NCBI GenBank assembly: GCA_029881805.1
Contig: JAOULW010000011.1
Location: 1-59,407 of the forward strand
Length of the DNA stretch: 59,407 bases
DNA from: Candidatus Bathyarchaeota archaeon
GTDB lineage: Archaea > Thermoproteota > Bathyarchaeia > Bathyarchaeales > Bathycorpusculaceae
Reading direction: 5' to 3'
In this document: in pieces, positions 1 through 59,407 of the stretch
Numbering within the stretch: position 1 is the stretch's first letter
Layout of the letters: the number at the start of each line of letters is the position of its first letter
Notes under the pieces: model-generated
The model's database searches: none
The model's input: the letters and a program-made list of their open reading frames with translations, nothing else
Told to the model about the DNA's origin: nothing
Program-made: the position numbers and the translations under genes

Positions 1-759
1 CAAATCACTTCTGAGGTTGGAGGGCTGCCTCCTGAAACTGTGAGCGGGACCGAGAAACGTTCCTGCTGTGAAGCTTGGAAAGTCTTGATTTCAGCCCTGC
101 GGAAAAATGTCGTTGATGGTTCTGTTATGGTGCCTAGAGATGAAGCGTCTTTTCAATCAAGAAAGGAAATTTGGAATCAGACGGTAAGAGAGATGACGGA
201 TCTGTATGGTGAAAAGATGAGTGAGGTGTATTTGGAACAGTTGGTTAACTTACGTACAAGAGCCGAGTTTACAAGAATAATGTATCAACATGCAGCACTC
301 AAACAGTTTGAAAGGAGTCAAGGATATGATTTTGTATTACCTAGCAAGTTTATCATAAATTATGATGAAGATGGAGAGTTTGCAAGACAATTATGGTTGA
401 GTGAGTATGTGCCAAGTATGATGAGTGTCATTGATGACATCACTCATTTTGCCCACTCGTGGAGAGGCAGAAGAATTGCGACTAGTACTCAAAGAGGCGA
501 GGAGATTATTCTAAAACGATTAGAAAAAGGACCAGCAGATCATGGTGAACTTGAAAAGCTTGTTAGGGAAGCTGGCATAACGGCATCATTACTCAACAAT
601 TACATTCTTCCTGGCCTGATTCGTAAAGGTTTGATCTGTAAGCCTACCGGCTACAAACTCTACCGGGTGAGAGACTGTAAAAACTGCCAATATAGGGAAA
701 CTTGTCCACATAAGGAAAACGAAAATCAAAGATCTGCAGGAGGTGGTCTTCATGGATGA
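1..759 (+). CDS. Winged-helix protein with C-terminal Cys cluster (5' partial)
   Basis: The frame is open from the first base, so the true start probably lies outside the window; a GTG at 40 is the first internal candidate start. The protein is soluble. About 80 residues before the C-terminus is a winged-helix-like stretch (RGEEIILKRLEKG, then a hydrophobic recognition-helix region ending in GLICKPTGYKLY). It is followed by a small Cys/His cluster, CKNCQYRETCPH, which looks like a metal-binding finger. I do not recognise the family. The next gene overlaps its end by 4 bases and is also winged-helix-like, so the two are probably co-expressed. A role in DNA binding is inference from the fold only. 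Confidence 0.6.
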   Translation, partial: QITSEVGGLPPETVSGTEKRSCCEAWKVLISALRKNVVDGSVMVPRDEASFQSRKEIWNQTVREMTDLYGEKMSEVYLEQLVNLRTRAEFTRIMYQHAALKQFERSQGYDFVLPSKFIINYDEDGEFARQLWLSEYVPSMMSVIDDITHFAHSWRGRRIATSTQRGEEIILKRLEKGPADHGELEKLVREAGITASLLNNYILPGLIRKGLICKPTGYKLYRVRDCKNCQYRETCPHKENENQRSAGGGLHG

Positions 760-1121
760 ACGTGTTAATTCCGTTGACGAATGGAAACAAATGCTTTTTT
801 GATCGTTTGACAGGGGAGTGCGAAGAGTTAGTACCTATTAGTCGCTCCAACTTGCCACACGGGCAGATCATGAGAAGACTTTTTTTGGTTGTGCCCACGA
901 TCGTTTCTAGGCATCCTGAAGGGATAATTGATGATGATCTCTTGAGAGAGTTGGAACAAAGGGGAATCAGTTGCTTTAAAGGAACTCTTACAGAAGTCTG
1001 CAAAAGGCTCGAAGCTGCAGGTTTACTGAAAATAGAAGAATGGAAAGAATCCTACTGGTCCGGAGATTATCTTTCAAGAAAAAACAGACGCAAGTACTTC
1101 ACAAAAGAAAATGAAGGCTAA
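756..1121 (+). CDS. Small winged-helix-like hypothetical protein
   Basis: A 121-residue soluble protein whose ATG overlaps the stop of the preceding gene by 4 bases, the usual sign of translational coupling. The middle (about residues 40-95) reads like a winged helix: a helix-rich start (RRLFLVVPTIVSRHPEGI), an acidic LLRELEQRGI helix, and a putative recognition segment around KGTLTEVCKRLEAAGLL. The C-terminus is basic (SRKNRRKYFTKENEG). No enzyme motif is seen. It probably works with the upstream Cys-cluster protein, but the target is unknown. Confidence 0.55.
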   Translation: MNVLIPLTNGNKCFFDRLTGECEELVPISRSNLPHGQIMRRLFLVVPTIVSRHPEGIIDDDLLRELEQRGISCFKGTLTEVCKRLEAAGLLKIEEWKESYWSGDYLSRKNRRKYFTKENEG

Positions 1122-1461
1122 AACTATCTTTGACGTCGGAGGTTTTTAACTTTCTCTTTCTAAATTAAGAAAAATTTTAGAAACTTTCATTTTTTATCTA
1201 GTTTAGAATCCTAGAAAGTTAGAAACCAAACAATGCCTACTGACTACTGAAGACTACTCATTGAACCGCGATTTTTTTCATGAGACAACTTGAACAAATA
1301 TGATACTTTGCTAAACACGACTTCGCTGTGCCATGTTTTTTGCGAATGCACGTGTTTACAAAACATTAACTTTACACGTGAACAATGATCATTACACTAA
1401 AAATGATTCTAAGAAACAATATAAAAATGATGTCATGATAATAACTAGGCGAGATGTTGGT
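1122..1461. other. AT-rich intergenic spacer before the nuclease gene
   Basis: There is no convincing gene. The stretch 1150-1225 is strongly AT-rich and carries an imperfect near-repeat (TTTTAGAAACTTTC, then CCTAGAAAGTTAGAAACC). Its 3' end holds the probable promoter of the nuclease that starts at 1462. An upstream extension of that frame to 1333 exists but reads through the TATA-like box, so I treat it as non-coding. Confidence 0.5.
1419..1426 (+). promoter_or_regulatory. Archaeal TATA-like box for the 1462 nuclease gene
   Basis: ATATAAAA lies about 36 bases before the ATG at 1462. With the usual archaeal spacing of about 25 bases this places transcription start near 1447-1450, giving a short leader. 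It is the main reason for choosing the start at 1462 over the upstream in-frame ATG at 1333. Confidence 0.4.
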
Positions 1462-2004
1462 ATGTCCAAGATTAACTTTTTTGACAAGATCGCACAATAT
1501 CTCTTAACTGCTCTCAAGATTTCTGGTGACAAAAGAATAGCGCCATATTGCGCGGAGTACCTAGTCGCCAAAAATCTATCTCTGAATGGACATGATGTAG
1601 AAGTTCTTCAAAAGAAACGTGGACCGGACATTCACCTTAAAGACATAGGAAAGTACATTGAAGTAAAATCTGGTCATAGCGATCTCTTGTATTGGGATTG
1701 TGGCGCTTCTTTCTACAATGGAGATAGCATAAAGAAACATAAGTTTGACTATTGCATATTTGTTGTATTCAACAATCTTGAACCTAGGGAGTTTCTCATT
1801 TTCAGTGTAGAGGAACTAAGAGAAGTTGCTGAGAAACCACGACCGTATCCCACCACCGCATTTCCAAACAATCGGTGCGTGTTGTTTTGGTATGGCAATC
1901 CTAAGAAATATAAAGAAAATGTGAAAGGAGACAATTTAGAAATTGAGGTTCAACTTCATCAGCATCCGGAGCAGTTCATAGACAGATGGGACAAAATAAA
2001 ATGA
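1462..2004 (+). CDS. PD-(D/E)XK nuclease-like protein
   Basis: A protein of about 180 residues with the core of the PD-(D/E)XK nuclease superfamily. An N-terminal helical segment is followed by a basic, glycine-containing strand, then GPDIHLKD (the PD aspartate), and IEVKSG (the E-x-K pair) about ten residues later. These are the expected metal-binding and catalytic residues. A restriction- or repair-type DNA endonuclease is likely; an RNA or resolvase role is not excluded. The C-terminal third (ending in QHPEQFIDRWDKIK) is not recognised. The gene converges on another PD-(D/E)XK-like gene on the opposite strand, the stops being 9 bases apart. No methyltransferase is nearby, so a classical type II pair is not supported. 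Confidence 0.7.
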   Translation: MSKINFFDKIAQYLLTALKISGDKRIAPYCAEYLVAKNLSLNGHDVEVLQKKRGPDIHLKDIGKYIEVKSGHSDLLYWDCGASFYNGDSIKKHKFDYCIFVVFNNLEPREFLIFSVEELREVAEKPRPYPTTAFPNNRCVLFWYGNPKKYKENVKGDNLEIEVQLHQHPEQFIDRWDKIK

Positions 2005-2013
2005 AGTACGCTA

Positions 2014-2949
2014 CTATATTGTATGTTTGTGAAATTCGACGCTATATTTCCGACAGAAATTCTTGATATAATCGGGAATCAACCACGCAATCATAATCGC
2101 TTCCACATGTGATGAAGTGATAGGCAATCCGAGTTCTGCACACTTCAGTATCTTGTATTTTAATGCTTGGAAACAACCAGGTAATGGATTTGTCGTTTCT
2201 ATCTCAACGACTGCGTAACGATTGCCTGAAAGGTTAAAGACAATATCTGCTACGTCTCCAGACGGAAAGATGTATTCCAATTTTGTCTCTTCTACACCTT
2301 TTAATCCAATGGAACCAGGATTTTCTGCTATGAACCTCTTAAGTTTCTTGTGTTCTGCGCCTTCGCCTCCTGGTCCATATTTTCTGACTATGGGATTTCT
2401 TTGTATTCTAACGATATTTTCTTTAGCCTTACTTGTGTTAATATCCAGTTCTATCAGATCATTCCAGCGTCCTGTGTTAAATTCAACTTTAGACAGAGCG
2501 TTATTAAATCCATTAAGGCGACGTGGCAGGTGAAAAGATTTGTCATACTCAAATTTACCAATCCAATCAACATCTCTTACGTGATCAAAAAATATGTGCT
2601 CAGCAGAAAGTTCTTTCTTATATTGATAATTGTCATTGAGGATTTCTGCAATGCCTAGAAGAGAATCCCAACCATCGAGAACAAGAACAATGTCCCCAAT
2701 TTGCATTTCTCTGCAAAACAAGTCGAATTGTCTAACCCAAATCTTGGATAATCTATTTTTGACATATTCCCGTATCTTGTTCCAGCTATTCGTAACTATT
2801 CTAGGAGAATCGAGACCGATCTGCTTGTTCTCTTTCGCGTAATTCCAAAGCCTAATTTTTTCGCGTCCATTGTAACTCAAATGCATTATGTAGAAATAGT
2901 CCTTGCTTGTTTTGAAAAGAAATTCTTTAAGTTTCATGTTTTCACTCAT
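2014..2949 (-). CDS. PUA/EVE-like domain fused to NucS/DUF91-like nuclease
   Basis: A 311-residue protein with two apparent modules. Residues about 1-165 resemble a PUA/EVE-like base-binding fold (GDIVLVLDGWDSLLGIAEI, then a HVRDVDWIGKFEYD-type strand). Residues about 195-290 carry a PD-(D/E)XK core: a helix with GEGAEHKKLKRFIAENP, PSGDVADIVF (aspartate), and YAVVEIETT (the E-x-E/K position), followed by a helix QALKYK. This resembles the C-terminal nuclease of NucS/DUF91-type proteins. Fusing a modified-base or flipped-base reader to a nuclease is the architecture of several modification-dependent restriction enzymes, so a type IV-like defence or a repair role is the inference. The lysine of the usual ExK is replaced by Thr in the EIETT stretch, so activity needs a test. 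Confidence 0.65.
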   Translation of the reverse strand: MSENMKLKEFLFKTSKDYFYIMHLSYNGREKIRLWNYAKENKQIGLDSPRIVTNSWNKIREYVKNRLSKIWVRQFDLFCREMQIGDIVLVLDGWDSLLGIAEILNDNYQYKKELSAEHIFFDHVRDVDWIGKFEYDKSFHLPRRLNGFNNALSKVEFNTGRWNDLIELDINTSKAKENIVRIQRNPIVRKYGPGGEGAEHKKLKRFIAENPGSIGLKGVEETKLEYIFPSGDVADIVFNLSGNRYAVVEIETTNPLPGCFQALKYKILKCAELGLPITSSHVEAIMIAWLIPDYIKNFCRKYSVEFHKHTI

Positions 2950-3330
2950 CCTACCCCTAATTATCCCTCTCAGTTGCAGATAAATAATCGATAGTAAAAT
3001 ACTACAATCAGCTTGTTCACTGAAATGGTGGGTTTCTCAGGCTTCGTTTTCTGCGCGCTTCGCGCGCTTAACTGCCTCTCTTCAGTCTCTTAGTTCTCTT
3101 CAGCCTCTCTGTTCATCAATTTCATTTTCTACTATAGTCTCTAACATCTTGTACGATACCGACAATATTGAAATACGACAAGATTCTATATTATCTTACG
3201 TAACGGACTGGTTTAAATCAAGGATGCGATTGAGTGGGATTAGAAACAAAACAGAAATTCGAAAAAACTGCAAAATGTCAATATTTTCAAGAAATATCTT
3301 CAAAACACAATTCTTCACATAACGTTTTGT
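2950..3330. other. Non-coding spacer with a GCGCGC hairpin
   Basis: No gene is supported. A perfect hairpin (GCGCGC-TTC-GCGCGC) sits at 3053-3067. It is followed by pyrimidine-rich repeats of a CTCTTCAG-like unit at about 3077-3105. The hairpin could end transcripts or be structural; nothing decides it. Confidence 0.4.
3053..3067. repeat. Perfect 6-bp stem hairpin GCGCGC-TTC-GCGCGC
   Basis: A short inverted repeat with a 3-base loop, standing out in AT-rich surroundings. GCGCGC words recur in other spacers here (near 4436, 4539, 7401 and 7452). No poly-T follows on either strand, so it is not a clear terminator. Confidence 0.5.
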
Positions 3331-3419
3331 TGGCGCGGGGTGCGGGATTTGAACCCGCGCGGCCATCACTGACCACAGGCTTAGCAGGCCTGCCCCCTAC
3401 CAGGCTAGGGCAACCCCGC
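3331..3419 (-). tRNA. tRNA-Ser (anticodon GCT), CCA encoded
   Basis: Read on the minus strand, the acceptor GCGGGGT pairs with ACCCCGC. The anticodon arm is CAGGC-CTGCTAA-GCCTG with anticodon GCT (serine, AGC/AGU codons). A long class II variable arm follows, and the T arm is GCGGG-TTCAAAT-CCCGC. The discriminator is G, as usual for archaeal tRNA-Ser, and the next three bases are CCA (3333-3331). There is no intron. Confidence 0.95.
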
Positions 3420-3733
3420 AAAGGTATCCCTAAAATCTACCTTTAGTCGCTTCAAGTGACTTTTGGTCTTGGTAGACTTTAGATCATGAGCTATTTTTGT
3501 CTTTTGTGGGAAGCTAGGAGACTAAGCAAAGCGCACGCAACTATCCCCTAACTCACTTTCTTCGTCTTTTCCAAGAGTCATTTGACAGATTCTGTAAACG
3601 CACGCGCCACTATGAAATCCAACCAGAGAAACAATAGCCCGATCTATATGCGTCTCTTGAATTTCCCTCTATAACGCACACATAAAGTATTTAATTCTCT
3701 GGGCTGAATTCTAGGGTTAAGGTGGCTTGAAAA
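3420..3733. other. Spacer between tRNA-Ser and the flavoprotein gene
   Basis: No gene is visible. A TATA-like stretch AGTATTTAAT at about 3687-3696 lies roughly 38-47 bases before the GTG start at 3734 and fits a promoter for it. Confidence 0.4.
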
Positions 3734-4363
3734 GTGAAGGTTGTTGGCATTGTTGGCAGTACTAGGCGTGAGGGCAACACTGAGATTCTAACTCAAATAG
3801 CCCTGGAAGAAATAAAGAAGGAAGGCATAGAAGCAGAACTAATCAGTTTGGCTGGTAAGAGAATAGCGCCCTGCGACGGCTGCAGAAGCTGCATAGAAAC
3901 TGGAAAATGCCACATCAAAGACGACTTCGATTCTGTATTCGCTAAGATGAAGGAAGCCGATGGCATCATACTTGCTACCCCGGTTTATTATGGCGCGGCC
4001 ACCCCACAAATCGTCAGTCTCATCAGCAGATTCTACTCAACCGAGAACAAACCGCTAAAACGCAAAGTAGGCGGACCCATCGTCATAGCCCGCAGAGCAG
4101 GACACAACTTCACTTTGGCGCAGCTCATGTTCTTCTTCATGATCAGCGAAATGATCGTACCCGGCTCATCATACTGGAACATAGCCTTCGGACGCCAAAA
4201 AGGAGACGTCCTCAAAGACAAAGAAGGAATCACCACAATCAAAAACTTCGCCCACAACATGGTCTGGCTACTAAAAAAGACACACGCAAAGCCCACCCGT
4301 ACTCCGCGGAAAGCCATTCGGAGAACGTCCAAGGAAAGATCTCACTCACAAATCAAGAAGTGA
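3734..4363 (+). CDS. Iron-sulfur flavoprotein / NADPH-dependent FMN reductase family
   Basis: A 209-residue flavodoxin-fold protein. The FMN phosphate loop is at the N-terminus (GSTRREGNTE, residues about 8-17), and there is a second flavin-binding segment ATPVYYGAATPQ near residue 82. A compact cysteine cluster CDGCRSCIETGKC (C-x2-C-x2-C-x5-C) at about residue 47 is the signature of Isf-type iron-sulfur flavoproteins, which carry a [4Fe-4S] cluster and move electrons between ferredoxin and FMN. It is cytosolic. The C-terminal 30 residues are very basic (KPTRTPRKAIRRTSKERS) and unusual for the family. It starts at GTG and stands alone with a probable own promoter. The physiological substrate is unknown; oxidative-stress or quinone reduction are options. 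Confidence 0.85.
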   Translation: MKVVGIVGSTRREGNTEILTQIALEEIKKEGIEAELISLAGKRIAPCDGCRSCIETGKCHIKDDFDSVFAKMKEADGIILATPVYYGAATPQIVSLISRFYSTENKPLKRKVGGPIVIARRAGHNFTLAQLMFFFMISEMIVPGSSYWNIAFGRQKGDVLKDKEGITTIKNFAHNMVWLLKKTHAKPTRTPRKAIRRTSKERSHSQIKK

Positions 4364-4877
4364 ATCGACCCATCACAGGGGTTATCTATTAGAGGATTGC
4401 CGATCAATCACTTGTTTCTTTGACCATGCAATCAGCGCGCGCATTCCACGATTGGAAAATTGACGTATCACAGTCTAATTTTCAGCCTTTTCTCGGAAGC
4501 ATTGCGGTAACAGAACAATACGGTTTGGCGCCCCGTCGCGCGCGCAATTTCGGGAGATATCTCCACTGGGGGAAAGGATTCAAATCCCGGCGACCACCGC
4601 ACAGCAAAACTTGGGATAGACCTTCAGATGATCTTATAAGTGTATGGAGCATGGATGGTCTGGAAGGAGAAAAAGGCGTTAAGTGTAATTGCTGTTTTGG
4701 CAATCGTTCTTGGAGTAGCTTTACTGTTTAATGAAGTTTTCAAGAGATTGAATCTACCTTCAGATGTTGGACAGATATTGGGGGATTAAATCCTTGGTGT
4801 CCCGATCATAAAATCGTTCATCTTTCAGAGTAGTGAATCATTTGAAATCGTCGACCCGCTTGCAACACTTGCCTCGT
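4364..4877. other. Long spacer with palindrome and tRNA-like remnant
   Basis: An open frame at 4420-4731 exists, but its composition and residue pattern do not look like a protein, and I do not call it. The stretch holds GCGCGC words, a perfect 12-bp palindrome GGAGATATCTCC (4553-4564) that is repeated at 7880-7891, and a tRNA-3'-end-like string around 4577-4600 (GGATTCAAATCCCGGCGACC). The tRNA-like T arm does not pair properly, so it is not a functional tRNA. It may be a degraded copy. Confidence 0.45.
4548..4565. repeat. 18-bp intergenic repeat with perfect palindrome, copy 1
   Basis: TTTCGGGAGATATCTCCA is identical to the copy at 7875-7892. The core GGAGATATCTCC is a perfect 12-bp palindrome, suited to a dimeric DNA-binding protein. 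Both copies lie in gene-free DNA. Confidence 0.7.
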
Positions 4878-5399
4878 TCAGCCTGACGATTGATTGACAA
4901 CAAGGAATTTCTGCATCCAGATGACATCGAATTCCTTTCCAAACTTTGTGCCTATTCTTTTGAAACTTCCACAGCGTTTGAAACCGTTTTTCCTATGAAA
5001 ACGCAAGCTTTGTTCATTTAACGAAGAGATGTTTGCAAGCAGTGTAGTGATATTGTTCTCACGGGCATCTTTTTCAAGCCGTTTCAGTAGTTCGGTACCG
5101 AGCCCCCTTCTAGTGTGTTCTGGAAGTATAAAATATGATATTTCAGCTGTCTGTCTAAACGTGTCTCTGTTCCTGTAGGGCTGAAGAAACCCAAAACCCA
5201 CTACTTTTCTCGATTCAGCAGATTCTACCACGTAAAAAGGAAGATCGACAGAAGCCCTCCTTAGTTTGCTGTAGAAATCAGGACCAGCTTTCATGGTTTC
5301 GTATGATGCAAAGCTGTTTTCCACGAAATAGTTGAAGATTGAAGCTATTGATCCTGCATCTTCTTCAACCGTTTTTCTAATAGAATAAGTTAGCTTCAC
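4878..5399 (-). CDS. GNAT N-acetyltransferase, phosphinothricin-type
   Basis: A 173-residue GNAT protein. The acetyl-CoA-binding motif A is visible as ILPEHTRRGLGTELL (about residues 92-106). Upstream is AEISYF, and downstream motif B reads SLNEQSLRFHRKNGFKRCGSF. The N-terminus (IRKTVEEDAGSIASIFNYF) and the FASYET segment match the Bar/Pat and MnaT-like branch, which acetylates phosphinothricin, methionine sulfone or related amino acids in known members. The natural substrate here is unknown. It is monocistronic, with a 140-base spacer to the MFS gene on the same strand. Confidence 0.85.
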   Translation of the reverse strand: MKLTYSIRKTVEEDAGSIASIFNYFVENSFASYETMKAGPDFYSKLRRASVDLPFYVVESAESRKVVGFGFLQPYRNRDTFRQTAEISYFILPEHTRRGLGTELLKRLEKDARENNITTLLANISSLNEQSLRFHRKNGFKRCGSFKRIGTKFGKEFDVIWMQKFLVVNQSSG

Positions 5400-5539
5400 T
5401 GTTCAATCCCTCTACTCAAAGACCAATACCTTCGGAAACAGCAATAAAGGCTTGACTGCTCTTTTCCGATTTTTTCATTAATTTCCGAATGTTATTGCCC
5501 GCCAGCCTCATATATGATCCACTTAACAAGCGCGTAAGG

Positions 5540-6781
5540 CTATTCTTCTCTTCTTTCTGGTTCTCTCACTAGTAGAAGTGTTAGCGCAAATGCAGGCAAG
5601 ACTGTTGCTGTTGCGATCAGAAACGGTGCCTGCGGAGACACATGCTCGTACAAGTATCCACCTACGAAGCTGCCTGCTGCCATTATTATGAAAGTGACGA
5701 AGTTGATGAAGCCGCTCACTTTTCCCCGCTGCTCCTTGGGCGTCAAGTCAGTCTGCAATGCTTGGAAGGAAGCCATTAGCATAACTTGTCCAGTGCCTAA
5801 AAGAATGAGCGAAGCAATGACTCTTTCCAGATCTCCGTAGACAAAAAGCCACATCGACAAGCCAAACATAAGTATAGACGCCAGAATAGGAATTTTGCGC
5901 TTGATCTTGTCCACAAGCTTGCCCACTGGTATGGCCAGGATTATAGTTGTTACAGGAATAGCGGCAACGACTAAGGCCCACACAACCTCGTCGATGAGAA
6001 GAACTTTTGTCGCGTAGACGGCTGTCAAGAGAAAGGTTGATGAGAACCCAATGATCATCACTGAGAATGACAGAAACAGATAGACCAACGACCGCGGCAA
6101 TTCCTTCCAAACGCTTACGCTTTTTCTCAGAGCTGTTGGATAGCTTTGCAGTATCTCTTTTAGGCTGGGTTTGGAGGCGTTTACAATTGTTTCTTTAAGG
6201 AAGAAAAACCTGAAAAACGCTGCAAACAAAAAGAGCACAACTACGATTCCATAAGCTATCCGCATGCCATCAATTAATCCGAATCGTGCTCGCAAGAGAG
6301 CAGCAACAACTGGGCTTGGAGTCGTGGAAGCGCTTGATATTAACATAGTTATGCTGAATCCCATACCTCTTCGCTCGGGCGGTAGCGAGTCAGAGACCAT
6401 CGCGGTCAAGGCTGGCTGATAAACTGAGTTGAAGATGCTCATCAACACAACGCCGATTAGCACAACTGGCCATGAAGGTGCAATTGCATAGAGTATGAAG
6501 CTGAGCGCTACGCCAAAGGTCATAGTCGAGATGAGCCACTTTCTTCCATATTTGTCGGCCAAGTAGCCTCCAGGAAACTGCAGCGAAGCCAACGCAAGAA
6601 ACTGAGAAAGACCCACAACGCCCAGAATAGTCTCGGTCGCGCCGAGTCCGAGCACATAAAGACTGAAATACGCGGCTGGCAGTTCACTGGCAAAATCCAC
6701 GATTATCCAGCTCGTTAGCAGGACTGCATAGTTTCCCCTAACGAACGAGAATTCCCGCTTTAGAGTTCCAAGAAAGTCCAA
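5540..6781 (-). CDS. Major facilitator superfamily transporter
   Basis: A 413-residue protein with about twelve hydrophobic segments. The MFS signature after the second helix is clear (GGYLADKYGRKW, residues about 72-83), and a second GKLVDKIKRK loop between helices 8 and 9 is the half-repeat. The central cytosolic loop (about residues 205-225) is basic and polar. It starts at TTG. Substrate cannot be told from sequence; a drug or metabolite efflux role is the generic expectation. The neighbours (an acetyltransferase and a small membrane protein on the same strand) have their own spacers, so no operon is claimed. Confidence 0.88.
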   Translation of the reverse strand: MDFLGTLKREFSFVRGNYAVLLTSWIIVDFASELPAAYFSLYVLGLGATETILGVVGLSQFLALASLQFPGGYLADKYGRKWLISTMTFGVALSFILYAIAPSWPVVLIGVVLMSIFNSVYQPALTAMVSDSLPPERRGMGFSITMLISSASTTPSPVVAALLRARFGLIDGMRIAYGIVVVLFLFAAFFRFFFLKETIVNASKPSLKEILQSYPTALRKSVSVWKELPRSLVYLFLSFSVMIIGFSSTFLLTAVYATKVLLIDEVVWALVVAAIPVTTIILAIPVGKLVDKIKRKIPILASILMFGLSMWLFVYGDLERVIASLILLGTGQVMLMASFQALQTDLTPKEQRGKVSGFINFVTFIIMAAGSFVGGYLYEHVSPQAPFLIATATVLPAFALTLLLVREPERREE

Positions 6782-6919
6782 GCTTCTTCATCTTCCAAGA
6801 GCGCTTCCAAGAAGGTAACAAATATCCTATTTTAGTGTTCGGATGGAAAACACCAAAACAATGAATCAGCACAGCCTAGTCTAGAAATTTCTCCGATAAC
6901 AGAAAAAAAGGAGGTTATG

Positions 6920-7297
6920 TTATTTCTTTGCGAGTCCAAGTGCTCCGCCGATTATTCCCAATATTAGGCCTATGATCAGTCCGCCTGCCGTAAAGAACAA
7001 GCTAATAATAGAGAAGACTATCACAAGTATGCCGCCGATTGTTTCTTTTCCTGGCATGTATATTAGAATAGCACCGACTATCACAATGATACCCATGACT
7101 AATCCGATTCCGCCCCAAACCGCTACGACAGTACTGAAAAAGCCCGCTCCAAAACCGCCCATGTATTCTTCGAACCCTGCCATCAAAGAACCAGCAGCTA
7201 TTAACATCATAGCAACGACCGCATCTATGATTCCGGCTATGAGCGAAATAATGAATCCTGCTGTAGCCTTTCCCATTGGTTTGACTTCTTGTGTCAA
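6920..7297 (-). CDS. Small four-helix membrane protein
   Basis: A 125-residue, almost wholly hydrophobic protein with about three to four transmembrane helices (residues about 10-40, 48-80, 86-122). Glycine is very frequent, as in GLIIGLILGIIGGALGLAKK at the end. It resembles small DUF4064-like membrane proteins of archaea and bacteria, with no known function. The start is the TTG at 7297, chosen because GGAGG lies seven bases upstream. The ATG at residue 8 would leave that site too far away. Confidence 0.75.
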   Translation of the reverse strand: MTQEVKPMGKATAGFIISLIAGIIDAVVAMMLIAAGSLMAGFEEYMGGFGAGFFSTVVAVWGGIGLVMGIIVIVGAILIYMPGKETIGGILVIVFSIISLFFTAGGLIIGLILGIIGGALGLAKK

Positions 7298-7332
7298 GGT
7301 TTTTCCTCCTTTTGAATAGTACTGACCTGTAC

Positions 7333-7341
7333 AAATATAAA
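7333..7341 (-). promoter_or_regulatory. TATA box for the small membrane protein gene
   Basis: On the minus strand TTTATATTT is followed by about 20 bases, an AAAGGAGG ribosome site (7307-7314) and the TTG start at 7297. This spacing is what archaeal TATA-TBP promoters show. Confidence 0.5.
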
Positions 7342-7928
7342 TTCTATCATTTTCTATTCAAATCTAATGCGCAGACTTCATGTTTAAATTGCCAAAACAG
7401 TGCGCGCGACAGCAAAAACTTCAATGAGACTGAGTTGTGAAAAATCGAAATGCGCGCACGCTAGTCTAATAGCCAGAGCGACCAAGTTCATTTCGTATTG
7501 GTTTCAAGCAATCACTAACACCACTCAAAACCTGTGTTAAGTGAGGTTAAGAAGGAAACCCACTTCTTGTAGTTGCATTTTGACCACTGCAATACGCGTC
7601 TAAGAGTTTATAAGTGTGTCTCAATTTTTCAAATACGACTCTTAGGTCTAGGAGGCTGTGGCGAAAATTGGCGGCGAAGATTCGATCTACAGGCATGTTG
7701 GCCTTCACTTTTGTCTGTGTTGGTCAGGTGTTTTCACCACTTGGCACTGAGTCGATTTTGATTTGGCTTGTTTGTAATAATTGAGAAAGTCCTGTTTCTT
7801 AGTAGCCATTGATTTTCTGTTATTTTCGTTATCGGTATGATATTTCAATGTTTTTATCGCTTGTTTGTCGTGTTTTCGGGAGATATCTCCATTTAATGAC
7901 GTTCTGGAGGAAGGTAGCAATTCTTCAA
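7342..7928. other. Long spacer with inverted repeats; no supported gene
   Basis: An 8-bp inverted repeat GTGCGCGC (7400-7407) and GCGCGCAC (7452-7459) is separated by 44 bases. A second weaker pair, GTCTAAGAGT near 7600 and ACTCTTAGGTC near 7638, could fold. The 18-bp palindromic repeat copy lies at 7875-7892. Short frames here have unconvincing composition. Confidence 0.4.
7875..7892. repeat. 18-bp intergenic repeat with perfect palindrome, copy 2
   Basis: Identical to 4548-4565. It lies 37 bases beyond the stop of the small membrane gene at 7929-8102, which reads toward it on the minus strand. Confidence 0.7.
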
Positions 7929-8102
7929 TTACTTTTTACCTAGAAGATAAAGAAGTACTGCAGGAGCCGCTCCGAATAGCAATATCTTCCAAGCTATGTA
8001 GAGTGGCCAAAGTTCTTGAGGCAACATGCTAAGACCTAATGGTATGGTTGCCATTCCTAATCCAATACTAGAGGCAACAATCCATATTTGTCTCAGTTTC
8101 AT
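7929..8102 (-). CDS. 57-residue membrane protein
   Basis: A short gene read directly from the minus strand: ATG at 8102, TAA at 7931-7929. The product begins MKLRQIWIVASSIGLGMA and ends LLYLLGKK. It has two hydrophobic helices (about residues 6-27 and 34-53) joined by a short LPQELWPLY turn, with basic ends, a typical small inner-membrane hairpin. A purine-rich AAAAAGGGCG lies about 6 bases upstream of the start. The family is not recognised. Confidence 0.6.
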   Translation of the reverse strand: MKLRQIWIVASSIGLGMATIPLGLSMLPQELWPLYIAWKILLFGAAPAVLLYLLGKK

Positions 8103-8379
8103 TTTATTCGCCCTTTTTTCTGGGTTCTAATGCCTAATTGATTGAGCAAATCGTGTGTGGTTTGTGTTCTTGAACCTGTTAGTTCTCTCCACCTCTCCCT
8201 TCCTGCTCATGTTAATCAAAGATTTAACTCTCCTAGATAAATCTGCATGGAACAGTCTTCTAGAAGATTTCAGAATGCAAATCCAAGATTTAGAGATTGC
8301 ACATCATATTATTTTCAATCGAATATTCTCAAAACCTAAAAAGTGCAAAATTTATAGCTGAACCGAAACAACCAGTTGA
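8103..8379. other. Spacer before the RimJ-type acetyltransferase
   Basis: No supported gene. A 68-residue open frame (8155-8361) begins hydrophobic but has no ribosome site and an unlikely composition. Confidence 0.4.
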
Positions 8380-8925
8380 TTGGCGTTTAGATTGCTTGAA
8401 GGTAAGACTGTGAACTTGCGTGTGGCAGAGAAAGAGGATTTGCCACTGATTGGGGAATGGAGAAACAATACAAAATTTCAAGGCGAATATAATATGCTCA
8501 TGCAAGAGTCAAAATCAGAATTAGAGAAGAGATATGATAATTTTCGTCCCGACGAGAAGTGGTTTCTGATAGAGAAAAAAGATGGCGCCAAAATCGGTTT
8601 AGTAATTCTTGAGCTAGAAGGCGGAATTCAAGAAATAGGCTATGGTATAATTCCAAAAGAAAGAAGGAAGGGATACTGCACCGAAGCCGTCAAAATTGCT
8701 GTCGATTACCTTTTCCTTTCAAAACCAATAACCCGTATTCAAGCTCATACTAACGTAGAGAACACGGCTTCTCAAAAAGTGCTGGAAAAAGCAGGTTTCA
8801 AAAAAGAGGGAGTTGTCCGAAAACGCGTCTTCGTAAGAGGTAACTGGAGAGACGAGTTTCTCTACAGCATTCTAAGAGGAGAATGGAAAGAACCCAAAAT
8901 ATTGACAAAGGTGGTCCAGCATTAA
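8380..8925 (+). CDS. GNAT acetyltransferase, RimJ/RimL type
   Basis: A 181-residue protein of the RimJ/RimL-like GNAT branch. The N-terminal GKTVNLRVAEKEDLPLIGEW is the classical opening of this family. Motif A appears as GYGIIPKERRKGYCTEAVK (about residues 93-111) and motif B as HTNVENTASQKVLEKAGF (about 128-145). Known members acetylate ribosomal protein N-termini, aminoglycosides or amino-sugar intermediates. The substrate here is unknown. It starts at TTG; no strong Shine-Dalgarno site is seen, which suggests a short leader. Confidence 0.85.
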   Translation: MAFRLLEGKTVNLRVAEKEDLPLIGEWRNNTKFQGEYNMLMQESKSELEKRYDNFRPDEKWFLIEKKDGAKIGLVILELEGGIQEIGYGIIPKERRKGYCTEAVKIAVDYLFLSKPITRIQAHTNVENTASQKVLEKAGFKKEGVVRKRVFVRGNWRDEFLYSILRGEWKEPKILTKVVQH

Positions 8926-9247
8926 AAATACTTATGTCAAATGGAATAGTCTTCTATCAGTTCTCATAGGCTAGTTTGACCAATTGCTTAAATTGGAATA
9001 AAGCGAAATCAGAACTCAGCTTCGCTTGCGGAAGAAATCGCCGTTTGTTGTGCGATTTGAGCGGCCCTGCTCTGAAGCACATGCTATTGACTTATGAGCG
9101 TAATGGAAAAAGCTGATTCAGCGTGTGATATCTTAGTTTGTCTTTGGTTCAGATCTCGGCGAACGAGCGGAGCCTAAATTTGACTTTTTTGGAAAATATT
9201 CCAGTCTGCGATCTTTTGGCAATCAGTGCATCAGCTAGTAAGCGGTG
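8926..9247. other. Convergent spacer without a visible gene
   Basis: About 320 bases between convergent genes. No open frame, tRNA or clear repeat is seen. Confidence 0.4.
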
Positions 9248-9856
9248 TTAATGTTTATATTTAAGAAGCTTGGTTCCTGTGAAAACCATCCAGATTGCCA
9301 GAATGAAGGCTTCGATCATCTCCGGAACCGCGAATCCGGCTTTGAATGGCATTGTCAAAATTATGACTGGCAATACTAGAATGGATACAAGAGCTGCAAT
9401 TCCAGTTACTATGCTTAGCTTCTTGAACTTGTTTTCCTCGGCTCTTAAACCTATCAGAATAAAACCGACAGGCGACAATATGAAATAGCCTAGAGAGACT
9501 ATACCATGTGATATTGGATCTTGTATCGTGAATATGCCAACAAGAGCCAATGACACACTACTCAACATTATTGCGAGAGTTCCAGCATTGACCAATTTTC
9601 CCCCAATCATATACTCACGAACTCCAAACGCGAAGAAGAAACTGAGAACACCGCCAATCATTACGGCACTGTTGAAAAGCAAAGACACTTCGCCGACGCC
9701 TAACTCGCTCAAGGCGTTTGTATCCCACCGAAACCATGGAGACAAGACAGTGGCCGCAAACACCATAATTATAGTCAATACCGAACCTACAATGCCACAC
9801 AACCCACTTAAACGTATAAGCGCCTGATTCCTTCTATCCACTCTAGATATGACCAC
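9248..9856 (-). CDS. DUF998 family membrane protein
   Basis: A 202-residue integral membrane protein with about six transmembrane helices. The short conserved string after helix 1, PWFRWDTNALSELGVG, is the hallmark of DUF998 proteins. A second family-like feature is the DPISHGIVSLGYF segment between helices 3 and 4. Function of the family is unknown. It starts at GTG on the minus strand and stands alone. Confidence 0.8.
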   Translation of the reverse strand: MVISRVDRRNQALIRLSGLCGIVGSVLTIIMVFAATVLSPWFRWDTNALSELGVGEVSLLFNSAVMIGGVLSFFFAFGVREYMIGGKLVNAGTLAIMLSSVSLALVGIFTIQDPISHGIVSLGYFILSPVGFILIGLRAEENKFKKLSIVTGIAALVSILVLPVIILTMPFKAGFAVPEMIEAFILAIWMVFTGTKLLKYKH

Positions 9857-9953
9857 ACAATTCCCATCTGCTTACAATTCTGTTGCAGTGCAGATATATA
9901 ATTTTGAGTCAATCTTGCCGCACTATTCCCCCAAAGTACTCAAAAGCGCACAT

Positions 9954-10442
9954 TCACAGATATAGACAATACTTTTCTTCCGTGACCTTCTTTCCCCAAA
10001 TCTCGTGCGTTTTCTCTTCAGTTTTTCCGAAGCCAAAACACGTGTAAAGATGCTCTGCTGCCAATAATTCGCTTGTGGTCCAAAGGAATATTATTTTGTA
10101 CTTACGCTCTTTACAGAACTGAACTGCTTCCTGCATGAGTTCTTTTCCGATGCCAATCCTTCGATAATCGGGATGAACAAGGAACCAGCGAAGTTGTGCC
10201 TCTGCTTTTGAATGTCCGACGATGGCGATTGAGCCAATAATCCGACCTTTTGTCTCTGCCAGCCAAATCCGATCTTTATTAGTATTGAACAAATTAACAA
10301 ATTCCGCAAGTCCACAAGCAACATAGGCTTCGAACGTTTCATCATAGCCGTATTCCTTTGCATATAAGGTCCCGTGAAGATAAGTGAGATAGCCTACATC
10401 CCCTGGCTTAATACGATGCCGTATCTCCCACTTGACTTTCAT
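9954..10442 (-). CDS. GNAT N-acetyltransferase, MarR-GNAT C-domain-like
   Basis: A protein of about 162 residues. The GNAT core is visible: RIIGSIAIVGHSKAEAQLRWFLVHPDYRRIGIGKELM (strand 4 plus motif A) and FLWTTSELLAAEHLYTCFGF (motif B). The opening GDVGYLTYLHGTLYAKEYGYDETFEAYV resembles the acetyltransferase half of MarR-GNAT fusions, here without the MarR part. I chose ATG 10442 because GGAG lies about seven bases before it, rather than the ATG at 10460. The substrate is unknown; it is the third GNAT gene within 6 kb. Confidence 0.82.
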   Translation of the reverse strand: MKVKWEIRHRIKPGDVGYLTYLHGTLYAKEYGYDETFEAYVACGLAEFVNLFNTNKDRIWLAETKGRIIGSIAIVGHSKAEAQLRWFLVHPDYRRIGIGKELMQEAVQFCKERKYKIIFLWTTSELLAAEHLYTCFGFGKTEEKTHEIWGKKVTEEKYCLYL

Positions 10443-10652
10443 GTTGATGTCTCCTGACATTTATCATGGCATCTTGTTCAGCTACGCTAAACGTATTGCA
10501 TTGAATCTATTTATAATTGGGAGTCCTAGATCAAGAAACTTCGCTATTTGACGCTAAATGCAAACGTAGTCTCCGAACAATCATTTGCATGTGCGTTTGA
10601 TTGATTTCTAAAAAGATTTTTATTTTTCTCTTTAGAGCACTATTATTAGAGG

Positions 10653-10898
10653 ATGAATTCTGTGAAGGCCAATCCGAACAGAACATTGGATTGTCTGGGG
10701 TTATATTGTCCTGAACCTGTCTTTAGGACAAGAATGGAATTGGATAACATGAAAATCGGGGAAATTCTCGAAATCCTGGCCGACGATCCAGCAGCAGAGG
10801 CGGACATAAGAAGCCTCGTCAAGCATTTGGAGCAGGAAATAGTAAGTGTCAGCAAAGAAGGAAATGTCCTGCGGATGGTTATTAAAAAGGTAAAATAA
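10653..10898 (+). CDS. TusA/SirA-family sulfur carrier
   Basis: An 81-residue protein of the TusA fold. The N-terminal motif LDCLGLYCPEPV carries the CPxP cysteine that holds persulfide sulfur in this family, plus a second Cys two turns earlier. The end (VLRMVIKKVK) is the usual last strand. AGAGG sits just before the ATG. It is the first gene of a five-gene operon with DsrE, IscS, IscU and a Cys-rich protein, so it likely passes sulfur within that set. The persulfide donor is a question, because the IscS here lacks the PLP lysine. Confidence 0.88.
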   Translation: MNSVKANPNRTLDCLGLYCPEPVFRTRMELDNMKIGEILEILADDPAAEADIRSLVKHLEQEIVSVSKEGNVLRMVIKKVK

Positions 10899-10920
10899 CA
10901 ATTAGGAGTGTGAACTGTAA

Positions 10921-11289
10921 ATGAACGATAAAAAGAAAATTTTGTATGTTCAAACAAGTGGGATTGATAGTCCAGAACGCGCATACGCCCCGTTCATCCT
11001 AGCCACGACCGCTACAATGATGAACATAGATGCGACCATCTATTTCCTAATAAAAGGAATAACACTGGTCAAAAAGGGGGAAGCGGAAAAAATCAAGCTC
11101 GGCAGCTTTCCATCTCTCAAAGACGTGATGAACCAAGCTGTAAAGGCCGGAGTAAAACTGCTCGTCTGCGAACAAAGCTGCAACCTTCTAGGCATTCCAC
11201 GGGGAGATTTCACAAGCGAAGCTAACGTTGTCGGCGCAGCTACTCTGAACGATCTGACACTTTCCGCAGATGCGGTTCTCTGCTTCTAA
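10921..11289 (+). CDS. DsrE-family sulfur relay protein
   Basis: A 122-residue protein with the DsrE/TusD-like alpha-beta fold. Strand 1 is KKILYVQTSGIDSPERAYAP. A central helix is rich in Lys and Gly (ITLVKKGEAEKIKLG), and the candidate sulfur-carrying loop LVCEQSCNLLGIP has two cysteines. The C-terminal ADAVLCF is typical of the fold's last strand. Relatives shuttle persulfide sulfur during tRNA thiolation or dissimilatory sulfur metabolism. It lies 22 bases after tusA, with TTAGGAG upstream of its ATG. Confidence 0.85.
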   Translation: MNDKKKILYVQTSGIDSPERAYAPFILATTATMMNIDATIYFLIKGITLVKKGEAEKIKLGSFPSLKDVMNQAVKAGVKLLVCEQSCNLLGIPRGDFTSEANVVGAATLNDLTLSADAVLCF

Positions 11290-11299
11290 CTGGGATAGT

Positions 11300-12484
11300 A
11301 TGTCAACCTCAAAACGCGTCTACATGGATTATTCTGCAGGAAGACCATTGGACCCTCGGGCGATAGAGGCCATGCTGCCCTACATGGAATCTAGGTGGGG
11401 CAATCCGTCATCACTTCATGTTTTCGGTCAAGAAGCGAGACAAGCACTGGACGAGGCAAGAGCAAAAGTTAGCCAGCTAATAAACGCTGAAAAGAAAGAG
11501 TCCATCATCTTCACTTCGGGAGCCACTGAAAGCAACAACCTAGCGATCAAGGGGGTCGCCTACAGATACAGAGACCGTGGAAACCGCATACTGACTTCAA
11601 GCGTCGAGCACATGTCAGTTGTCAACTCCTGCAAGTTCATGACGACAAAGGGCTTTGAAACTGTTTTTCTTCCAGTGAACCAGTATGGTTTTGTGAATCT
11701 GGAAAGCCTCGAGAAGGAGTTGACGGACCAGACAATTCTCGTTTCCATAGTCTATGCGAACGGCGAAATCGGAACCCTCGAACCAATAAAAGAGATCAGC
11801 CAGATAACGCACAAAAAGAACGCTTATCTGCATGTCGACGCTGCAGCCGCAAACGGACAAGTTCCAATAGACGTCAAAAGCGAAGGCATAGATCTACTCA
11901 CCTTATCATCCAACGACATGTATGGACCGAAAGGTGTGGGAGCGCTATACGTAAAAGAAGGAATAAGAATAGAACCGTTGCTTCACGGAGGCGGCCAAGA
12001 ACGAGGCTTGAGATCAGGAACAGAAAATCTTCCAGGCATAGTTGGTTTTGGAAAAGCTGCAGAAATAGCGCAGAACGAGATGCAAACCGAAGGAGAACGA
12101 CTGACTAGGCTACGAGACAAGCTCATTAAGGGCTTGCTTGACCCAATTCCGTATTCTTTCCTGAACGGACACTCAACTAAACGGCTGCCTGGCAACGTTT
12201 CCGTCCGATACAACTTCGTAGAGGGCGAGTCGATTCTACTGAGTTTGGACATGATGGGCGTAGCAGCTTCTTCAGGATCAGCGTGCACTGCGAAAACCTT
12301 GGAACCATCCCATGTGCTTTTGGCCATCGGACTGAAACATGAGGAAGCTCATGGATCGCTTATGTTCTCACTGGGCAAGCAAAACGTGGAAGATGAAGTC
12401 GACTACGTAATTGGTCTAATGCCAAACATTATTAAGAGACTGAGAGAGATGTCTCCACTAACACCAAAGGAGCTTAAGAAATAA
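11300..12484 (+). CDS. iscS: IscS-like protein with Asp in place of the PLP lysine
   Basis: A cysteine-desulfurase homologue of about 394 residues. Most family motifs are present: the N-terminal YMDYSAGRPLD, the SGATESNNLAIKG loop, SVEHMSVVNS, HVDAAAANGQ, the GGGQERGLRSGTEN segment, and the mobile cysteine loop SSGSACTAK. The Schiff-base lysine expected in S-x-H-K-x-x-G-P-K-G is absent: the protein reads SSNDMYGPKG, so Asp (codon 11915-11917) replaces Lys. The same substitution is known in Archaeoglobus fulgidus IscS, reported to lack desulfurase activity yet to supply a cysteine ligand to the cluster on IscU. A scaffold role is therefore likelier than desulfuration. I chose ATG 11300 rather than 11270, since the latter overlaps dsrE and adds unconserved residues. 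The stop overlaps the iscU start. Confidence 0.93.
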   Translation: MSTSKRVYMDYSAGRPLDPRAIEAMLPYMESRWGNPSSLHVFGQEARQALDEARAKVSQLINAEKKESIIFTSGATESNNLAIKGVAYRYRDRGNRILTSSVEHMSVVNSCKFMTTKGFETVFLPVNQYGFVNLESLEKELTDQTILVSIVYANGEIGTLEPIKEISQITHKKNAYLHVDAAAANGQVPIDVKSEGIDLLTLSSNDMYGPKGVGALYVKEGIRIEPLLHGGGQERGLRSGTENLPGIVGFGKAAEIAQNEMQTEGERLTRLRDKLIKGLLDPIPYSFLNGHSTKRLPGNVSVRYNFVEGESILLSLDMMGVAASSGSACTAKTLEPSHVLLAIGLKHEEAHGSLMFSLGKQNVEDEVDYVIGLMPNIIKRLREMSPLTPKELKK

Positions 12485-12864
12485 TGTACACTGAAAAAGT
12501 AATGGATCACTTCAAGAATCCGCGCAACATGGGAGAAATACCGGACGCCGACGGCGTCGGCACGGTTGGAAACCCCGTCTGCGGAGACTTGATGACAATC
12601 CAGATCAAGGTCAAAGACAATCGCCTCAAAGATGTCAAATTCAAAACCTACGGCTGCGGTGCAGCAATAGCAACGAGTAGCATGGTAACTGAATTAGCCA
12701 GAGGAAAAACACTCGAAGAAGCAATGAAAATAACCCGTGCAAACGTTGCAGACTCGCTCGGAGGGTTGCCACCGATCAAGATGCACTGTTCAAACTTAGC
12801 TGCAGACGCATTACACGCTGCAATAGAAGACTACTACAAGAAACAAAAAGAGGTGAAAAAATGA
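12484..12864 (+). CDS. iscU: IscU Fe-S cluster scaffold
   Basis: A 126-residue IscU/NifU-N protein, full length for the family. It opens with the canonical YTEKVMDHFKNPRNMGE. The three cluster cysteines are in GNPVCGD (with the conserved Asp), TYGCGAA and MHCSNLAADAL. It assembles [2Fe-2S] or [4Fe-4S] clusters in the cytosol. Its ATG starts at the last base of iscS, and its stop overlaps the next ATG, so translation is coupled along the operon. In A. fulgidus IscU forms a stable complex with a lysine-less IscS, which is the arrangement expected here. Confidence 0.95.
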   Translation: MYTEKVMDHFKNPRNMGEIPDADGVGTVGNPVCGDLMTIQIKVKDNRLKDVKFKTYGCGAAIATSSMVTELARGKTLEEAMKITRANVADSLGGLPPIKMHCSNLAADALHAAIEDYYKKQKEVKK

Positions 12865-13016
12865 CGACAGAATCAACTAGATGCGAATTCTGCAAGATTG
12901 AAATTCCCTCAGAAACCTGCAAGCTTGCAGCCTACACCACGATGATCGACGGCAGAGAATACAATTTCTGCTGCAAAATATGCGCCGAAAAGTACAGACG
13001 AAAGAAGGCGAAATAA
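12861..13016 (+). CDS. 51-residue Cys-rich (TRASH-like) zinc protein of the isc operon
   Basis: A short gene read directly: ATG at 12861 overlaps the iscU stop (ATGA), and the end is TAA at 13014-13016. The product carries a C-x2-C pair near the start (RCEFCK), a Cys at residue 20, and CCKICAEKY near residue 37, then a basic tail. The arrangement resembles TRASH/MYM-type zinc or metal-binding mini-domains. Position as last gene of the sulfur operon suggests a metal chaperone or partner of IscU/IscS. That role is inference; the coupling is what is seen. Confidence 0.75.
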   Translation: MTTESTRCEFCKIEIPSETCKLAAYTTMIDGREYNFCCKICAEKYRRKKAK

Positions 13017-13097
13017 ACTCTACTAGCAAACCACAACTATTTCAAAATACGTAAACCATCTTTAGATCAAAAACCTTGGTGTTCACTTCAGATCAAT

Positions 13098-14048
13098 TTA
13101 TGTTGCTGACTCTCGGTTCAGAATGCCGGTAAGGCAGCCTATTCCTCCAGCTGCTTTATGGATTTCCTTCATCTCAACTATCTTACATTGGATGCTCATG
13201 TCTTCGTAGTAGGATTGGGTTCTCGGATTGTCAGCAGGCATCAGAATTGTATTTGGCCTTAATGTCACGAAGTTGAGAGCCAATCCATGGATAGCTTCAT
13301 CATCTTCAGGAATAAAGGACACTGTGAAACCGTGGCTTCGAAGAGCCCTAACAGCTACTTGGGGCATTCTGCTCCGCCAAGAAATGGCATGGTCTCGGTC
13401 AACAAAACGCAAGACCCCCATCAAGTGCATTGTGCCCCGGGGTAGACTGACTCTTACAACCTCTACACCCATTTCTTGCAAGAGACTCGTCACTTGAGCT
13501 GCTCCTTCACTGTTTGTACGAAGCCCTGTCGCAATCATCACTGTGTTTGGATTAATCCAAGAGGCATCTGACCCCTCGAATGCTCCTCCTCCTCTCACAC
13601 ATCGCAGGATCGGTATACCCAGTTCAGTGAGCCTTCGTGCAACGATACGTTCCTCACCTGCACGCACAGTTGATGCTGGTCGCGCCAAGATCACTCCTTC
13701 AGGGGTCATGAAAAAAAGATCAGCAACAAACATCAAGTTGGGAGGAGGAACACTGTTTGGCCTGACATAGAGTACTTCTACGTCGGCTTCGCGATAGGCT
13801 TCAACCAAACGATCATGTTGCCCTTTAGCTATGGTGGCATCTGGAACGTCAAGCATAAGGACATCATCAGCTTCACTAATGGTTTCGATCTCAGGTCCCG
13901 GTCTATGCATCAAAACTGCCTTAAGGGGAGTCCATTCTGAGTTTACACCACAGTTACTCCAGATCTTTCCGATTTCCTGCAGCAGCGACTCCGTTCGTTG
14001 AGGCCATCCTGGACCGCCATGTGCGGCGTCTTCTGGAACTCTGGGCAA
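13098..14048 (-). CDS. Amidinotransferase / arginine-deiminase-fold protein
   Basis: A 316-residue protein of the guanidino-group modifying superfamily (DDAH, arginine deiminase, amidinotransferase). The acidic pair appears as GGGAFEGSDASW, the RTN signature as TGLRTNSEG, the catalytic His region as GTMHLMGVL, and the nucleophile loop as AAGGIGCLTGIL near the C-terminus (Cys about residue 306). The Asp that usually follows the catalytic His (HLD) is Met here, which hints at a changed substrate. It starts at TTG. Candidate substrates are arginine, agmatine or a methylated arginine. No arginine-catabolism genes are adjacent. Confidence 0.8.
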   Translation of the reverse strand: MPRVPEDAAHGGPGWPQRTESLLQEIGKIWSNCGVNSEWTPLKAVLMHRPGPEIETISEADDVLMLDVPDATIAKGQHDRLVEAYREADVEVLYVRPNSVPPPNLMFVADLFFMTPEGVILARPASTVRAGEERIVARRLTELGIPILRCVRGGGAFEGSDASWINPNTVMIATGLRTNSEGAAQVTSLLQEMGVEVVRVSLPRGTMHLMGVLRFVDRDHAISWRSRMPQVAVRALRSHGFTVSFIPEDDEAIHGLALNFVTLRPNTILMPADNPRTQSYYEDMSIQCKIVEMKEIHKAAGGIGCLTGILNRESAT

Positions 14049-14149
14049 GTCTATTCGCAGCCTCCTACTTGAATACGTGTGTGGGAAGTCATGGTATTAA
14101 CTTATTCTGAACGCGCCTTTAGAAAAGCGGGTTGAAGTGAGTTAAGTTG

Positions 14150-15022
14150 TCATTTCAAGGGTTTAATTGCGGAAACATTGATGCTAACGGTTGCTGCCAG
14201 AGTTTCTTTCACTATTTCTACTGCTTCTTTATCTAGTTCAGAGACCATTTTCAATTCTTCAGTATCTTTCTTCTTATCGGCAACGACAACTTTCACGTTG
14301 GGATTTTCAACGATGTCTTCAAAAGAATGTTGCGTTTCGCTAATGATCTTCACATCTTCGAAACCTACTTGTTCTATTGCCGCTATGTACTTGTCTTTCA
14401 TTATCGCCCCTTGAACACAGCTAGCAGGATGTGCCCTTTCTTTTATGGCTTCTGAGAGTTCCTTCAATAAAACAATGTCCGAAACCATTAGTCTTCCCCC
14501 CGGCTTCAACACTCTGAACGTTTCTTCAAAGACTCTCTTCTTATTCGGAACAAGATTGATTACACAGTTCGAGATCATTACGTCAGCGGTATTGTCTGCA
14601 ACCGGCAGATTCTCGATTTCTCCCAGTCTAAACTCAACATTTTTGTAGTTGCCTTTTCGAGCGTTTTCTCTCGCCTTATCTATCATTTCAGGAGTCATGT
14701 CTACGCCGATGACTTTCCCGTTTTCCCCAACTTTTTTCGCCGCAAGGAAGCAATCAACACCTCCGCCTGAACCAAGATCGATGACTGTTTCACCTTCTTT
14801 CAAGGATGCTATGGCGACAGGATTTCCGCACCCGAGTCCAAGGTTGGACCCTTTTGGAATAGACTTCAGCTCTTGTTCAGTGTACCCCATTTTCTTACTC
14901 ACTTCTTCACATTTAGTAGAATGGTCGCAACATGAAGTCGAAGAGCTGCAACAAAGTCCCTCATTGGCTATCTTGGCGTATCCTTCTCTCACATTTTTCC
15001 TAATTTTTTCCTCTTCCATCAT
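14150..15022 (-). CDS. arsM: Arsenite S-adenosylmethionine methyltransferase
   Basis: A class I methyltransferase of about 290 residues. The SAM loop is IDLGSGGGVDCFLAA, the acidic strand-2 end is VIGVDMTPEMID, and the post-loop is VLKPGGRLMVSDI. Three cysteines at the conserved ArsM positions are present: GLGCGNP (about residue 67 counted from the longest start), ISNCVINL, and ASCVQGA. They bind trivalent arsenic in studied ArsM enzymes. An N-terminal Cys-rich tract (CCSSSTSCCDHSTKC) is extra and may capture metalloid. GAGGTG precedes the start. A ribbon-helix-helix protein gene lies 16 bases upstream, making a two-gene unit for arsenic detoxification. Confidence 0.9.
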   Translation of the reverse strand: MMEEEKIRKNVREGYAKIANEGLCCSSSTSCCDHSTKCEEVSKKMGYTEQELKSIPKGSNLGLGCGNPVAIASLKEGETVIDLGSGGGVDCFLAAKKVGENGKVIGVDMTPEMIDKARENARKGNYKNVEFRLGEIENLPVADNTADVMISNCVINLVPNKKRVFEETFRVLKPGGRLMVSDIVLLKELSEAIKERAHPASCVQGAIMKDKYIAAIEQVGFEDVKIISETQHSFEDIVENPNVKVVVADKKKDTEELKMVSELDKEAVEIVKETLAATVSINVSAIKPLK

Positions 15023-15038
15023 CAGCACCTCTTTTTCA

Positions 15039-15401
15039 TCATCCCTTTGTAAGTGATCTCTTTGCTTGCTCCTTTAGCTCTCTGATCTTCTCAACAGTTG
15101 GCATTACCTTTTGAAACAAGTCCTTCCGAGCTTCTATCCCCTCTTTGATAAAGAACGCTGCAGCCTCGGACCTACTTCTGAAGGCTTCAACCTCTACAAG
15201 GGCATCTATTTGCGTTAGGTCTTCATCATTCAGTCTTGTCATCACTACGTTGCTTCTACCCTCAAGGTTCTCGCCGATTTTCAGCAGAACCTCTTCTTTG
15301 ATTTTCTCAACATCCCCGCCTTCAGGACAACATGCCACCATAACGACTTTTTCATCTTTTCTGGGCTCAACTTCTTTCTTTTCGACTTTTTCTTTACCCA
15401 T
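15039..15401 (-). CDS. Ribbon-helix-helix protein, probable arsM partner/regulator
   Basis: A 120-residue protein. Residues about 53-90 look like a ribbon-helix-helix DNA-binding unit: VVMTRLNDEDLTQIDALVE (strand plus helix A), then FRSRSEAAAFFIKEGIEA, where R-S-R-S-E-A is the typical start of helix B. The N-terminus is charged and holds a vicinal pair in VACCPEGGD (about residues 24-25), a plausible arsenite-sensing thiol pair. It is first in the arsM unit, directly behind a TATA box. Autoregulation in response to arsenic is an inference; the family itself does not prove it. Confidence 0.65.
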   Translation of the reverse strand: MGKEKVEKKEVEPRKDEKVVMVACCPEGGDVEKIKEEVLLKIGENLEGRSNVVMTRLNDEDLTQIDALVEVEAFRSRSEAAAFFIKEGIEARKDLFQKVMPTVEKIRELKEQAKRSLTKG

Positions 15402-15449
15402 CCGACATCACTCTGTATCGCGTAATTTGTAATGAAGATACCCAACAGC

Positions 15450-15460
15450 AAATATATAAA
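15450..15460 (-). promoter_or_regulatory. TATA box of the arsM operon with TTACAT direct repeats behind it
   Basis: On the minus strand TTTATATATTT is followed by about 48 bases to the ATG at 15401. Immediately upstream (plus strand 15469-15481) is TTACAT-G-TTACAT, a perfect direct repeat in the BRE-proximal area that could be an operator. Confidence 0.55.
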
Positions 15461-15600
15461 TCTTTCCTTACATGTTACATAGAATCACGGTTCTGAATAA
15501 GCACATAAAAGAAAAACTTGAGAAACATCATTTCGAAGTGGCGAAAAAAAGTTCAAACTTGATATTCTTTTAGCCAGTTCAGTCACTATTTTCGGCATTT

Positions 15601-15610
15601 CTTTATAAAC
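15601..15610 (+). promoter_or_regulatory. TATA box for nurA-herA
   Basis: CTTTATAAAC lies 48 bases before the TTG start at 15658. A GGGAGAG ribosome-binding site follows at about 15643-15649. Confidence 0.5.
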
Positions 15611-15657
15611 AAAGTATTTACACTTGAAAACTTTCTAAATTCAGGGAGAGAACTGCC

Positions 15658-17565
15658 TTGTCTTCCACAAATTACGCCATTAAGCGAATCAGCGAGGCGC
15701 TTAGAATTGGAGCTTCACGCCAAGTTTTAGATTATGAACAGCGCTTTTCAACGCTCGCGAATTTATATACTGATTTGCTTTCAAATCTTGTAAAGATGGA
15801 TTTTGACCCCAAAGAAGCTTGGAAAACTGCAAAAGAATTCTTCGGAGACCCATGTGTTCGTTTTGCTGGGATTGACGGCACAATGTACTCGCGGCCATTG
15901 TTTGATCTGGTGATTTTCTTCGGCGGTGCCTATGCGTCAACCGGCACAATAACCTTCTCAGAAAAAGACGAGCTCAGGGTTGAATATGATGAAAGAACAG
16001 TTCAACAAGGCGCAGGCATATCAAGTGTTGTCCCGGTCTACGTCAACGAGATTCCAGACATAGATCAGACTTTCTTTGAAATTAAGCAACCAGGAGAAAT
16101 CAGTCTAGTTAGGCCGTTGACGGATGAAGCGATAATTAGTAATGCCACGATTGCGAATTGGATAATGACTTTCGCGGAATATTACCTCGCCTACAAGCTT
16201 GCCGCAGACCAGAAACAGAACTTCCACGTCATATTTTTGGATAGAAGCTTGTCAATTGAGCGAGCAAGTCTGCTTTACGACACTTCAAGGCGCATGTTGT
16301 GGGAAACAAAAAGTAGCATAATTGGATACAAGATTGATGGAGAGCCTATTGATGCTAATGATTTGACTATTGCCAGGCAGTATGTTTGCAATCAAGATTT
16401 GAGTTTGCCTCCCCCTAGGGCAGATTATCTACGTTATGCAATAATTGATTTAGCCATTCAAAAGGAAGCCCTAACAGAAAAGCGGATTCTAGAAGAATTC
16501 AACATGACAAGCGAGAAAAGAATAAGCAGAGTGAAACGATACCTCCAATATTTGGTTAGACAAGGTATTCTTGAGAAGAAAAATGAAACTTATTTCTTGA
16601 CACAAAAATATATGACAACTTGGAATCGTATCAGAAAACTTGTAATAAGTTTAGGTGACCGCTTCTTTTTCGCAAAAACCCAAGAAGCTCAAGTGGCGAA
16701 TTTGATGAAAATTTGGAAAGATGGAAAGGAGCATTGGCTAACAACGCTTGACGTTGCCTTTTTGACTCTTTTCTCGTTACACTTGCTCATTGAAGAATGC
16801 TGGAAAAGGAGAATTTTGCTAATTGGCATAACGAAGGATACTGCTGCAAGAGATTTCAAGCGACAACTAATACCGATAATGCATAACGAAGGATTATTGA
16901 AAACGCCTATTCGCCAAGAAGAGTTTGAAAAGCTACCGAACACGGACCGAATGATACTTCAGTCAGCTAGCATCTTCAACCTGGAAAAGATCAAGCCGCC
17001 GTGGAGTCTAATCGAATACGATTCTGCTTTCAGAACAATGATTCCAGATAGGCAAAACCGCAAAGGCCACGTTTCAGGCGCAATAAAAAACAAAATTGGT
17101 CTAGAAAAAACTTTCCTAAAAACTTACGTGCAATTGAGCCAAGCCAAAACAGACCCGATGCTACGGAGCAACGTATTGTTGGTAGACCGTCTGGTTTATC
17201 CGAGATATGATTACAAACCTGAGAATGTCGTTGAGTTCTGGAATGAGCTTAGTGACGGCACCAAAGAACCTTTTGAAACCATCTTGTTTATGCACAAAAG
17301 TGTTCCAAACAAACTTCAAAACTTAACCATGAATGTCCTAGTGGCTATGGCTCCTTCCAACATTCCTGAGGCCTTTGGTCACAACAAACCCTTATTTATA
17401 GCGGATAAGGTTGCGAAGTGGAATTACGGCCAATTCAAACGTGTTGTGGACACTACTGCGGACTGGATACTCAATAATCATAAATTGAGAAAGTTCATAT
17501 TTTATATGAGCACGTTTAGAGAAAGGAGAGCTTCAATTGAAGCCGCAAGAAGAGAACACACCTAA
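15658..17565 (+). CDS. nurA: NurA nuclease, enlarged form
   Basis: A 635-residue NurA-domain protein, nearly twice the size of the well-studied Sulfolobus NurA. The first metal-binding motif is clear (FAGIDGTMYSRP, about residues 74-85). The second, IFLDRSLSIERASLLYD, follows near residue 198. Between the catalytic halves is an insertion with winged-helix character (EKRILEEFNMTSEKR to YLQYLVRQGILEKK, about residues 270-305). The C-terminal core resumes around SLIEYDSAFRTM and ends in IFYMSTFRERRASIE. NurA degrades 5' strands at double-strand breaks together with HerA. It starts at TTG after GGGAGAG. The herA gene begins inside its 3' end. Mre11-Rad50 genes, often adjacent in archaea, are not here. 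Confidence 0.88.
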   Translation: MSSTNYAIKRISEALRIGASRQVLDYEQRFSTLANLYTDLLSNLVKMDFDPKEAWKTAKEFFGDPCVRFAGIDGTMYSRPLFDLVIFFGGAYASTGTITFSEKDELRVEYDERTVQQGAGISSVVPVYVNEIPDIDQTFFEIKQPGEISLVRPLTDEAIISNATIANWIMTFAEYYLAYKLAADQKQNFHVIFLDRSLSIERASLLYDTSRRMLWETKSSIIGYKIDGEPIDANDLTIARQYVCNQDLSLPPPRADYLRYAIIDLAIQKEALTEKRILEEFNMTSEKRISRVKRYLQYLVRQGILEKKNETYFLTQKYMTTWNRIRKLVISLGDRFFFAKTQEAQVANLMKIWKDGKEHWLTTLDVAFLTLFSLHLLIEECWKRRILLIGITKDTAARDFKRQLIPIMHNEGLLKTPIRQEEFEKLPNTDRMILQSASIFNLEKIKPPWSLIEYDSAFRTMIPDRQNRKGHVSGAIKNKIGLEKTFLKTYVQLSQAKTDPMLRSNVLLVDRLVYPRYDYKPENVVEFWNELSDGTKEPFETILFMHKSVPNKLQNLTMNVLVAMAPSNIPEAFGHNKPLFIADKVAKWNYGQFKRVVDTTADWILNNHKLRKFIFYMSTFRERRASIEAARREHT

Positions 17566-19417
17566 AAGTTTCTGCTTTACAGATTTTGACGGCAGATTCC
17601 ACGCTAGACTTGCAGCTGTCATTCCAAGATACTTCGCTGGAACAGAAGAAAGCAGACTTGCAGGCACAAGCGCCCGCTACCAGTGCCGTGTCAAAACAGA
17701 ATACCAGAGGGATTTGATGGGACTCCTAGAAGAAGGCATGCTCTTAGCCATCAAGAACTTCAAGCAAGCAACACTGCAAGATAAGCAAAGGTTTACGCTC
17801 ATGGAAGTCAGCCGAGTCTGGCCAGAGCATTTTGGTCTACGCGGCTTATCTGAGCATGGTTATTATCCTATGCAATTCGAGATTATTGAACAGTCTGAAG
17901 ATGATTGGCAAACTGACGATAAGTCTACCATGATGATTCAGATAGACGCTATTCCGGTAAACTACGATTTAGTTTTAGACGAAAAGTGTGAATTCGAGTT
18001 CGTTAAGGGCTTTTCATATCCAGTCATAGGCAGTCCAGCCTATTTGCTAAACAGCGGAATGATAAACCGCATGTACAACCAGAAAATAGCCAAAGCATTC
18101 GGCTTAGACCCATCCAAAACCATGGAAGATGCTAGGGTTGACCCTAGACTCGGCTTAATAAAAATGTTTCAAGCGAGCAAAACAGTTATTCCTATATACG
18201 TTGATTTCGAGAAGCTTGTCCGCTACCATTTCGGCGTCTTCGCTTTCACAGGTGGTGGAAAAAGCAACTTAATGTCAAACATTCTTAGACGAATTTTGCT
18301 GCACACAAACAACACCAAAGTCATAGTTTTCGACATAAGCTGCGAATACCTATTCCTACTGCTTGATTTACTTGCTGATCGCAACGTTTCTGCGAAGGTT
18401 GTTCTGGAACACAAAATTGACTCATTGGAACAATTCTTTAACTCTGTAGTAAAGCCACGAGATTATGAAACAGATGACCGGATTAAGGCAGGGTTACAGG
18501 GCGTAATGGAACAGGGCAAACTTTCCTATTACACAAGACCTAAGCATAAAGTGCCAACCTTTAGCCAATTTTTGCATGAGCTTAGCGCTCAGAGGAGAGA
18601 CAGCGTAGACAAACCCCATTACATGAACGCTATTGACAAAATACACGATGCTATACTTGAATACGTAGAAAAAAATGGGTTGAGCGAAAATCAAGAAGTA
18701 AGCGAAGATTTCGTGGAATACATAGACCAGCTTGCTATAGATACCATGCAGCAGTTCAAAGTTCACGAAAAAAGCGGACTTTACGCATGGGCAACCACGA
18801 GAACCGCAATTCTGGACATAATCAAAAAGACCCAGCAGAAAGAGCAAGAAGAAGTGGGCGGACTCACAGCGGAAAAAATCCGTGAACTATTGGAGGACAA
18901 GACCACAAACCTTGTTTGCATTTCGATCTCGGACCCATTCACAATAAAGGACCTTGTCATAACGCTCACACAGGACTTGCTCGTGCGAAGAAAGCGCAGA
19001 TTCCAAGTAAAGCCATATATCCTACTTGTCTTCGACGAGGCGCAGGAGTTCATACCAAGCAACGCTTCAGGAATAGAAGCTAAATGCTCAGGGCATGTTG
19101 AAACTCTCCTTAGACAGGGAAGAAAATATGGTTTAGGCGTTTGCATAGCCACCCAACGCATAGCTTACTTAAACACCAACGCACTACAACAGCTTCACAC
19201 TTACTTTGTCGGCACTTTGCCACGACCATACGACCGCACGTTGGTCAGCGACACGTTCATGATAGATAAGGGCATACTGGAAAAAACGTTAGAATTCGCG
19301 CCTGGAGAATGGCTTCTGTCAAGTTACATAGCTACGGGCATAGAGAACGTGCCCATATTCATAAAAGCAGACAACGCAGAAAACGAAATAGAAAAGTATC
19401 TAAGAAATATTGCCTGA
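17537..19417 (+). CDS. herA: HerA-type DNA translocase
   Basis: A 626-residue HerA/FtsK-superfamily ATPase. After an N-terminal beta-rich (HAS-barrel-like) region, Walker A is AFTGGGKSNL (about residues 235-244), Walker B is LLVFDEAQEFIP (about residues 495-506), and the sensor-like ATQRIAYLN follows. An arginine-rich segment (LLRQGRKYGLG) lies in between. It forms a hexameric motor that feeds DNA ends to NurA. The start is TTG at 17537, directly behind AAAGGAGAG and overlapping nurA by 29 bases, so the two are translationally coupled. It converges on porB with 11 bases between stops. Confidence 0.92.
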   Translation: MKPQEENTPKSFCFTDFDGRFHARLAAVIPRYFAGTEESRLAGTSARYQCRVKTEYQRDLMGLLEEGMLLAIKNFKQATLQDKQRFTLMEVSRVWPEHFGLRGLSEHGYYPMQFEIIEQSEDDWQTDDKSTMMIQIDAIPVNYDLVLDEKCEFEFVKGFSYPVIGSPAYLLNSGMINRMYNQKIAKAFGLDPSKTMEDARVDPRLGLIKMFQASKTVIPIYVDFEKLVRYHFGVFAFTGGGKSNLMSNILRRILLHTNNTKVIVFDISCEYLFLLLDLLADRNVSAKVVLEHKIDSLEQFFNSVVKPRDYETDDRIKAGLQGVMEQGKLSYYTRPKHKVPTFSQFLHELSAQRRDSVDKPHYMNAIDKIHDAILEYVEKNGLSENQEVSEDFVEYIDQLAIDTMQQFKVHEKSGLYAWATTRTAILDIIKKTQQKEQEEVGGLTAEKIRELLEDKTTNLVCISISDPFTIKDLVITLTQDLLVRRKRRFQVKPYILLVFDEAQEFIPSNASGIEAKCSGHVETLLRQGRKYGLGVCIATQRIAYLNTNALQQLHTYFVGTLPRPYDRTLVSDTFMIDKGILEKTLEFAPGEWLLSSYIATGIENVPIFIKADNAENEIEKYLRNIA

Positions 19418-19428
19418 AAAAATGGAAA

Positions 19429-20406
19429 TCAGGGTTTTTGTGCTTCCCCACATTTCTTGAGCAAGCGTTGCCATCTTTCGTCAGTTGTTCGCTGTATTTC
19501 TTCTGTTATTTTCTCGAATTTTGGCGTGAATAGATGTCTAAAGCGTCCTTGCACTTGCAAGTATTCCTTAACTGGTTTCTTCTTTTGTGGGCTCAGAGCG
19601 AAGAGTCTGCTCGGTGTCGAGAGTTTGTATTCGCCGTTTACTGCCTCCCACAATGGGAATATGCATGTTTCCACTACCAGACGTGAGAGTTCTATTGATT
19701 TGGCTGGGTCGCTTCTCCATCCTCTTGGGCAAGGAGCAAAGACATGTAAGAATGCTGGGCCATTTACTTCTAAGCCTTTTCTAACTTTTGTGATCAGGTC
19801 TCGCCAATAGTATGGTGATGCTGTACCCACGTATGGCATGTCATGAGCCACCATGATATCAGCTATAGGTTTCTTTCGCTCCAGCTTTCCCGGAATAATT
19901 GTGCCAGCTGGTGATGTGGTGGTGGATGCTCCCAAGGGAGTTCCGCCGCTTCTTTGAATACCCGTGTTCATGTAGGCTTCGTTGTCATAAAGCACATAGA
20001 GAAAGTCATGTCCTCTTTCGACGGCTCCGGAAAGTGCTTGTATGCCTATGTCGTATGTGCCTCCGTCTCCGGCAAGTGCAATAACGTCTACTTGCTCTTG
20101 TTTTATTCTTCCTTTCTTCTTTAGGATTTTTATGGCCGCCTCTATTCCTGATGCATTTGCGGCAGCGGTTTCAAAAGCTGTATGCAACCAAGGAACGGCC
20201 CATGATGTGTAGGGATAGATTGATGAAACTACTTCCATGCAGCCTGTCGCGTTCGTCACTATTGTCGGTCCACGCGCAGCCTTCATAATCAATCTCAAAA
20301 CCGTCGCTGGTCCACAACCAGCGCACGCTCTGTGCCCTGACAGAAATAGGTCTGGTTTTTCGGCAATGTCTTTTGCGGTGAATTTCCATTCAGTTTGCAT
20401 TTTCAT
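19429..20406 (-). CDS. porB: Pyruvate:ferredoxin oxidoreductase, beta subunit
   Basis: A 325-residue thiamine-diphosphate-binding subunit. Cluster-ligand cysteines are in HRACAGCGPA near residue 29. The TPP motif is GDGGTYDIGI...DNEAYMNTGIQ (GDG to N). PFAPCPRGW-type residues appear as FAPCPRGWRSD. It cleaves pyruvate to acetyl-CoA and CO2 with the alpha subunit and reduces ferredoxin. It is last in the porGDAB order. GGAGG stands four bases before the ATG. Confidence 0.93.
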   Translation of the reverse strand: MKMQTEWKFTAKDIAEKPDLFLSGHRACAGCGPATVLRLIMKAARGPTIVTNATGCMEVVSSIYPYTSWAVPWLHTAFETAAANASGIEAAIKILKKKGRIKQEQVDVIALAGDGGTYDIGIQALSGAVERGHDFLYVLYDNEAYMNTGIQRSGGTPLGASTTTSPAGTIIPGKLERKKPIADIMVAHDMPYVGTASPYYWRDLITKVRKGLEVNGPAFLHVFAPCPRGWRSDPAKSIELSRLVVETCIFPLWEAVNGEYKLSTPSRLFALSPQKKKPVKEYLQVQGRFRHLFTPKFEKITEEIQRTTDERWQRLLKKCGEAQKP

Positions 20407-20419
20407 CTTTCCTCCTTTT

Positions 20420-21652
20420 TTATTCTCTTAATCCCACATATTGTATCGGGTTTTCGACGCGTTCTGTTTCAAGAATCTTTTGCATGTCTTCGTAGATTTT
20501 GCGTATTTGGTTTGGGCTTGTGTCTCTTCCGCCAAGTCCATAAATGTAGTTTATAACGTAAGGATGCCTATCCGAGTCGTAGAGAACGTGACGAACTTCT
20601 TGATAGACCGGTCCACCGTTTCCTCCGAAACTCATTGCTTTGTCCATTACGGCTACTGCTTCAACGTTCTTGAACGCCTTGGATATTCCTTCTACTGGCA
20701 ATGGTCTGAAGGCGCGAATCCGCAATAGTCCTGCTTTAACGCCGTCTGCTCTCAACTCATCAACAACTGTTTTAACAGTTCCAGCAGTTGAACCTAAACA
20801 TGCGATGGCTATTTCTGCATCTTCAAGACAATAAGGTTCAAGCAGTCCGTTTCCGTAGCTTCTTCCACTTATTTGTGCATACTCCTGATGCACTTGCTGA
20901 ATTACTTTGAGGGCGTTTCTCATTGCTTCTTCCTGTTGCCGCTTAAACTCAAAATAATAATTCTGTAGGGCAATGGGTCCCATTAACATTGGGTTTTCAG
21001 GGTCAAGCCTGAAAGGCACAGTTTTTCCCTCATGCGTTAGCACTTTAGCCAGTTTCCTGATTCCAACAAATTTTCTGACAACATCGTCGGATAGCACGCT
21101 CACGTTTTCCAACGTGTGGCTCAGGGTAAAACCGTCTAATCCGACAATGGCCGGCAACAAAACCTCTAAATTTTCCGCTATCCTAAAAGCCTGAATCACA
21201 GAATCGTAAGCTTCCTGCGCGTTTTCAACGTAAATCTGTATCCAGCCACTGTCCCGTTCAGCCATCGTGTCAGAATGGTCGCCATGAATGTTTAACGGAG
21301 CTGACAAGGCTCTGTTGGCAATCGCCATAACTACTGGTGCGCGGCATCCTGAACTCACAGAAAGCATTTCGTGCATTAACGCTAGACCAGCAGAAGCTGA
21401 CGCTGTAAAAGCTCTCGCGCCTGTGACTGAGGCTGATAGGCACGCTGCCATTGCGCTGTGTTCGGATTCTGTGCAGACGAATTCTGTTTCAACTTCTCCA
21501 TCAGCAACGTATTCGCTAAATTTTTCAACGATTATGGTTTGAGGAGTTATAGGATACGCCGCAACAATATCCACATCTGACTGCTTAGCCGCATATGCGA
21601 CGGCTTCGTCTCCATTTAGGGCTAATACCTCTTGATTAACAACACTTTTCAT
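20420..21652 (-). CDS. porA: Pyruvate:ferredoxin oxidoreductase, alpha subunit
   Basis: A subunit of about 410 residues with the pyrimidine-binding signature AAYPITPQT (about residue 35), the FVCTESEHSAMAACLSAS segment and HGDHSDTMAERDSGW. The C-terminal third has the transketolase-C-like MDKAMSFGGNGGPVYQEV motif. I place the start at ATG 21652 because GAGGTG lies nine bases before it; an upstream in-frame GTG (21664) is part of that site. It lies 13 bases ahead of porB and 14 bases after porD. Confidence 0.93.
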   Translation of the reverse strand: MKSVVNQEVLALNGDEAVAYAAKQSDVDIVAAYPITPQTIIVEKFSEYVADGEVETEFVCTESEHSAMAACLSASVTGARAFTASASAGLALMHEMLSVSSGCRAPVVMAIANRALSAPLNIHGDHSDTMAERDSGWIQIYVENAQEAYDSVIQAFRIAENLEVLLPAIVGLDGFTLSHTLENVSVLSDDVVRKFVGIRKLAKVLTHEGKTVPFRLDPENPMLMGPIALQNYYFEFKRQQEEAMRNALKVIQQVHQEYAQISGRSYGNGLLEPYCLEDAEIAIACLGSTAGTVKTVVDELRADGVKAGLLRIRAFRPLPVEGISKAFKNVEAVAVMDKAMSFGGNGGPVYQEVRHVLYDSDRHPYVINYIYGLGGRDTSPNQIRKIYEDMQKILETERVENPIQYVGLRE

Positions 21653-21666
21653 TTTGACATGCACCT

Positions 21667-21945
21667 CTACTCAAGCTTCATTTCAATTGCTTTTGTTGGA
21701 CATTCATTAGCGCATATTCCGCAGCCTTTGCAGAAATTAAAATCAAATTCTATATCTCCCACTTCAGGTTTCCAATGTATTGATCCGTCTGGGCAAAACA
21801 GCACGCACAATAGGCATCGGGTGCATTTCTCCAGGTCCCTCACTGGCTTGTAGGTTTTCCAGTCTCCTGTCAAAAACTGAGTGCTCGATTTCCAGCATAC
21901 TCCTGCTGGCGAAATTTCTTTCCAGCTTTTTTCTTGTGATGTCAT
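21667..21945 (-). CDS. porD: Pyruvate:ferredoxin oxidoreductase, delta (ferredoxin-like) subunit
   Basis: A 92-residue subunit with two [4Fe-4S] motifs: CTRCLLCVLFCPDG (C-x2-C-x2-C-x3-C) and CKGCGICANECPTKA. It carries electrons from the TPP site to external ferredoxin. The N-terminal 40 residues (including PAGVCWKSS and TGDWKTYKPV) match delta subunits of archaeal POR. Its start overlaps the porG stop by 4 bases. Confidence 0.93.
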   Translation of the reverse strand: MTSQEKSWKEISPAGVCWKSSTQFLTGDWKTYKPVRDLEKCTRCLLCVLFCPDGSIHWKPEVGDIEFDFNFCKGCGICANECPTKAIEMKLE

Positions 21946-22502
21946 TCTGATTTTGCCTCCTTGTAGGCTTCATTTATAACAGCGAAGTTTTTCTCGGCAA
22001 GGTCTCGTCTAAAGCGTTTTTTAACAATTTTCTCCATACTTTCCAATTTGACTATTGCAGTTGCGCGTGCGACGGCTCCTAGCATGGCAGTGTTTGTTAT
22101 TGGCCTTCCCAATATTTTTATGGCAATGTCTGTTGCCGGTACAGTCCAAAGTTTTCCTCTGTCTGTCTTGAGCGTATTTCTAAGTTCTGATGGGCCATCT
22201 TTTGAGTTTATTATAATTGTTCCTTCCTCGTTTAGTCCGTCAACAATTGGAACTGTTTTCATTAAAGTAGGGTCTAAGACAGCCACGATGTCAGGGTTAT
22301 AAACTGCACAGTGTATTTTGATTGGCTCTGAGCTTATTCTCGTGAATGCCGCTACTGGCGCGCCCATTCTTTCTGGACCAAATTCAGGGAAAGATTGGAT
22401 ATATTTCCCTTCGTAAATTGCTGTTCGTGCCAACAGTTCGCTGGCAGTCCATGCCCCTTGGCCACCTCTACCATGCCATCTGACCTCTAAGATTTTCTTC
22501 AA
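21942..22502 (-). CDS. porG: Pyruvate:ferredoxin oxidoreductase, gamma subunit
   Basis: A 186-residue subunit, first gene of porGDAB. It opens with EVRWHGRGGQGAWTASELLA, the family hallmark, and has FPEFGPERMGAPVAAFTR and a GRPITNTAMLGA segment. It starts at TTG 22502 behind a purine-rich GGAGAGCAAGAG. The whole operon supports pyruvate oxidation or reductive acetyl-CoA carboxylation in an anaerobe. Confidence 0.93.
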   Translation of the reverse strand: MKKILEVRWHGRGGQGAWTASELLARTAIYEGKYIQSFPEFGPERMGAPVAAFTRISSEPIKIHCAVYNPDIVAVLDPTLMKTVPIVDGLNEEGTIIINSKDGPSELRNTLKTDRGKLWTVPATDIAIKILGRPITNTAMLGAVARATAIVKLESMEKIVKKRFRRDLAEKNFAVINEAYKEAKSE

Positions 22503-22547
22503 TTACTCTTGCTCTCCAATGGTCTTTCAACCTAATTGGAAAATCTA

Positions 22548-22557
22548 CCATATACAC
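22548..22557 (-). promoter_or_regulatory. TATA box of the porGDAB operon
   Basis: On the minus strand GTGTATATGG lies about 46 bases before the TTG of porG, with a ribosome-binding-like GGAGAG between them. Confidence 0.45.
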
Positions 22558-22707
22558 TTTTCTAGAAAAAAGAACAGAACAATACGTGGCAATGATCCTT
22601 TATTAGTAATTATCTCCAACTATTTATTGTCAATACGGTGTCAAAGGTTAAATTTGTTGAAGTCCGCATTACTAGAATATAGGAACTTCGTTCAAAGGAG
22701 CAATGGG

Positions 22708-24189
22708 ATGCCTGAGATACTATTGACTGCCGATCGAACTTTGATGAGTGATTACCATCACAATGAGTTTATAGGCTTTGGAACGTGCGCTCCTCCAAAC
22801 TTTATTCCAAACTGGCTTTATGGTCGTCTTTTTTTCCCACCTATAAAAACAAAAAGAGGCATTCCAATTGCTGCTCCATACGGTTTAAGAAAAATTGAAG
22901 CCCAGCTTCTAGGCGAAGGCTTCGATGCATTGACAGTTGATCCAGATCATATTAGGGAATATATAAATGAAGCAAAAGTTTTAGGCATTCATGTCATGGA
23001 TCCTTTCGGTCTAGGTCCAGCTTCAAGCACGCTTGCCGCTATTTTCAAGAAAGAGCCCTTCCTTGCGCAATACTTCAGAATTTTGATGGAGAAGACGGAA
23101 ATCAAGAAGGCAAAAAGACGAGGACTAAAAATTATTGTAGGCGGTCCAGGTGTTTGGCAGTTTCGGTTCAGACCGAGATTTGTTAAGGAATACGGAATAG
23201 ACTGTATAATTGAAGGAGAAGCCGAAAAGGTCATTGCCAAAATTGTTCGCGCAGCATTCAACGACGGGACCCTTCCGCAGTATTATACCACGGGCATTCA
23301 AGAAATACCCAGGTTAGAAGAAATCCCTGACATTGTAAATCCTTCGATTAATGGCTTGATAGAGGCTGGTCGGGGTTGTTGCAGAGGGTGCGAATTCTGC
23401 AGTGTAACATTAAGGCCTCTACGGTGGTACTCGTATGAGAAGATACTGCGGGAAATAGATGTCAACATAAAAATCGGTCGCATAACATGGTGTTGCCTGC
23501 AAGCGGAAGACATTATGCTCTACGGCTCCAAGAACACCTTGCCAGACGAGGATAAGCTTATTCGACTCAATGAACTGGCTGTAAAGAAATGCGAAGGCCT
23601 GAGTTGGAGCCACTGTTCGCTTGCATCCATTGCGTCAAAACCGAAGCTTTTCTCCGAAGTCTCTGAAATCATACTGCGGAAGCAGCCTTGGTGGGGCGCG
23701 GAAGTTGGCATAGAAACAGGGTCTCCAGAACTCGCCAAGAAAGTCATGCCAGCAAAAGCACATCCCTTCAAGCCTGAAGAATGGCCAAAAGTTGTTCGAA
23801 CTGGCATGGGTCTGATGCATGATAACAAGCTGATTCCAGCATGCACATTAATCGTAGGTACGCCTGAAGAAACAGAAAGCGACCTCATCAAAACAATAGA
23901 GCTGATGGATGATCTAAAGGATATTAGAAGCCTTATAGTGCCTCTGTTTTTTGTTCCCTTGGGTAGATTAAAAGACGAAGGGTGGTTCAAAGAAGCGCAA
24001 CTGACCCAGTTGCATAAAGAATTGTTGATTAAATGCTTTGAACATGACTTTCATTGGATAGATAACCTAATTGACTTAGCATTTCCTGAAAAATGGTACG
24101 CAAGCTTTCTTCAAATCTTCTACAGATTTTTTGCCAGACTAGCTGAGCACAGAGTGGAAAGAGCAGGAATCAGCAGAAATCGCAAATGA
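22708..24189 (+). CDS. Radical SAM protein with N-terminal B12-like region
   Basis: About 494 residues from the chosen ATG at 22708, which has AAAGGAG seven bases upstream; the frame is open further 5' but without support. The N-terminal part (ILLTADRTLMSDYH, AAPYGLRKIEAQLL, IIVGGPGVWQF and IDCIIEGEAEKVI) follows the pattern of cobalamin-binding/UPF0004-like radical SAM proteins. The [4Fe-4S] motif is RGCCRGCEFC (C-x3-C-x2-C). Later elements include GVEIGIETG-like residues in WGAEVGIETGSPELAKK and ACTLIVGTPEET. The reaction is unknown; a methylthiotransferase or C-methylase type is possible. It stands alone, divergent from porG. Confidence 0.85.
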   Translation: MPEILLTADRTLMSDYHHNEFIGFGTCAPPNFIPNWLYGRLFFPPIKTKRGIPIAAPYGLRKIEAQLLGEGFDALTVDPDHIREYINEAKVLGIHVMDPFGLGPASSTLAAIFKKEPFLAQYFRILMEKTEIKKAKRRGLKIIVGGPGVWQFRFRPRFVKEYGIDCIIEGEAEKVIAKIVRAAFNDGTLPQYYTTGIQEIPRLEEIPDIVNPSINGLIEAGRGCCRGCEFCSVTLRPLRWYSYEKILREIDVNIKIGRITWCCLQAEDIMLYGSKNTLPDEDKLIRLNELAVKKCEGLSWSHCSLASIASKPKLFSEVSEIILRKQPWWGAEVGIETGSPELAKKVMPAKAHPFKPEEWPKVVRTGMGLMHDNKLIPACTLIVGTPEETESDLIKTIELMDDLKDIRSLIVPLFFVPLGRLKDEGWFKEAQLTQLHKELLIKCFEHDFHWIDNLIDLAFPEKWYASFLQIFYRFFARLAEHRVERAGISRNRK

Positions 24190-24193
24190 CTAA

Positions 24194-24207
24194 ACTTAAA
24201 TATTACA
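24194..24207 (+). promoter_or_regulatory. BRE/TATA of tRNA-Asn
   Basis: AAACTTAAATATTA ends 33 bases before the tRNA 5' end, at a distance suiting an archaeal tRNA promoter with a short leader. Confidence 0.45.
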
Positions 24208-24239
24208 GCAAAACTCAAACTATAAGACGCTTTACATGA

Positions 24240-24313
24240 GCCGCCGTAGCTCAGCTAGGTAGAGCGGCTGGCTGTTAACCAGTCGGTCGTAGGTTCGAGT
24301 CCTACCGGCGGCG
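24240..24313 (+). tRNA. tRNA-Asn (anticodon GTT)
   Basis: The acceptor GCCGCCG pairs with CGGCGGC, with discriminator G. The D arm is GCTCAGCTAGGTAGAGC, and the anticodon arm GCTGG-CTGTTAA-CCAGT gives anticodon GTT. The T arm is GTAGG-TTCGAGT-CCTAC. There is no intron, and CCA is not encoded. Confidence 0.97.
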
Positions 24314-24416
24314 CTAGAAAATGTCTAACATAAATATCTGGTATGTCGCTTGTTTTTCTATATGTAAAAGCTTATTTGTTTTCCAGACAAGATTGGAAAG
24401 TGGATGACGATTAGAC

Positions 24417-25850
24417 ATGAAAATTTCTCTCGTAAATGCTAGTCCAAATACGGGTTTTGATGAACGTGAACGAAGGAAATCAATTGCTTCATTTCCACCA
24501 TTAGGGATTTTGTATTTGGCCTCTGTGCTCAAAGAAACAGGCATAGAAGTGTCTGTTTTGGACCAACCAGCCGAAGGTCTTACAATGGGTGAAACGGTTA
24601 ATTGGGTGGAAAAGGAAGACCCAGACATTCTCGGTTTTTCAACATTTTCGAGTTCAGGTCGCACAGCCGCAGCAATCAGTCATGAAGTGAAAGAGAAAAA
24701 CCCTAATGTTATCATTTTGTTCGGTAACTATTACGCCACTTTCAATGCGGAACGAATTTTCAAAAAATATCCTTCTTCTGTCGATGTTACCGTTCGCGGA
24801 GAGGGGGAAAATACGATAATTGAACTTGTAGACTGCTTCGACAATAGAGGCAATCTCAAGGAAGTTCATGGAATAACTTTCAAAGATGGGGAGAAAATAG
24901 TTTCCACACCTGACCGCCCCTTGATAAAGGATTTAGATTCAATTCCTTTTCCAGACCGTAGACTAATCGACGCAGAATACCACTGTGATATTGCAGGGGC
25001 AAATGTGGCGCCAAAGAAGTTTACCAGCATTGTGTCTTCACGTGGATGCGTTTACAAATGTCGGTTTTGCAGTTGCACACGGTTCGCTCGTAACATGTGG
25101 AGGCCCAGATCTGTTGAAAATGTTCTAGAGGAACTGTGTTTTCTCGCTGGCGAGGGATATGAACAGTTCATCTTCACTGATGACAGTTTCACGCTGAACC
25201 AGAAAAGAGTAATCAAGCTTTGCAGAGCTATAAAGAAAGAAAAAATCGATATGGATTGGATTTGCGAAGGAAGAGTTGACAACTGCTCTTATGAAATGCT
25301 GCGGGAAATCGCAAAGGCAGGTTGCAAAGTCCTCTACTTCGGCATCGAGAGTGCAAATCAAAGAATCTTAGACTACTATAACAAGCAGACAACGCCTCAG
25401 CAATCTGAAGCTGCTGTAAAATCAGCCAGAAAGGCTCAAATAGACATTGTGGTCGGATCGTTTATTGTTGGCGCTCCGAACGAAACAAGAGAAGAAATTC
25501 AGAACACAATTGATTTTGCAAGACGAATATCGATAGATATACCTCAATTTAACATATTAGGTGTTTACCCTGGAACAGATCTCTGGAATGAATTTGAAGT
25601 TGCGGGGCTTCTGGACGGAGGGGAATATTGGGAGACAGGCATCGCGGTTTCTGAGATCTGTCCGACCGCGGTTCCGCTCGCGGAAATCAAACGGATGATT
25701 CATGATGCGTTTTACGGGTTTGTTCGTAGACCAAGCTTCATATTAGGGCAAGTAGCGAGAACGCTAAAAAGCTCATATCGAATGAGAGTGTTAATGGACA
25801 ACCTGAGCCAGATAGGTGAAATAAGAGAGGGTATACGCGCTGTTGCCTAG
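24417..25850 (+). CDS. B12-binding-domain radical SAM protein
   Basis: A 477-residue protein. The N-terminal cobalamin-binding-like domain has FPPLGILYLASVLKETGI (residues about 23-40), DILGFSTFSSSGRTA and IILFGNYYATFNAERI. The radical SAM core carries SRGCVYKCRFCSC (C-x3-C-x2-C, about residue 209). GIESANQRILDYYNKQTT and FIVGAPNETREEIQNT follow. This is the class that includes BchE-like cyclases and C-methylases of unactivated carbons, with substrate unknown here. It starts at ATG 103 bases after tRNA-Asn, and a T-rich stretch after the stop (25861-25875) may end the transcript. Confidence 0.88.
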   Translation: MKISLVNASPNTGFDERERRKSIASFPPLGILYLASVLKETGIEVSVLDQPAEGLTMGETVNWVEKEDPDILGFSTFSSSGRTAAAISHEVKEKNPNVIILFGNYYATFNAERIFKKYPSSVDVTVRGEGENTIIELVDCFDNRGNLKEVHGITFKDGEKIVSTPDRPLIKDLDSIPFPDRRLIDAEYHCDIAGANVAPKKFTSIVSSRGCVYKCRFCSCTRFARNMWRPRSVENVLEELCFLAGEGYEQFIFTDDSFTLNQKRVIKLCRAIKKEKIDMDWICEGRVDNCSYEMLREIAKAGCKVLYFGIESANQRILDYYNKQTTPQQSEAAVKSARKAQIDIVVGSFIVGAPNETREEIQNTIDFARRISIDIPQFNILGVYPGTDLWNEFEVAGLLDGGEYWETGIAVSEICPTAVPLAEIKRMIHDAFYGFVRRPSFILGQVARTLKSSYRMRVLMDNLSQIGEIREGIRAVA

Positions 25851-25970
25851 TTTCGAAGTCTCTTTTTTCTCTTTGGTTTCTAGTGTTAAAACCTGTTTTG
25901 ATTTGGAAATGGTGTTTGGTTCATGAAGCGTGGCGGTTTGTGTTTCGATGCTATGTGTAGTGCGTTAGTA

Positions 25971-26447
25971 CTACACAATCACGTTAAACTGCTGAAGCAC
26001 ATCCGCTTTCTCCATGATGTAATTACAGTAATGGCACTTCAGCAGTAGCGGGTCCTCATCTTCCACGTAGAATTTCGCTAAGACAGGCTCGTTGCTGTTG
26101 CTTATGCAAGCGGGATTAGCGCATTTAATAATGTTGTCAATTACTTTTGGTAGTTTGACTCTCTGCTTCTCTATGACCTTATAGTCGCGAATGATGTTGA
26201 TGGTTGCGTGTGGAGCCAACAAGGCAATTTTGTGCACTTCCTGTGGCTTAAGCGCTCTCCCTTCAACTTTAACTATGTCTTTGACTTTGAAGAGCTTGCT
26301 TGGCACGTTGATTGCGATTGTGATCACTCTTTTTTCCCGACCGGTTATTCCTAAAATCTTAGCGACATCCAAGGCATGTCCGCCTGTGATGTGGTCAATG
26401 ACCGTGCCGTCTTTGATTTTGGAAACGCGTAACTCCGTTTCGCTCAT
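25971..26447 (-). CDS. pyrI: Aspartate carbamoyltransferase regulatory subunit
   Basis: A 158-residue subunit, full length. The N-terminal allosteric domain has VSKIKDGTVIDHITGGHALDV, which holds the nucleotide-binding residues of PyrI. The C-terminal zinc domain has CANPACISNSNEP and LLKCHYCNYIME, with the four zinc cysteines. It binds CTP/ATP and contacts PyrB in de novo pyrimidine synthesis. Unusually it is divergent from pyrB rather than downstream of it. A TATA-like CTTTTATCC lies upstream on its strand around 26488-26496. Confidence 0.95.
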   Translation of the reverse strand: MSETELRVSKIKDGTVIDHITGGHALDVAKILGITGREKRVITIAINVPSKLFKVKDIVKVEGRALKPQEVHKIALLAPHATINIIRDYKVIEKQRVKLPKVIDNIIKCANPACISNSNEPVLAKFYVEDEDPLLLKCHYCNYIMEKADVLQQFNVIV

Positions 26448-26562
26448 ACTCAGCCCCTATTTAGGAAGGCTATATCGCAAACAGGGATAAAAGATTTTAA
26501 TTTTGACGCCGGTTTGGACGGTTTTACGCTTTTGATAAAAAGTTATTTAGAAGTTGCGCTGA

Positions 26563-27501
<939 letters not shown>

Positions 27502-27508
27502 CAGAAAC

Positions 27509-29719
27509 TCATGTTAATGCGAATCTGTCTAAGGCAGTCAACGTGCCAATTGAGCCGCATGAAGGACATTTACGCAGTAAACCAAACCAGCTTTTTTTGC
27601 AGTTTTGGCAATAAGTAAATTTGCGGTTGTACGTGAAAAGCTCTACGTTATGGTTTTCAATAAGTTGTCTTGTCAAGGAGGCAAGATCATCGGATTTGAA
27701 TTCCACTCCTCCAAGCTCTATTACAGTCATGCTTCCGCCCACGTTTAACCCGCTTAGTCTTTGATCAACGGCTAGCGACTCAGGAGAAATATTGCCATTC
27801 TGCAAATTTAGCTTCATAATCGTGGAATAGAATGGTTTTTCTCTTGTTCCCGAAAACTTCACTCTCGCAATGCCACATTTTTCGATATCCAACTCCGCCA
27901 ATCTTGCAGAAGCCTCAAAACTTGGCAATATGGCCGGAACCACACGTTTTCCCCGCCTTCTACCAATTTTGTGAGTAAAAGCCACTATGTTCTGGATGAT
28001 TTCTCCAGCGAAATCTAATGTTTTCTTGTTGTGGATATTTTCTTCGTAAAAGAATTCTGAGGCCTCCTCAAACCCTGCGAAATTTATTATTCGAGAACAA
28101 TTTTCGAGTCTGAAGTACTGGTCACCGTTGGCGCTTTGCATGATAAACGGAAGCACGCCTTTACCGTAATGTCTAAGCATTCTGTACTTGATTTCTAAGG
28201 CGCGCATTGCCATCTCCAACCTCTCTTTTAGAATCTCGAAAAATTTTGTTCTATCCTTCTCGCACTCGTAGGCGATGCGTGGCACGTTGACTGTCACGAC
28301 CCCAAGGCAACCAGTGCGCAAAGTGTCTGTTTCCCAGTCTTCGTTCAAATTTGCCTCGAGTTTGCATCCAGCAGCAGAAAAAACAGAGTGTTTTTGTTTC
28401 TTTTCGGACAAATTGGCAAAATACAGCATTCCTTTTCCAGCGGCTAAGGTGTGTGCTTTTCGAAACAGGGCGTTTGCTCGTTCATCAGTGAAGACTTCTG
28501 GGCGGATTTTCAGAATCAATTTAGCATTAGTTAACGATTTAGCTGCACTTTCCTCGGCGAATATTTCAAGGAAAAGCGAGGCTAAAAGTTGGCATTTTTC
28601 GACAAAATCCCCGTATTTGCCGGCAGGTTTTCCAGAAGGACCTAGAGCCGGTTTCTCGTTGACAAAATCTGGAACAGTAAGCTCTAGGCCTAAGGAAGCA
28701 TTCACATGTTGGTTTATGTTTGAAATGAATAAGCGTAAAGAATCTTTGATTCTGGCTGAATCTAAATTCCTTACGAAAGGAGCGAGAAAAACGTTAAGGT
28801 AATCAAACGTCTGCGTTTCTTCCAATTCCTTTGCCGAATGTAGAAGAACGTTGAATATTAGCGACAAGGCCGACTCAAGGCTTTGGGGTGGTGGATAAGC
28901 AGGTTGAGCAGCGTCCGTCTTTTCTAGATTTAGACCATTCTGAAGGAAAAATCGTAGGTCGTGCATTATTTCAGTTGGCTTGAGAATCCAGCTGCTTAAG
29001 CCGTTTATATGTAGAGAACCGGATAAATGTGCGTCTGCGATGTCTCTTGGAAGAATGTTCAGAAGGATGTACTCTTCGAGAACAGTTTTTCCAGCCATCT
29101 CGTGTAGTGATGCGGAGGTGAGAGGTGTTTTAGCCTTGGTGTCCATTAAAGAGGCGACTTGATAGACAGGCAGGCCTAAGCGAGTGAGCTTGTGGCGATA
29201 TTCTTCTAGGTCCTTCTCGATTAAGATTGCATTTACGACTTCTCTGATGAGGGGAGCTGTCAAGTATTTTGTTTTTGATTTGAGTAGCCGTTTTTCTGCT
29301 TCTTTGGCTACTTTTTTGGCTAGCTCAGCGGGCATTTTGGCCTCTTTTGTGAGAGCATTCGCGATTTTGTTTGCGTCAAATTCTTGCAGTGCAAATCGAG
29401 AAGTGCGGACAAGCATGCCTTTTGGTTTGAAGGCTTTCTTTTCGATTTTGTCTGCGATGTCAATGACCATTATGCCGAGTTCGGTTAGACAATATTTCCT
29501 TGATTCTATGTCTACTTCGATCAAATCTGCCTTGAGCAAAAACTTCAGGTGGTAAGCAAATCTTCCTGCGTCGCTGGTCGGGTTCATCTTGAGCGAACTC
29601 ATCAACTCGGTATAAGAGAGAGAGCCTCTGTCAAAAAGCAGGTTCAGAATTTGTAGTCTGATAGGTGATGAAACAGCCTTGAGTATTTTGACTCCTCGCA
29701 CTCGGCGTGCAGTAGACAA
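27509..29719 (-). CDS. NrdD-like protein with ArsR-type HTH and ATP-cone, no glycyl-radical segment
   Basis: A 736-residue fusion. Residues about 1-80 are an ArsR-like winged helix (AVSSPIRLQILNLLFDRGSLSYTELM, then AYHLKFLLKADLI). Residues about 92-180 match an ATP-cone (LQEFDANKIANALTKEA ... TAPLIREVVNAILIEKDL). Residues about 195-700 follow anaerobic (class III) ribonucleotide reductase: SGSLHINGLSSWIL, the FVNEKPALGPSGKPAGKYGDF region, VVTVNVPRIAYEC. Near the end is a zinc ribbon (C704, C707, C718, C721). The chain stops 15 residues after the last Cys, where real NrdD continues into the RVxGY glycyl-radical loop. The N-terminal cysteine of the usual PFCQDWDLR is also missing (KPTEIMHDLR). 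It is therefore unlikely to be a working reductase and may be a nucleotide-sensing DNA-binding regulator. It starts at TTG. Confidence 0.85.
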   Translation of the reverse strand: MSTARRVRGVKILKAVSSPIRLQILNLLFDRGSLSYTELMSSLKMNPTSDAGRFAYHLKFLLKADLIEVDIESRKYCLTELGIMVIDIADKIEKKAFKPKGMLVRTSRFALQEFDANKIANALTKEAKMPAELAKKVAKEAEKRLLKSKTKYLTAPLIREVVNAILIEKDLEEYRHKLTRLGLPVYQVASLMDTKAKTPLTSASLHEMAGKTVLEEYILLNILPRDIADAHLSGSLHINGLSSWILKPTEIMHDLRFFLQNGLNLEKTDAAQPAYPPPQSLESALSLIFNVLLHSAKELEETQTFDYLNVFLAPFVRNLDSARIKDSLRLFISNINQHVNASLGLELTVPDFVNEKPALGPSGKPAGKYGDFVEKCQLLASLFLEIFAEESAAKSLTNAKLILKIRPEVFTDERANALFRKAHTLAAGKGMLYFANLSEKKQKHSVFSAAGCKLEANLNEDWETDTLRTGCLGVVTVNVPRIAYECEKDRTKFFEILKERLEMAMRALEIKYRMLRHYGKGVLPFIMQSANGDQYFRLENCSRIINFAGFEEASEFFYEENIHNKKTLDFAGEIIQNIVAFTHKIGRRRGKRVVPAILPSFEASARLAELDIEKCGIARVKFSGTREKPFYSTIMKLNLQNGNISPESLAVDQRLSGLNVGGSMTVIELGGVEFKSDDLASLTRQLIENHNVELFTYNRKFTYCQNCKKSWFGLLRKCPSCGSIGTLTALDRFALT

Positions 29720-29749
29720 GCCTATTCAGGTCCCCCTCGCGGTAAGCGT

Positions 29750-29758
29750 ATTATTTAG
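29750..29758 (-). promoter_or_regulatory. TATA-like box of the NrdD-like gene
   Basis: On the minus strand CTAAATAAT lies 31-39 bases before the TTG at 29719, so the leader would be very short. Confidence 0.45.
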
Positions 29759-29826
29759 AGGTAAGAGTTTAAAGGTGTTAGGGAACACTTATTTTTGTGA
29801 CGTTTACATGATGAGTCTAATCTGAT

Positions 29827-29901
29827 GGGGCTGTCGGCTAGCTTGGTCTAGGCTATGAGCCTCGGGCGCTCGTGACCCCGGTTCAAATCCGGGCAGCCCC
29901 A
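29827..29901 (+). tRNA. tRNA-Pro (anticodon CGG)
   Basis: The acceptor GGGGCTG pairs with CAGCCCC, with discriminator A. The anticodon arm TGAGC-CTCGGGC-GCTCG gives CGG (proline CCG), with the usual T33 and G37. The T arm is CCCGG-TTCAAAT-CCGGG. The D stem pairs partly by G-T wobble. There is no intron, and CCA is not encoded (ATTA follows). Confidence 0.92.
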
Positions 29902-30078
29902 TTATCGACTATGAACCCGTCTAGGTATGGGGATATAGCGACTCAAATCGATTCAGACTCAAATCCCGTGAGAATTACTTGATCATGAATCAATCTGTAA
30001 ATCTCTTCTTAACGTGGTGCACTGAGAAAAAGAATCCTGAATAGTCACTTATTTATGTGGACTCAGCAACGGAAAAAG

Positions 30079-30198
30079 ATGTCATCCGCCGGAGAGGTTG
30101 CGCTTGCTGTCGTGATCATAGCGGTTTACACGGTTGTTTCCATTTCGATAGCGAGTGTCAGACTCTTTAAGTCATATGAAGCAAAAAAGACTGGTTAA
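30079..30198 (+). CDS. 39-residue single-helix membrane peptide
   Basis: A short frame read directly from the sequence: ATG at 30079, TAA at 30196-30198. Product: MSSAGEVALAVVIIAVYT, continuing VVSISIASVRLF and ending SYEAKKTG. It has one clear transmembrane helix (about residues 6-29) and a basic tail, like small inner-membrane peptides. Ribosome-binding evidence is weak (GGAAAAAG just before the start). It lies between tRNA-Pro and the ABC transporter genes on the opposite strand. Confidence 0.4.
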   Translation: MSSAGEVALAVVIIAVYTVVSISIASVRLFKSYEAKKTG

Positions 30199-30226
30199 CA
30201 TAAAACTTAGGAATTGCTTCTTGACG

Positions 30227-31906
30227 CTAAACTTCGGCTTTGGTTAGGAACTCAGCTGCGTTTTTAAATGCCATTCTATAAAACACGAAAGTTATGACAA
30301 AAGCTATGACAGCGCTTATAGAGATTGCAACGTAGACATCTATTTCTGGCAGAGGTATAGTGAAGGGTAGGCTAATCAAAGACATTGCGTATGGAATGAG
30401 AGGAGAAACTGTAACAACGGCTAGCAGCATGCACATTAATGTGTTGATGACTGATGTTAAAGGTCTCACCATCCTGGGTCTTGGAGTTTCAACGAAATCG
30501 GCGCCTTTTATTCCTGCTCTGAGAGAAACAGCCCCTAAAGCGAAGATTAGAAACGTGGACTCTATCAATAGCGTAAAAGCTAGCTGCAGCGATGGACGAG
30601 TCACCAGAATTCCAATAGCACCACAGATTAGCATTACTGCAAATGAGAGAATGCACATGAAGGCGTATTTGCATTTGACAAGGCTGCGTGTGGTGATTGG
30701 TGAAGAATAGAAAAGCCACACTGACGAGCCTTCCTCACCAATAATCATAATGCCCACCATCATAGCCATTAACGGTCCAGGCGCTAATAGTATCCATGCG
30801 ACTAAGAAGAGCGAAGCTTCTGAGGGTACAGACGCACCTAACATTCCTAAATACTGCATCAAAGGTGCAATAATAATAATTATGGGCATTATGAAAGTGT
30901 ACATAAGTTCCCTTCGTCTTGTGAAAGCCTTAAAATCTTTCCTTATCACAGCTGCCTCTAACGAGGAAAAACCAAATTTTCCCAATAAACTAGTTTTTGG
31001 AACGTAAACTCCTTTCGAGACAGTTATCGCTGGCGGCTCATACAACCCAAATCTGGTGTTAAACTTGACAGCCAAATAGAATAGGAGTAAAATAAACGCA
31101 ATTGAAGCCAACGAAAAAATAATTGTTTGCACAGTCAGTCCGTTTATGAAAGAAGACAAAGTCATGCCCAACCACACATATGGAAAGAACCAGACAGCTC
31201 CTTGGACACCAGTAACTGTTTCAATAATTGTGATTAAGCCAGAGCCAGATGAAATGGAAAACCAAACAATATAGAAGACTACTAGGAACAGCAGAGAACC
31301 GAGAAATCTCACCCAAATAGCCACTTTCCCAGAAGACTTGTAAACAGAGCCTGTAATTCTAACCTGCAAGACTCTGAAAATTTCTGTTGTTGTACTAGCC
31401 AAGAAGGCACTGGCCAACAAGGCGAGAATTGTGATCGTGGCTAAGGGCAGTTCTGCCAGAAAAATGGATAAAGAAAAAACGGCAGTGCTCAACAGGACAA
31501 TGGAGGCCAAGGGTAAACCAATGATGTGAGCAAAGGAAGCGGCCAAGGTGTGTTCTCCCCAAGTGATGGGTAACCAGTAGGGAGGCTGAATTGAAACCTT
31601 AATTCCTGACCGTTGGATCTGTCCCATCATGGTGAAGACTAGGCTGTAAAGAAGAACTATGGTCGGAAGGGATGTGAAAAGTTGTTGAGCAGTCTGATGG
31701 AGCAAGGTTTTCTCTTCGGAGACAGGCAATCTTGAATACAAGTTTCCGACGGCTAATCCCACCAGTAATCCTATTATGCACGCTCCACCATACAGCAAAT
31801 ACTGATAGATTCTCCTTTCCTTGTATCTTCTGAAAATCCCTGCTCTAATTAATCGTCCAGATTTTACGTCAACGCTTATAAGCCTAAGAACGTTTTTCAA
31901 GTTCAC
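30227..31906 (-). CDS. ABC-2-type exporter permease
   Basis: A 559-residue integral membrane protein with about twelve to fourteen hydrophobic segments. After a basic cytosolic N-terminus (RRYKERRIYQY) come helices from about residue 33. A large cytosolic loop near the middle (about residues 290-330, EAAVIRKDFKAFTRRRELM) is a typical feature of ABC-2 permeases before a TM pair. Its start overlaps the stop of the ATPase gene by 4 bases, so the two form one transporter. The substrate is unknown. Confidence 0.82.
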   Translation of the reverse strand: MNLKNVLRLISVDVKSGRLIRAGIFRRYKERRIYQYLLYGGACIIGLLVGLAVGNLYSRLPVSEEKTLLHQTAQQLFTSLPTIVLLYSLVFTMMGQIQRSGIKVSIQPPYWLPITWGEHTLAASFAHIIGLPLASIVLLSTAVFSLSIFLAELPLATITILALLASAFLASTTTEIFRVLQVRITGSVYKSSGKVAIWVRFLGSLLFLVVFYIVWFSISSGSGLITIIETVTGVQGAVWFFPYVWLGMTLSSFINGLTVQTIIFSLASIAFILLLFYLAVKFNTRFGLYEPPAITVSKGVYVPKTSLLGKFGFSSLEAAVIRKDFKAFTRRRELMYTFIMPIIIIIAPLMQYLGMLGASVPSEASLFLVAWILLAPGPLMAMMVGIMIIGEEGSSVWLFYSSPITTRSLVKCKYAFMCILSFAVMLICGAIGILVTRPSLQLAFTLLIESTFLIFALGAVSLRAGIKGADFVETPRPRMVRPLTSVINTLMCMLLAVVTVSPLIPYAMSLISLPFTIPLPEIDVYVAISISAVIAFVITFVFYRMAFKNAAEFLTKAEV

Positions 31907-32682
31907 TTCAAAAGCGCCTCGACAATCTCTTTTATGGCTCCTGTTCCTGTGAGTTTTAGAAAAACATCTTCCAGATTTGACCCGGGCAGCTGCGCCTTCT
32001 TTCTAAGTTCTTCCATGTTGCCTAAAGCCAGGATTCTTCCTTCGTATAGGATGGCTATGCGGTCACACATTGCTTGGGCAATTTCTAGAACATGTGTGGA
32101 CAAAATGGCTGTTACTCCTTTAGCGGCTAGTTCGCGCAAGAGGTCCTTTACAATTCTAGCTGACTTTGGATCTAAAGCGTTCAATGGTTCATCTAAGATG
32201 AGTAGTTTTGGTTTGTGGAGGAAGGCTGAAATTAGGGCAATTTTCTGTTTCATTCCTTGCGAGTAGCTGCTTATCATGTCGCCTTCTCTTCCCTCTAAAT
32301 CAAGAGCCTCCAAATACTCTTCTATTCGCGTCTTCTTGTCTGAGGCGTTTATTCCGTAAATGTCACCGGTAAAATCGAGATATTCAAGCCCAGTTAAGAA
32401 TTCATAAAGCCGTGGGCTTTCAGGAACATATCCTACCAATCTTTTAATCGCCACTGGATCTTCTTCTGCATTTATGCCTAAAACCTTCATGGATCCAGAG
32501 TCGGGTTTAACTAGTCCAAGAATAATTTTCAGTGTTGTGGATTTTCCTGAACCATTCGGGCCTAGAAGACCAAGGATTTCTCCGTATTTGATGTCTAAAT
32601 CTATGTAGTCTACAGCCACTATGTCAGCGTAGCGTTTGGCAATTCCTCTCAATTCTGCAGCGTATTCGCCTGTTGCAACCAT
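31903..32682 (-). CDS. ABC transporter ATPase
   Basis: A 259-residue nucleotide-binding subunit. Walker A is LGPNGSGKSTTLK (about residues 38-50), the Q-loop is in VGYVPESPRLYEF, and the signature is SSYSQGMKQK, the SxSQGM form common in ABC-2 exporters. Walker B is LLILDEPLNALD and the H-loop LSTHVLE. It is first of a two-gene operon with the permease. A PadR-family regulator gene lies about 320 bases upstream on the same strand. Confidence 0.93.
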   Translation of the reverse strand: MVATGEYAAELRGIAKRYADIVAVDYIDLDIKYGEILGLLGPNGSGKSTTLKIILGLVKPDSGSMKVLGINAEEDPVAIKRLVGYVPESPRLYEFLTGLEYLDFTGDIYGINASDKKTRIEEYLEALDLEGREGDMISSYSQGMKQKIALISAFLHKPKLLILDEPLNALDPKSARIVKDLLRELAAKGVTAILSTHVLEIAQAMCDRIAILYEGRILALGNMEELRKKAQLPGSNLEDVFLKLTGTGAIKEIVEALLK

Positions 32683-33004
32683 ACGCCATCATCTAATAAT
32701 GAGTAGAGAAAAAGAGAGTATTTAACGGTTCAATGGAAGATCACTTCACGCCCCTATTTTGGTATTAGCCCCGTCGGACCAGCTCTCGAACATCAGCTAA
32801 TGAAGTTTGATGGCAAGGTGAACCTTTCTTTTCTCGCGCCCTGACTGTCTGCACCTGCAGGATCCAATCACCCTGAGTTGGGTTCTGAACTCATTTGGGT
32901 ATGGGGACGGACAGCCCCACTGAAAATTGGCTTCTTTCTGAATGCGATTTTGATTGGTTCTCAGGAGGTGTCTGTTTAAACGAAAAAGTCGTTAAAGCGG
33001 CTCT
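32683..33004. other. Spacer between the ABC operon and the PadR gene
   Basis: No gene is visible. Two small hairpins are seen: TGAGTT-8-AACTCA at about 32872-32891, and TGGGG-8-CCCCA at about 32898-32915. The second ends in a string (CGGACAGCCCCA) resembling the 3' end of the tRNA-Pro at 29890-29901 with one mismatch. These may be remnants of a tRNA-like sequence. Confidence 0.35.
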
Positions 33005-33331
33005 TCACTTCCCAAGCGTGCAATCTACGAGGTGATGAACCTTGTCAAGGTTGCCCAAGATGCCTTGGATTTCTTCTTCTCCCATTTTAGTTAGCTTAAA
33101 TGTCCTTTTGCCTTTTCTTATGTCTTCTTGAACTAGGTTTTCTCTCTCCATTGAATACAGCATGGAATACACTACTCCAGGAGAAAGAACTACGCGGAAT
33201 TTGTTGCGGAACAATATGATGATTTCGTAGCCACTCATACTTGAGTGGTTTCTCAGTTCTTTGAGTATCAATAAGTCCAAGAAGTTTTTGACGATGCGCT
33301 TACGCATTTCTATGGGAAACCTTAATCTCAA
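33005..33331 (-). CDS. PadR-family transcriptional regulator
   Basis: About 108 residues. The PadR winged-helix pattern is clear: NFLDLLILKELRNHSSMSGYEII, FRVVLSPGVVYSMLYSMERENLV and RKGKRTFKLTKMGEEEI. I take the TTG at 33331 as start, because GGGGGAG lies seven bases before it; the frame is open for nine more codons. PadR proteins usually repress nearby efflux genes, and the ABC-2 exporter downstream on the same strand is the obvious target. That link is inference. Confidence 0.85.
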   Translation of the reverse strand: MRLRFPIEMRKRIVKNFLDLLILKELRNHSSMSGYEIIILFRNKFRVVLSPGVVYSMLYSMERENLVQEDIRKGKRTFKLTKMGEEEIQGILGNLDKVHHLVDCTLGK

Positions 33332-33431
33332 GTTTATTCTCCCCCTTCTTTTTTGCAATCTCTGTTATATTTCTTGCAAATTTGAAAATAAGACTTTCGC
33401 AAGAAGAACATAGTAAAATGCATCAGAAACG

Positions 33432-34568
33432 TCAAGATGTTCTGCTGATGTCTTTCAGTTGTTTGATTTTCTCCTCGAGGTTGTATGTCCATTTTCCATT
33501 CTTGAAATATTCGTAGGATATTGTCTGCCTTCTGTAGGATGTTGGGTCTAAGGTCACGTAAAAAAGATCTTTGATTAAACCTTTGGAATAGAGGCGGTTC
33601 AGTGATTCGATTAGGTTTGGGAACTCTGTTTTCAGAATGTACATGTTAGCGATTAGCGAGTTTTCGTTTAGGACTTTTGAGCTGCTTACCATGAAGGGCT
33701 TTTTGTTGGATGCGTTGACGAATTTGACTAAGGCTTTTCCATTTTTGAAGTCGATGATGAACGTGTACAGGTCAGAGAGTTGTGGTGGATATGGGTAGAC
33801 GTCGATGTTGTAGTTGATGATTAGGTTTCTTTGGATGATGTGTTTTTTGTAGCGGTTGCCTATGCTTTGCGGAGTGATGTTGACCACTTTTGTCAGTTCT
33901 TTGAGGCCTGCGGCTCCGTTCTTCTCAAGTTCTTTCAATATTAGCAGATCGGTCTTGTCTGCCATGACGGAGTAGTCCTTTGGGTCTTTCAAGGCTTGTG
34001 GCAAACCGTCTGAACATTTGAGGATTTCGTCGATCCATTTTTTCCAGCGGAAGCGCCATTCTTTTCTTTCGAAATCGTACCATGAGAAAATGGGGGGATT
34101 GACTTCTGAGTTGGTGACCCAGAGAAATCGGTGGTTTGGAAAAATCTTCATTTGGGCGGCTTTTTCCCAGTATTTTTGCAATTCTGTTTTATGCGTGAAC
34201 GGAAACGCAAAATAGGCGCAGTATCCGTCCATTTTTCCGTAGCATCTTATTATGTACGTCCAGTAATCCGTGTTCAGGATTGCCTTGAGCAGTTTTTCGT
34301 GATGTCCGATGTGGGCCTCGGCGGCCAAGAATCCCTTGATTAAGCCAAGCTTGGGCATGTTCAAATTGGCGTTGATTAGAAGTAGGCCGTCCTTGACCAT
34401 TTTGTTTAGTCGAAATCGAACGGTTGTGATGGGTAGGCCTAGTGATTTGGCTAGGACGCTCAGGTTTCTTGGACCGTGCTCTGCGAGTCCCTCAAGTATG
34501 GCCGCGTTTGTGCGGTCTAAAAACTTGAAGTAGTAGAAAAAGCGTTGCACGTCTTTTGGTGGCATCAT
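33432..34568 (-). CDS. Two-HTH Lrp-like regulatory protein
   Basis: A 378-residue protein with two helix-turn-helix units. The first is at about residues 18-60 (FLDRTNAAILEGLAEHG ... TTVRFRLNKMVKDGLL), the second at about residues 210-250 (TDLLILKELEKNGAAGLK ... SIGNRYKKHII). Both are followed by alpha-beta stretches like Lrp/AsnC effector domains, as if two Lrp proteins were fused. Proteins of this plan are known in several archaeal lineages with unknown targets. It lies 101 bases upstream of the PadR gene on the same strand. Confidence 0.7.
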   Translation of the reverse strand: MMPPKDVQRFFYYFKFLDRTNAAILEGLAEHGPRNLSVLAKSLGLPITTVRFRLNKMVKDGLLLINANLNMPKLGLIKGFLAAEAHIGHHEKLLKAILNTDYWTYIIRCYGKMDGYCAYFAFPFTHKTELQKYWEKAAQMKIFPNHRFLWVTNSEVNPPIFSWYDFERKEWRFRWKKWIDEILKCSDGLPQALKDPKDYSVMADKTDLLILKELEKNGAAGLKELTKVVNITPQSIGNRYKKHIIQRNLIINYNIDVYPYPPQLSDLYTFIIDFKNGKALVKFVNASNKKPFMVSSSKVLNENSLIANMYILKTEFPNLIESLNRLYSKGLIKDLFYVTLDPTSYRRQTISYEYFKNGKWTYNLEEKIKQLKDISRTS

Positions 34569-34600
34569 GGTGCTTCAGCCTGGTTTTGAATAGTTAAGTT

Positions 34601-34807
34601 TCATGGTGGTCCAGGTTCAATATAAGGTCTACCGCCTCCTCCTTCGTCTCCGTTTGGCGTGATTATGACTGCTGTCAGGCTGACTAATTTTGTTGCGGTT
34701 GCCTTGAAATTGGAAATTGCTTGTGGAATGGCGTTGATTATGGCTATGCCGTATGCAGCTAGGAATATGGCTAGGCACAGTAGCCCGACAATGAGGGCTT
34801 TTCTCAT
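34601..34807 (-). CDS. Small secreted/anchored protein with Gly-Pro tail
   Basis: A 68-residue protein. An N-terminal signal-anchor helix (ALIVGLLCLAIFLAAYGIAII) is followed by a polar stretch and a Gly/Pro-rich end (DEGGGGRPYIEPGPP). The start is firm: AAGGAGGTG lies seven bases upstream. The tail probably faces outside. Family unknown. It may be co-transcribed with the two-HTH regulator gene 32 bases downstream on the same strand. Confidence 0.65.
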   Translation of the reverse strand: MRKALIVGLLCLAIFLAAYGIAIINAIPQAISNFKATATKLVSLTAVIITPNGDEGGGGRPYIEPGPP

Positions 34808-35119
34808 CTGTCTTCACCTCCTTAAGATATTGATAATAAGGTTCTATTAGAAGGTGTTCTTACTATTTTCAAAAAATTAAAGAAAAATTGCAAAAAAGAA
34901 GATGCTGAATAGTCAAGAGGCATGCATATCTTAGTAATCAATAAGTCAAAAATTCGTTGATGCCGATTCAAATATAAGCTGTTGCAATTAAAAAAAGAAT
35001 ATTAAGGCTTTGTTAGATTAAGCAGAAAACAGAGGGACATGATGGTTTTTGGGCTTTGTTTTTTGGGTTAATTTTATCTCTGGATTAATGCTATATTGGT
35101 ATTTGGTGTCAGATTCGAG
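34808..35119. other. Divergent spacer with promoters
   Basis: About 310 AT-rich bases without a gene. TTAATTTTATC at about 35067-35078 is a plausible TATA box for the winged-helix gene starting at 35120. Confidence 0.4.
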
Positions 35120-35371
35120 ATGAAGAGGAATCGCACGGAGCTCATCGTGGCTATTCTGAGCGCTTCAAAGAAGGAATCGTGTAAGACTAGGATCATGTAT
35201 GATGTTAACATGAATCTTGCTTCGTTCAATAAGTATTTGCGCGAATTGACTAGGGCAGGCTTGATTGCGAAAGTTGGCAATCCTCAGAACAGGATTGTTT
35301 ATAGAATTACTGATCGCGGAATAGATCTGCTGCAGTTGTTGGAGAAGGCTGACCAGTTTATTTCTCTATAG
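35120..35371 (+). CDS. Archaeal winged-helix regulator (HTH_45-like)
   Basis: An 83-residue DNA-binding protein of the archaeal HTH_45-like type: RTELIVAILSAS, then TRIMYDVNMNLASFNKYLREL (recognition region) and the wing QNRIVYRITDRGIDLLQLL. It is a paralogue in style of the protein at 36507-36821. I chose ATG 35120; an upstream ATG at 35096 in the same frame adds eight unconserved residues inside the likely leader. Target genes are unknown. Confidence 0.75.
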   Translation: MKRNRTELIVAILSASKKESCKTRIMYDVNMNLASFNKYLRELTRAGLIAKVGNPQNRIVYRITDRGIDLLQLLEKADQFISL

Positions 35372-35374
35372 TCT

Positions 35375-35743
35375 TTAGCTGATTTTGTTTATCGTGACTT
35401 CTTTGAGGTTTCCGTTTATTCTCACGTTTAGTTCAAGCGGCATGTCGGTGAGGTTCGCGATGGTTGTGTTTTGAAGTCTGACGTCTTTTTCCGGAGGGAC
35501 TATTATTGTGGCTACGGATTGTTTTTCTTCTATTTCGTCGTATTGTTCGCATATGATTTTCCATTCTGCGTTTATTTTGACGCGTTCTTTGTCTTGTTCA
35601 TATTCAATTAGGTCGTGTTCGGATAGGAGTTTTGACATTTCCGATAGCCGGTTTGATGGAATATCTAAAGTTTCAGATATTTCTTTTATGGTGTGCCATG
35701 AGTTGTCTCTTATCAGCCCGAAAAACGAGCTTAGTTTTGCCAT
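35375..35743 (-). CDS. Winged-helix protein with C-terminal beta domain
   Basis: A 122-residue protein. Residues 1-65 are a winged helix (FFGLIRDNSWHTIKEISETLDIPSNRLSEM). Residues about 80-122 form a beta-rich tail (TTIANLTDMPLELNVRINGNLKEV) without a recognised family. It converges on the 35120 gene, the stops being 3 bases apart. A regulator is likely; a role beyond that is unknown. Confidence 0.65.
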   Translation of the reverse strand: MAKLSSFFGLIRDNSWHTIKEISETLDIPSNRLSEMSKLLSEHDLIEYEQDKERVKINAEWKIICEQYDEIEEKQSVATIIVPPEKDVRLQNTTIANLTDMPLELNVRINGNLKEVTINKIS

Positions 35744-36034
35744 TTTGCCATCTCTAGTCAGTTAGATTGGCGGATTTGCTATTTTAGGCTTGAGAATGAA
35801 TGATATGGTTTATTAGTGGCAGAATTCCAGAATTTCTAAGAGGTTTTCTGGAACAATAGAGAAAAGTTCTAGAACATTTATATGGTTTTTTCTTTCTTAT
35901 ATGTTTTTAAAGGTGAAAAGCCATAAAGCTGTCACACTTTGGGGGAGAAAAACAGGATTAACTAGAAGGCTCGGATGTGAAAAGTTGACTTTGAGGCGTA
36001 TTCCTGTCCGCTCCTGTCAAGGAGGGATTTGCTA
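35744..36034. other. Divergent spacer with TTCTRGAA-type inverted repeats
   Basis: About 290 bases. Between 35823 and 35877 several near-palindromes of TTCTGGAA/TTCTAGAA type occur, ending with the perfect palindrome GTTCTAGAAC (about 35867-35876), immediately before a TATA-like TTTATATGG (35877-35885). This is a good candidate operator next to a promoter that reads rightward. A 44-codon frame at 35900 is not supported well enough to call. Confidence 0.45.
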
Positions 36035-36424
36035 GTGGAGATTCCAGCATACAAAGATATCGTTGAAGAATTGAGAGAAGAGTGGAAACGATTGTGGCGG
36101 GAGCGTATCGACGACAAGGTGAGAGCGGAAGGAATTGCAAACGCGGACTTTTCTAATTTGTTTGTGGATAAGGGCACGATTATTTTTGCCACGAGAGATT
36201 TTAAGCAGTTGAGTTTCAGGGAGATTTTGCAGCAGCATAAGCTTGTTGACTTGGACAGGATTCTTCCTCCAAACCCAACTGTTGGCGGATGGGGCAAGTT
36301 CATAAGGACGGTGATTGCCAAGCAGAGGTCCTCCCGGAGAGCTAGACGAGCCCATCAGTATGAGCGTGGTGAGAAGCAGCGGCAGCAGTTGAAGAAGGGA
36401 GGAAGGGGCTGGCTTCACTTCTAG
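36035..36424 (+). CDS. Charged hypothetical protein
   Basis: About 129 residues, soluble and highly charged. The N-terminal half is helical and acidic/basic (IVEELREEWKRLWRERI); the middle has NLFVDKGTIIFATRDFKQLSF and NPTVGGWGKF. The C-terminal 35 residues are strongly basic (SSRRARRAHQYERGEKQRQQ), which suggests nucleic-acid contact. I prefer GTG 36035 as start, since AAGGAGGG lies nine bases upstream; the TTG at 36029 is too close. No family is recognised. Confidence 0.55.
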   Translation: MEIPAYKDIVEELREEWKRLWRERIDDKVRAEGIANADFSNLFVDKGTIIFATRDFKQLSFREILQQHKLVDLDRILPPNPTVGGWGKFIRTVIAKQRSSRRARRAHQYERGEKQRQQLKKGGRGWLHF

Positions 36425-36506
36425 TTTTGCTGAAACTTTGAATGTTAAAGCGTAGAGAAGCCGTTACGGTTTCGCGTTTCATGGTTCTATTTTGAGGGGA
36501 TAAAAT

Positions 36507-36821
36507 TTGGGTAGTTATAGGAACAAGCTTGATATTCTAGCTGACATACTGCGTATTGCGAGCAGGGGCGCTAAGAAAACACAGATTATGTATCAGGCCA
36601 ATTTGAGTTACAAGCTTTTGATCAAATATCTTGCCGAATGCAGAAAAGCGTACTTTATTCGTCTGGAACAGAGCAAGCGGCGTTACGTGCTCACAGACAA
36701 GGGAAAGAAGTTTCTGGAAGAGTATAAAGGCTATGCGAAGAGCAATAGGCATGTTGAAAAGAGGCTTAAAGATATCCGTGCCAAACGAAGAGTTTTGGAA
36801 GATTTGTGCTCAAGCGGATAA
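36507..36821 (+). CDS. Archaeal winged-helix regulator (HTH_45-like)
   Basis: A 104-residue protein with the HTH_45-like pattern: KLDILADILRIASRGAKKTQ, IMYQANLSYKLLIKYLAEC, and a wing at QSKRRYVLTDKGKKFLEEY. A basic helix follows. It starts at TTG behind GAGGGG. The next gene (a membrane protein) starts 27 bases later, so the two probably share a transcript. Confidence 0.75.
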   Translation: MGSYRNKLDILADILRIASRGAKKTQIMYQANLSYKLLIKYLAECRKAYFIRLEQSKRRYVLTDKGKKFLEEYKGYAKSNRHVEKRLKDIRAKRRVLEDLCSSG

Positions 36822-36847
36822 ATGTGGAGAGGAAGTGACAAGGAATA

Positions 36848-37318
36848 TTGAGAACGTGTTTTGCTGCATCACTCTTTTGCTTGTTTTTGCTGTTGGCCTC
36901 CGCAGCGATTTGCATGGCAGCTAGCGAAGAAGAAGCGTTGTCGAAGATTAGCGAAGCAGAGAATGCCGTGCGTTCGGCTTATGATGCGGTTTTGAAGGCT
37001 GAGGAAGCTGGAGCCAATGTTGCGTTCTTGTTGAATGGTCTGAATGAAGCTGGAATGTTGTTGTGGAAGGCTCATATGGCCTATGACATGGGCGATTTTG
37101 ATTCTGCTTTCAATTTGGCTAATCTAAGCAAAACAGAATTGGATGGCTTTGTTTCTGAGGCAAGCATTCTTGCGGAGACTGGGGCACAGCAGAGTTATAT
37201 GGATTTTATGCTTAATGTTGTGGGTTCTCTCGTAGGGGCTGTTGCTGTTGTTTGTGGGGGCTTCGTCTTTTGGTTTTTCTTGAAGAGGAAATATGAGAAG
37301 CCTGGAGGCGTCGCTTGA
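36848..37318 (+). CDS. Secreted/anchored helical protein with C-terminal membrane helix
   Basis: A 156-residue protein. The N-terminal signal peptide (LFCLFLLLASAAICMAAS) is followed by a helical external part rich in Ala and Glu (residues about 26-115, with EAENAVRSAYDAVLKAEEAG) resembling a helical hairpin. A C-terminal transmembrane helix (LVGAVAVVCGGFVFWFFL) ends in a basic KRKYEK stop-transfer. It starts at TTG; an in-frame stop lies just upstream. The stop overlaps the next gene's start (TGATG), so the two products may work together at the cell surface. Confidence 0.7.
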   Translation: MRTCFAASLFCLFLLLASAAICMAASEEEALSKISEAENAVRSAYDAVLKAEEAGANVAFLLNGLNEAGMLLWKAHMAYDMGDFDSAFNLANLSKTELDGFVSEASILAETGAQQSYMDFMLNVVGSLVGAVAVVCGGFVFWFFLKRKYEKPGGVA

Positions 37319-37929
37319 TGAATCTTCGCGAGTATCATCTGTTTTTTGTGGTTGTCTTTGGGATTGTGGCTTTGATTGTGGCTTCGCCTGCTCTGAGCAG
37401 ATTGTTGGTTTATCCTCGGACGGTGTTTTTCACTGAGCTTTGGTATGTTGGGTCGAATCACATGGCTGAGGATTTACCGTTTAACATTACGCGTAATGAG
37501 AATTACAGTATTTTCTTGGGGCTTAGTAATCGTTTGGGATCTTGTGCTTACTATTTGGTTGAGGTGAAGTTTCGCAATCAGACGCAGCCAGCTCCGACGA
37601 GTTTTGGACCAATCGAGAATCGTACTCCGAGCAGTTTGCCATCTCTTTATAACATCAGTGCTTTTGTTGAGGATGAGGGAGTTTGGGAGTTGCCTTTGAC
37701 TTTTTCCTTTGATTATGAGTATGATGATGTGTTTTTACAAGTTCGGTTTTATAACATGGCTTTGAATGGTGTTGTGTTGGATATGACAGATTATGTGACA
37801 TCATGGAATTCGACGAGAAGTGACTTTTTTGGCAGTTTGTTTTTTGAGCTTTGGATTTATAATACAACGGGTAGCAACTTTCAGTATCACGGACGGTTTG
37901 TCAGTCTACGGCTCAACATGACGGGATAA
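37318..37929 (+). CDS. DUF1616-like membrane-anchored surface protein
   Basis: About 203 residues. One N-terminal membrane helix (FFVVVFGIVALIVASPALS) is followed by an extracytoplasmic beta-rich domain that starts FFTELWYVGSNHMAEDLPF, the pattern of DUF1616-type domains. Several N-x-S/T sequons (NITRNENYS, NRTPSS, NTTGS) could be glycosylated. No enzyme motif is seen. It is coupled to the preceding anchored helical protein by a one-base overlap. Confidence 0.65.
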   Translation: MNLREYHLFFVVVFGIVALIVASPALSRLLVYPRTVFFTELWYVGSNHMAEDLPFNITRNENYSIFLGLSNRLGSCAYYLVEVKFRNQTQPAPTSFGPIENRTPSSLPSLYNISAFVEDEGVWELPLTFSFDYEYDDVFLQVRFYNMALNGVVLDMTDYVTSWNSTRSDFFGSLFFELWIYNTTGSNFQYHGRFVSLRLNMTG

Positions 37930-37936
37930 AAAGTTG

Positions 37937-38734
37937 ATGCGTTTGGAAAAGTACGAAGTAAGAAATTTCATGAAGGGCGATGAGGAAGAGATTGTCAAAT
38001 TTTCCAATGCAACATATGAAAGATTCGGAGGTTATGTTCCAAGAACTACTGAATACTGGCGTTGGTGTTGTCTGAAAAGGCCTGATGTTAAAGAAGATGG
38101 CATCTTTCTTATTTTCAGCAAAGAAACTGGAAATCTTACAGGATACATCGTTGTCGGATCTTCTGGTAATATATGGGAATTCTGTTCTAAGTCAGGCACG
38201 GAAAATGTTGCGAAGATTCTTCTTGAAAGCGCCGTAAAATATTTGGAAGAGATCGGCGCATCGTCAGTAAACGTCAACGTTCCCTACGATGATGAAGCTC
38301 TGAATGGTGCATGCAAACAGTTAGGTTTTGCCAAGGCCAACGCTCATAAAATGTTTGTTGGCGTCCTGAGCTTCAAAAAGCTGATCTCTATGCTTGTTGC
38401 CGTTGGGTCGATGGAGTCCATCAGAAAAATCAGCGAAGAAATAATAATAAAAGTGAAGGATGCGCCTTTTTGGATCGAAAACGCTGTTTCTTTTGAGGTC
38501 CATAATGGAGAAGTCAGAGTTCATGACGGTTTGTCTTTTTCGCCTACAATTCTCGTGCAAACGGACTTGGCAACGTTGACTTCTGTACTTTTCGGGACTA
38601 CGAGTCCGCATCGCGCTATTTTGACTCGAAAAGTGAAAGTAAAGCCTTTCTGGAAAATTACAACGATGATAAAGCTTCTCCTGTCTATGCGTGTAACTTA
38701 TTCTTGGTTTTGGCCTTTGGGCGACTTCGGTTGA
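37937..38734 (+). CDS. GNAT-like protein with SCP2-type C-terminal domain
   Basis: About 265 residues. The N-terminal 140 residues form a degenerate GNAT (VRNFMKGDEEEIVKFSN, TGYIVVGSSGNIWEF, SVNVNVPYDDEALNGACKQLGF). The canonical R/Q-x-x-G-x-G/A acetyl-CoA loop is not clear. The C-terminal part (about 160-245, ENAVSFEVHNGEVRVHDG ... VLVQTDLATLTSVLFGTTSP) looks like the sterol-carrier (SCP2) tail of Eis-type acetyltransferases. It pairs with the next gene of the same plan and precedes a PaaK-like enzyme. Substrate unknown. Confidence 0.7.
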   Translation: MRLEKYEVRNFMKGDEEEIVKFSNATYERFGGYVPRTTEYWRWCCLKRPDVKEDGIFLIFSKETGNLTGYIVVGSSGNIWEFCSKSGTENVAKILLESAVKYLEEIGASSVNVNVPYDDEALNGACKQLGFAKANAHKMFVGVLSFKKLISMLVAVGSMESIRKISEEIIIKVKDAPFWIENAVSFEVHNGEVRVHDGLSFSPTILVQTDLATLTSVLFGTTSPHRAILTRKVKVKPFWKITTMIKLLLSMRVTYSWFWPLGDFG

Positions 38735-38749
38735 GAGGCAGGGGCATTT

Positions 38750-39583
38750 ATGAAAGGGAAATACCTCTGTCGTGAGCTTGAGGAAAAAGATGTGGAAGCT
38801 GTCAGAAACTTGCTAGAATCCACGTTTAGCGGTTTCTTGAAGGGAAGATATTGGGATTGGAAGTATAAGCAAAATCCACATTTTGACCCTTCACTTGCGA
38901 TTGTCGCTGAGGAAAACGGTGAAATGATAGGATGTAACCACTGGCTTTTGAGAGACTTCAAGATTTCGGGCTCTCTTAAAGATAAGGCAGTGTTGGCAGC
39001 TGACATAGTTGTAAAACCTGAGTATAGGGGAAGGGGAGTAGGCAAGGATCTAATGCGCTTCTTGAGATCTTCAAAAGTCGTGAAAGACAAAGGTGCTGCA
39101 ATAATCTATATGTTTGCTGACCCAGACTCGGCTAGGCATTTCCACACACCGACTGGAGGATACATTCCAGCCCCAGACAAAACAGTTCAGTACTTGAAGA
39201 TTCTAAATTGGAAGAAAGTGAAACAAACCGCAGATTACTTGAATGATGCAATAAAATCCGGAGAATTTAACAGAAAATTTTCCGACGTTGACCTGAAGGT
39301 TCTTTTCAAGATTTCGTCTGCTCCACCACTTTATGTAAATATAGATGGAAGTGGCATAAAGGTCGATGAAAAAGAAACTTGTGGAAGCACGCGTGCAGAT
39401 ATAGTAATATCAGGTGATTTGGCTATTTTTGAGAAAATTAAAATGGGAAAAAATAGAAGACGCAATCTGCTGAAGGCGTTAGTGATTAGAAAATTAAGAA
39501 TTGGAGGCAGATTGATGAGATTTATGGATTTTTACAGAAATCTGTGGATTTTTGAAGAGCTTTTCAGTAGAAAGATGACTTAA
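38750..39583 (+). CDS. GNAT acetyltransferase with SCP2-type tail
   Basis: A 277-residue Eis-like protein. The GNAT core is intact: LAADIVVKPEYRGRGVGKDLMRFL (about residues 83-106, motif A), and PDSARHFHTPTGGY. The C-terminal 100 residues (LYVNIDGSGIKVDEKETCGSTRADIVISGDLAIFEKIKMG) resemble the SCP2 fold. Unlike the preceding gene its acetyl-CoA loop is canonical, so it may be the active member of the pair. AGGCAGGGG lies upstream of the ATG. Confidence 0.8.
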   Translation: MKGKYLCRELEEKDVEAVRNLLESTFSGFLKGRYWDWKYKQNPHFDPSLAIVAEENGEMIGCNHWLLRDFKISGSLKDKAVLAADIVVKPEYRGRGVGKDLMRFLRSSKVVKDKGAAIIYMFADPDSARHFHTPTGGYIPAPDKTVQYLKILNWKKVKQTADYLNDAIKSGEFNRKFSDVDLKVLFKISSAPPLYVNIDGSGIKVDEKETCGSTRADIVISGDLAIFEKIKMGKNRRRNLLKALVIRKLRIGGRLMRFMDFYRNLWIFEELFSRKMT

Positions 39584-39605
39584 AGTTGGTAGTGTAGGTT
39601 TGGTG

Positions 39606-40889
39606 ATGCGTATGGTCATTTGGAACAGAAAAGTCCAGTTGGCTTCAAGCGAAGAGCTGAAAAAGTTGCAGTTGAAGCTTCTACGAAAACAGATTAACAG
39701 AGTCTATGAAAGAAGCAAGTTTTACCGTGTGAAGTTTAAGGAAGCAAAACTGAAGCCTACGATGGTTAAAAGCTTGGATGATGTGAAGAGGCTTCCTTTG
39801 ACTTCTAGAGAGGAGTTGGAAGAGAATTATCACGATATTTTGGCCGTGCCTCTCTCCGAAGTTGCGACAATACGCTTGACAAGTGGGACTACTGGACGCC
39901 CGCTTAAAATCGCACATACCCGCAGAGACGTAGAGATGGTGTCTGAGGCATCAGCCAGAAAGCTTACTTATCATGGAGTGACAAGTAGGGACGTTGTTCA
40001 GGTCACTGCTTCTTATGGATTATGGCAGGGTGCCTGGTCGGTGCATTGGGGTGCTGAAAAGATAGGTGCTTGCGTTATTCCTGTTGGTCCTGGAGACACG
40101 GAAAGGCAGATTCTCCTGATAAAACAGTTTGGGACAACGGTTCTTTATGGAGTTACAAACTATCACTTGAGAATACTTGAAGTTGCCAAAGCGTTAGGGG
40201 AAGACCTAAGTAAGTACAACCTCAAGCTGGGCATATGCGTTGCAGAAAAACCGAGCAAATCTCAGATTAGGATTCTTGAAAAGGAGTTTGGATACCAGAA
40301 AGTTGCAATTGATTACGGGGCCACAGAGTTCCCAGGCTTTTCCGTTCACTGCGAAGAAGAGGATTCCCATCATGTTTGGGGTGATTACTATCTTGTTGAA
40401 GTCGTGGATCCTGAAACTCATGAGCCTCTTGGAGATGGGGGGCGAGGTGAACTTGTAATCACGAGCCTTCAGAGGGAAGCTTTTCCATTGATAAGGTATC
40501 TTTCAAGAGACGTAACCAATTACTTCGGTTTCCATAAATGTAAATGTGGAATGGCTCATCCTAAAGTCGGGGTTGACATAGATAGAGAAGATTTCATGAC
40601 CAAGATTCGGGGTGTCGCCGTTTTTCCTGGTCATGTCGAGTTCATACTCAGCATTTTTCCAGAGCTCACAGGTAGATGTCAGATAATTGCTGACAAACGC
40701 ACGCCCAAGCATGAAGCCACTTTGAAAGTGGAAGTTAGCGGAGATCCCTCGATGGCTTTGCAGAAGTCCTTGAGAGGAAAAATAGTTGATGAGGTTAAAA
40801 ACCGAGTGGGAATAACCTTTAACGAAGTGATTTTTGTTCCAGTTGGAACATTTGAAGGGAAATTCAAGAAAGCAATCGTTATCACATAA
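39606..40889 (+). CDS. PaaK-like adenylate-forming enzyme
   Basis: About 427 residues of the phenylacetate-CoA ligase branch of adenylating enzymes. The phosphate-binding loop is LTSGTTGRPLKIAHT (about residues 95-109), the A5-like motif is DYGATEFPGFSVHCEE, and RYLSRDVTNYFG carries the ATP-ribose Asp region. The C-terminal part (IRGVAVFPGHVEFIL, KKAIVIT end) is typical of PaaK. It activates a carboxylic acid as acyl-AMP. Coenzyme F390 synthetase-like activity is an alternative for archaeal members. It follows the two GNAT-SCP2 genes closely and precedes hemA by 37 bases. Confidence 0.82.
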   Translation: MRMVIWNRKVQLASSEELKKLQLKLLRKQINRVYERSKFYRVKFKEAKLKPTMVKSLDDVKRLPLTSREELEENYHDILAVPLSEVATIRLTSGTTGRPLKIAHTRRDVEMVSEASARKLTYHGVTSRDVVQVTASYGLWQGAWSVHWGAEKIGACVIPVGPGDTERQILLIKQFGTTVLYGVTNYHLRILEVAKALGEDLSKYNLKLGICVAEKPSKSQIRILEKEFGYQKVAIDYGATEFPGFSVHCEEEDSHHVWGDYYLVEVVDPETHEPLGDGGRGELVITSLQREAFPLIRYLSRDVTNYFGFHKCKCGMAHPKVGVDIDREDFMTKIRGVAVFPGHVEFILSIFPELTGRCQIIADKRTPKHEATLKVEVSGDPSMALQKSLRGKIVDEVKNRVGITFNEVIFVPVGTFEGKFKKAIVIT

Positions 40890-40926
40890 AGGACAAGCTT
40901 CTCTTTTCGAGTTTTAGGTGTAGCAC

Positions 40927-42201
40927 ATGATAGTTTGTCTTTCTGCATCTCATAAAAAGGCAAGTCTACCTATGCTTGAATCCCTTAATGTTCCAGATGA
41001 GAATGAAACTATGAAAACTCTTTGTGCAGAGGGCTCAGTTCAAGAATGCATTTTTCTGCAAACTTGTCATCGAGTTGAAATCTACTGTGTAATGGAGGAT
41101 TCGGCTCAAGAAGACGTTGTAAATCGGATATTGAAACTGTGGAGCGCTAAAGCAGGGGTCAGCCTTGACCTTTTGAAGAAAATTGTCGAGTTTTATCAGG
41201 GAAGAGAGGCTTTGATTCATCTTTTCAATTTGACTGCCGGGTTGGAATCTGTGGTTTTGGGGGAAGATCAGGTTCTCGGTCAAGTGCGATCAGCGTATGT
41301 GAAAGCAAAGAAGCTTGGGACAGTCAAGTTGATCCTCGGCAAAGTGTTCATGAAAGCCGTGAATACCAGTAGGCGCGTCAAAACTGAAACTAAAGTCAAT
41401 GAGGGCTCGGTTTCAATAAGCTCAGCCGCGGTCGACTGTGCTGAGAAAGAGCTGGGGAATCTGAAGTCAGTGAGGGCTCTTTTGATAGGTGCTGGAGAGG
41501 CTGGAGCAATCACTGCGGAAAACTTGAGAAAAAGAGGAACAAGAACCATTCTTGTTGCTAACAGGACGTATGAGAGAGGATTGGAGCTTGCATCAAAGGT
41601 TGCGGGAAAAGCGATTAAATTTGACCGCATGTACGAGGTTCTTCCAAAAGTAGACTTAGTCATTGCGGCTGTGTCGGTTAGTGAGCCCGTTCTGAAGGCA
41701 AATCAAATTAGAAGAGTGCTAGCTAAGGATCGGGGCGCAAGACGGCTTGTTGTGATTGATATATCGCAGCCGAGAGCCGTTGAAGAGAAGGTGGGCTTGC
41801 TTCCTGGTGTGTCTCTCAGAAACATAGACGACTTGAAGGAAATAGTTGAAGACTGTATTAAAACTAGGCAGATTGAAGCTGAAAAAGCAGAGAAAATAAT
41901 TTTCGAAGAGTTGGAGAGGTTTGAACGGCAGCTGTCAAGGTTTCTGGTTGAGCCTGTTATTTCGGAGATTTTTAGGAGAAATGAGGAAATAAGGCGAAAA
42001 GAGCTTGAGAGAGCCATCCGTAAGATTGGGGAATCCGACAAAAGAAAGTGCGTGATAATTGACAGATTTTCAAGAGAACTTGTTGAGAGAATTATGCAGC
42101 TTCCCATCGAAGAACTGAGAGAGGCTGCGCTTCAGAACGACGGTACACTTCTCTCGGCGGCCGAGAAACTGTTCCGAGTGAGGAGGGAAAAAACTGTCTA
42201 A
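40927..42201 (+). CDS. hemA: Glutamyl-tRNA reductase
   Basis: A 424-residue enzyme reducing glutamyl-tRNA to glutamate-1-semialdehyde, first step of C5 tetrapyrrole synthesis. The catalytic Cys lies in LQTCHRVEIYCV (the usual TCNR is TCHR). FNLTAGLESVVLGEDQVLGQV, EGSVSISSAAVDCAEKEL, the NADPH loop LLIGAGEAGAITAENL and DISQPRAVEE are intact, and the C-terminal dimerisation helices are present. It is followed by hemL, whose start lies inside its last codons. The organism needs the pathway for corrinoids or haem-like cofactors, which fits the B12-type radical SAM genes nearby. Confidence 0.95.
   Translation: MIVCLSASHKKASLPMLESLNVPDENETMKTLCAEGSVQECIFLQTCHRVEIYCVMEDSAQEDVVNRILKLWSAKAGVSLDLLKKIVEFYQGREALIHLFNLTAGLESVVLGEDQVLGQVRSAYVKAKKLGTVKLILGKVFMKAVNTSRRVKTETKVNEGSVSISSAAVDCAEKELGNLKSVRALLIGAGEAGAITAENLRKRGTRTILVANRTYERGLELASKVAGKAIKFDRMYEVLPKVDLVIAAVSVSEPVLKANQIRRVLAKDRGARRLVVIDISQPRAVEEKVGLLPGVSLRNIDDLKEIVEDCIKTRQIEAEKAEKIIFEELERFERQLSRFLVEPVISEIFRRNEEIRRKELERAIRKIGESDKRKCVIIDRFSRELVERIMQLPIEELREAALQNDGTLLSAAEKLFRVRREKTV
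42181..42187 (+). promoter_or_regulatory. Ribosome-binding site that marks a CTG start for hemL
   Basis: AGGAGGG lies inside the hemA end, six bases before CTG at 42194. The next in-frame candidate, GTG 42248, has no such site and would remove a conserved segment. Confidence 0.6.
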
Positions 42202-43468
42202 ATCTGAAAGACTCTTCGAAAAAGCGAAAAGGCTGATTCCAGGTGGAGTGAACAGTCCTGTGAGGGCTTTCGATCCGTACCCGTTCTTCACGAAGTACGC
42301 GAAGGGTTCGTGCATAGTTGATGTTGATGGCAAAGAGTACATAGATTATTGTATGGCTTATGGACCGCTGATTTTTGGACATGCTTATTCTTACGTTATT
42401 GAAGCTGTTAGGGAACAACTTGAGAAAGGAACGTTGTATGGGACGCCGACGGAACGGGAGGTGGAGCTTGCTGAGTTGGTTTGCGGGTGTGTGCCTTCGG
42501 CTGAGATGGTTCGTTTGGTGACGACGGGTGCGGAGGCGACGATGAGTGCGATTAGAGTGGCGAGGGGTTTTACTGGGAAGAAGAAGATTGTGAAGTTTGA
42601 AGGGTGTTATCATGGGGCTCATGATTGTGTGCTTGTCAAAGCGGGTTCAGGGGCAACGACTTTTGGTGTGCCCACTTCTCAAGGGGTTCCAGAAGAAACG
42701 ACTAAGAACACGATAGTTGTGCCATACAACGATTCTGAAAGGTTTGAGGAGGCAGTGAAAAGTGAGAAAGATGATTTGGCGGCGGTCATAGTTGAGCCTG
42801 TTCTCGGAAACGTAGGCTTGATCCTGCCGAAAGAAGGGTTCTTGGAAACCTTGAGGGAATTGACCGAGGCCTATGGTGTCGTTTTGATTTTTGATGAGGT
42901 GATTACTGGGTTTCGGTTGGGTCTTGGTGGGGCTCAGGAGTATTATGGTGTTACGCCTGATTTGACGACTCTTGGTAAGATTTTGGGTGGTGGTTTTCCC
43001 ATGGCGGCGTATGCGGGTAAGGAGGAGATTATGCGGTTGACGGCGCCGTCTGGGAAAGTCTATCAAGCTGGAACCTACAGTGGTAATCCCCTCAGCACAG
43101 CCGCGGCCTTGGCAACGCTGAGAACAATTAAAGAAAAGGGAGCAGCATTTTATGAGCAGCTTGAGTCTAAACAGAAAAAGATAGCTCGGGTTTTAGAAAG
43201 CTCTGCAGAGGAGCATGATATTGAGGCGCAAGTCAACGCGGTGGCCTCTATGTTCCAAATATTCTTCTCTGCTAACCCGGTCTACGACTATGAAACCGCT
43301 AAGGCAGCGGATAACAAGAAGTTCATGGTGTATCAGAGGAGTTTGTTGGAAAACGGAGTGTTTGTTCCTCCTTCGCAGTTTGAAACATGCTTTGTTTCTA
43401 CGGCTCACTCTGAGCAGGATTTGGGAAAGACGGCTGATGTTTTTAGGGAGACATTTTCGAAACTCTAA
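42194..43468 (+). CDS. hemL: Glutamate-1-semialdehyde 2,1-aminomutase (CTG start)
   Basis: About 424 residues. The PLP enzyme converts glutamate-1-semialdehyde to 5-aminolevulinate. Reading from CTG 42194 gives SKSERLFEKAKRLIPGGVNS, the normal HemL N-terminus. An in-frame TGA at 42179 prevents any earlier start, and the first ATG/GTG/TTG-type codon (GTG 42248) would cut 18 conserved residues. Further motifs: SGAEA-type TTGAEATMSAIRVARGFTG, IFDEVITGFR, and the PLP lysine in TTLGKILGGGFPMAAYAG. AGGAGGG precedes the CTG. It overlaps hemA by 8 bases. Confidence 0.9.
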   Translation: MSKSERLFEKAKRLIPGGVNSPVRAFDPYPFFTKYAKGSCIVDVDGKEYIDYCMAYGPLIFGHAYSYVIEAVREQLEKGTLYGTPTEREVELAELVCGCVPSAEMVRLVTTGAEATMSAIRVARGFTGKKKIVKFEGCYHGAHDCVLVKAGSGATTFGVPTSQGVPEETTKNTIVVPYNDSERFEEAVKSEKDDLAAVIVEPVLGNVGLILPKEGFLETLRELTEAYGVVLIFDEVITGFRLGLGGAQEYYGVTPDLTTLGKILGGGFPMAAYAGKEEIMRLTAPSGKVYQAGTYSGNPLSTAAALATLRTIKEKGAAFYEQLESKQKKIARVLESSAEEHDIEAQVNAVASMFQIFFSANPVYDYETAKAADNKKFMVYQRSLLENGVFVPPSQFETCFVSTAHSEQDLGKTADVFRETFSKL

Positions 43469-43535
43469 ATTCTCTTAGATTTTGTTTGCATTGTAGAAAC
43501 TCCAGACGCATGGTACATAAAGGTGGCTAGATAAT

Positions 43536-44492
43536 ATGAAAAATAAGTATTCCAGTGTCCTCGTAACTGGTGGTGCAGGTTTCATCGGAAGTCATCTTGT
43601 AGACAGGCTTCTAGAGAATGGCTTTGAAGTGAGAGTTATTGATGACCTTAGTACTGGCAAATCTGAGAATATAACAGCGCATGTGGGGAAAAGCAGTTTT
43701 CGTTTTGTCAAAGGTGACATCAGAAATTTTGAAACCGTGAAGAAAGCTGTTGAAGGTGTTGAGGTAATATTTCATGAAGCGGCTCTTAGCGGTGTCCGCC
43801 AGTCAATTGATAAACCGTTACTTACGAATGATGTTAACGTTAATGGAACATTGAATCTTTTGGAGGCGTCGTTGAAGTTTAGTGTGAAGCGGTTTATTTA
43901 TGCTTCTTCAGCCGCCGTTTACGGGATGCAGGAGGCTGTGCCGATCAAGGAGGACGTAGTTCCACGTCCAGATTCGCCTTACGGGGTTTCTAAACTGGCT
44001 TCAGAATATTATTTGACTGCCTATCACAAGAATTATGGTTTGGAGACGGTTTCGCTGAGGTATTTTAACGTTTACGGTTCTAGGCAATCGCCGTTTTATG
44101 GGTTGGTTATAACGGCTTTCGTTGAGAAGCTAGCGAGAAATGAGTCGCCTGTTATTCATGGAGATGGTGAGCAAACCAGAGATTTCATAAACGTTGCAGA
44201 TGTTGTTGAGGCTAACATGCTTGCCATGGAAAAGAGTCATGCGGGTGAGATTTTCAATGTTGCCACTGGTTCCTCTTTGACTGTTAACGGGATTTTCAAG
44301 CTTTTGCAGAGTATAATGGGGAAAGAGCAGATTGAACCTGTTCATGGGGCGCCGCAGCCGCTTGATAGGCGTCAAAGCTGCGCTGACATAACTAGGGCAA
44401 AGGAAATTCTAGGTTTCAAGCCGAATATTTCCATCGAAAAGGGTCTTACAGATTTTGTGGAATCTTGGAAGCAGACTGTCCGTAGTTACTGA
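43536..44492 (+). CDS. NAD-dependent extended SDR epimerase (UDP-glucose 4-epimerase-like)
   Basis: A 318-residue extended SDR. The NAD loop is TGGAGFIGSHLVDRL at the N-terminus, the serine strand is YASSAAVYGMQE, and the YxxxK pair is in SPYGVSKLASEYYL. Sugar-binding elements FNVYGSRQSPFYG and HGDGEQTRDFINVADV match GalE/WbpP-like 4-epimerases or dehydratases acting on UDP-sugars. AAAGGTGG lies before the ATG. It opens the glycan block between hemL and hemB. Confidence 0.9.
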   Translation: MKNKYSSVLVTGGAGFIGSHLVDRLLENGFEVRVIDDLSTGKSENITAHVGKSSFRFVKGDIRNFETVKKAVEGVEVIFHEAALSGVRQSIDKPLLTNDVNVNGTLNLLEASLKFSVKRFIYASSAAVYGMQEAVPIKEDVVPRPDSPYGVSKLASEYYLTAYHKNYGLETVSLRYFNVYGSRQSPFYGLVITAFVEKLARNESPVIHGDGEQTRDFINVADVVEANMLAMEKSHAGEIFNVATGSSLTVNGIFKLLQSIMGKEQIEPVHGAPQPLDRRQSCADITRAKEILGFKPNISIEKGLTDFVESWKQTVRSY

Positions 44493-44652
44493 TGATTCCT
44501 TGCATGCCAATAGTGAAATAGAGTCAAATGCTTTCGCCCGCGATATAAAGACCAGAGACGCACATGCTAGAATTATCGTCAATATGTCTTTCTAATTCAT
44601 AATCCTTAATTCGAATCCAAGGCTGCATAGGAAATGCCAAGCTTGGATCAAC

Positions 44653-45510
44653 TTGCTCTCAGTGATTATTCCCTGCCAAGAAGACGGTTTCTTTCTTGTT
44701 CCCACTTTGAAGTCTATTTTTTCGAACGTTTTTCCTGTGAAGGATTTCGAAGTGTTGCTAATTCGCAGCGAAAATGAGTGTGTTTCAGAAAGGGTTAATG
44801 GTTTCCCAATTGAGCAATATGTGGTTGCCTCAAAAAGTCAAGCACAAGCCCTGAATTGGGGCGTTGAGGCTGCAAAAGGGGACATAATCTGTACGACGAA
44901 GCCAGGGTGTATTGTGTCTTCTAATTGGTTGGAGGCAATAGCCGTGTCTCTTCGGCGCAATCCAGATGTGGACGGAGTGGGAGGTCCTGTTCTTCCATGT
45001 TGGGAGTGTGGTACAAAAATTCAGAAGCTGGCTTCTCAGATCTTCTATGAAGAGCAAGGGTTTTCTAACTCGGCTACGATCACAATGCCAGGTCACTATC
45101 AAACTTATTTGCACAGCACGAATAGTGCTTTTCGAAAAGACGCCTTAAAATCGTTAGAGTTTGATGTATGCTTCACTTATGATTATGACTTTGACCTCTG
45201 CTGGAAAATGCTACAAAACAATAAGCGATTGATGTATAATCCTGAGATGAAGGTACAGTGTGTTTTTCCTTCTAGCTTGCGCAATCTTCTACGTCGATAT
45301 TATGTGTGGGGGAGAGAAAAGGCTATTTTGCGAAAGAAATACTCTTCTCGGTCCGAACTAAAATCATATTTCTATACGCCTTATAACGCGGTGCGTTCAT
45401 TTTTGCAACCATCATTGAGAGGACCAACAAAAAAATTGCTGAGGCTTGCTCAGCACGCAGCATATAATTTAGGTAACATAAGCGGGTACGGCTATACTTC
45501 TGAAGCCTAA
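44653..45510 (+). CDS. GT2-like protein with degenerate catalytic motifs
   Basis: A 285-residue protein with glycosyltransferase family 2 fold: LSVIIPCQEDGFFLVPTLKSIFSN at the N-terminus, DVDGVGGPVLPCWECG, the HSTNSAFRKDAL acceptor loop and FDLCWKMLQNNKRL (the ED/QxxRW-like end). The nucleotide Asp (usual VVDxGS) reads LLIRSENECV, and the DxD position (usual DADC) reads TTKPGCIV, so metal and UDP-sugar binding look impaired. It is a close paralogue in plan of the intact GT2 at 49995. It starts at TTG. It may be an inactive partner subunit. Confidence 0.75.
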   Translation: MLSVIIPCQEDGFFLVPTLKSIFSNVFPVKDFEVLLIRSENECVSERVNGFPIEQYVVASKSQAQALNWGVEAAKGDIICTTKPGCIVSSNWLEAIAVSLRRNPDVDGVGGPVLPCWECGTKIQKLASQIFYEEQGFSNSATITMPGHYQTYLHSTNSAFRKDALKSLEFDVCFTYDYDFDLCWKMLQNNKRLMYNPEMKVQCVFPSSLRNLLRRYYVWGREKAILRKKYSSRSELKSYFYTPYNAVRSFLQPSLRGPTKKLLRLAQHAAYNLGNISGYGYTSEA

Positions 45511-45560
45511 CGTCCGAAGACATTTCTAGAATTGAAAAAAAAAAGAGGATCACGAGAATT

Positions 45561-46571
45561 ATGTTTCATGGTATTTTTTCTTTAACATATAGTGTAATGA
45601 GACGCAAGATACTTTATGCTTCTCTTCCAATTTTTATTACTGACCGATGCAATTCTAGATGCTTAACGTGTAATATCTGGAAGAAGAGACCGAAAACAGA
45701 TCTAGGTGTGGAAGTCATCAAGAAAATACTGCAAGACAAAGTCATATCAAGACGCACTTGGTTTTGTATAGCTGGTGGTGAGCCATTACTACATCCAGAT
45801 TGCCGAGAGATACTTTCTTTGTTTCGAGGACGCAACTATCTCTTTTTGTCCAACGCAATATTGGTTGACAGATTGATTGATCTGGTTCGGGAATGTGAAA
45901 TCAAGCATTTGTCTCTTTCGCTTGATGGTCCGCCAGAAACCGACAAAAAAATTAGAGGTGCGGCTGGTTATTCCTGTGTTGAAAAAGTGGTTAGCGAACT
46001 TAAAGATGATGATGTGTACATCTATGTGAATTTTACAGTTAGCCCTTGGAATACGAGAGAAGACTTCAAGCATGTAATCGAGTTCTGCAAAAAGCATCGT
46101 GTACATCTTTTTGTAGGATACTATGAAAATATGGAGTACTTTGACACAACGACGCCAGCAGGGCGCTTGTACAAGATTGACGATCTTATCACGTGTCCAC
46201 CTTTTGGCTCTATTTCGCATCCATATTTTGGATTGTATCCCTATTGGGCTATGGGTAACCTAAAGATACCTTGCTTCAGTGTTTTCTTGAAACCGGTGAT
46301 TAGACCGAATGGTGATGTGGAACTGTGTGAAGGAAAAGCGATAAAACTGGGTAATCTTTACGAGCAAAGCTTAGGGGAAATCTGGCATTCAAAGAAGACT
46401 GTTGAACTGCAAAGAAGATACATTCGCTGCAATGCTTGCTGGGCTGACGGTCAACGTGCCAGTGATGTTAGAGTGGCTTCAATTCTGAGAACGCTCGTTC
46501 CATCAGGATTGCTAAACCGGTTTTTCGGAAAATGCGACTGGAACAAAATCCCATCGTTGCGCAATAGGTGA
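45561..46571 (+). CDS. SPASM-type radical SAM protein, copy 1
   Basis: A 336-residue protein. The cluster motif is TDRCNSRCLTCNIW (C-x3-C-x2-C, about residues 28-41), followed by IAGGEPLLHP and SLSLDGPPETDKKIRG. The C-terminal SPASM-like region has VIRPNGDVELCEGKAIKLGN, SLGEIWHS and RYIRCNACWADG, providing auxiliary Fe-S cysteines. Such enzymes modify peptides, sugars or lipids, or mature cofactors. The copy at 47999 is a close paralogue, with near-identical DNA in the C-terminal part. Confidence 0.88.
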   Translation: MFHGIFSLTYSVMRRKILYASLPIFITDRCNSRCLTCNIWKKRPKTDLGVEVIKKILQDKVISRRTWFCIAGGEPLLHPDCREILSLFRGRNYLFLSNAILVDRLIDLVRECEIKHLSLSLDGPPETDKKIRGAAGYSCVEKVVSELKDDDVYIYVNFTVSPWNTREDFKHVIEFCKKHRVHLFVGYYENMEYFDTTTPAGRLYKIDDLITCPPFGSISHPYFGLYPYWAMGNLKIPCFSVFLKPVIRPNGDVELCEGKAIKLGNLYEQSLGEIWHSKKTVELQRRYIRCNACWADGQRASDVRVASILRTLVPSGLLNRFFGKCDWNKIPSLRNR

Positions 46572-46664
46572 ACTTCGGTTTCGCTCGCTCCCAAGCAAAA
46601 CAACATCGGTTGTTAGTGGCAGCGCGACAGCTAGAAAGGTGAAGTAGACAAAGGCGGGTGCTGA

Positions 46665-48002
46665 GTGAGAATTCTGCTTTCTTCTTCCTACCTAGGCCGA
46701 GGAAAACCTGAACCGGTGATTCTTCCCATAGGGCTTGCATATCTTGCATCTTTGATTATAGACGATCATGAAGTACATTGTTGGGATCCCAATGTCGTCG
46801 AAGATCCAGCAAAAGAATTGTTGAAAGTTTTGGATAAGATCGATCCAGAAATTGTAGGAATTTCATTCAGGAATATTGACAGCGTGTTTTCTTTTTACCC
46901 CCGGTCATATTATCCACAATTTGTCTCTATGGCCAGAACTATAAAGCAAAGGGTACCTTCATGCAAGTTGATTGTGGGAGGTGCTGGCTTTTCCATCTTT
47001 CCGAAGGAAATAATGCAACGAAATCCTGAAATAGATTTTGGAATATTTTCGGAAGGAGAATACTCTTTTGCAGAACTGTTAAAAAATATCGATAATCCCG
47101 AAAAGGTCAAGAATCTCCTTCTCCGAAAGAATGGTAAAGTGGTTTTTACGGAACGTGGAGAGCCAGTTGACTTTGATTCTCTAACCTTGCCCTCAAGAGA
47201 GCTTTTTGATATGGCTCTGTATAGAGAAAATCCTTACTCTACAGGTGTACAGTCAAAAAGGGGTTGTTGCTTCAACTGCATATATTGTCTTCACCGATTT
47301 TTCATGGGCAGCTCTTACCGTCTGAGATCTCCAAGAAAAGTGGTAGATGAAATTGAGGAACTAGTCGACAAATATGGCGTCCATAGTTTCTATTTTACTG
47401 ACCCGGTTTTCAACTTTCCAGTGGGTCACGGCCAAAAAATATGCCGAGAAATTTTAAAGCGAAAAATTGACGTTCAATGGGAGGCGACTTTTCGTCCCGA
47501 ACTAATAAATGCAGAGTTCATGAAAGAAGCAGTGAGGGCTGGCTGTCGACTGTTTGATTTTTCTCCTGATGGAGCTTCAAACGAGGCAATGAAAGCGCTC
47601 GGGAAAGACTTCAGAGTAGAACACGTGGAAAGAACGGTTGATCTGATCAGTAGAATAGAAGGTGCAAATGTCGCATACGAGTTCTTGTACGACCTTCCAA
47701 GTAACAACGCTAAACATGTTACAGGGCTCTTACGTTTATTCCCAAAAATTATGCTTCGCTGCGGCTCTAAATTACGGTCCTTAACGTTGTCAAAGATGCG
47801 AATATACCCTCACACGCCGCTTTACAATATTGCGCTAGAACAGGGGAAAATAAATGAAAAAACTGATTTGATCTATCCAGTACACTATGAATCTGAATCA
47901 TCAATAAACATGACAAATCTTCTGCCTTACTTGCTGAGAGACTCTTCAATTGTGTTTCTGAAGTTTATGAAAAAGATTCAAGGTCAACGCTATAGGAGAT
48001 GA
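46665..48002 (+). CDS. B12-binding-type radical SAM protein
   Basis: A 445-residue protein. The N-terminal cobalamin-like domain has PVILPIGLAYLASLIIDDHEV, DPEIVGISFRNID and KLIVGGAGFSIFPKEI. The radical SAM cluster is in SKRGCCFNCIYCLHRF (C-x3-C-x2-C, about residue 203). It lies between two SPASM paralogues and overlaps the second by 4 bases. It starts at GTG. Candidate chemistries are methylation or ring formation on a lipid or sugar of the neighbouring glycan pathway. Confidence 0.85.
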   Translation: MRILLSSSYLGRGKPEPVILPIGLAYLASLIIDDHEVHCWDPNVVEDPAKELLKVLDKIDPEIVGISFRNIDSVFSFYPRSYYPQFVSMARTIKQRVPSCKLIVGGAGFSIFPKEIMQRNPEIDFGIFSEGEYSFAELLKNIDNPEKVKNLLLRKNGKVVFTERGEPVDFDSLTLPSRELFDMALYRENPYSTGVQSKRGCCFNCIYCLHRFFMGSSYRLRSPRKVVDEIEELVDKYGVHSFYFTDPVFNFPVGHGQKICREILKRKIDVQWEATFRPELINAEFMKEAVRAGCRLFDFSPDGASNEAMKALGKDFRVEHVERTVDLISRIEGANVAYEFLYDLPSNNAKHVTGLLRLFPKIMLRCGSKLRSLTLSKMRIYPHTPLYNIALEQGKINEKTDLIYPVHYESESSINMTNLLPYLLRDSSIVFLKFMKKIQGQRYRR

Positions 48003-49018
48003 AAACAATTCTTTTCGGTATTGTTTCTTTGACATACACTGTATTTAGACGCAAAATACTCAATGTGCGTCTTCCAATTTTCATTACTGATAGATGCAAT
48101 TCCAAATGTTTGATATGCAATATCTGGAAAAAAGAACCGAAGACGGATTTGGATGTGGAAATCATCAAAGAAATACTGCGAGACAAGGTCATAACAAATT
48201 TTACCAGCTTCCTGATAGCTGGTGGAGAACCGATGTTGCATCCCAAATGCAGGGAAATACTTTCTTTATTTCAAGGACGTAACTACCTCTTCTTGTCAAA
48301 CGGGATACTAGCTGATAGATTGATTGATCTTGTTCGAGAATTTAGGATCAAAAGTTTGGCTCTCTCACTTGACGGTCCGCCAGAAACCTATGAGAAGATG
48401 AGAGGTGTTGACTGTTATTCCCATGTTGAAAAAGTGGTCGATGAGCTGAAGAGTGACGATGTAGACATCTATGTTAATTTTGTAATTAGCCCTTGGAATA
48501 CGAGAGAAGACTTCAAGCATGTGATCGAGTTCTGCAAAAAACATGGCGTATATCTTCAGTCAGGATACTATGAAAACATGGAGTACTTTGATACAACGAC
48601 ACCAGCAGGTAAGTTATACAATATTACTGATCTCCTTAGCTGTCCTCCTCTTCAGTCTAAGCCACACCGCTATTTCGACTTGTATCATGATTGGATTTCA
48701 GGCAGCCTAAAAATACCTTGCTTCAGCGTTTTGTTGAGACCAGTTATTAGACCCAATGGTGATGTGGAACTGTGCGAAGGAAAGGCCACAAAACTCGGTA
48801 ATCTTTACGAGCAAAGCTTAGGAGAAATCTGGCATTCAAAAAGGACTGCCGAACTGCAAAGAAGATACATTCGCTGCAATGCTTGCTGGGCTGACGGTCA
48901 ACGTCCAATGGATGTAAGAATAAGTTCTCTCCTGAAAACGTTCATTCCCTCAAGATTGCTAAACCGGTTTTTCGGAAAATGCGACTGGAACAAAATCCCA
49001 TTGTTGAGCATTCGCTGA
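47999..49018 (+). CDS. SPASM-type radical SAM protein, copy 2
   Basis: A 339-residue paralogue of the 45561 gene: TDRCNSKCLICNIW cluster, IAGGEPMLHPKCREIL, SLALSLDGPPETYEKMRG, and the SPASM region VIRPNGDVELCEGKATKLGN ... RYIRCNACWADG. The best match to copy 1 is the 3' 250 bases, which are close to identical at DNA level, pointing to recent duplication or gene conversion. Its ATG overlaps the upstream stop (ATGA), with GGAG just before. Confidence 0.88.
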   Translation: MKTILFGIVSLTYTVFRRKILNVRLPIFITDRCNSKCLICNIWKKEPKTDLDVEIIKEILRDKVITNFTSFLIAGGEPMLHPKCREILSLFQGRNYLFLSNGILADRLIDLVREFRIKSLALSLDGPPETYEKMRGVDCYSHVEKVVDELKSDDVDIYVNFVISPWNTREDFKHVIEFCKKHGVYLQSGYYENMEYFDTTTPAGKLYNITDLLSCPPLQSKPHRYFDLYHDWISGSLKIPCFSVLLRPVIRPNGDVELCEGKATKLGNLYEQSLGEIWHSKRTAELQRRYIRCNACWADGQRPMDVRISSLLKTFIPSRLLNRFFGKCDWNKIPLLSIR

Positions 49019-49049
49019 AATATACGCGTATATTCATTGGTCTGGAGGA

Positions 49050-49982
49050 TTGACAATTCATAAACTCTTCTTGACATTTGACGTTGAAGACTTCGTCAAT
49101 GTACGATCTATTGAAGCTTTGTTTCTTATTCTGAGACTGTTGAAGAAATATCATGTAAGAGCATTGTTTTTCATTACAGGGCATGTCGCTGAAAGACTAA
49201 GTTCTTTTCCACAGGTTTTAGATCTACTTGGAAATCATGAAATCGGTTACCATTCAAGTAGTCACTCTGTGCGTCCAAACATTTTCGAATATACTGATTT
49301 AGAAAGTTATCAAGACGCTTATCTGATTTCCTTGCGCAGAGAGACTTCTCATATCAACCCTTTGTCAGGGGAAATTGAAGGAGAAGGAGGAATCAAAACA
49401 TTAAGGAAGCTGTTCTGCCAAAAGGAGATAGAAGCGTTTAGAGCTCCAGGTTTTTCTTGGTCTCCTCCACATTTAGAAGCCTTGAGAAGCCTGGGTTTTG
49501 AATATGATTTTTCAACCGACTTATCTAATGTTCCTGTTTTTCATAAAGGTACTACTTTCTTTCCCTTTCCGGTTCTGATTGATTGGAAGGATTCTTTCAA
49601 CTACTACAAGGATTTTTTCTGGTTCGTCTTGAGTAGGGAAGTTTCGGTTCTGGATTTCCATCCTGATCTTTTTGTTAATCAGAGCTACTGGGATTCGTTT
49701 TTCCCTAGAAATGCACCTCAAAAGGGGCGACGACAGGCAATGCTTCTCCTATTGAAACTTGAATTTTTGTTGAAGACAATTCAGTTTCTAAAAAAAGCAA
49801 AATTCGTGGAAATCACACCGAAACCAAACGAAGCAAAAATCAGATTGGATACCACTAGGATTGATGTCGAAAATGTTTTGAAGCGAATATTCGTAGCCCC
49901 AGTGACGCAATTCAACTATAGACCGAAATTTTTGCGCCGTCATATATTACAGTTTTTTGATATACTGCCTACCATGCACTAA
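49050..49982 (+). CDS. Polysaccharide deacetylase-like protein
   Basis: A 310-residue protein of the NodB homology/CE4 type. The metal motif is LTFDVEDFVN at the N-terminus (Asp-Asp), then FITGHVAERL, and HEIGYHSSSHSVRPN (the H-x3-H metal pair). RAPGFSWSPPHLEALRSLGFEYDFS and VLDFHPDLFVN complete the catalytic set. It probably removes N-acetyl groups from a sugar intermediate or glycan. It starts at TTG, with GGAGG directly before it. Confidence 0.85.
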   Translation: MTIHKLFLTFDVEDFVNVRSIEALFLILRLLKKYHVRALFFITGHVAERLSSFPQVLDLLGNHEIGYHSSSHSVRPNIFEYTDLESYQDAYLISLRRETSHINPLSGEIEGEGGIKTLRKLFCQKEIEAFRAPGFSWSPPHLEALRSLGFEYDFSTDLSNVPVFHKGTTFFPFPVLIDWKDSFNYYKDFFWFVLSREVSVLDFHPDLFVNQSYWDSFFPRNAPQKGRRQAMLLLLKLEFLLKTIQFLKKAKFVEITPKPNEAKIRLDTTRIDVENVLKRIFVAPVTQFNYRPKFLRRHILQFFDILPTMH

Positions 49983-49994
49983 GGAGTGGAAAGA

Positions 49995-50873
49995 ATGATT
50001 TCAGTGGTGATTCCTGCATTAAATAGCGCTGAAACAATAGCTCATACTCTCTCTTCAATCTTCTCAAACGAGTTTCCCTCAAACAATCTTGAGGTTATTG
50101 TTGTTGACAATGGCAGCGTGGACGGTACAGAAGAAATAGCTGCAAAGTTCCCTGTGAGACTATACTACTGCTCAAAAAGAGGATATGCCCCTACACTAAA
50201 TGTAGGCATCAAAAAAGCCAAAGGCGAGCTTGTTTGCTTTACTGCTTCAGACTGCATTGTTTATGAAAATTGGCTGGAAAAAATCTCGGAATTCTTTGAT
50301 AAAAATCCAGACGTCGACGGTGTTGGAGGACCAGTTCTATCCCCTCAGACTGGGTTCAAAAATGACATTGAAAAATTCACGGCGGAACTTTGGATAGAGG
50401 ACAACAAGTTTCCAAAGAAAGTCCAGAATGCACAATACATGAGAATGTATAGTGGAGGTATGCTTGGCATTACGAATTGTGCATATAAAAAAGAAACTCT
50501 GGTTTCCGAGGGATTCTTTGATGAGTCAGTAGGGCATTCATCAGATGTAGATTTCACTTGGAGACTTATTAAAAAAGGCAGACTCTTAGTATTTGACCCT
50601 AGCATAAAGGTTGTGCACATAGGATTCCCATACAGTTTGCAAGGGGTTTTTAATCAGCAATTCAGATGGGGCAAAAACTTCACAAGAGTATTGAAGAAAT
50701 ATCGTTCGTTTAACATTGTGGATGATCTTAAAGTAGAAATAATGTGTTTTCGCCAGTTGACAGCAGCCTTTTTGATCTTGATGTTGCCCTCACGTCAATC
50801 CATAACTAAGCGAATGCTCAGGTGTTATCACTATATTTGGTTTCACTTAGGTCGAATCTATGGGCGTGGCTAA
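49995..50873 (+). CDS. Glycosyltransferase family 2
   Basis: About 292 residues with an intact GT2 core: SVVIPALNSAETIAHTLSSIF, VVDNGSVDGTEEIA (nucleotide Asp), FTASDCIVYENW (DxD-like) and DVDFTWRLIKKGRLL. The end has one possible membrane-associated helix. I chose ATG 49995, eight bases after AAGGAG; the GTG at 49986 overlaps that site. It likely adds a sugar to a lipid-linked intermediate. Confidence 0.88.
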   Translation: MISVVIPALNSAETIAHTLSSIFSNEFPSNNLEVIVVDNGSVDGTEEIAAKFPVRLYYCSKRGYAPTLNVGIKKAKGELVCFTASDCIVYENWLEKISEFFDKNPDVDGVGGPVLSPQTGFKNDIEKFTAELWIEDNKFPKKVQNAQYMRMYSGGMLGITNCAYKKETLVSEGFFDESVGHSSDVDFTWRLIKKGRLLVFDPSIKVVHIGFPYSLQGVFNQQFRWGKNFTRVLKKYRSFNIVDDLKVEIMCFRQLTAAFLILMLPSRQSITKRMLRCYHYIWFHLGRIYGRG

Positions 50874-50901
50874 TCTCGTTTACTTGTGAGATGGATTTCT
50901 A

Positions 50902-51534
50902 ATGTTTTTACCTGGACACTTGGCATGGGGATACGTACTTGGCAAGGTTTCGGCAAAACTACTAGGGCAGGACACTAACATACCGTTGCTATTTACTGTT
51001 TCGGTCTTGCCAGATTTCGATGTGTTTATTTCCGGATTGGCTCACCATGGACCTACACATTCAATTATTGCCATTATCCTACTCTTTATCCCTATTTTCT
51101 TCATATATCGAACAAAAGGCATCCCGTATTTCGCAGCTCTAGTACAACACGTAATAGCTGACTTGCCAAGTTTGGGGGGCATAATGCTCTTGTGGCCTAT
51201 AACCTCAAATTGGTTTACAGAGGTAAGCGAGTTTGGAAGGGCCATTTTTACATACTATTCGAATTTCATGATATTTGACACTTTTCTTGAATGGATTGGC
51301 TTCTTACTGTCACTGGTCTTGCTTGTGAAACATGGTGACATAGTCAACCTATTGAAGCCCCATTTGTCTAATCTGGTTCTACTATTTCCCGCTGGAGGAA
51401 TATTCCTGTCACTTTTCTTCTATATTCCAATCCAGATGGTAATTCCTAGCCTTGCTTTCTTACTGATTTTCTGTCTATCAGCTTTTTCATATGTCCGGCA
51501 TTATGCAGGATGGTCAACCAAAAATAAACACTGA
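50902..51534 (+). CDS. YdjM/DUF457-like membrane metal-dependent hydrolase
   Basis: A 210-residue membrane protein with about five helices. The metal-binding pattern of the family is present: GHLAWGYVLG at the start, SVLPDFDVFISGLAHHGPTHS (LPDxD and H-x-G-x-THS), and HVIADLPSLGG. Relatives are membrane-bound hydrolases of unknown substrate (YdjM/YbcI/DUF457). Position in the glycan block suggests a lipid-linked sugar or phospholipid target. Confidence 0.8.
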   Translation: MFLPGHLAWGYVLGKVSAKLLGQDTNIPLLFTVSVLPDFDVFISGLAHHGPTHSIIAIILLFIPIFFIYRTKGIPYFAALVQHVIADLPSLGGIMLLWPITSNWFTEVSEFGRAIFTYYSNFMIFDTFLEWIGFLLSLVLLVKHGDIVNLLKPHLSNLVLLFPAGGIFLSLFFYIPIQMVIPSLAFLLIFCLSAFSYVRHYAGWSTKNKH

Positions 51535-51586
51535 ATCTTTCGAACCAAAAGTGAACGGTTGTTGCGATAGAAACGAGTTGGTCTGA

Positions 51587-52960
51587 ATGGGCAATAAAAT
51601 AAATCCTCTAGATTTTTGCAGTGCGGCGACTGACGAAATCGAGGAAGCATTTAACACTGGTGCAATTACTATAGCTGTGATTGGGACAGGCCATATAGGA
51701 CTGTTGCTGGCGTGTAATTTCGCACAAGCTAACGCGAACGTTATAGGTGTCGATGTCAATCAAGATATTGTCGATAGAATCAATAGTGGAAAAGGCCCTT
51801 TTTTCGAGCTGGAATCAGAGGAATTGGTGAAAAATAACGTTGCCAGAGGAAAACTGAAAGCAACAAAGAATCTTTCGCAAGCATTAGATGAGGCAAATGT
51901 AGTTGTCATATCAGTTCCTACACCACTTGACGAAAAGCGTGAACCCGATCTGATGTATATCACACAAGCGGCAAAGGATGTCGGCAAACAGTTAAGAAGA
52001 GGTTTCATGGTTGTCATTGCAAGCACCGTGTACATCGGGGCAACTCGTAATGTGATTTTACCAACACTCGAAAGGTATTCTGGTCTAAAGGTCGGAAGAG
52101 ATTTCTTGCTAGCTTGTGTCCCGCAAAGAATCGATCCGGGAAACCGCATTCATAGATTAGACAACACGCCTTTGAACGTTGGAGGGATTGATGAAAAAAG
52201 CACGGAGATGGCCGCAGTTTTGTTCAGGCGAATCGTTGAAGCAGAAGTAAAGAAAGTTTCCAGTGCGGAAGTAGCGGAGTGTGCGAAGCTTGTTGAAAAT
52301 ACTTATCGGGATGTTAACATTGCTCTTGTAAACGAACTGTCAATATTTCTCAGAAGACTCGGAATAAACGTGATGGAAGTCATTGATGCTTGTTCTACAA
52401 AATGGAGTTTTCAGGCTCATTTCCCAGGAGCTGGCGTTGGCGGGCCATGTATTCCAATTAATCCTCATTACTTGCTTCACAATGCGTCTTCGTCAGAACT
52501 AAAAATGGTGAGGCTTGCCCGCGAAATTAATGATGGTATGCCAGACCACGTGGTTAATATGATCGTCAAAGGTTTGCAGGAACTGGTTCCCAAGAGTCCA
52601 ATCCATAAACCCAAAGTCGCAGTTCTAGGATTAACGTACAAAAAGGATGTAGAAGATACGAGAGGAAGCCCAGCTGAAAGAGTCATCAAAGAGCTCAATT
52701 ATTTGTCTTTCGAAGTAGCCGTTCACGATCCCGTACTTCCTCTTTCAACTGTAAAGTTCGGCTGTCAAAACCTACCATTAGAAGAAGCTGTCAAAGATGC
52801 AGATTGCCTTCTTTTCTTGACAGACCACACAGCCTTCAAGAAGCCCGCTTTTAATAAATTTGAAATTCTTGTGCATGACCCTTGTCTGCTGGTTGACACA
52901 AAACGGATTTTTAGTCCCTCAGATTTCTCGAAAACGAAATTCCATTATCAAAGTATTTAA
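51587..52960 (+). CDS. UDP-sugar (ManNAc/Glc-type) 6-dehydrogenase
   Basis: A 457-residue UDP-glucose/GDP-mannose dehydrogenase family protein. An N-terminal extension of about 25 residues precedes the NAD loop VIGTGHIGLLLACNFAQ. The catalytic Cys motif is GAGVGGPCIPINPHYL (about residue 288), followed by KVAVLGLTYKKDVEDTRGSPA and HDPVL, VKDADCLLFLTDH. GVGGPCIP with the following NPHYL favours UDP-N-acetylmannosamine-type dehydrogenases. It produces a uronic acid sugar for the surface polymer. Confidence 0.92.
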   Translation: MGNKINPLDFCSAATDEIEEAFNTGAITIAVIGTGHIGLLLACNFAQANANVIGVDVNQDIVDRINSGKGPFFELESEELVKNNVARGKLKATKNLSQALDEANVVVISVPTPLDEKREPDLMYITQAAKDVGKQLRRGFMVVIASTVYIGATRNVILPTLERYSGLKVGRDFLLACVPQRIDPGNRIHRLDNTPLNVGGIDEKSTEMAAVLFRRIVEAEVKKVSSAEVAECAKLVENTYRDVNIALVNELSIFLRRLGINVMEVIDACSTKWSFQAHFPGAGVGGPCIPINPHYLLHNASSSELKMVRLAREINDGMPDHVVNMIVKGLQELVPKSPIHKPKVAVLGLTYKKDVEDTRGSPAERVIKELNYLSFEVAVHDPVLPLSTVKFGCQNLPLEEAVKDADCLLFLTDHTAFKKPAFNKFEILVHDPCLLVDTKRIFSPSDFSKTKFHYQSI

Positions 52961-53009
52961 CGAAGTGATTCTGACAGTGAAGCACAATTGTAACTAAGGT
53001 TGTCGCCTA

Positions 53010-53993
53010 ATGGATAAATATACTACTGCGTTGGTAACCGGCGGTGCTGGTTTTATCGGATCACACATTGCTGAGTATCTCTACCGCCAAAAAATGAAGG
53101 TAATTATTGTAGATAACTTGATGAGAGGAAAGGTCGAAAATATTTCTCATCTTCTGGATGAAGGCATAGAGTTTGTGAAAATGGATGTTAGAAATTACGA
53201 TGTTATCAAGGATCATTTTAAAGGGGTCGATCTGGTTTTTCACTTTGCGGCAATGGTAGGGGTAAAATTTGCAACTAAACGTCCTCTAGAGGTTATGGAT
53301 AGCAATATCGGCGGTTTAAGGAGCGCCTTAAAAGCCAGCGTCAAGGGCAAGGTCAAGAAGTTCGTATTTGCTTCTAGCTCGGAGGTCTATGGGGACATTG
53401 AAGTTGTTCCCATGAGAGAGGATTTGCCACTTTCACCAATCTCTCCGTATGGCATAAGTAAAATTGTGGGAGAGGCATATTGCAAGGCTTTTTCTCAAAA
53501 ATACGGCTTGAATACTTCGATAGTACGGTACTTCAACGTCTATGGACCTCGACAATCATCTGAAGACAAAAGCTGGGTTATCCCGACTTTTCTGACAAAC
53601 GCAATCGAAGATAAACCTCTTGTAATACATGGATCTGGCAGTCAGACAAGAGATTTTACCTTCGTCTCCGACGCTATAGAAGGAACGATGCTAATAGCCA
53701 AAGGAGGCGAAGGAATGACAGAAAGTTACAATATCGGAAGTGGAAAGGAAACATCGATCAACGCCTTAGCTGAACTAGTGCTAATGTTGAGTGAAAGCAA
53801 AAAAGATATAATCCACACGAGACGAAGGGCATTTCATATAAAAAGAAGGTGCGCAGACATTTCCAAGGCTAAAGAGAGATTAGGATACAGACCAAAGGTT
53901 AATTTGAAAGACGGGTTGGGAATGACCTGGGATTATTTCGTTCGGCAGAAGAAGAACACGAGCCCGCGTGGAACATGTCATAATACTACTTAG
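53010..53993 (+). CDS. NAD-dependent extended SDR epimerase/dehydratase
   Basis: A 327-residue extended SDR: VTGGAGFIGSHIAEYL at the N-terminus, FASSSEVYGDIE, SPYGISKIVGEAYC (YxxxK), FNVYGPRQSSED and HGSGSQTRDFTFVSDA. It is similar in plan to the 43536 enzyme, and the two flank the glycan block. It probably makes a 4-epimer or 4,6-dehydrated UDP/dTDP-sugar. It is separated from the dehydrogenase by 49 bases and from hemB by 91 bases. Confidence 0.9.
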   Translation: MDKYTTALVTGGAGFIGSHIAEYLYRQKMKVIIVDNLMRGKVENISHLLDEGIEFVKMDVRNYDVIKDHFKGVDLVFHFAAMVGVKFATKRPLEVMDSNIGGLRSALKASVKGKVKKFVFASSSEVYGDIEVVPMREDLPLSPISPYGISKIVGEAYCKAFSQKYGLNTSIVRYFNVYGPRQSSEDKSWVIPTFLTNAIEDKPLVIHGSGSQTRDFTFVSDAIEGTMLIAKGGEGMTESYNIGSGKETSINALAELVLMLSESKKDIIHTRRRAFHIKRRCADISKAKERLGYRPKVNLKDGLGMTWDYFVRQKKNTSPRGTCHNTT

Positions 53994-54084
53994 TACAGAG
54001 AAACAATGTTAAAATGTTTGTTTGATTATCTACATTTGGTTGATGACTTTCGTGTTCCAAAGGAACAGGTAAGGAGGTTATAGA

Positions 54085-55062
54085 ATGCGTTTGACTACTA
54101 GGATTAAGAGATCAAAGCAAATGATTCGTATGGTTAGGCCCGTAGAATTGACTACAAGCGACCTGATTTATCCAATATTTGTTAGAGAAGATGGAAAGAA
54201 ATTTGAAATAGCATCTATGAAAGGGCAGGATTATTTCTCTTTGGAAGATGCTGTGACGACATGCAAGAAGACAATTGAGTTAGGGATTCCTGCAGTTATG
54301 GTTTTTGGGGTGTTGAAGGAAAAGGACGCTGATGGCTCAACGGCCTTGCAGAAAAACGGTTTTCATCCGAGGGTCTTCAGAAAGCTGAAGAAGGAGCTGG
54401 GCGATAAGCTGGTTCTAATATCTAACCTCTGCTTATGTGATTATACTGCTGACGAGTTTTGTGTTTACACCAAGAAAGGCAAGGTTTTGAATGAGAAAAC
54501 TGCAGAGATGTTGGGCAAGATTGCCGTTGTTCATGCTGAGGCTGGAGCTGATGTAGTTGCGCCTGCGGCTATGTGTGACGGGCAAGTAAGACACATCAGA
54601 TCTGCCTTAGACAGAGAGGGCTTCGAGGATGTTCCTGTAATGACTTACGTCAAAACGGATAGTTGCCTCTTTCAACCATTTTTTGAGGCTATGACTTTGT
54701 CGAAGACGCCGAGGAGTGGAGTTGACTCAAGTACGTTCAGAACAGACATCATCAATGAGAAGATGTTTATGCAGAAAGTCGACTTGGACGTTAGTGAAGG
54801 AGCTGACATTGTTATCGTTAAACCAGCTTTGACAAATCTGGACCTGATACTCAGAGTCAGACAGGAACACCCGACGATTCCGATAGCTGCGTATCAAGTG
54901 AGCGGCGAGTATGCAATGATAAAGCTACTTGGCGAGAATGGACATTTGGACGAGGATGTCTTACTTCTGGAATCTTTGAAATCTATCAAGAGGGCAGGAG
55001 CGGATATGATCCTGACGTATTCTGCTCTGGAAGCAGCCAAACTTTTGAAGGGAAAAGCGTAG
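54085..55062 (+). CDS. hemB: Porphobilinogen synthase
   Basis: A 325-residue enzyme condensing two 5-aminolevulinate molecules. The zinc cysteines are present in SNLCLCDYTADEFCVY (three Cys), and the Schiff-base lysines are expected in MTYVKTDSC and IVIVKPALTNLDLI. PAAMCDGQVRHIRSALD and AAYQVSGEYAMIKLLGENG are also family motifs. The segment around the first lysine is a little shorter than usual. AAGGAGGTTATAGA precedes the ATG. It is the next pathway step after hemL but lies 10.6 kb downstream. Confidence 0.95.
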   Translation: MRLTTRIKRSKQMIRMVRPVELTTSDLIYPIFVREDGKKFEIASMKGQDYFSLEDAVTTCKKTIELGIPAVMVFGVLKEKDADGSTALQKNGFHPRVFRKLKKELGDKLVLISNLCLCDYTADEFCVYTKKGKVLNEKTAEMLGKIAVVHAEAGADVVAPAAMCDGQVRHIRSALDREGFEDVPVMTYVKTDSCLFQPFFEAMTLSKTPRSGVDSSTFRTDIINEKMFMQKVDLDVSEGADIVIVKPALTNLDLILRVRQEHPTIPIAAYQVSGEYAMIKLLGENGHLDEDVLLLESLKSIKRAGADMILTYSALEAAKLLKGKA

Positions 55063-55173
55063 GTGCGAAATTTGGAGCCCCTTACCACAGCCTTATGTGA
55101 ATTTGCAATTCATAGTTTTTATAGAGAAAGCACGCGAAAATAGACTTCATACTTAGACTTAGGACGCCTTCAC

Positions 55174-55854
55174 ATGAGCAAGAAGATAATAGTGTTTGCC
55201 CCCCATCCAGATGACGAAACACTTGGTTGCGGAGGAACAATAGCTAAGAAAATAAGTGAAGGATACGAAGTCTTGGTAGTTGTCATCACGGATGGTAGGC
55301 ATTCTTTTTCCAAAGGTTTAGGTATAGACTCAGATCCTGCGCCTGAAGAGGTGAAAGAGATTAGAAGAGACGAGGTGAAAAGAGCAACGAAAATTTTAGG
55401 AGTGCAGGAGGAGAATTTGGCGTTTTTGAATTTCGTTGATGGAACGCTTGAGGAAAGTGAGAGCGAAGTCCAAGAAAAGGTTATTAATATTTTAAGAGAG
55501 AACACTCCTTTAGAAATTTATTTTCCATACGAAAAGGATTGTCACCCCGATCACCGTGCAACTAATCGCATAGTGAGCAACGCGGTTAACAAGCTCGGTA
55601 TTGAACCAATAGATTATAGATACATGATCTCGCACAAATACGCACGTGTGGGTCCGCTGATAAACGCCTTACTTGACCTCTTCAGACGCAATATTGTATA
55701 CGTTGGTGTGTCAAAGTATCTGCCGCTGAAAAAAGCGGCACTGAAAGAGTTCAGGAGTGAGTTATCGATTATATCGAAGAGACAATCAAAACCTCGCACC
55801 AAAAATTTCAAGAAATTTTTGAAAGAAAAGGAGAAGTTCTATATCAGCACTTGA
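55174..55854 (+). CDS. PIG-L/LmbE-family deacetylase
   Basis: A 226-residue zinc deacetylase. The signature FAPHPDDETLGCGGTIAK is at the N-terminus, VVVITDGRHSF follows, and CHPDHRATNRIV near residue 128 supplies the second metal histidine. Known members remove acetyl from N-acetylglucosamine-linked lipids or thiol cofactors. Next to glycan genes, an acetylated amino-sugar lipid is the likely substrate. Confidence 0.9.
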   Translation: MSKKIIVFAPHPDDETLGCGGTIAKKISEGYEVLVVVITDGRHSFSKGLGIDSDPAPEEVKEIRRDEVKRATKILGVQEENLAFLNFVDGTLEESESEVQEKVINILRENTPLEIYFPYEKDCHPDHRATNRIVSNAVNKLGIEPIDYRYMISHKYARVGPLINALLDLFRRNIVYVGVSKYLPLKKAALKEFRSELSIISKRQSKPRTKNFKKFLKEKEKFYIST

Positions 55855-55904
55855 GGGCGCGCTTACGGCGATTTGACTTGACGATTGAGCCTAGGTGAAG
55901 AATT

Positions 55905-56906
55905 TTGGATCGAAATTTGAGAGTTGCGATTGTTGGATTGGGAAAGATGGGGCTACTTCATGCCAGCATTCTGAACGTATTGCCAAATGTTCAACTCGCA
56001 GCAATGTGTGAAAAAAGCAGCGTGACTCGTAGACTTTGGAAGAAAGTGTTCAGGGAGATTCAGATAGTAGATAATTTGGAGAAGCTCTCAGACCTAGATC
56101 TCGACGCTGTTTATGTAACTACGCCTATACCTTCCCATTTCTTCATCGCGAAGACCTTGTACACAAGGCATTTGACTCACAATCTGTTCGTCGAGAAAAC
56201 ACTGGCCTCAAATTATGACGAGGCAAAGGAACTATGCGGCTTGACCCGTCGTTTTGGCGGTGCCAACATGGTCGGCTATCTGAGAAGATTCACTGTTACC
56301 TTCCGAAAGGCTAAGGATCTACTAAGTGAAGACTACGCAGGAGATGCGACAGGCTTTACAGGGTATGCATACTCATCGGATTTCTACGGTATGAACAGAG
56401 GCTCTAAAACGCTTGTATCCAGAGGAGGTGTTCTCAGGGACCTTGGTTGCCACGTTATCGACTTGGCAATATGGTTTTTTGGCGATTTAAAAGTGGATTC
56501 AGCGAACGTTGAATCAGTAGCTGATGGCTGCTCAGGGGACGTTTGGCATTTCGCAGTCAGAAAACCCGGTGGTTTGAAAGGTGATTTCAAAGCTTCTTGG
56601 TGTATGAATGGGTATCGAATGCCTGAAATAGCGTTGCAGATTAGCTGTTCGAAGGGAATTATTGAAGTGAGTGATGACGTTGTAAAGTTGCAGCTGAATA
56701 ATGGACAATTATCTACTTGGCATAGGCACGATCTCAATGACACATCATTTTTCTGGCTAGGAGGACCCGAGTATTTTCGAGAAGACGACTACTTCATTAA
56801 ATCTGTGAGAGAGAATCTCCACGCGGAGCCAGACTTTGATATGGCTTCAAAAGTTGACCGCCTCATCGACGAAGTACAATTCAAGGTTGATAAGATAAGT
56901 GATTAA
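55905..56906 (+). CDS. Gfo/Idh/MocA-family oxidoreductase
   Basis: A 333-residue NAD(P)-dependent oxidoreductase. The Rossmann loop is VAIVGLGKMGLLHASIL; VYVTTPIPSHFFIAKTL and FVEKTLASNYDEAKEL (the EK pair) are typical. The middle has GYLRRFTVTF and RDLGCHVIDLAIWFFGD with the active-site His/Asp. It probably oxidises a UDP-sugar or similar. It starts at TTG. Its end overlaps the next gene by 8 bases. Confidence 0.88.
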   Translation: MDRNLRVAIVGLGKMGLLHASILNVLPNVQLAAMCEKSSVTRRLWKKVFREIQIVDNLEKLSDLDLDAVYVTTPIPSHFFIAKTLYTRHLTHNLFVEKTLASNYDEAKELCGLTRRFGGANMVGYLRRFTVTFRKAKDLLSEDYAGDATGFTGYAYSSDFYGMNRGSKTLVSRGGVLRDLGCHVIDLAIWFFGDLKVDSANVESVADGCSGDVWHFAVRKPGGLKGDFKASWCMNGYRMPEIALQISCSKGIIEVSDDVVKLQLNNGQLSTWHRHDLNDTSFFWLGGPEYFREDDYFIKSVRENLHAEPDFDMASKVDRLIDEVQFKVDKISD

Positions 56907-57807
56907 TCGAAAAGGAAAGATGTTGTTGGTTGGGGACAACCCTTTTCACAATATTAGCCATCTTTCACAAGACAGAGCCAGAGCCCGAGGCAACGCTACA
57001 AAACAACCAGAATGCGCTGCTGATCTAGTTATGCTTTCATTGGAAAATGGAGCTAACGGCTTCATGTTTTCTGTCAGTGATACAACTCTTTCAATTCTGA
57101 GAGAAATACGTGAGAGAGAAGCAATTGAACATCTAAGTCTTTACGCTATAGTGCCCTATGCCTACGAATATGTCCGAGTTGCCACTCAAGTCGGTGGAGT
57201 TACCGGATTGATTGCAAAGGTTGCAAAGGAAATAACCATGTCCAGAAGTGCCGGAACAATTGCGATGGGCCTAGGAGCGGTAATAAGATCAAATCCACTA
57301 TCACTGATGAAGACATACCTATCATATGAGATTTCGAGAGTGAAGTCATCGGCAGGAAAGAAGGCGAATCTAATCTCATTGATGCTTCACGAAGTTGTAA
57401 CCGATATGGCTCTGGCCTTAGACTTGGACTGGCTCTTCAGGTCATACATTGATTTCACACTGAGACGGGGATTAACACCCGGCTTCAACACAGGCAATTT
57501 CACATATTTTGTAGACAAATTCAAGACGTGGAACTTGGACCTGGACAAAATAGCAATAGCCGCCCCTTTCAATAAGATAGGTTTTCAGATGATCCCATCG
57601 AAAATAGCGTGCGAGAAGACTCTAGACAGCCTTCTCCAACCGATCGTGATCGCAATAAGCATTTTAGCCGCTGGCTATCTAAAACCCACGGAAGCGATAG
57701 GTTACATAGCAGCTTTGCCCAATATAAAAGGAGTTGCGATTGGCGTGTCGAGAGAGTCCCATGCTCGTGAAACATTTAGGCTCTTCCACAAAGAGTTGAA
57801 CGGCTGA
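56899..57807 (+). CDS. Unknown TIM-barrel-like protein
   Basis: A 302-residue protein I do not recognise. It opens with LLVGDNPFHNISHLSQDRAR. Strand/helix repeats with charged ends (LVMLSLENGANGFMFSV, LSLYAIVPYAYEYVRVA, KIAIAAPFNKIGFQM, IKGVAIGVSRESHARETF) suggest a TIM-barrel enzyme. No metal or cofactor motif is obvious. The GTG start overlaps the Gfo/Idh/MocA gene, and an ATG at 56920 with AAAGGA close before it is an alternative. The coupling points to a shared step with that oxidoreductase. Confidence 0.65.
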   Translation: MINRKGKMLLVGDNPFHNISHLSQDRARARGNATKQPECAADLVMLSLENGANGFMFSVSDTTLSILREIREREAIEHLSLYAIVPYAYEYVRVATQVGGVTGLIAKVAKEITMSRSAGTIAMGLGAVIRSNPLSLMKTYLSYEISRVKSSAGKKANLISLMLHEVVTDMALALDLDWLFRSYIDFTLRRGLTPGFNTGNFTYFVDKFKTWNLDLDKIAIAAPFNKIGFQMIPSKIACEKTLDSLLQPIVIAISILAAGYLKPTEAIGYIAALPNIKGVAIGVSRESHARETFRLFHKELNG

Positions 57808-57915
57808 AATGATATTTTGGTGTCCTTCGCCTCTATTGTAGTTTGTAAGTGTCTCTCAGATCTCATAAAGTGTTGAAGGTAAAGCTCACTATGAAGTTTG
57901 AAAGGGCAGATTTAG

Positions 57916-59076
57916 ATGTTTGAACTGCTAATCTTATGGCTAGTTTTTTCTTTCTTTTCTTTCGGCCTTTTGGGTATCAGCTTTTTATTCATGAGAAAGT
58001 CAGCGACTAAACCTTGGCAATTGGCAATCAAAGAAAACTACAGGCCAAAAGTTTCGATAGTCGTTCCTACATATAATGAGTCTAATGTTATTGGGTTAAA
58101 ACTTGAGAATTTGAGCAAGATCGAGTATCCAAAAGAATTAGCGCAGATAATAATAATAGACAGCAACTCCAACGACCAAACAGTGGAAATTGCACAAAGC
58201 TTCGCGGAAATTCATCCGAAAATGAACATTCAAATATTGACAGAAAATAAAAGAAGAGGGAAATCTGCCGCTTTGAATGTTGCTTTGAAAAATTGCGGTG
58301 GAGACGTTATAATTGTGTCAGATGCTGATTGTTTTTGGCCTTCTGACATTCTTAAGAGGGCGTTACCATATTTGTATGATTCTGGTGTAGGAGCGGTTTC
58401 GGGTCCAAAGATTTTGCTGAACGCAGCTGCGTCATGGGTGACAAGAACTGAGAACTCGTACTTGAACTCGATGAATTTAATGAAACTTGGTCAATCAAAG
58501 CTTTGCTCTACTCTATTCTTCGAAGGAGGTTTTAGCGCTTACAAAAAAGAAGCTTTGGCTTCCTTTGATCCATACAGTACGGGTTCAGACGATTGTGGCA
58601 CGATAATAACTTTAGCTGAGAAGAAATTGAGAGCCCTACTTTTGCCTGAAGCTCAGTTTTACACTACATTTCCAGAAACTTGGAGAGGCAAATTCAGCAT
58701 GAAGATTCGAAGAGCTAATCAACTCGTACGAGTTTTTTGGAGATATCTCTCATTGCTAGTTGGGGGGAGGATTAGTTTTTCAAGAGCTGTTATTATCCAG
58801 AGCATATTGAATTACCTCTTAGGACCACTAATGTTCTTTGCATTGGTTATTATAACCGTTTTATTGTTGCTTAGTTCTCCTTATTTTGCATTGTTTTTCT
58901 TGGTCATGCTGATACCCAAAGTCAGAGTTTATTTTTTGGAAGCTGTTCAAAACTATCTCATACTTTTGCTTTCGATTTTCTCAGTGGTTGTCAACAAGAG
59001 GTTCTTAGTATGGAGTCAGCCGAAAGATAGATCCTTGCTTGATAGAAAACTGTTGCAACAATATAGCTTGATTTAG
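57916..59076 (+). CDS. Membrane glycosyltransferase family 2
   Basis: A 386-residue GT2 with an N-terminal membrane helix (LLILWLVFSFFSFGLLGISF), then VSIVVPTYNESNVIGLKL, IIDSNSNDQT and VSDADCFWPSD (DxD). GGFSAYKKEAL and FSMKIRRANQLVRVFW (Q/RxxRW-like) follow. About three C-terminal helices complete it. This is the processive or lipid-linked membrane GT plan. AAAGGG lies upstream of the ATG. Confidence 0.9.
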   Translation: MFELLILWLVFSFFSFGLLGISFLFMRKSATKPWQLAIKENYRPKVSIVVPTYNESNVIGLKLENLSKIEYPKELAQIIIIDSNSNDQTVEIAQSFAEIHPKMNIQILTENKRRGKSAALNVALKNCGGDVIIVSDADCFWPSDILKRALPYLYDSGVGAVSGPKILLNAAASWVTRTENSYLNSMNLMKLGQSKLCSTLFFEGGFSAYKKEALASFDPYSTGSDDCGTIITLAEKKLRALLLPEAQFYTTFPETWRGKFSMKIRRANQLVRVFWRYLSLLVGGRISFSRAVIIQSILNYLLGPLMFFALVIITVLLLLSSPYFALFFLVMLIPKVRVYFLEAVQNYLILLLSIFSVVVNKRFLVWSQPKDRSLLDRKLLQQYSLI

Positions 59077-59123
59077 AGATTCAGTACTTGAAGAGACGTA
59101 TTCTTTGCAATGGAGTCTCTGCG

Positions 59124-59407
59124 ATGAAGCCCAAAGTCACTATCGGAATTTGCGTAAGAAATTGCGAAGAGTACATCGTAGAGACGATCAAGAGTGTGTT
59201 AAATCAGGATTTTCCTTGTAAATTTATGGAAATCATTTTCGTGGATGATGGTAGCCAGGACAGAACTCTTGAAATCATCGAAAAATATGCTTCAAGTATG
59301 AGCATCCCCTCCAAGGTATTTCATACTTCATGGAAGGGAGTAGGTCACGCCCGTAACGTGGTTATTGGCAATGCAATTGGGAACTATATCATATGGGTTG
59401 ACGGAGA
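59124..59407 (+). CDS. Glycosyltransferase family 2 (3' partial)
   Basis: The frame from ATG 59124 is open to the window end. It reads KVTIGICVRNCEEYIVETIK, IIFVDDGSQDRTLEII and GVGHARNVVIGNAIGNYIIWVDG, an intact GT2 N-terminus with its nucleotide Asp pair and the start of the DxD strand. The rest lies outside the window. Confidence 0.85.
   Translation, partial: MKPKVTIGICVRNCEEYIVETIKSVLNQDFPCKFMEIIFVDDGSQDRTLEIIEKYASSMSIPSKVFHTSWKGVGHARNVVIGNAIGNYIIWVDG

Follow-up and report, generated by a model that had tools for sequence, protein, structure and literature searches.

The minus strand of the 59,407-nucleotide stretch of archaeal DNA analysed here (the window) encodes a protein that joins a winged helix and an ATP-cone to a body derived from class III ribonucleotide reductase (NrdD). 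We consider it likely that this protein lacks catalytic activity, senses adenine nucleotides and regulates the transcription of reductase genes, acting like bacterial NrdR but independently built; both its binding to DNA and its ligand are inferred. We refer to the family of proteins with this winged helix, ATP-cone and NrdD-derived body as R, to the window genome as G000, and to the family of the window genome as f1. R is found across the phylum and often beside working reductase genes, and so probably acts as a sensor controlling how much DNA precursor is supplied in archaea without NrdR.

The whole R gene (27509-29719, minus strand) is an open reading frame of 736 aa with a TTG start. Its three-part architecture, including the zinc ribbon, had been proposed in a preliminary description of the sequence and is borne out by Pfam and by an AlphaFold model computed from 57 family members (mean pLDDT 88.7), which contains the winged helix, the ATP-cone and the NrdD-like body. 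Residues 13-86 (29462-29683, minus strand) match the winged helix-turn-helix families DUF7347 and HTH_5 (3.5e-06 for each), and in the model this domain consists of helices at 19-31, 36-42 and 51-63 and strands at 67-70 and 75-78. The recognition-helix stretch DAGRFAYHL is nearly invariant in the R family, while R21, H57, Y76 and G82 of the winged helix are invariant in the family alignment. Judged by Pfam, alignment and model together, R thus has the fold with a conserved recognition helix that defines an ArsR-like winged helix. The ATP-cone spans residues 104-174 (29198-29410, minus strand; Pfam 1.1e-07), carries the motif VRTSxxxxEFDxxKI with the adenine-site residues present, and scores 32.8 bits against a Pfam cut-off of 25.8 (PF03477). 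The NRDD body, predicted to be non-catalytic, occupies residues 203-724 (27548-29113, minus strand), and its homology to class III NrdD is supported by Pfam (PF13597, 7.2e-68) and by Foldseek, in which the best PDB matches to the model were class III reductases. The score against the NCBIfam NrdD model (TIGR02487) was 239.9 bits, below the cut-off of 326. A zinc ribbon, C704-x2-C707-x10-C718-x2-C721, was located by Cys alignment (27557-27610, minus strand).

Residues needed for radical chemistry were compared in an alignment of 104 distinct R proteins and 37 true NrdDs. The first-strand Cys (C79, T4 numbering) was present in 36/37 NrdDs and in 0/104 R proteins, the thiyl-radical Cys of the finger loop (C290, T4 numbering) in 37/37 and 19/104, respectively, and the radical Gly in 37/37 and 10/104. 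No R protein possessed all three, and 79/104 possessed none. The Asn of the TVN motif was kept in 103/104 R proteins, and the four zinc Cys were kept in 99% and were invariant in the 57-sequence set. At the three radical positions the window protein has Glu, Cys and Leu: its first strand, WILKPTEIMHDLR, bears Glu250 (28970-28972, minus strand) where NrdD carries Cys, while Cys452 (28364-28366, minus strand) is the counterpart of the finger-loop Cys, a residue that most relatives lack and that the preliminary description had missed. With the first-strand Cys absent and the finger-loop Cys present, the window protein does not have both catalytic cysteines. The chain stops 15 residues past C721, so that a tail ending in LDRFALT and the stop codon (27509-27556, minus strand) lie at the place of the glycyl-radical loop, with Leu at the Gly position. 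The absence of this loop and the alteration of the N-terminal catalytic Cys motif, both claimed earlier, therefore stand. No separate glycyl-radical gene was found downstream of R, the next gene being the convergent pyrB.

Variation at the C-terminal loop follows lineage, with RITGR or YAGR in a few R lineages, RxSAKY or RESTRY in many, and a bare end in f1 and the ammonia oxidisers; these variants are stages in the decay of the loop. In a body tree, R split from NrdD with a support of 0.964. The tree is unrooted, and the loss of residues is therefore the argument that R descends from an active NrdD. Some R genes (L014, L019 and L064) have a stop codon inside the aligned stretch that shortens only the C-terminal tail, which suggests that the tail is dispensable. 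The possibility that R is a frameshift or pseudogene was ruled out by full-length frames and dN/dS values well below 1.

Purifying selection is strongest on the winged helix and the ATP-cone, which are also the best-conserved domains of R. Mean top-residue frequencies were 0.74 for the cone, 0.69 for the helix and 0.51 for the body. In close pairs, dN/dS ranged from 0 to 0.16 for the helix and from 0.05 to 0.38 for the body, and was 0.03-0.05 for the cone in 8/9 pairs. Values were lowest in helix and cone in 8/9 pairs; the exception is the cone in L006/L008, two sequences separated by few substitutions. We compared the cone with the nucleotide-site residues reported for NrdR, namely V48, K50, R51, E56, F58 and K62 (PMC9110341). 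V48 corresponds to V or I in 104/104 R proteins, E56 to E in 102/104, F58 to F in 104/104 and K62 to K or R in 103/104; in the window protein the Glu56 counterpart is Gln112. Phosphate-binding Lys50 is replaced by Thr in 99/104 and Arg51 by Ser in 104/104, a Thr-Ser pair that is also found in part of the true NrdDs. These counts indicate that the adenine-facing part of the site is kept while the phosphate pair is swapped to Thr-Ser, and the preference of R for a ligand, itself only inferred, may for this reason differ from that of NrdR.

The preliminary description had asked whether the fusion is conserved across Bathyarchaeia; it is, and the conservation extends further. Matches to an R query were obtained in 160/163 genomes of the order, a pattern far beyond chance, and most of these genomes encode a separate NrdD in addition to one full-length HTH-ATP-cone-NRDD protein. 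Beyond the order, R is present in most of the class families f10-f20, f21-f23 giving only NrdD-level matches, so that almost every searched Bathyarchaeia genome has R except in these three families. The f21-f23 genomes (G201-G219), also Bathyarchaeia, are without R and mostly without NrdR too. The placement of the window in Bathyarchaeia is based on its relatives L003 and L004, and Thermoproteota as the name of the phylum is inferred. At the level of the phylum, R occurs in further families, including ammonia oxidisers bearing AmoA, where it was the only NRDD-domain protein found and scores over the Pfam NRDD cut-off. AmoA was checked in twelve genomes of f25, f50, f53 and f65; other ammonia oxidisers were assigned by family membership. 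A scan of viral contigs gave no viral copy of R; its sole match was to the helix domain, at 33%.

R is independent of NrdD and of its activase NrdG. Genomes of f10, f13, f15 and f17 carry R without a true NrdD and have class I/II-type reductase genes, which are of class II where the family was tested. NrdG2 scored over the cut-off in 10/10 NrdD-bearing genomes and in 0/27 NrdD-less genomes. R is also present where NrdD is the only reductase found (G178, G179, G184, G198 and G200). Since it occurs both without NrdD and with NrdD alone, R is not restricted to any one class of reductase.

Linkage of R to reductase genes of two classes was observed in the gene neighbourhoods, and constitutes evidence beyond that of the preliminary description. 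Among 82 loci, 16 have R upstream of nrdD and 5 have it upstream of nrdJ, in each case on the same strand, and one further nrdJ is convergent. We then added 20 loci, 15 of them from ammonia oxidisers, and all 15 showed R followed by nrdJ, bringing the ammonia oxidisers with this arrangement to 17/17. Reductase-linked R is found in 11 families, with nrdD in f4, f6, f9, f19 and f20 and with nrdJ in f17, f25, f50, f53, f60 and f65. These counts are lower bounds, as some loci end near contig edges. The nrdJ neighbours that were tested pass the TIGR02504 cut-off and are thus of class II. The nrdD neighbours comprise two subtypes, and a glutaredoxin-like gene lies between R and nrdD in f4 and f9. 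In G031 (L070:3561-5911) an NrdD belonging to the other subtype follows R, and the spacer between them holds a truncated remnant of glutaredoxin; in the congener G028, R is followed by glutaredoxin and the usual NrdD. The G031 locus is an in-place swap of the reductase gene. Unusually long reductase frames were seen at L118 (the 1104-aa NrdD of G180), L199:6543-10286 (a NrdJ of 1247 aa) and L141 (1276 aa), some with family matches in pieces, and are possibly due to inteins.

In the window family R is unlinked to nrd genes; it adjoins pyrBI, with pyrI and pyrB located at 25971-27501 of the window, and any control of nrd genes in G000 is inferred. Over all loci, pyrB lay within three genes of R in 38/82, mostly convergent. 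The only other NRDD gene of G000 is complete, RVVGY included, and belongs to an nrdR-nrdD-nrdG cassette (L001:701-3960); a class II nrdJ is on a different contig. The cassette meets the earlier proposal to look for a second complete nrdD with nrdG in the same genome. It had also been stated that a split radical domain, or an activase working with R, would refute a regulatory role; neither was found, as the true NrdD with NrdG sits elsewhere in the genome. The canonical NrdR of G000 is found only at that separate cassette, and TIGR00244 was not among the matches to the window protein, which is not a member of NrdR. NrdR scored over the cut-off in only 6/76 genomes, five of f1, all with R, and G212 of f23. 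With 56 of the 76 bearing R by our count, NrdR is absent from 51/56 R-bearing genomes. That canonical NrdR is confined to f1 and one other genome of the 76 suggests that the cassette was acquired from bacteria; the most parsimonious interpretation has R as the resident regulator and nrdRDG as an acquisition by f1.

We searched the promoter regions for a shared operator. Upstream of the window gene (29767-29788, minus strand) are a TATA-like TTTAAAC (29767-29773) and the inverted repeat GTGTTCCCTAACACC (29774-29788), whose role as an operator is unproven. TTTAAAC is enriched at R promoters (0.32 vs 0.02), which may reflect only the core promoter. The repeat has no other exact copy in the window genome, near matches were no commoner there than those of a reversed control, and it is conserved upstream of R only in close relatives; on these grounds we do not claim it as an operator. 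No operator common to R and nrd promoters was found, and when the R-nrdJ spacers of ammonia oxidisers were aligned, no common dyad stood out clearly. In the R-nrdD spacers of L075, L076 and L084-L088, a conserved TGTCAAACAC...GTRTGTYAAT forms an imperfect inverted repeat ~50 bases after R, and could be an operator for nrdD.

We propose that R is a descendant of a class III reductase that lost catalysis and became a regulator of reductase genes. Its winged helix would bind operator DNA near its own promoter and nrd promoters, a target set that we infer, and the ATP-cone, possibly together with the old effector and substrate pockets of NrdD, would sense adenine nucleotides and deoxynucleotides. 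In NrdR, ATP plus dATP promotes DNA binding (PMC12176259), and by analogy nucleotide occupancy would rearrange the winged helices of an R dimer. Solved structures show NrdD to be dimeric (PMC11226230), and an NrdD-like dimer of R would supply two helices for a palindrome. Nucleotide binding would then change the oligomer or domain arrangement and turn reductase genes down at high dATP, as NrdR does in bacteria. That R represses rather than activates is a guess from this analogy. In a broader version, R would be a master regulator, ancient in archaea, of the supply of DNA precursors: its cone would read adenine nucleotides, its old NrdD sites the four dNTPs and substrates, and its winged helix would control nrd genes of any class. 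This version is possible but doubtful.

Several observations speak against a regulator of reductase genes: the lack of a shared operator, the absence of nrd linkage in the window genome, the canonical NrdR found there, the Thr-Ser pair in place of the phosphate-binding residues of NrdR, and the fact that linkage would also fit a regulator acting at the protein level. In that last case R would be an inactive paralogue whose binding to NrdD or NrdJ inhibits or modulates the enzyme, and the helix domain would be needed only to dimerise or to autoregulate. Although the NrdD-like fold and the conserved linkage agree with such a role, R is linked to both NrdJ and NrdD and occurs without NrdD, and its nearly invariant recognition-helix stretch would not be needed for a purely protein-protein function; we regard this explanation as improbable. 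We give somewhat less weight still to a nucleotide-responsive regulator that acts mainly on other genes, such as those of pyrimidine synthesis or replication, with a reductase linkage that is partly historical. The position of R beside convergent pyrB and pyrI in the window family, and the synteny with pyrB in 38 loci, could be taken that way, but pyrB is convergent with R and hence not in one transcription unit with it, while linkage to nrd genes, of three kinds, was found repeatedly, across 11 families and in 17/17 ammonia oxidisers checked.

The retained C452, the near-universal TVN Asn and the Gly kept in the C-terminal loop of a few lineages might instead point to an active, unusual class III reductase that obtains its glycyl radical from elsewhere or uses another radical route. 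This is hardly credible, however, given that the Cys/Cys/Gly set occurs in no R protein, that NrdG is absent from NrdD-less genomes, that the window genome has a complete NrdD with NrdG, and that R is present in ammonia oxidisers in which AmoA was seen, organisms that are aerobes.

A published protein with the HTH-ATP-cone-NrdD architecture was not found in the open-access full-text literature, a search that left most subscription papers and all preprints outside its scope; a term search within PMC9531940, PMC9669993 and PMC4390871 likewise gave no mention of one. NrdR has been described as rare in archaea (PMC9110341), and because of this rarity the regulation of reductase expression is open for most of them. 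R provides a concrete, testable candidate across a phylum that includes ammonia oxidisers, which are abundant in the ocean (PMC6593220). If the regulatory reading is true, R represents an independent invention of reductase control in which the regulated enzyme itself was reused as the sensor. Archaeal genes scored as anaerobic reductases by family models may also be miscounted, as the R proteins of ammonia oxidisers pass the Pfam cut-off.

Among known systems, NrdR (TIGR00244), the bacterial reductase repressor, resembles R in coupling an ATP-cone to a DNA-binding domain, in being associated with more than one class of reductase gene, and in the adenine-pocket residues that are kept. NrdR is ~150 aa long and binds DNA through an N-terminal zinc ribbon, whereas R is ~740 aa, is predicted to bind DNA through its winged helix, and carries a C-terminal zinc ribbon on a dead NrdD. 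With NrdD (PF13597, TIGR02487) R shares the fold, the order of ATP-cone then body, and the C-terminal zinc ribbon, but R lacks the glycyl-radical loop and the first-strand Cys, has mostly lost the thiyl Cys, has an extra winged helix and falls below the TIGR02487 cut-off. ArsR-type winged-helix regulators (PF01022, PF12840 and DUF7347, PF24038) share the fold of the N-terminal domain; in contrast to these standalone small metal sensors, the winged helix of R is fused to an ATP-cone and a reductase body.
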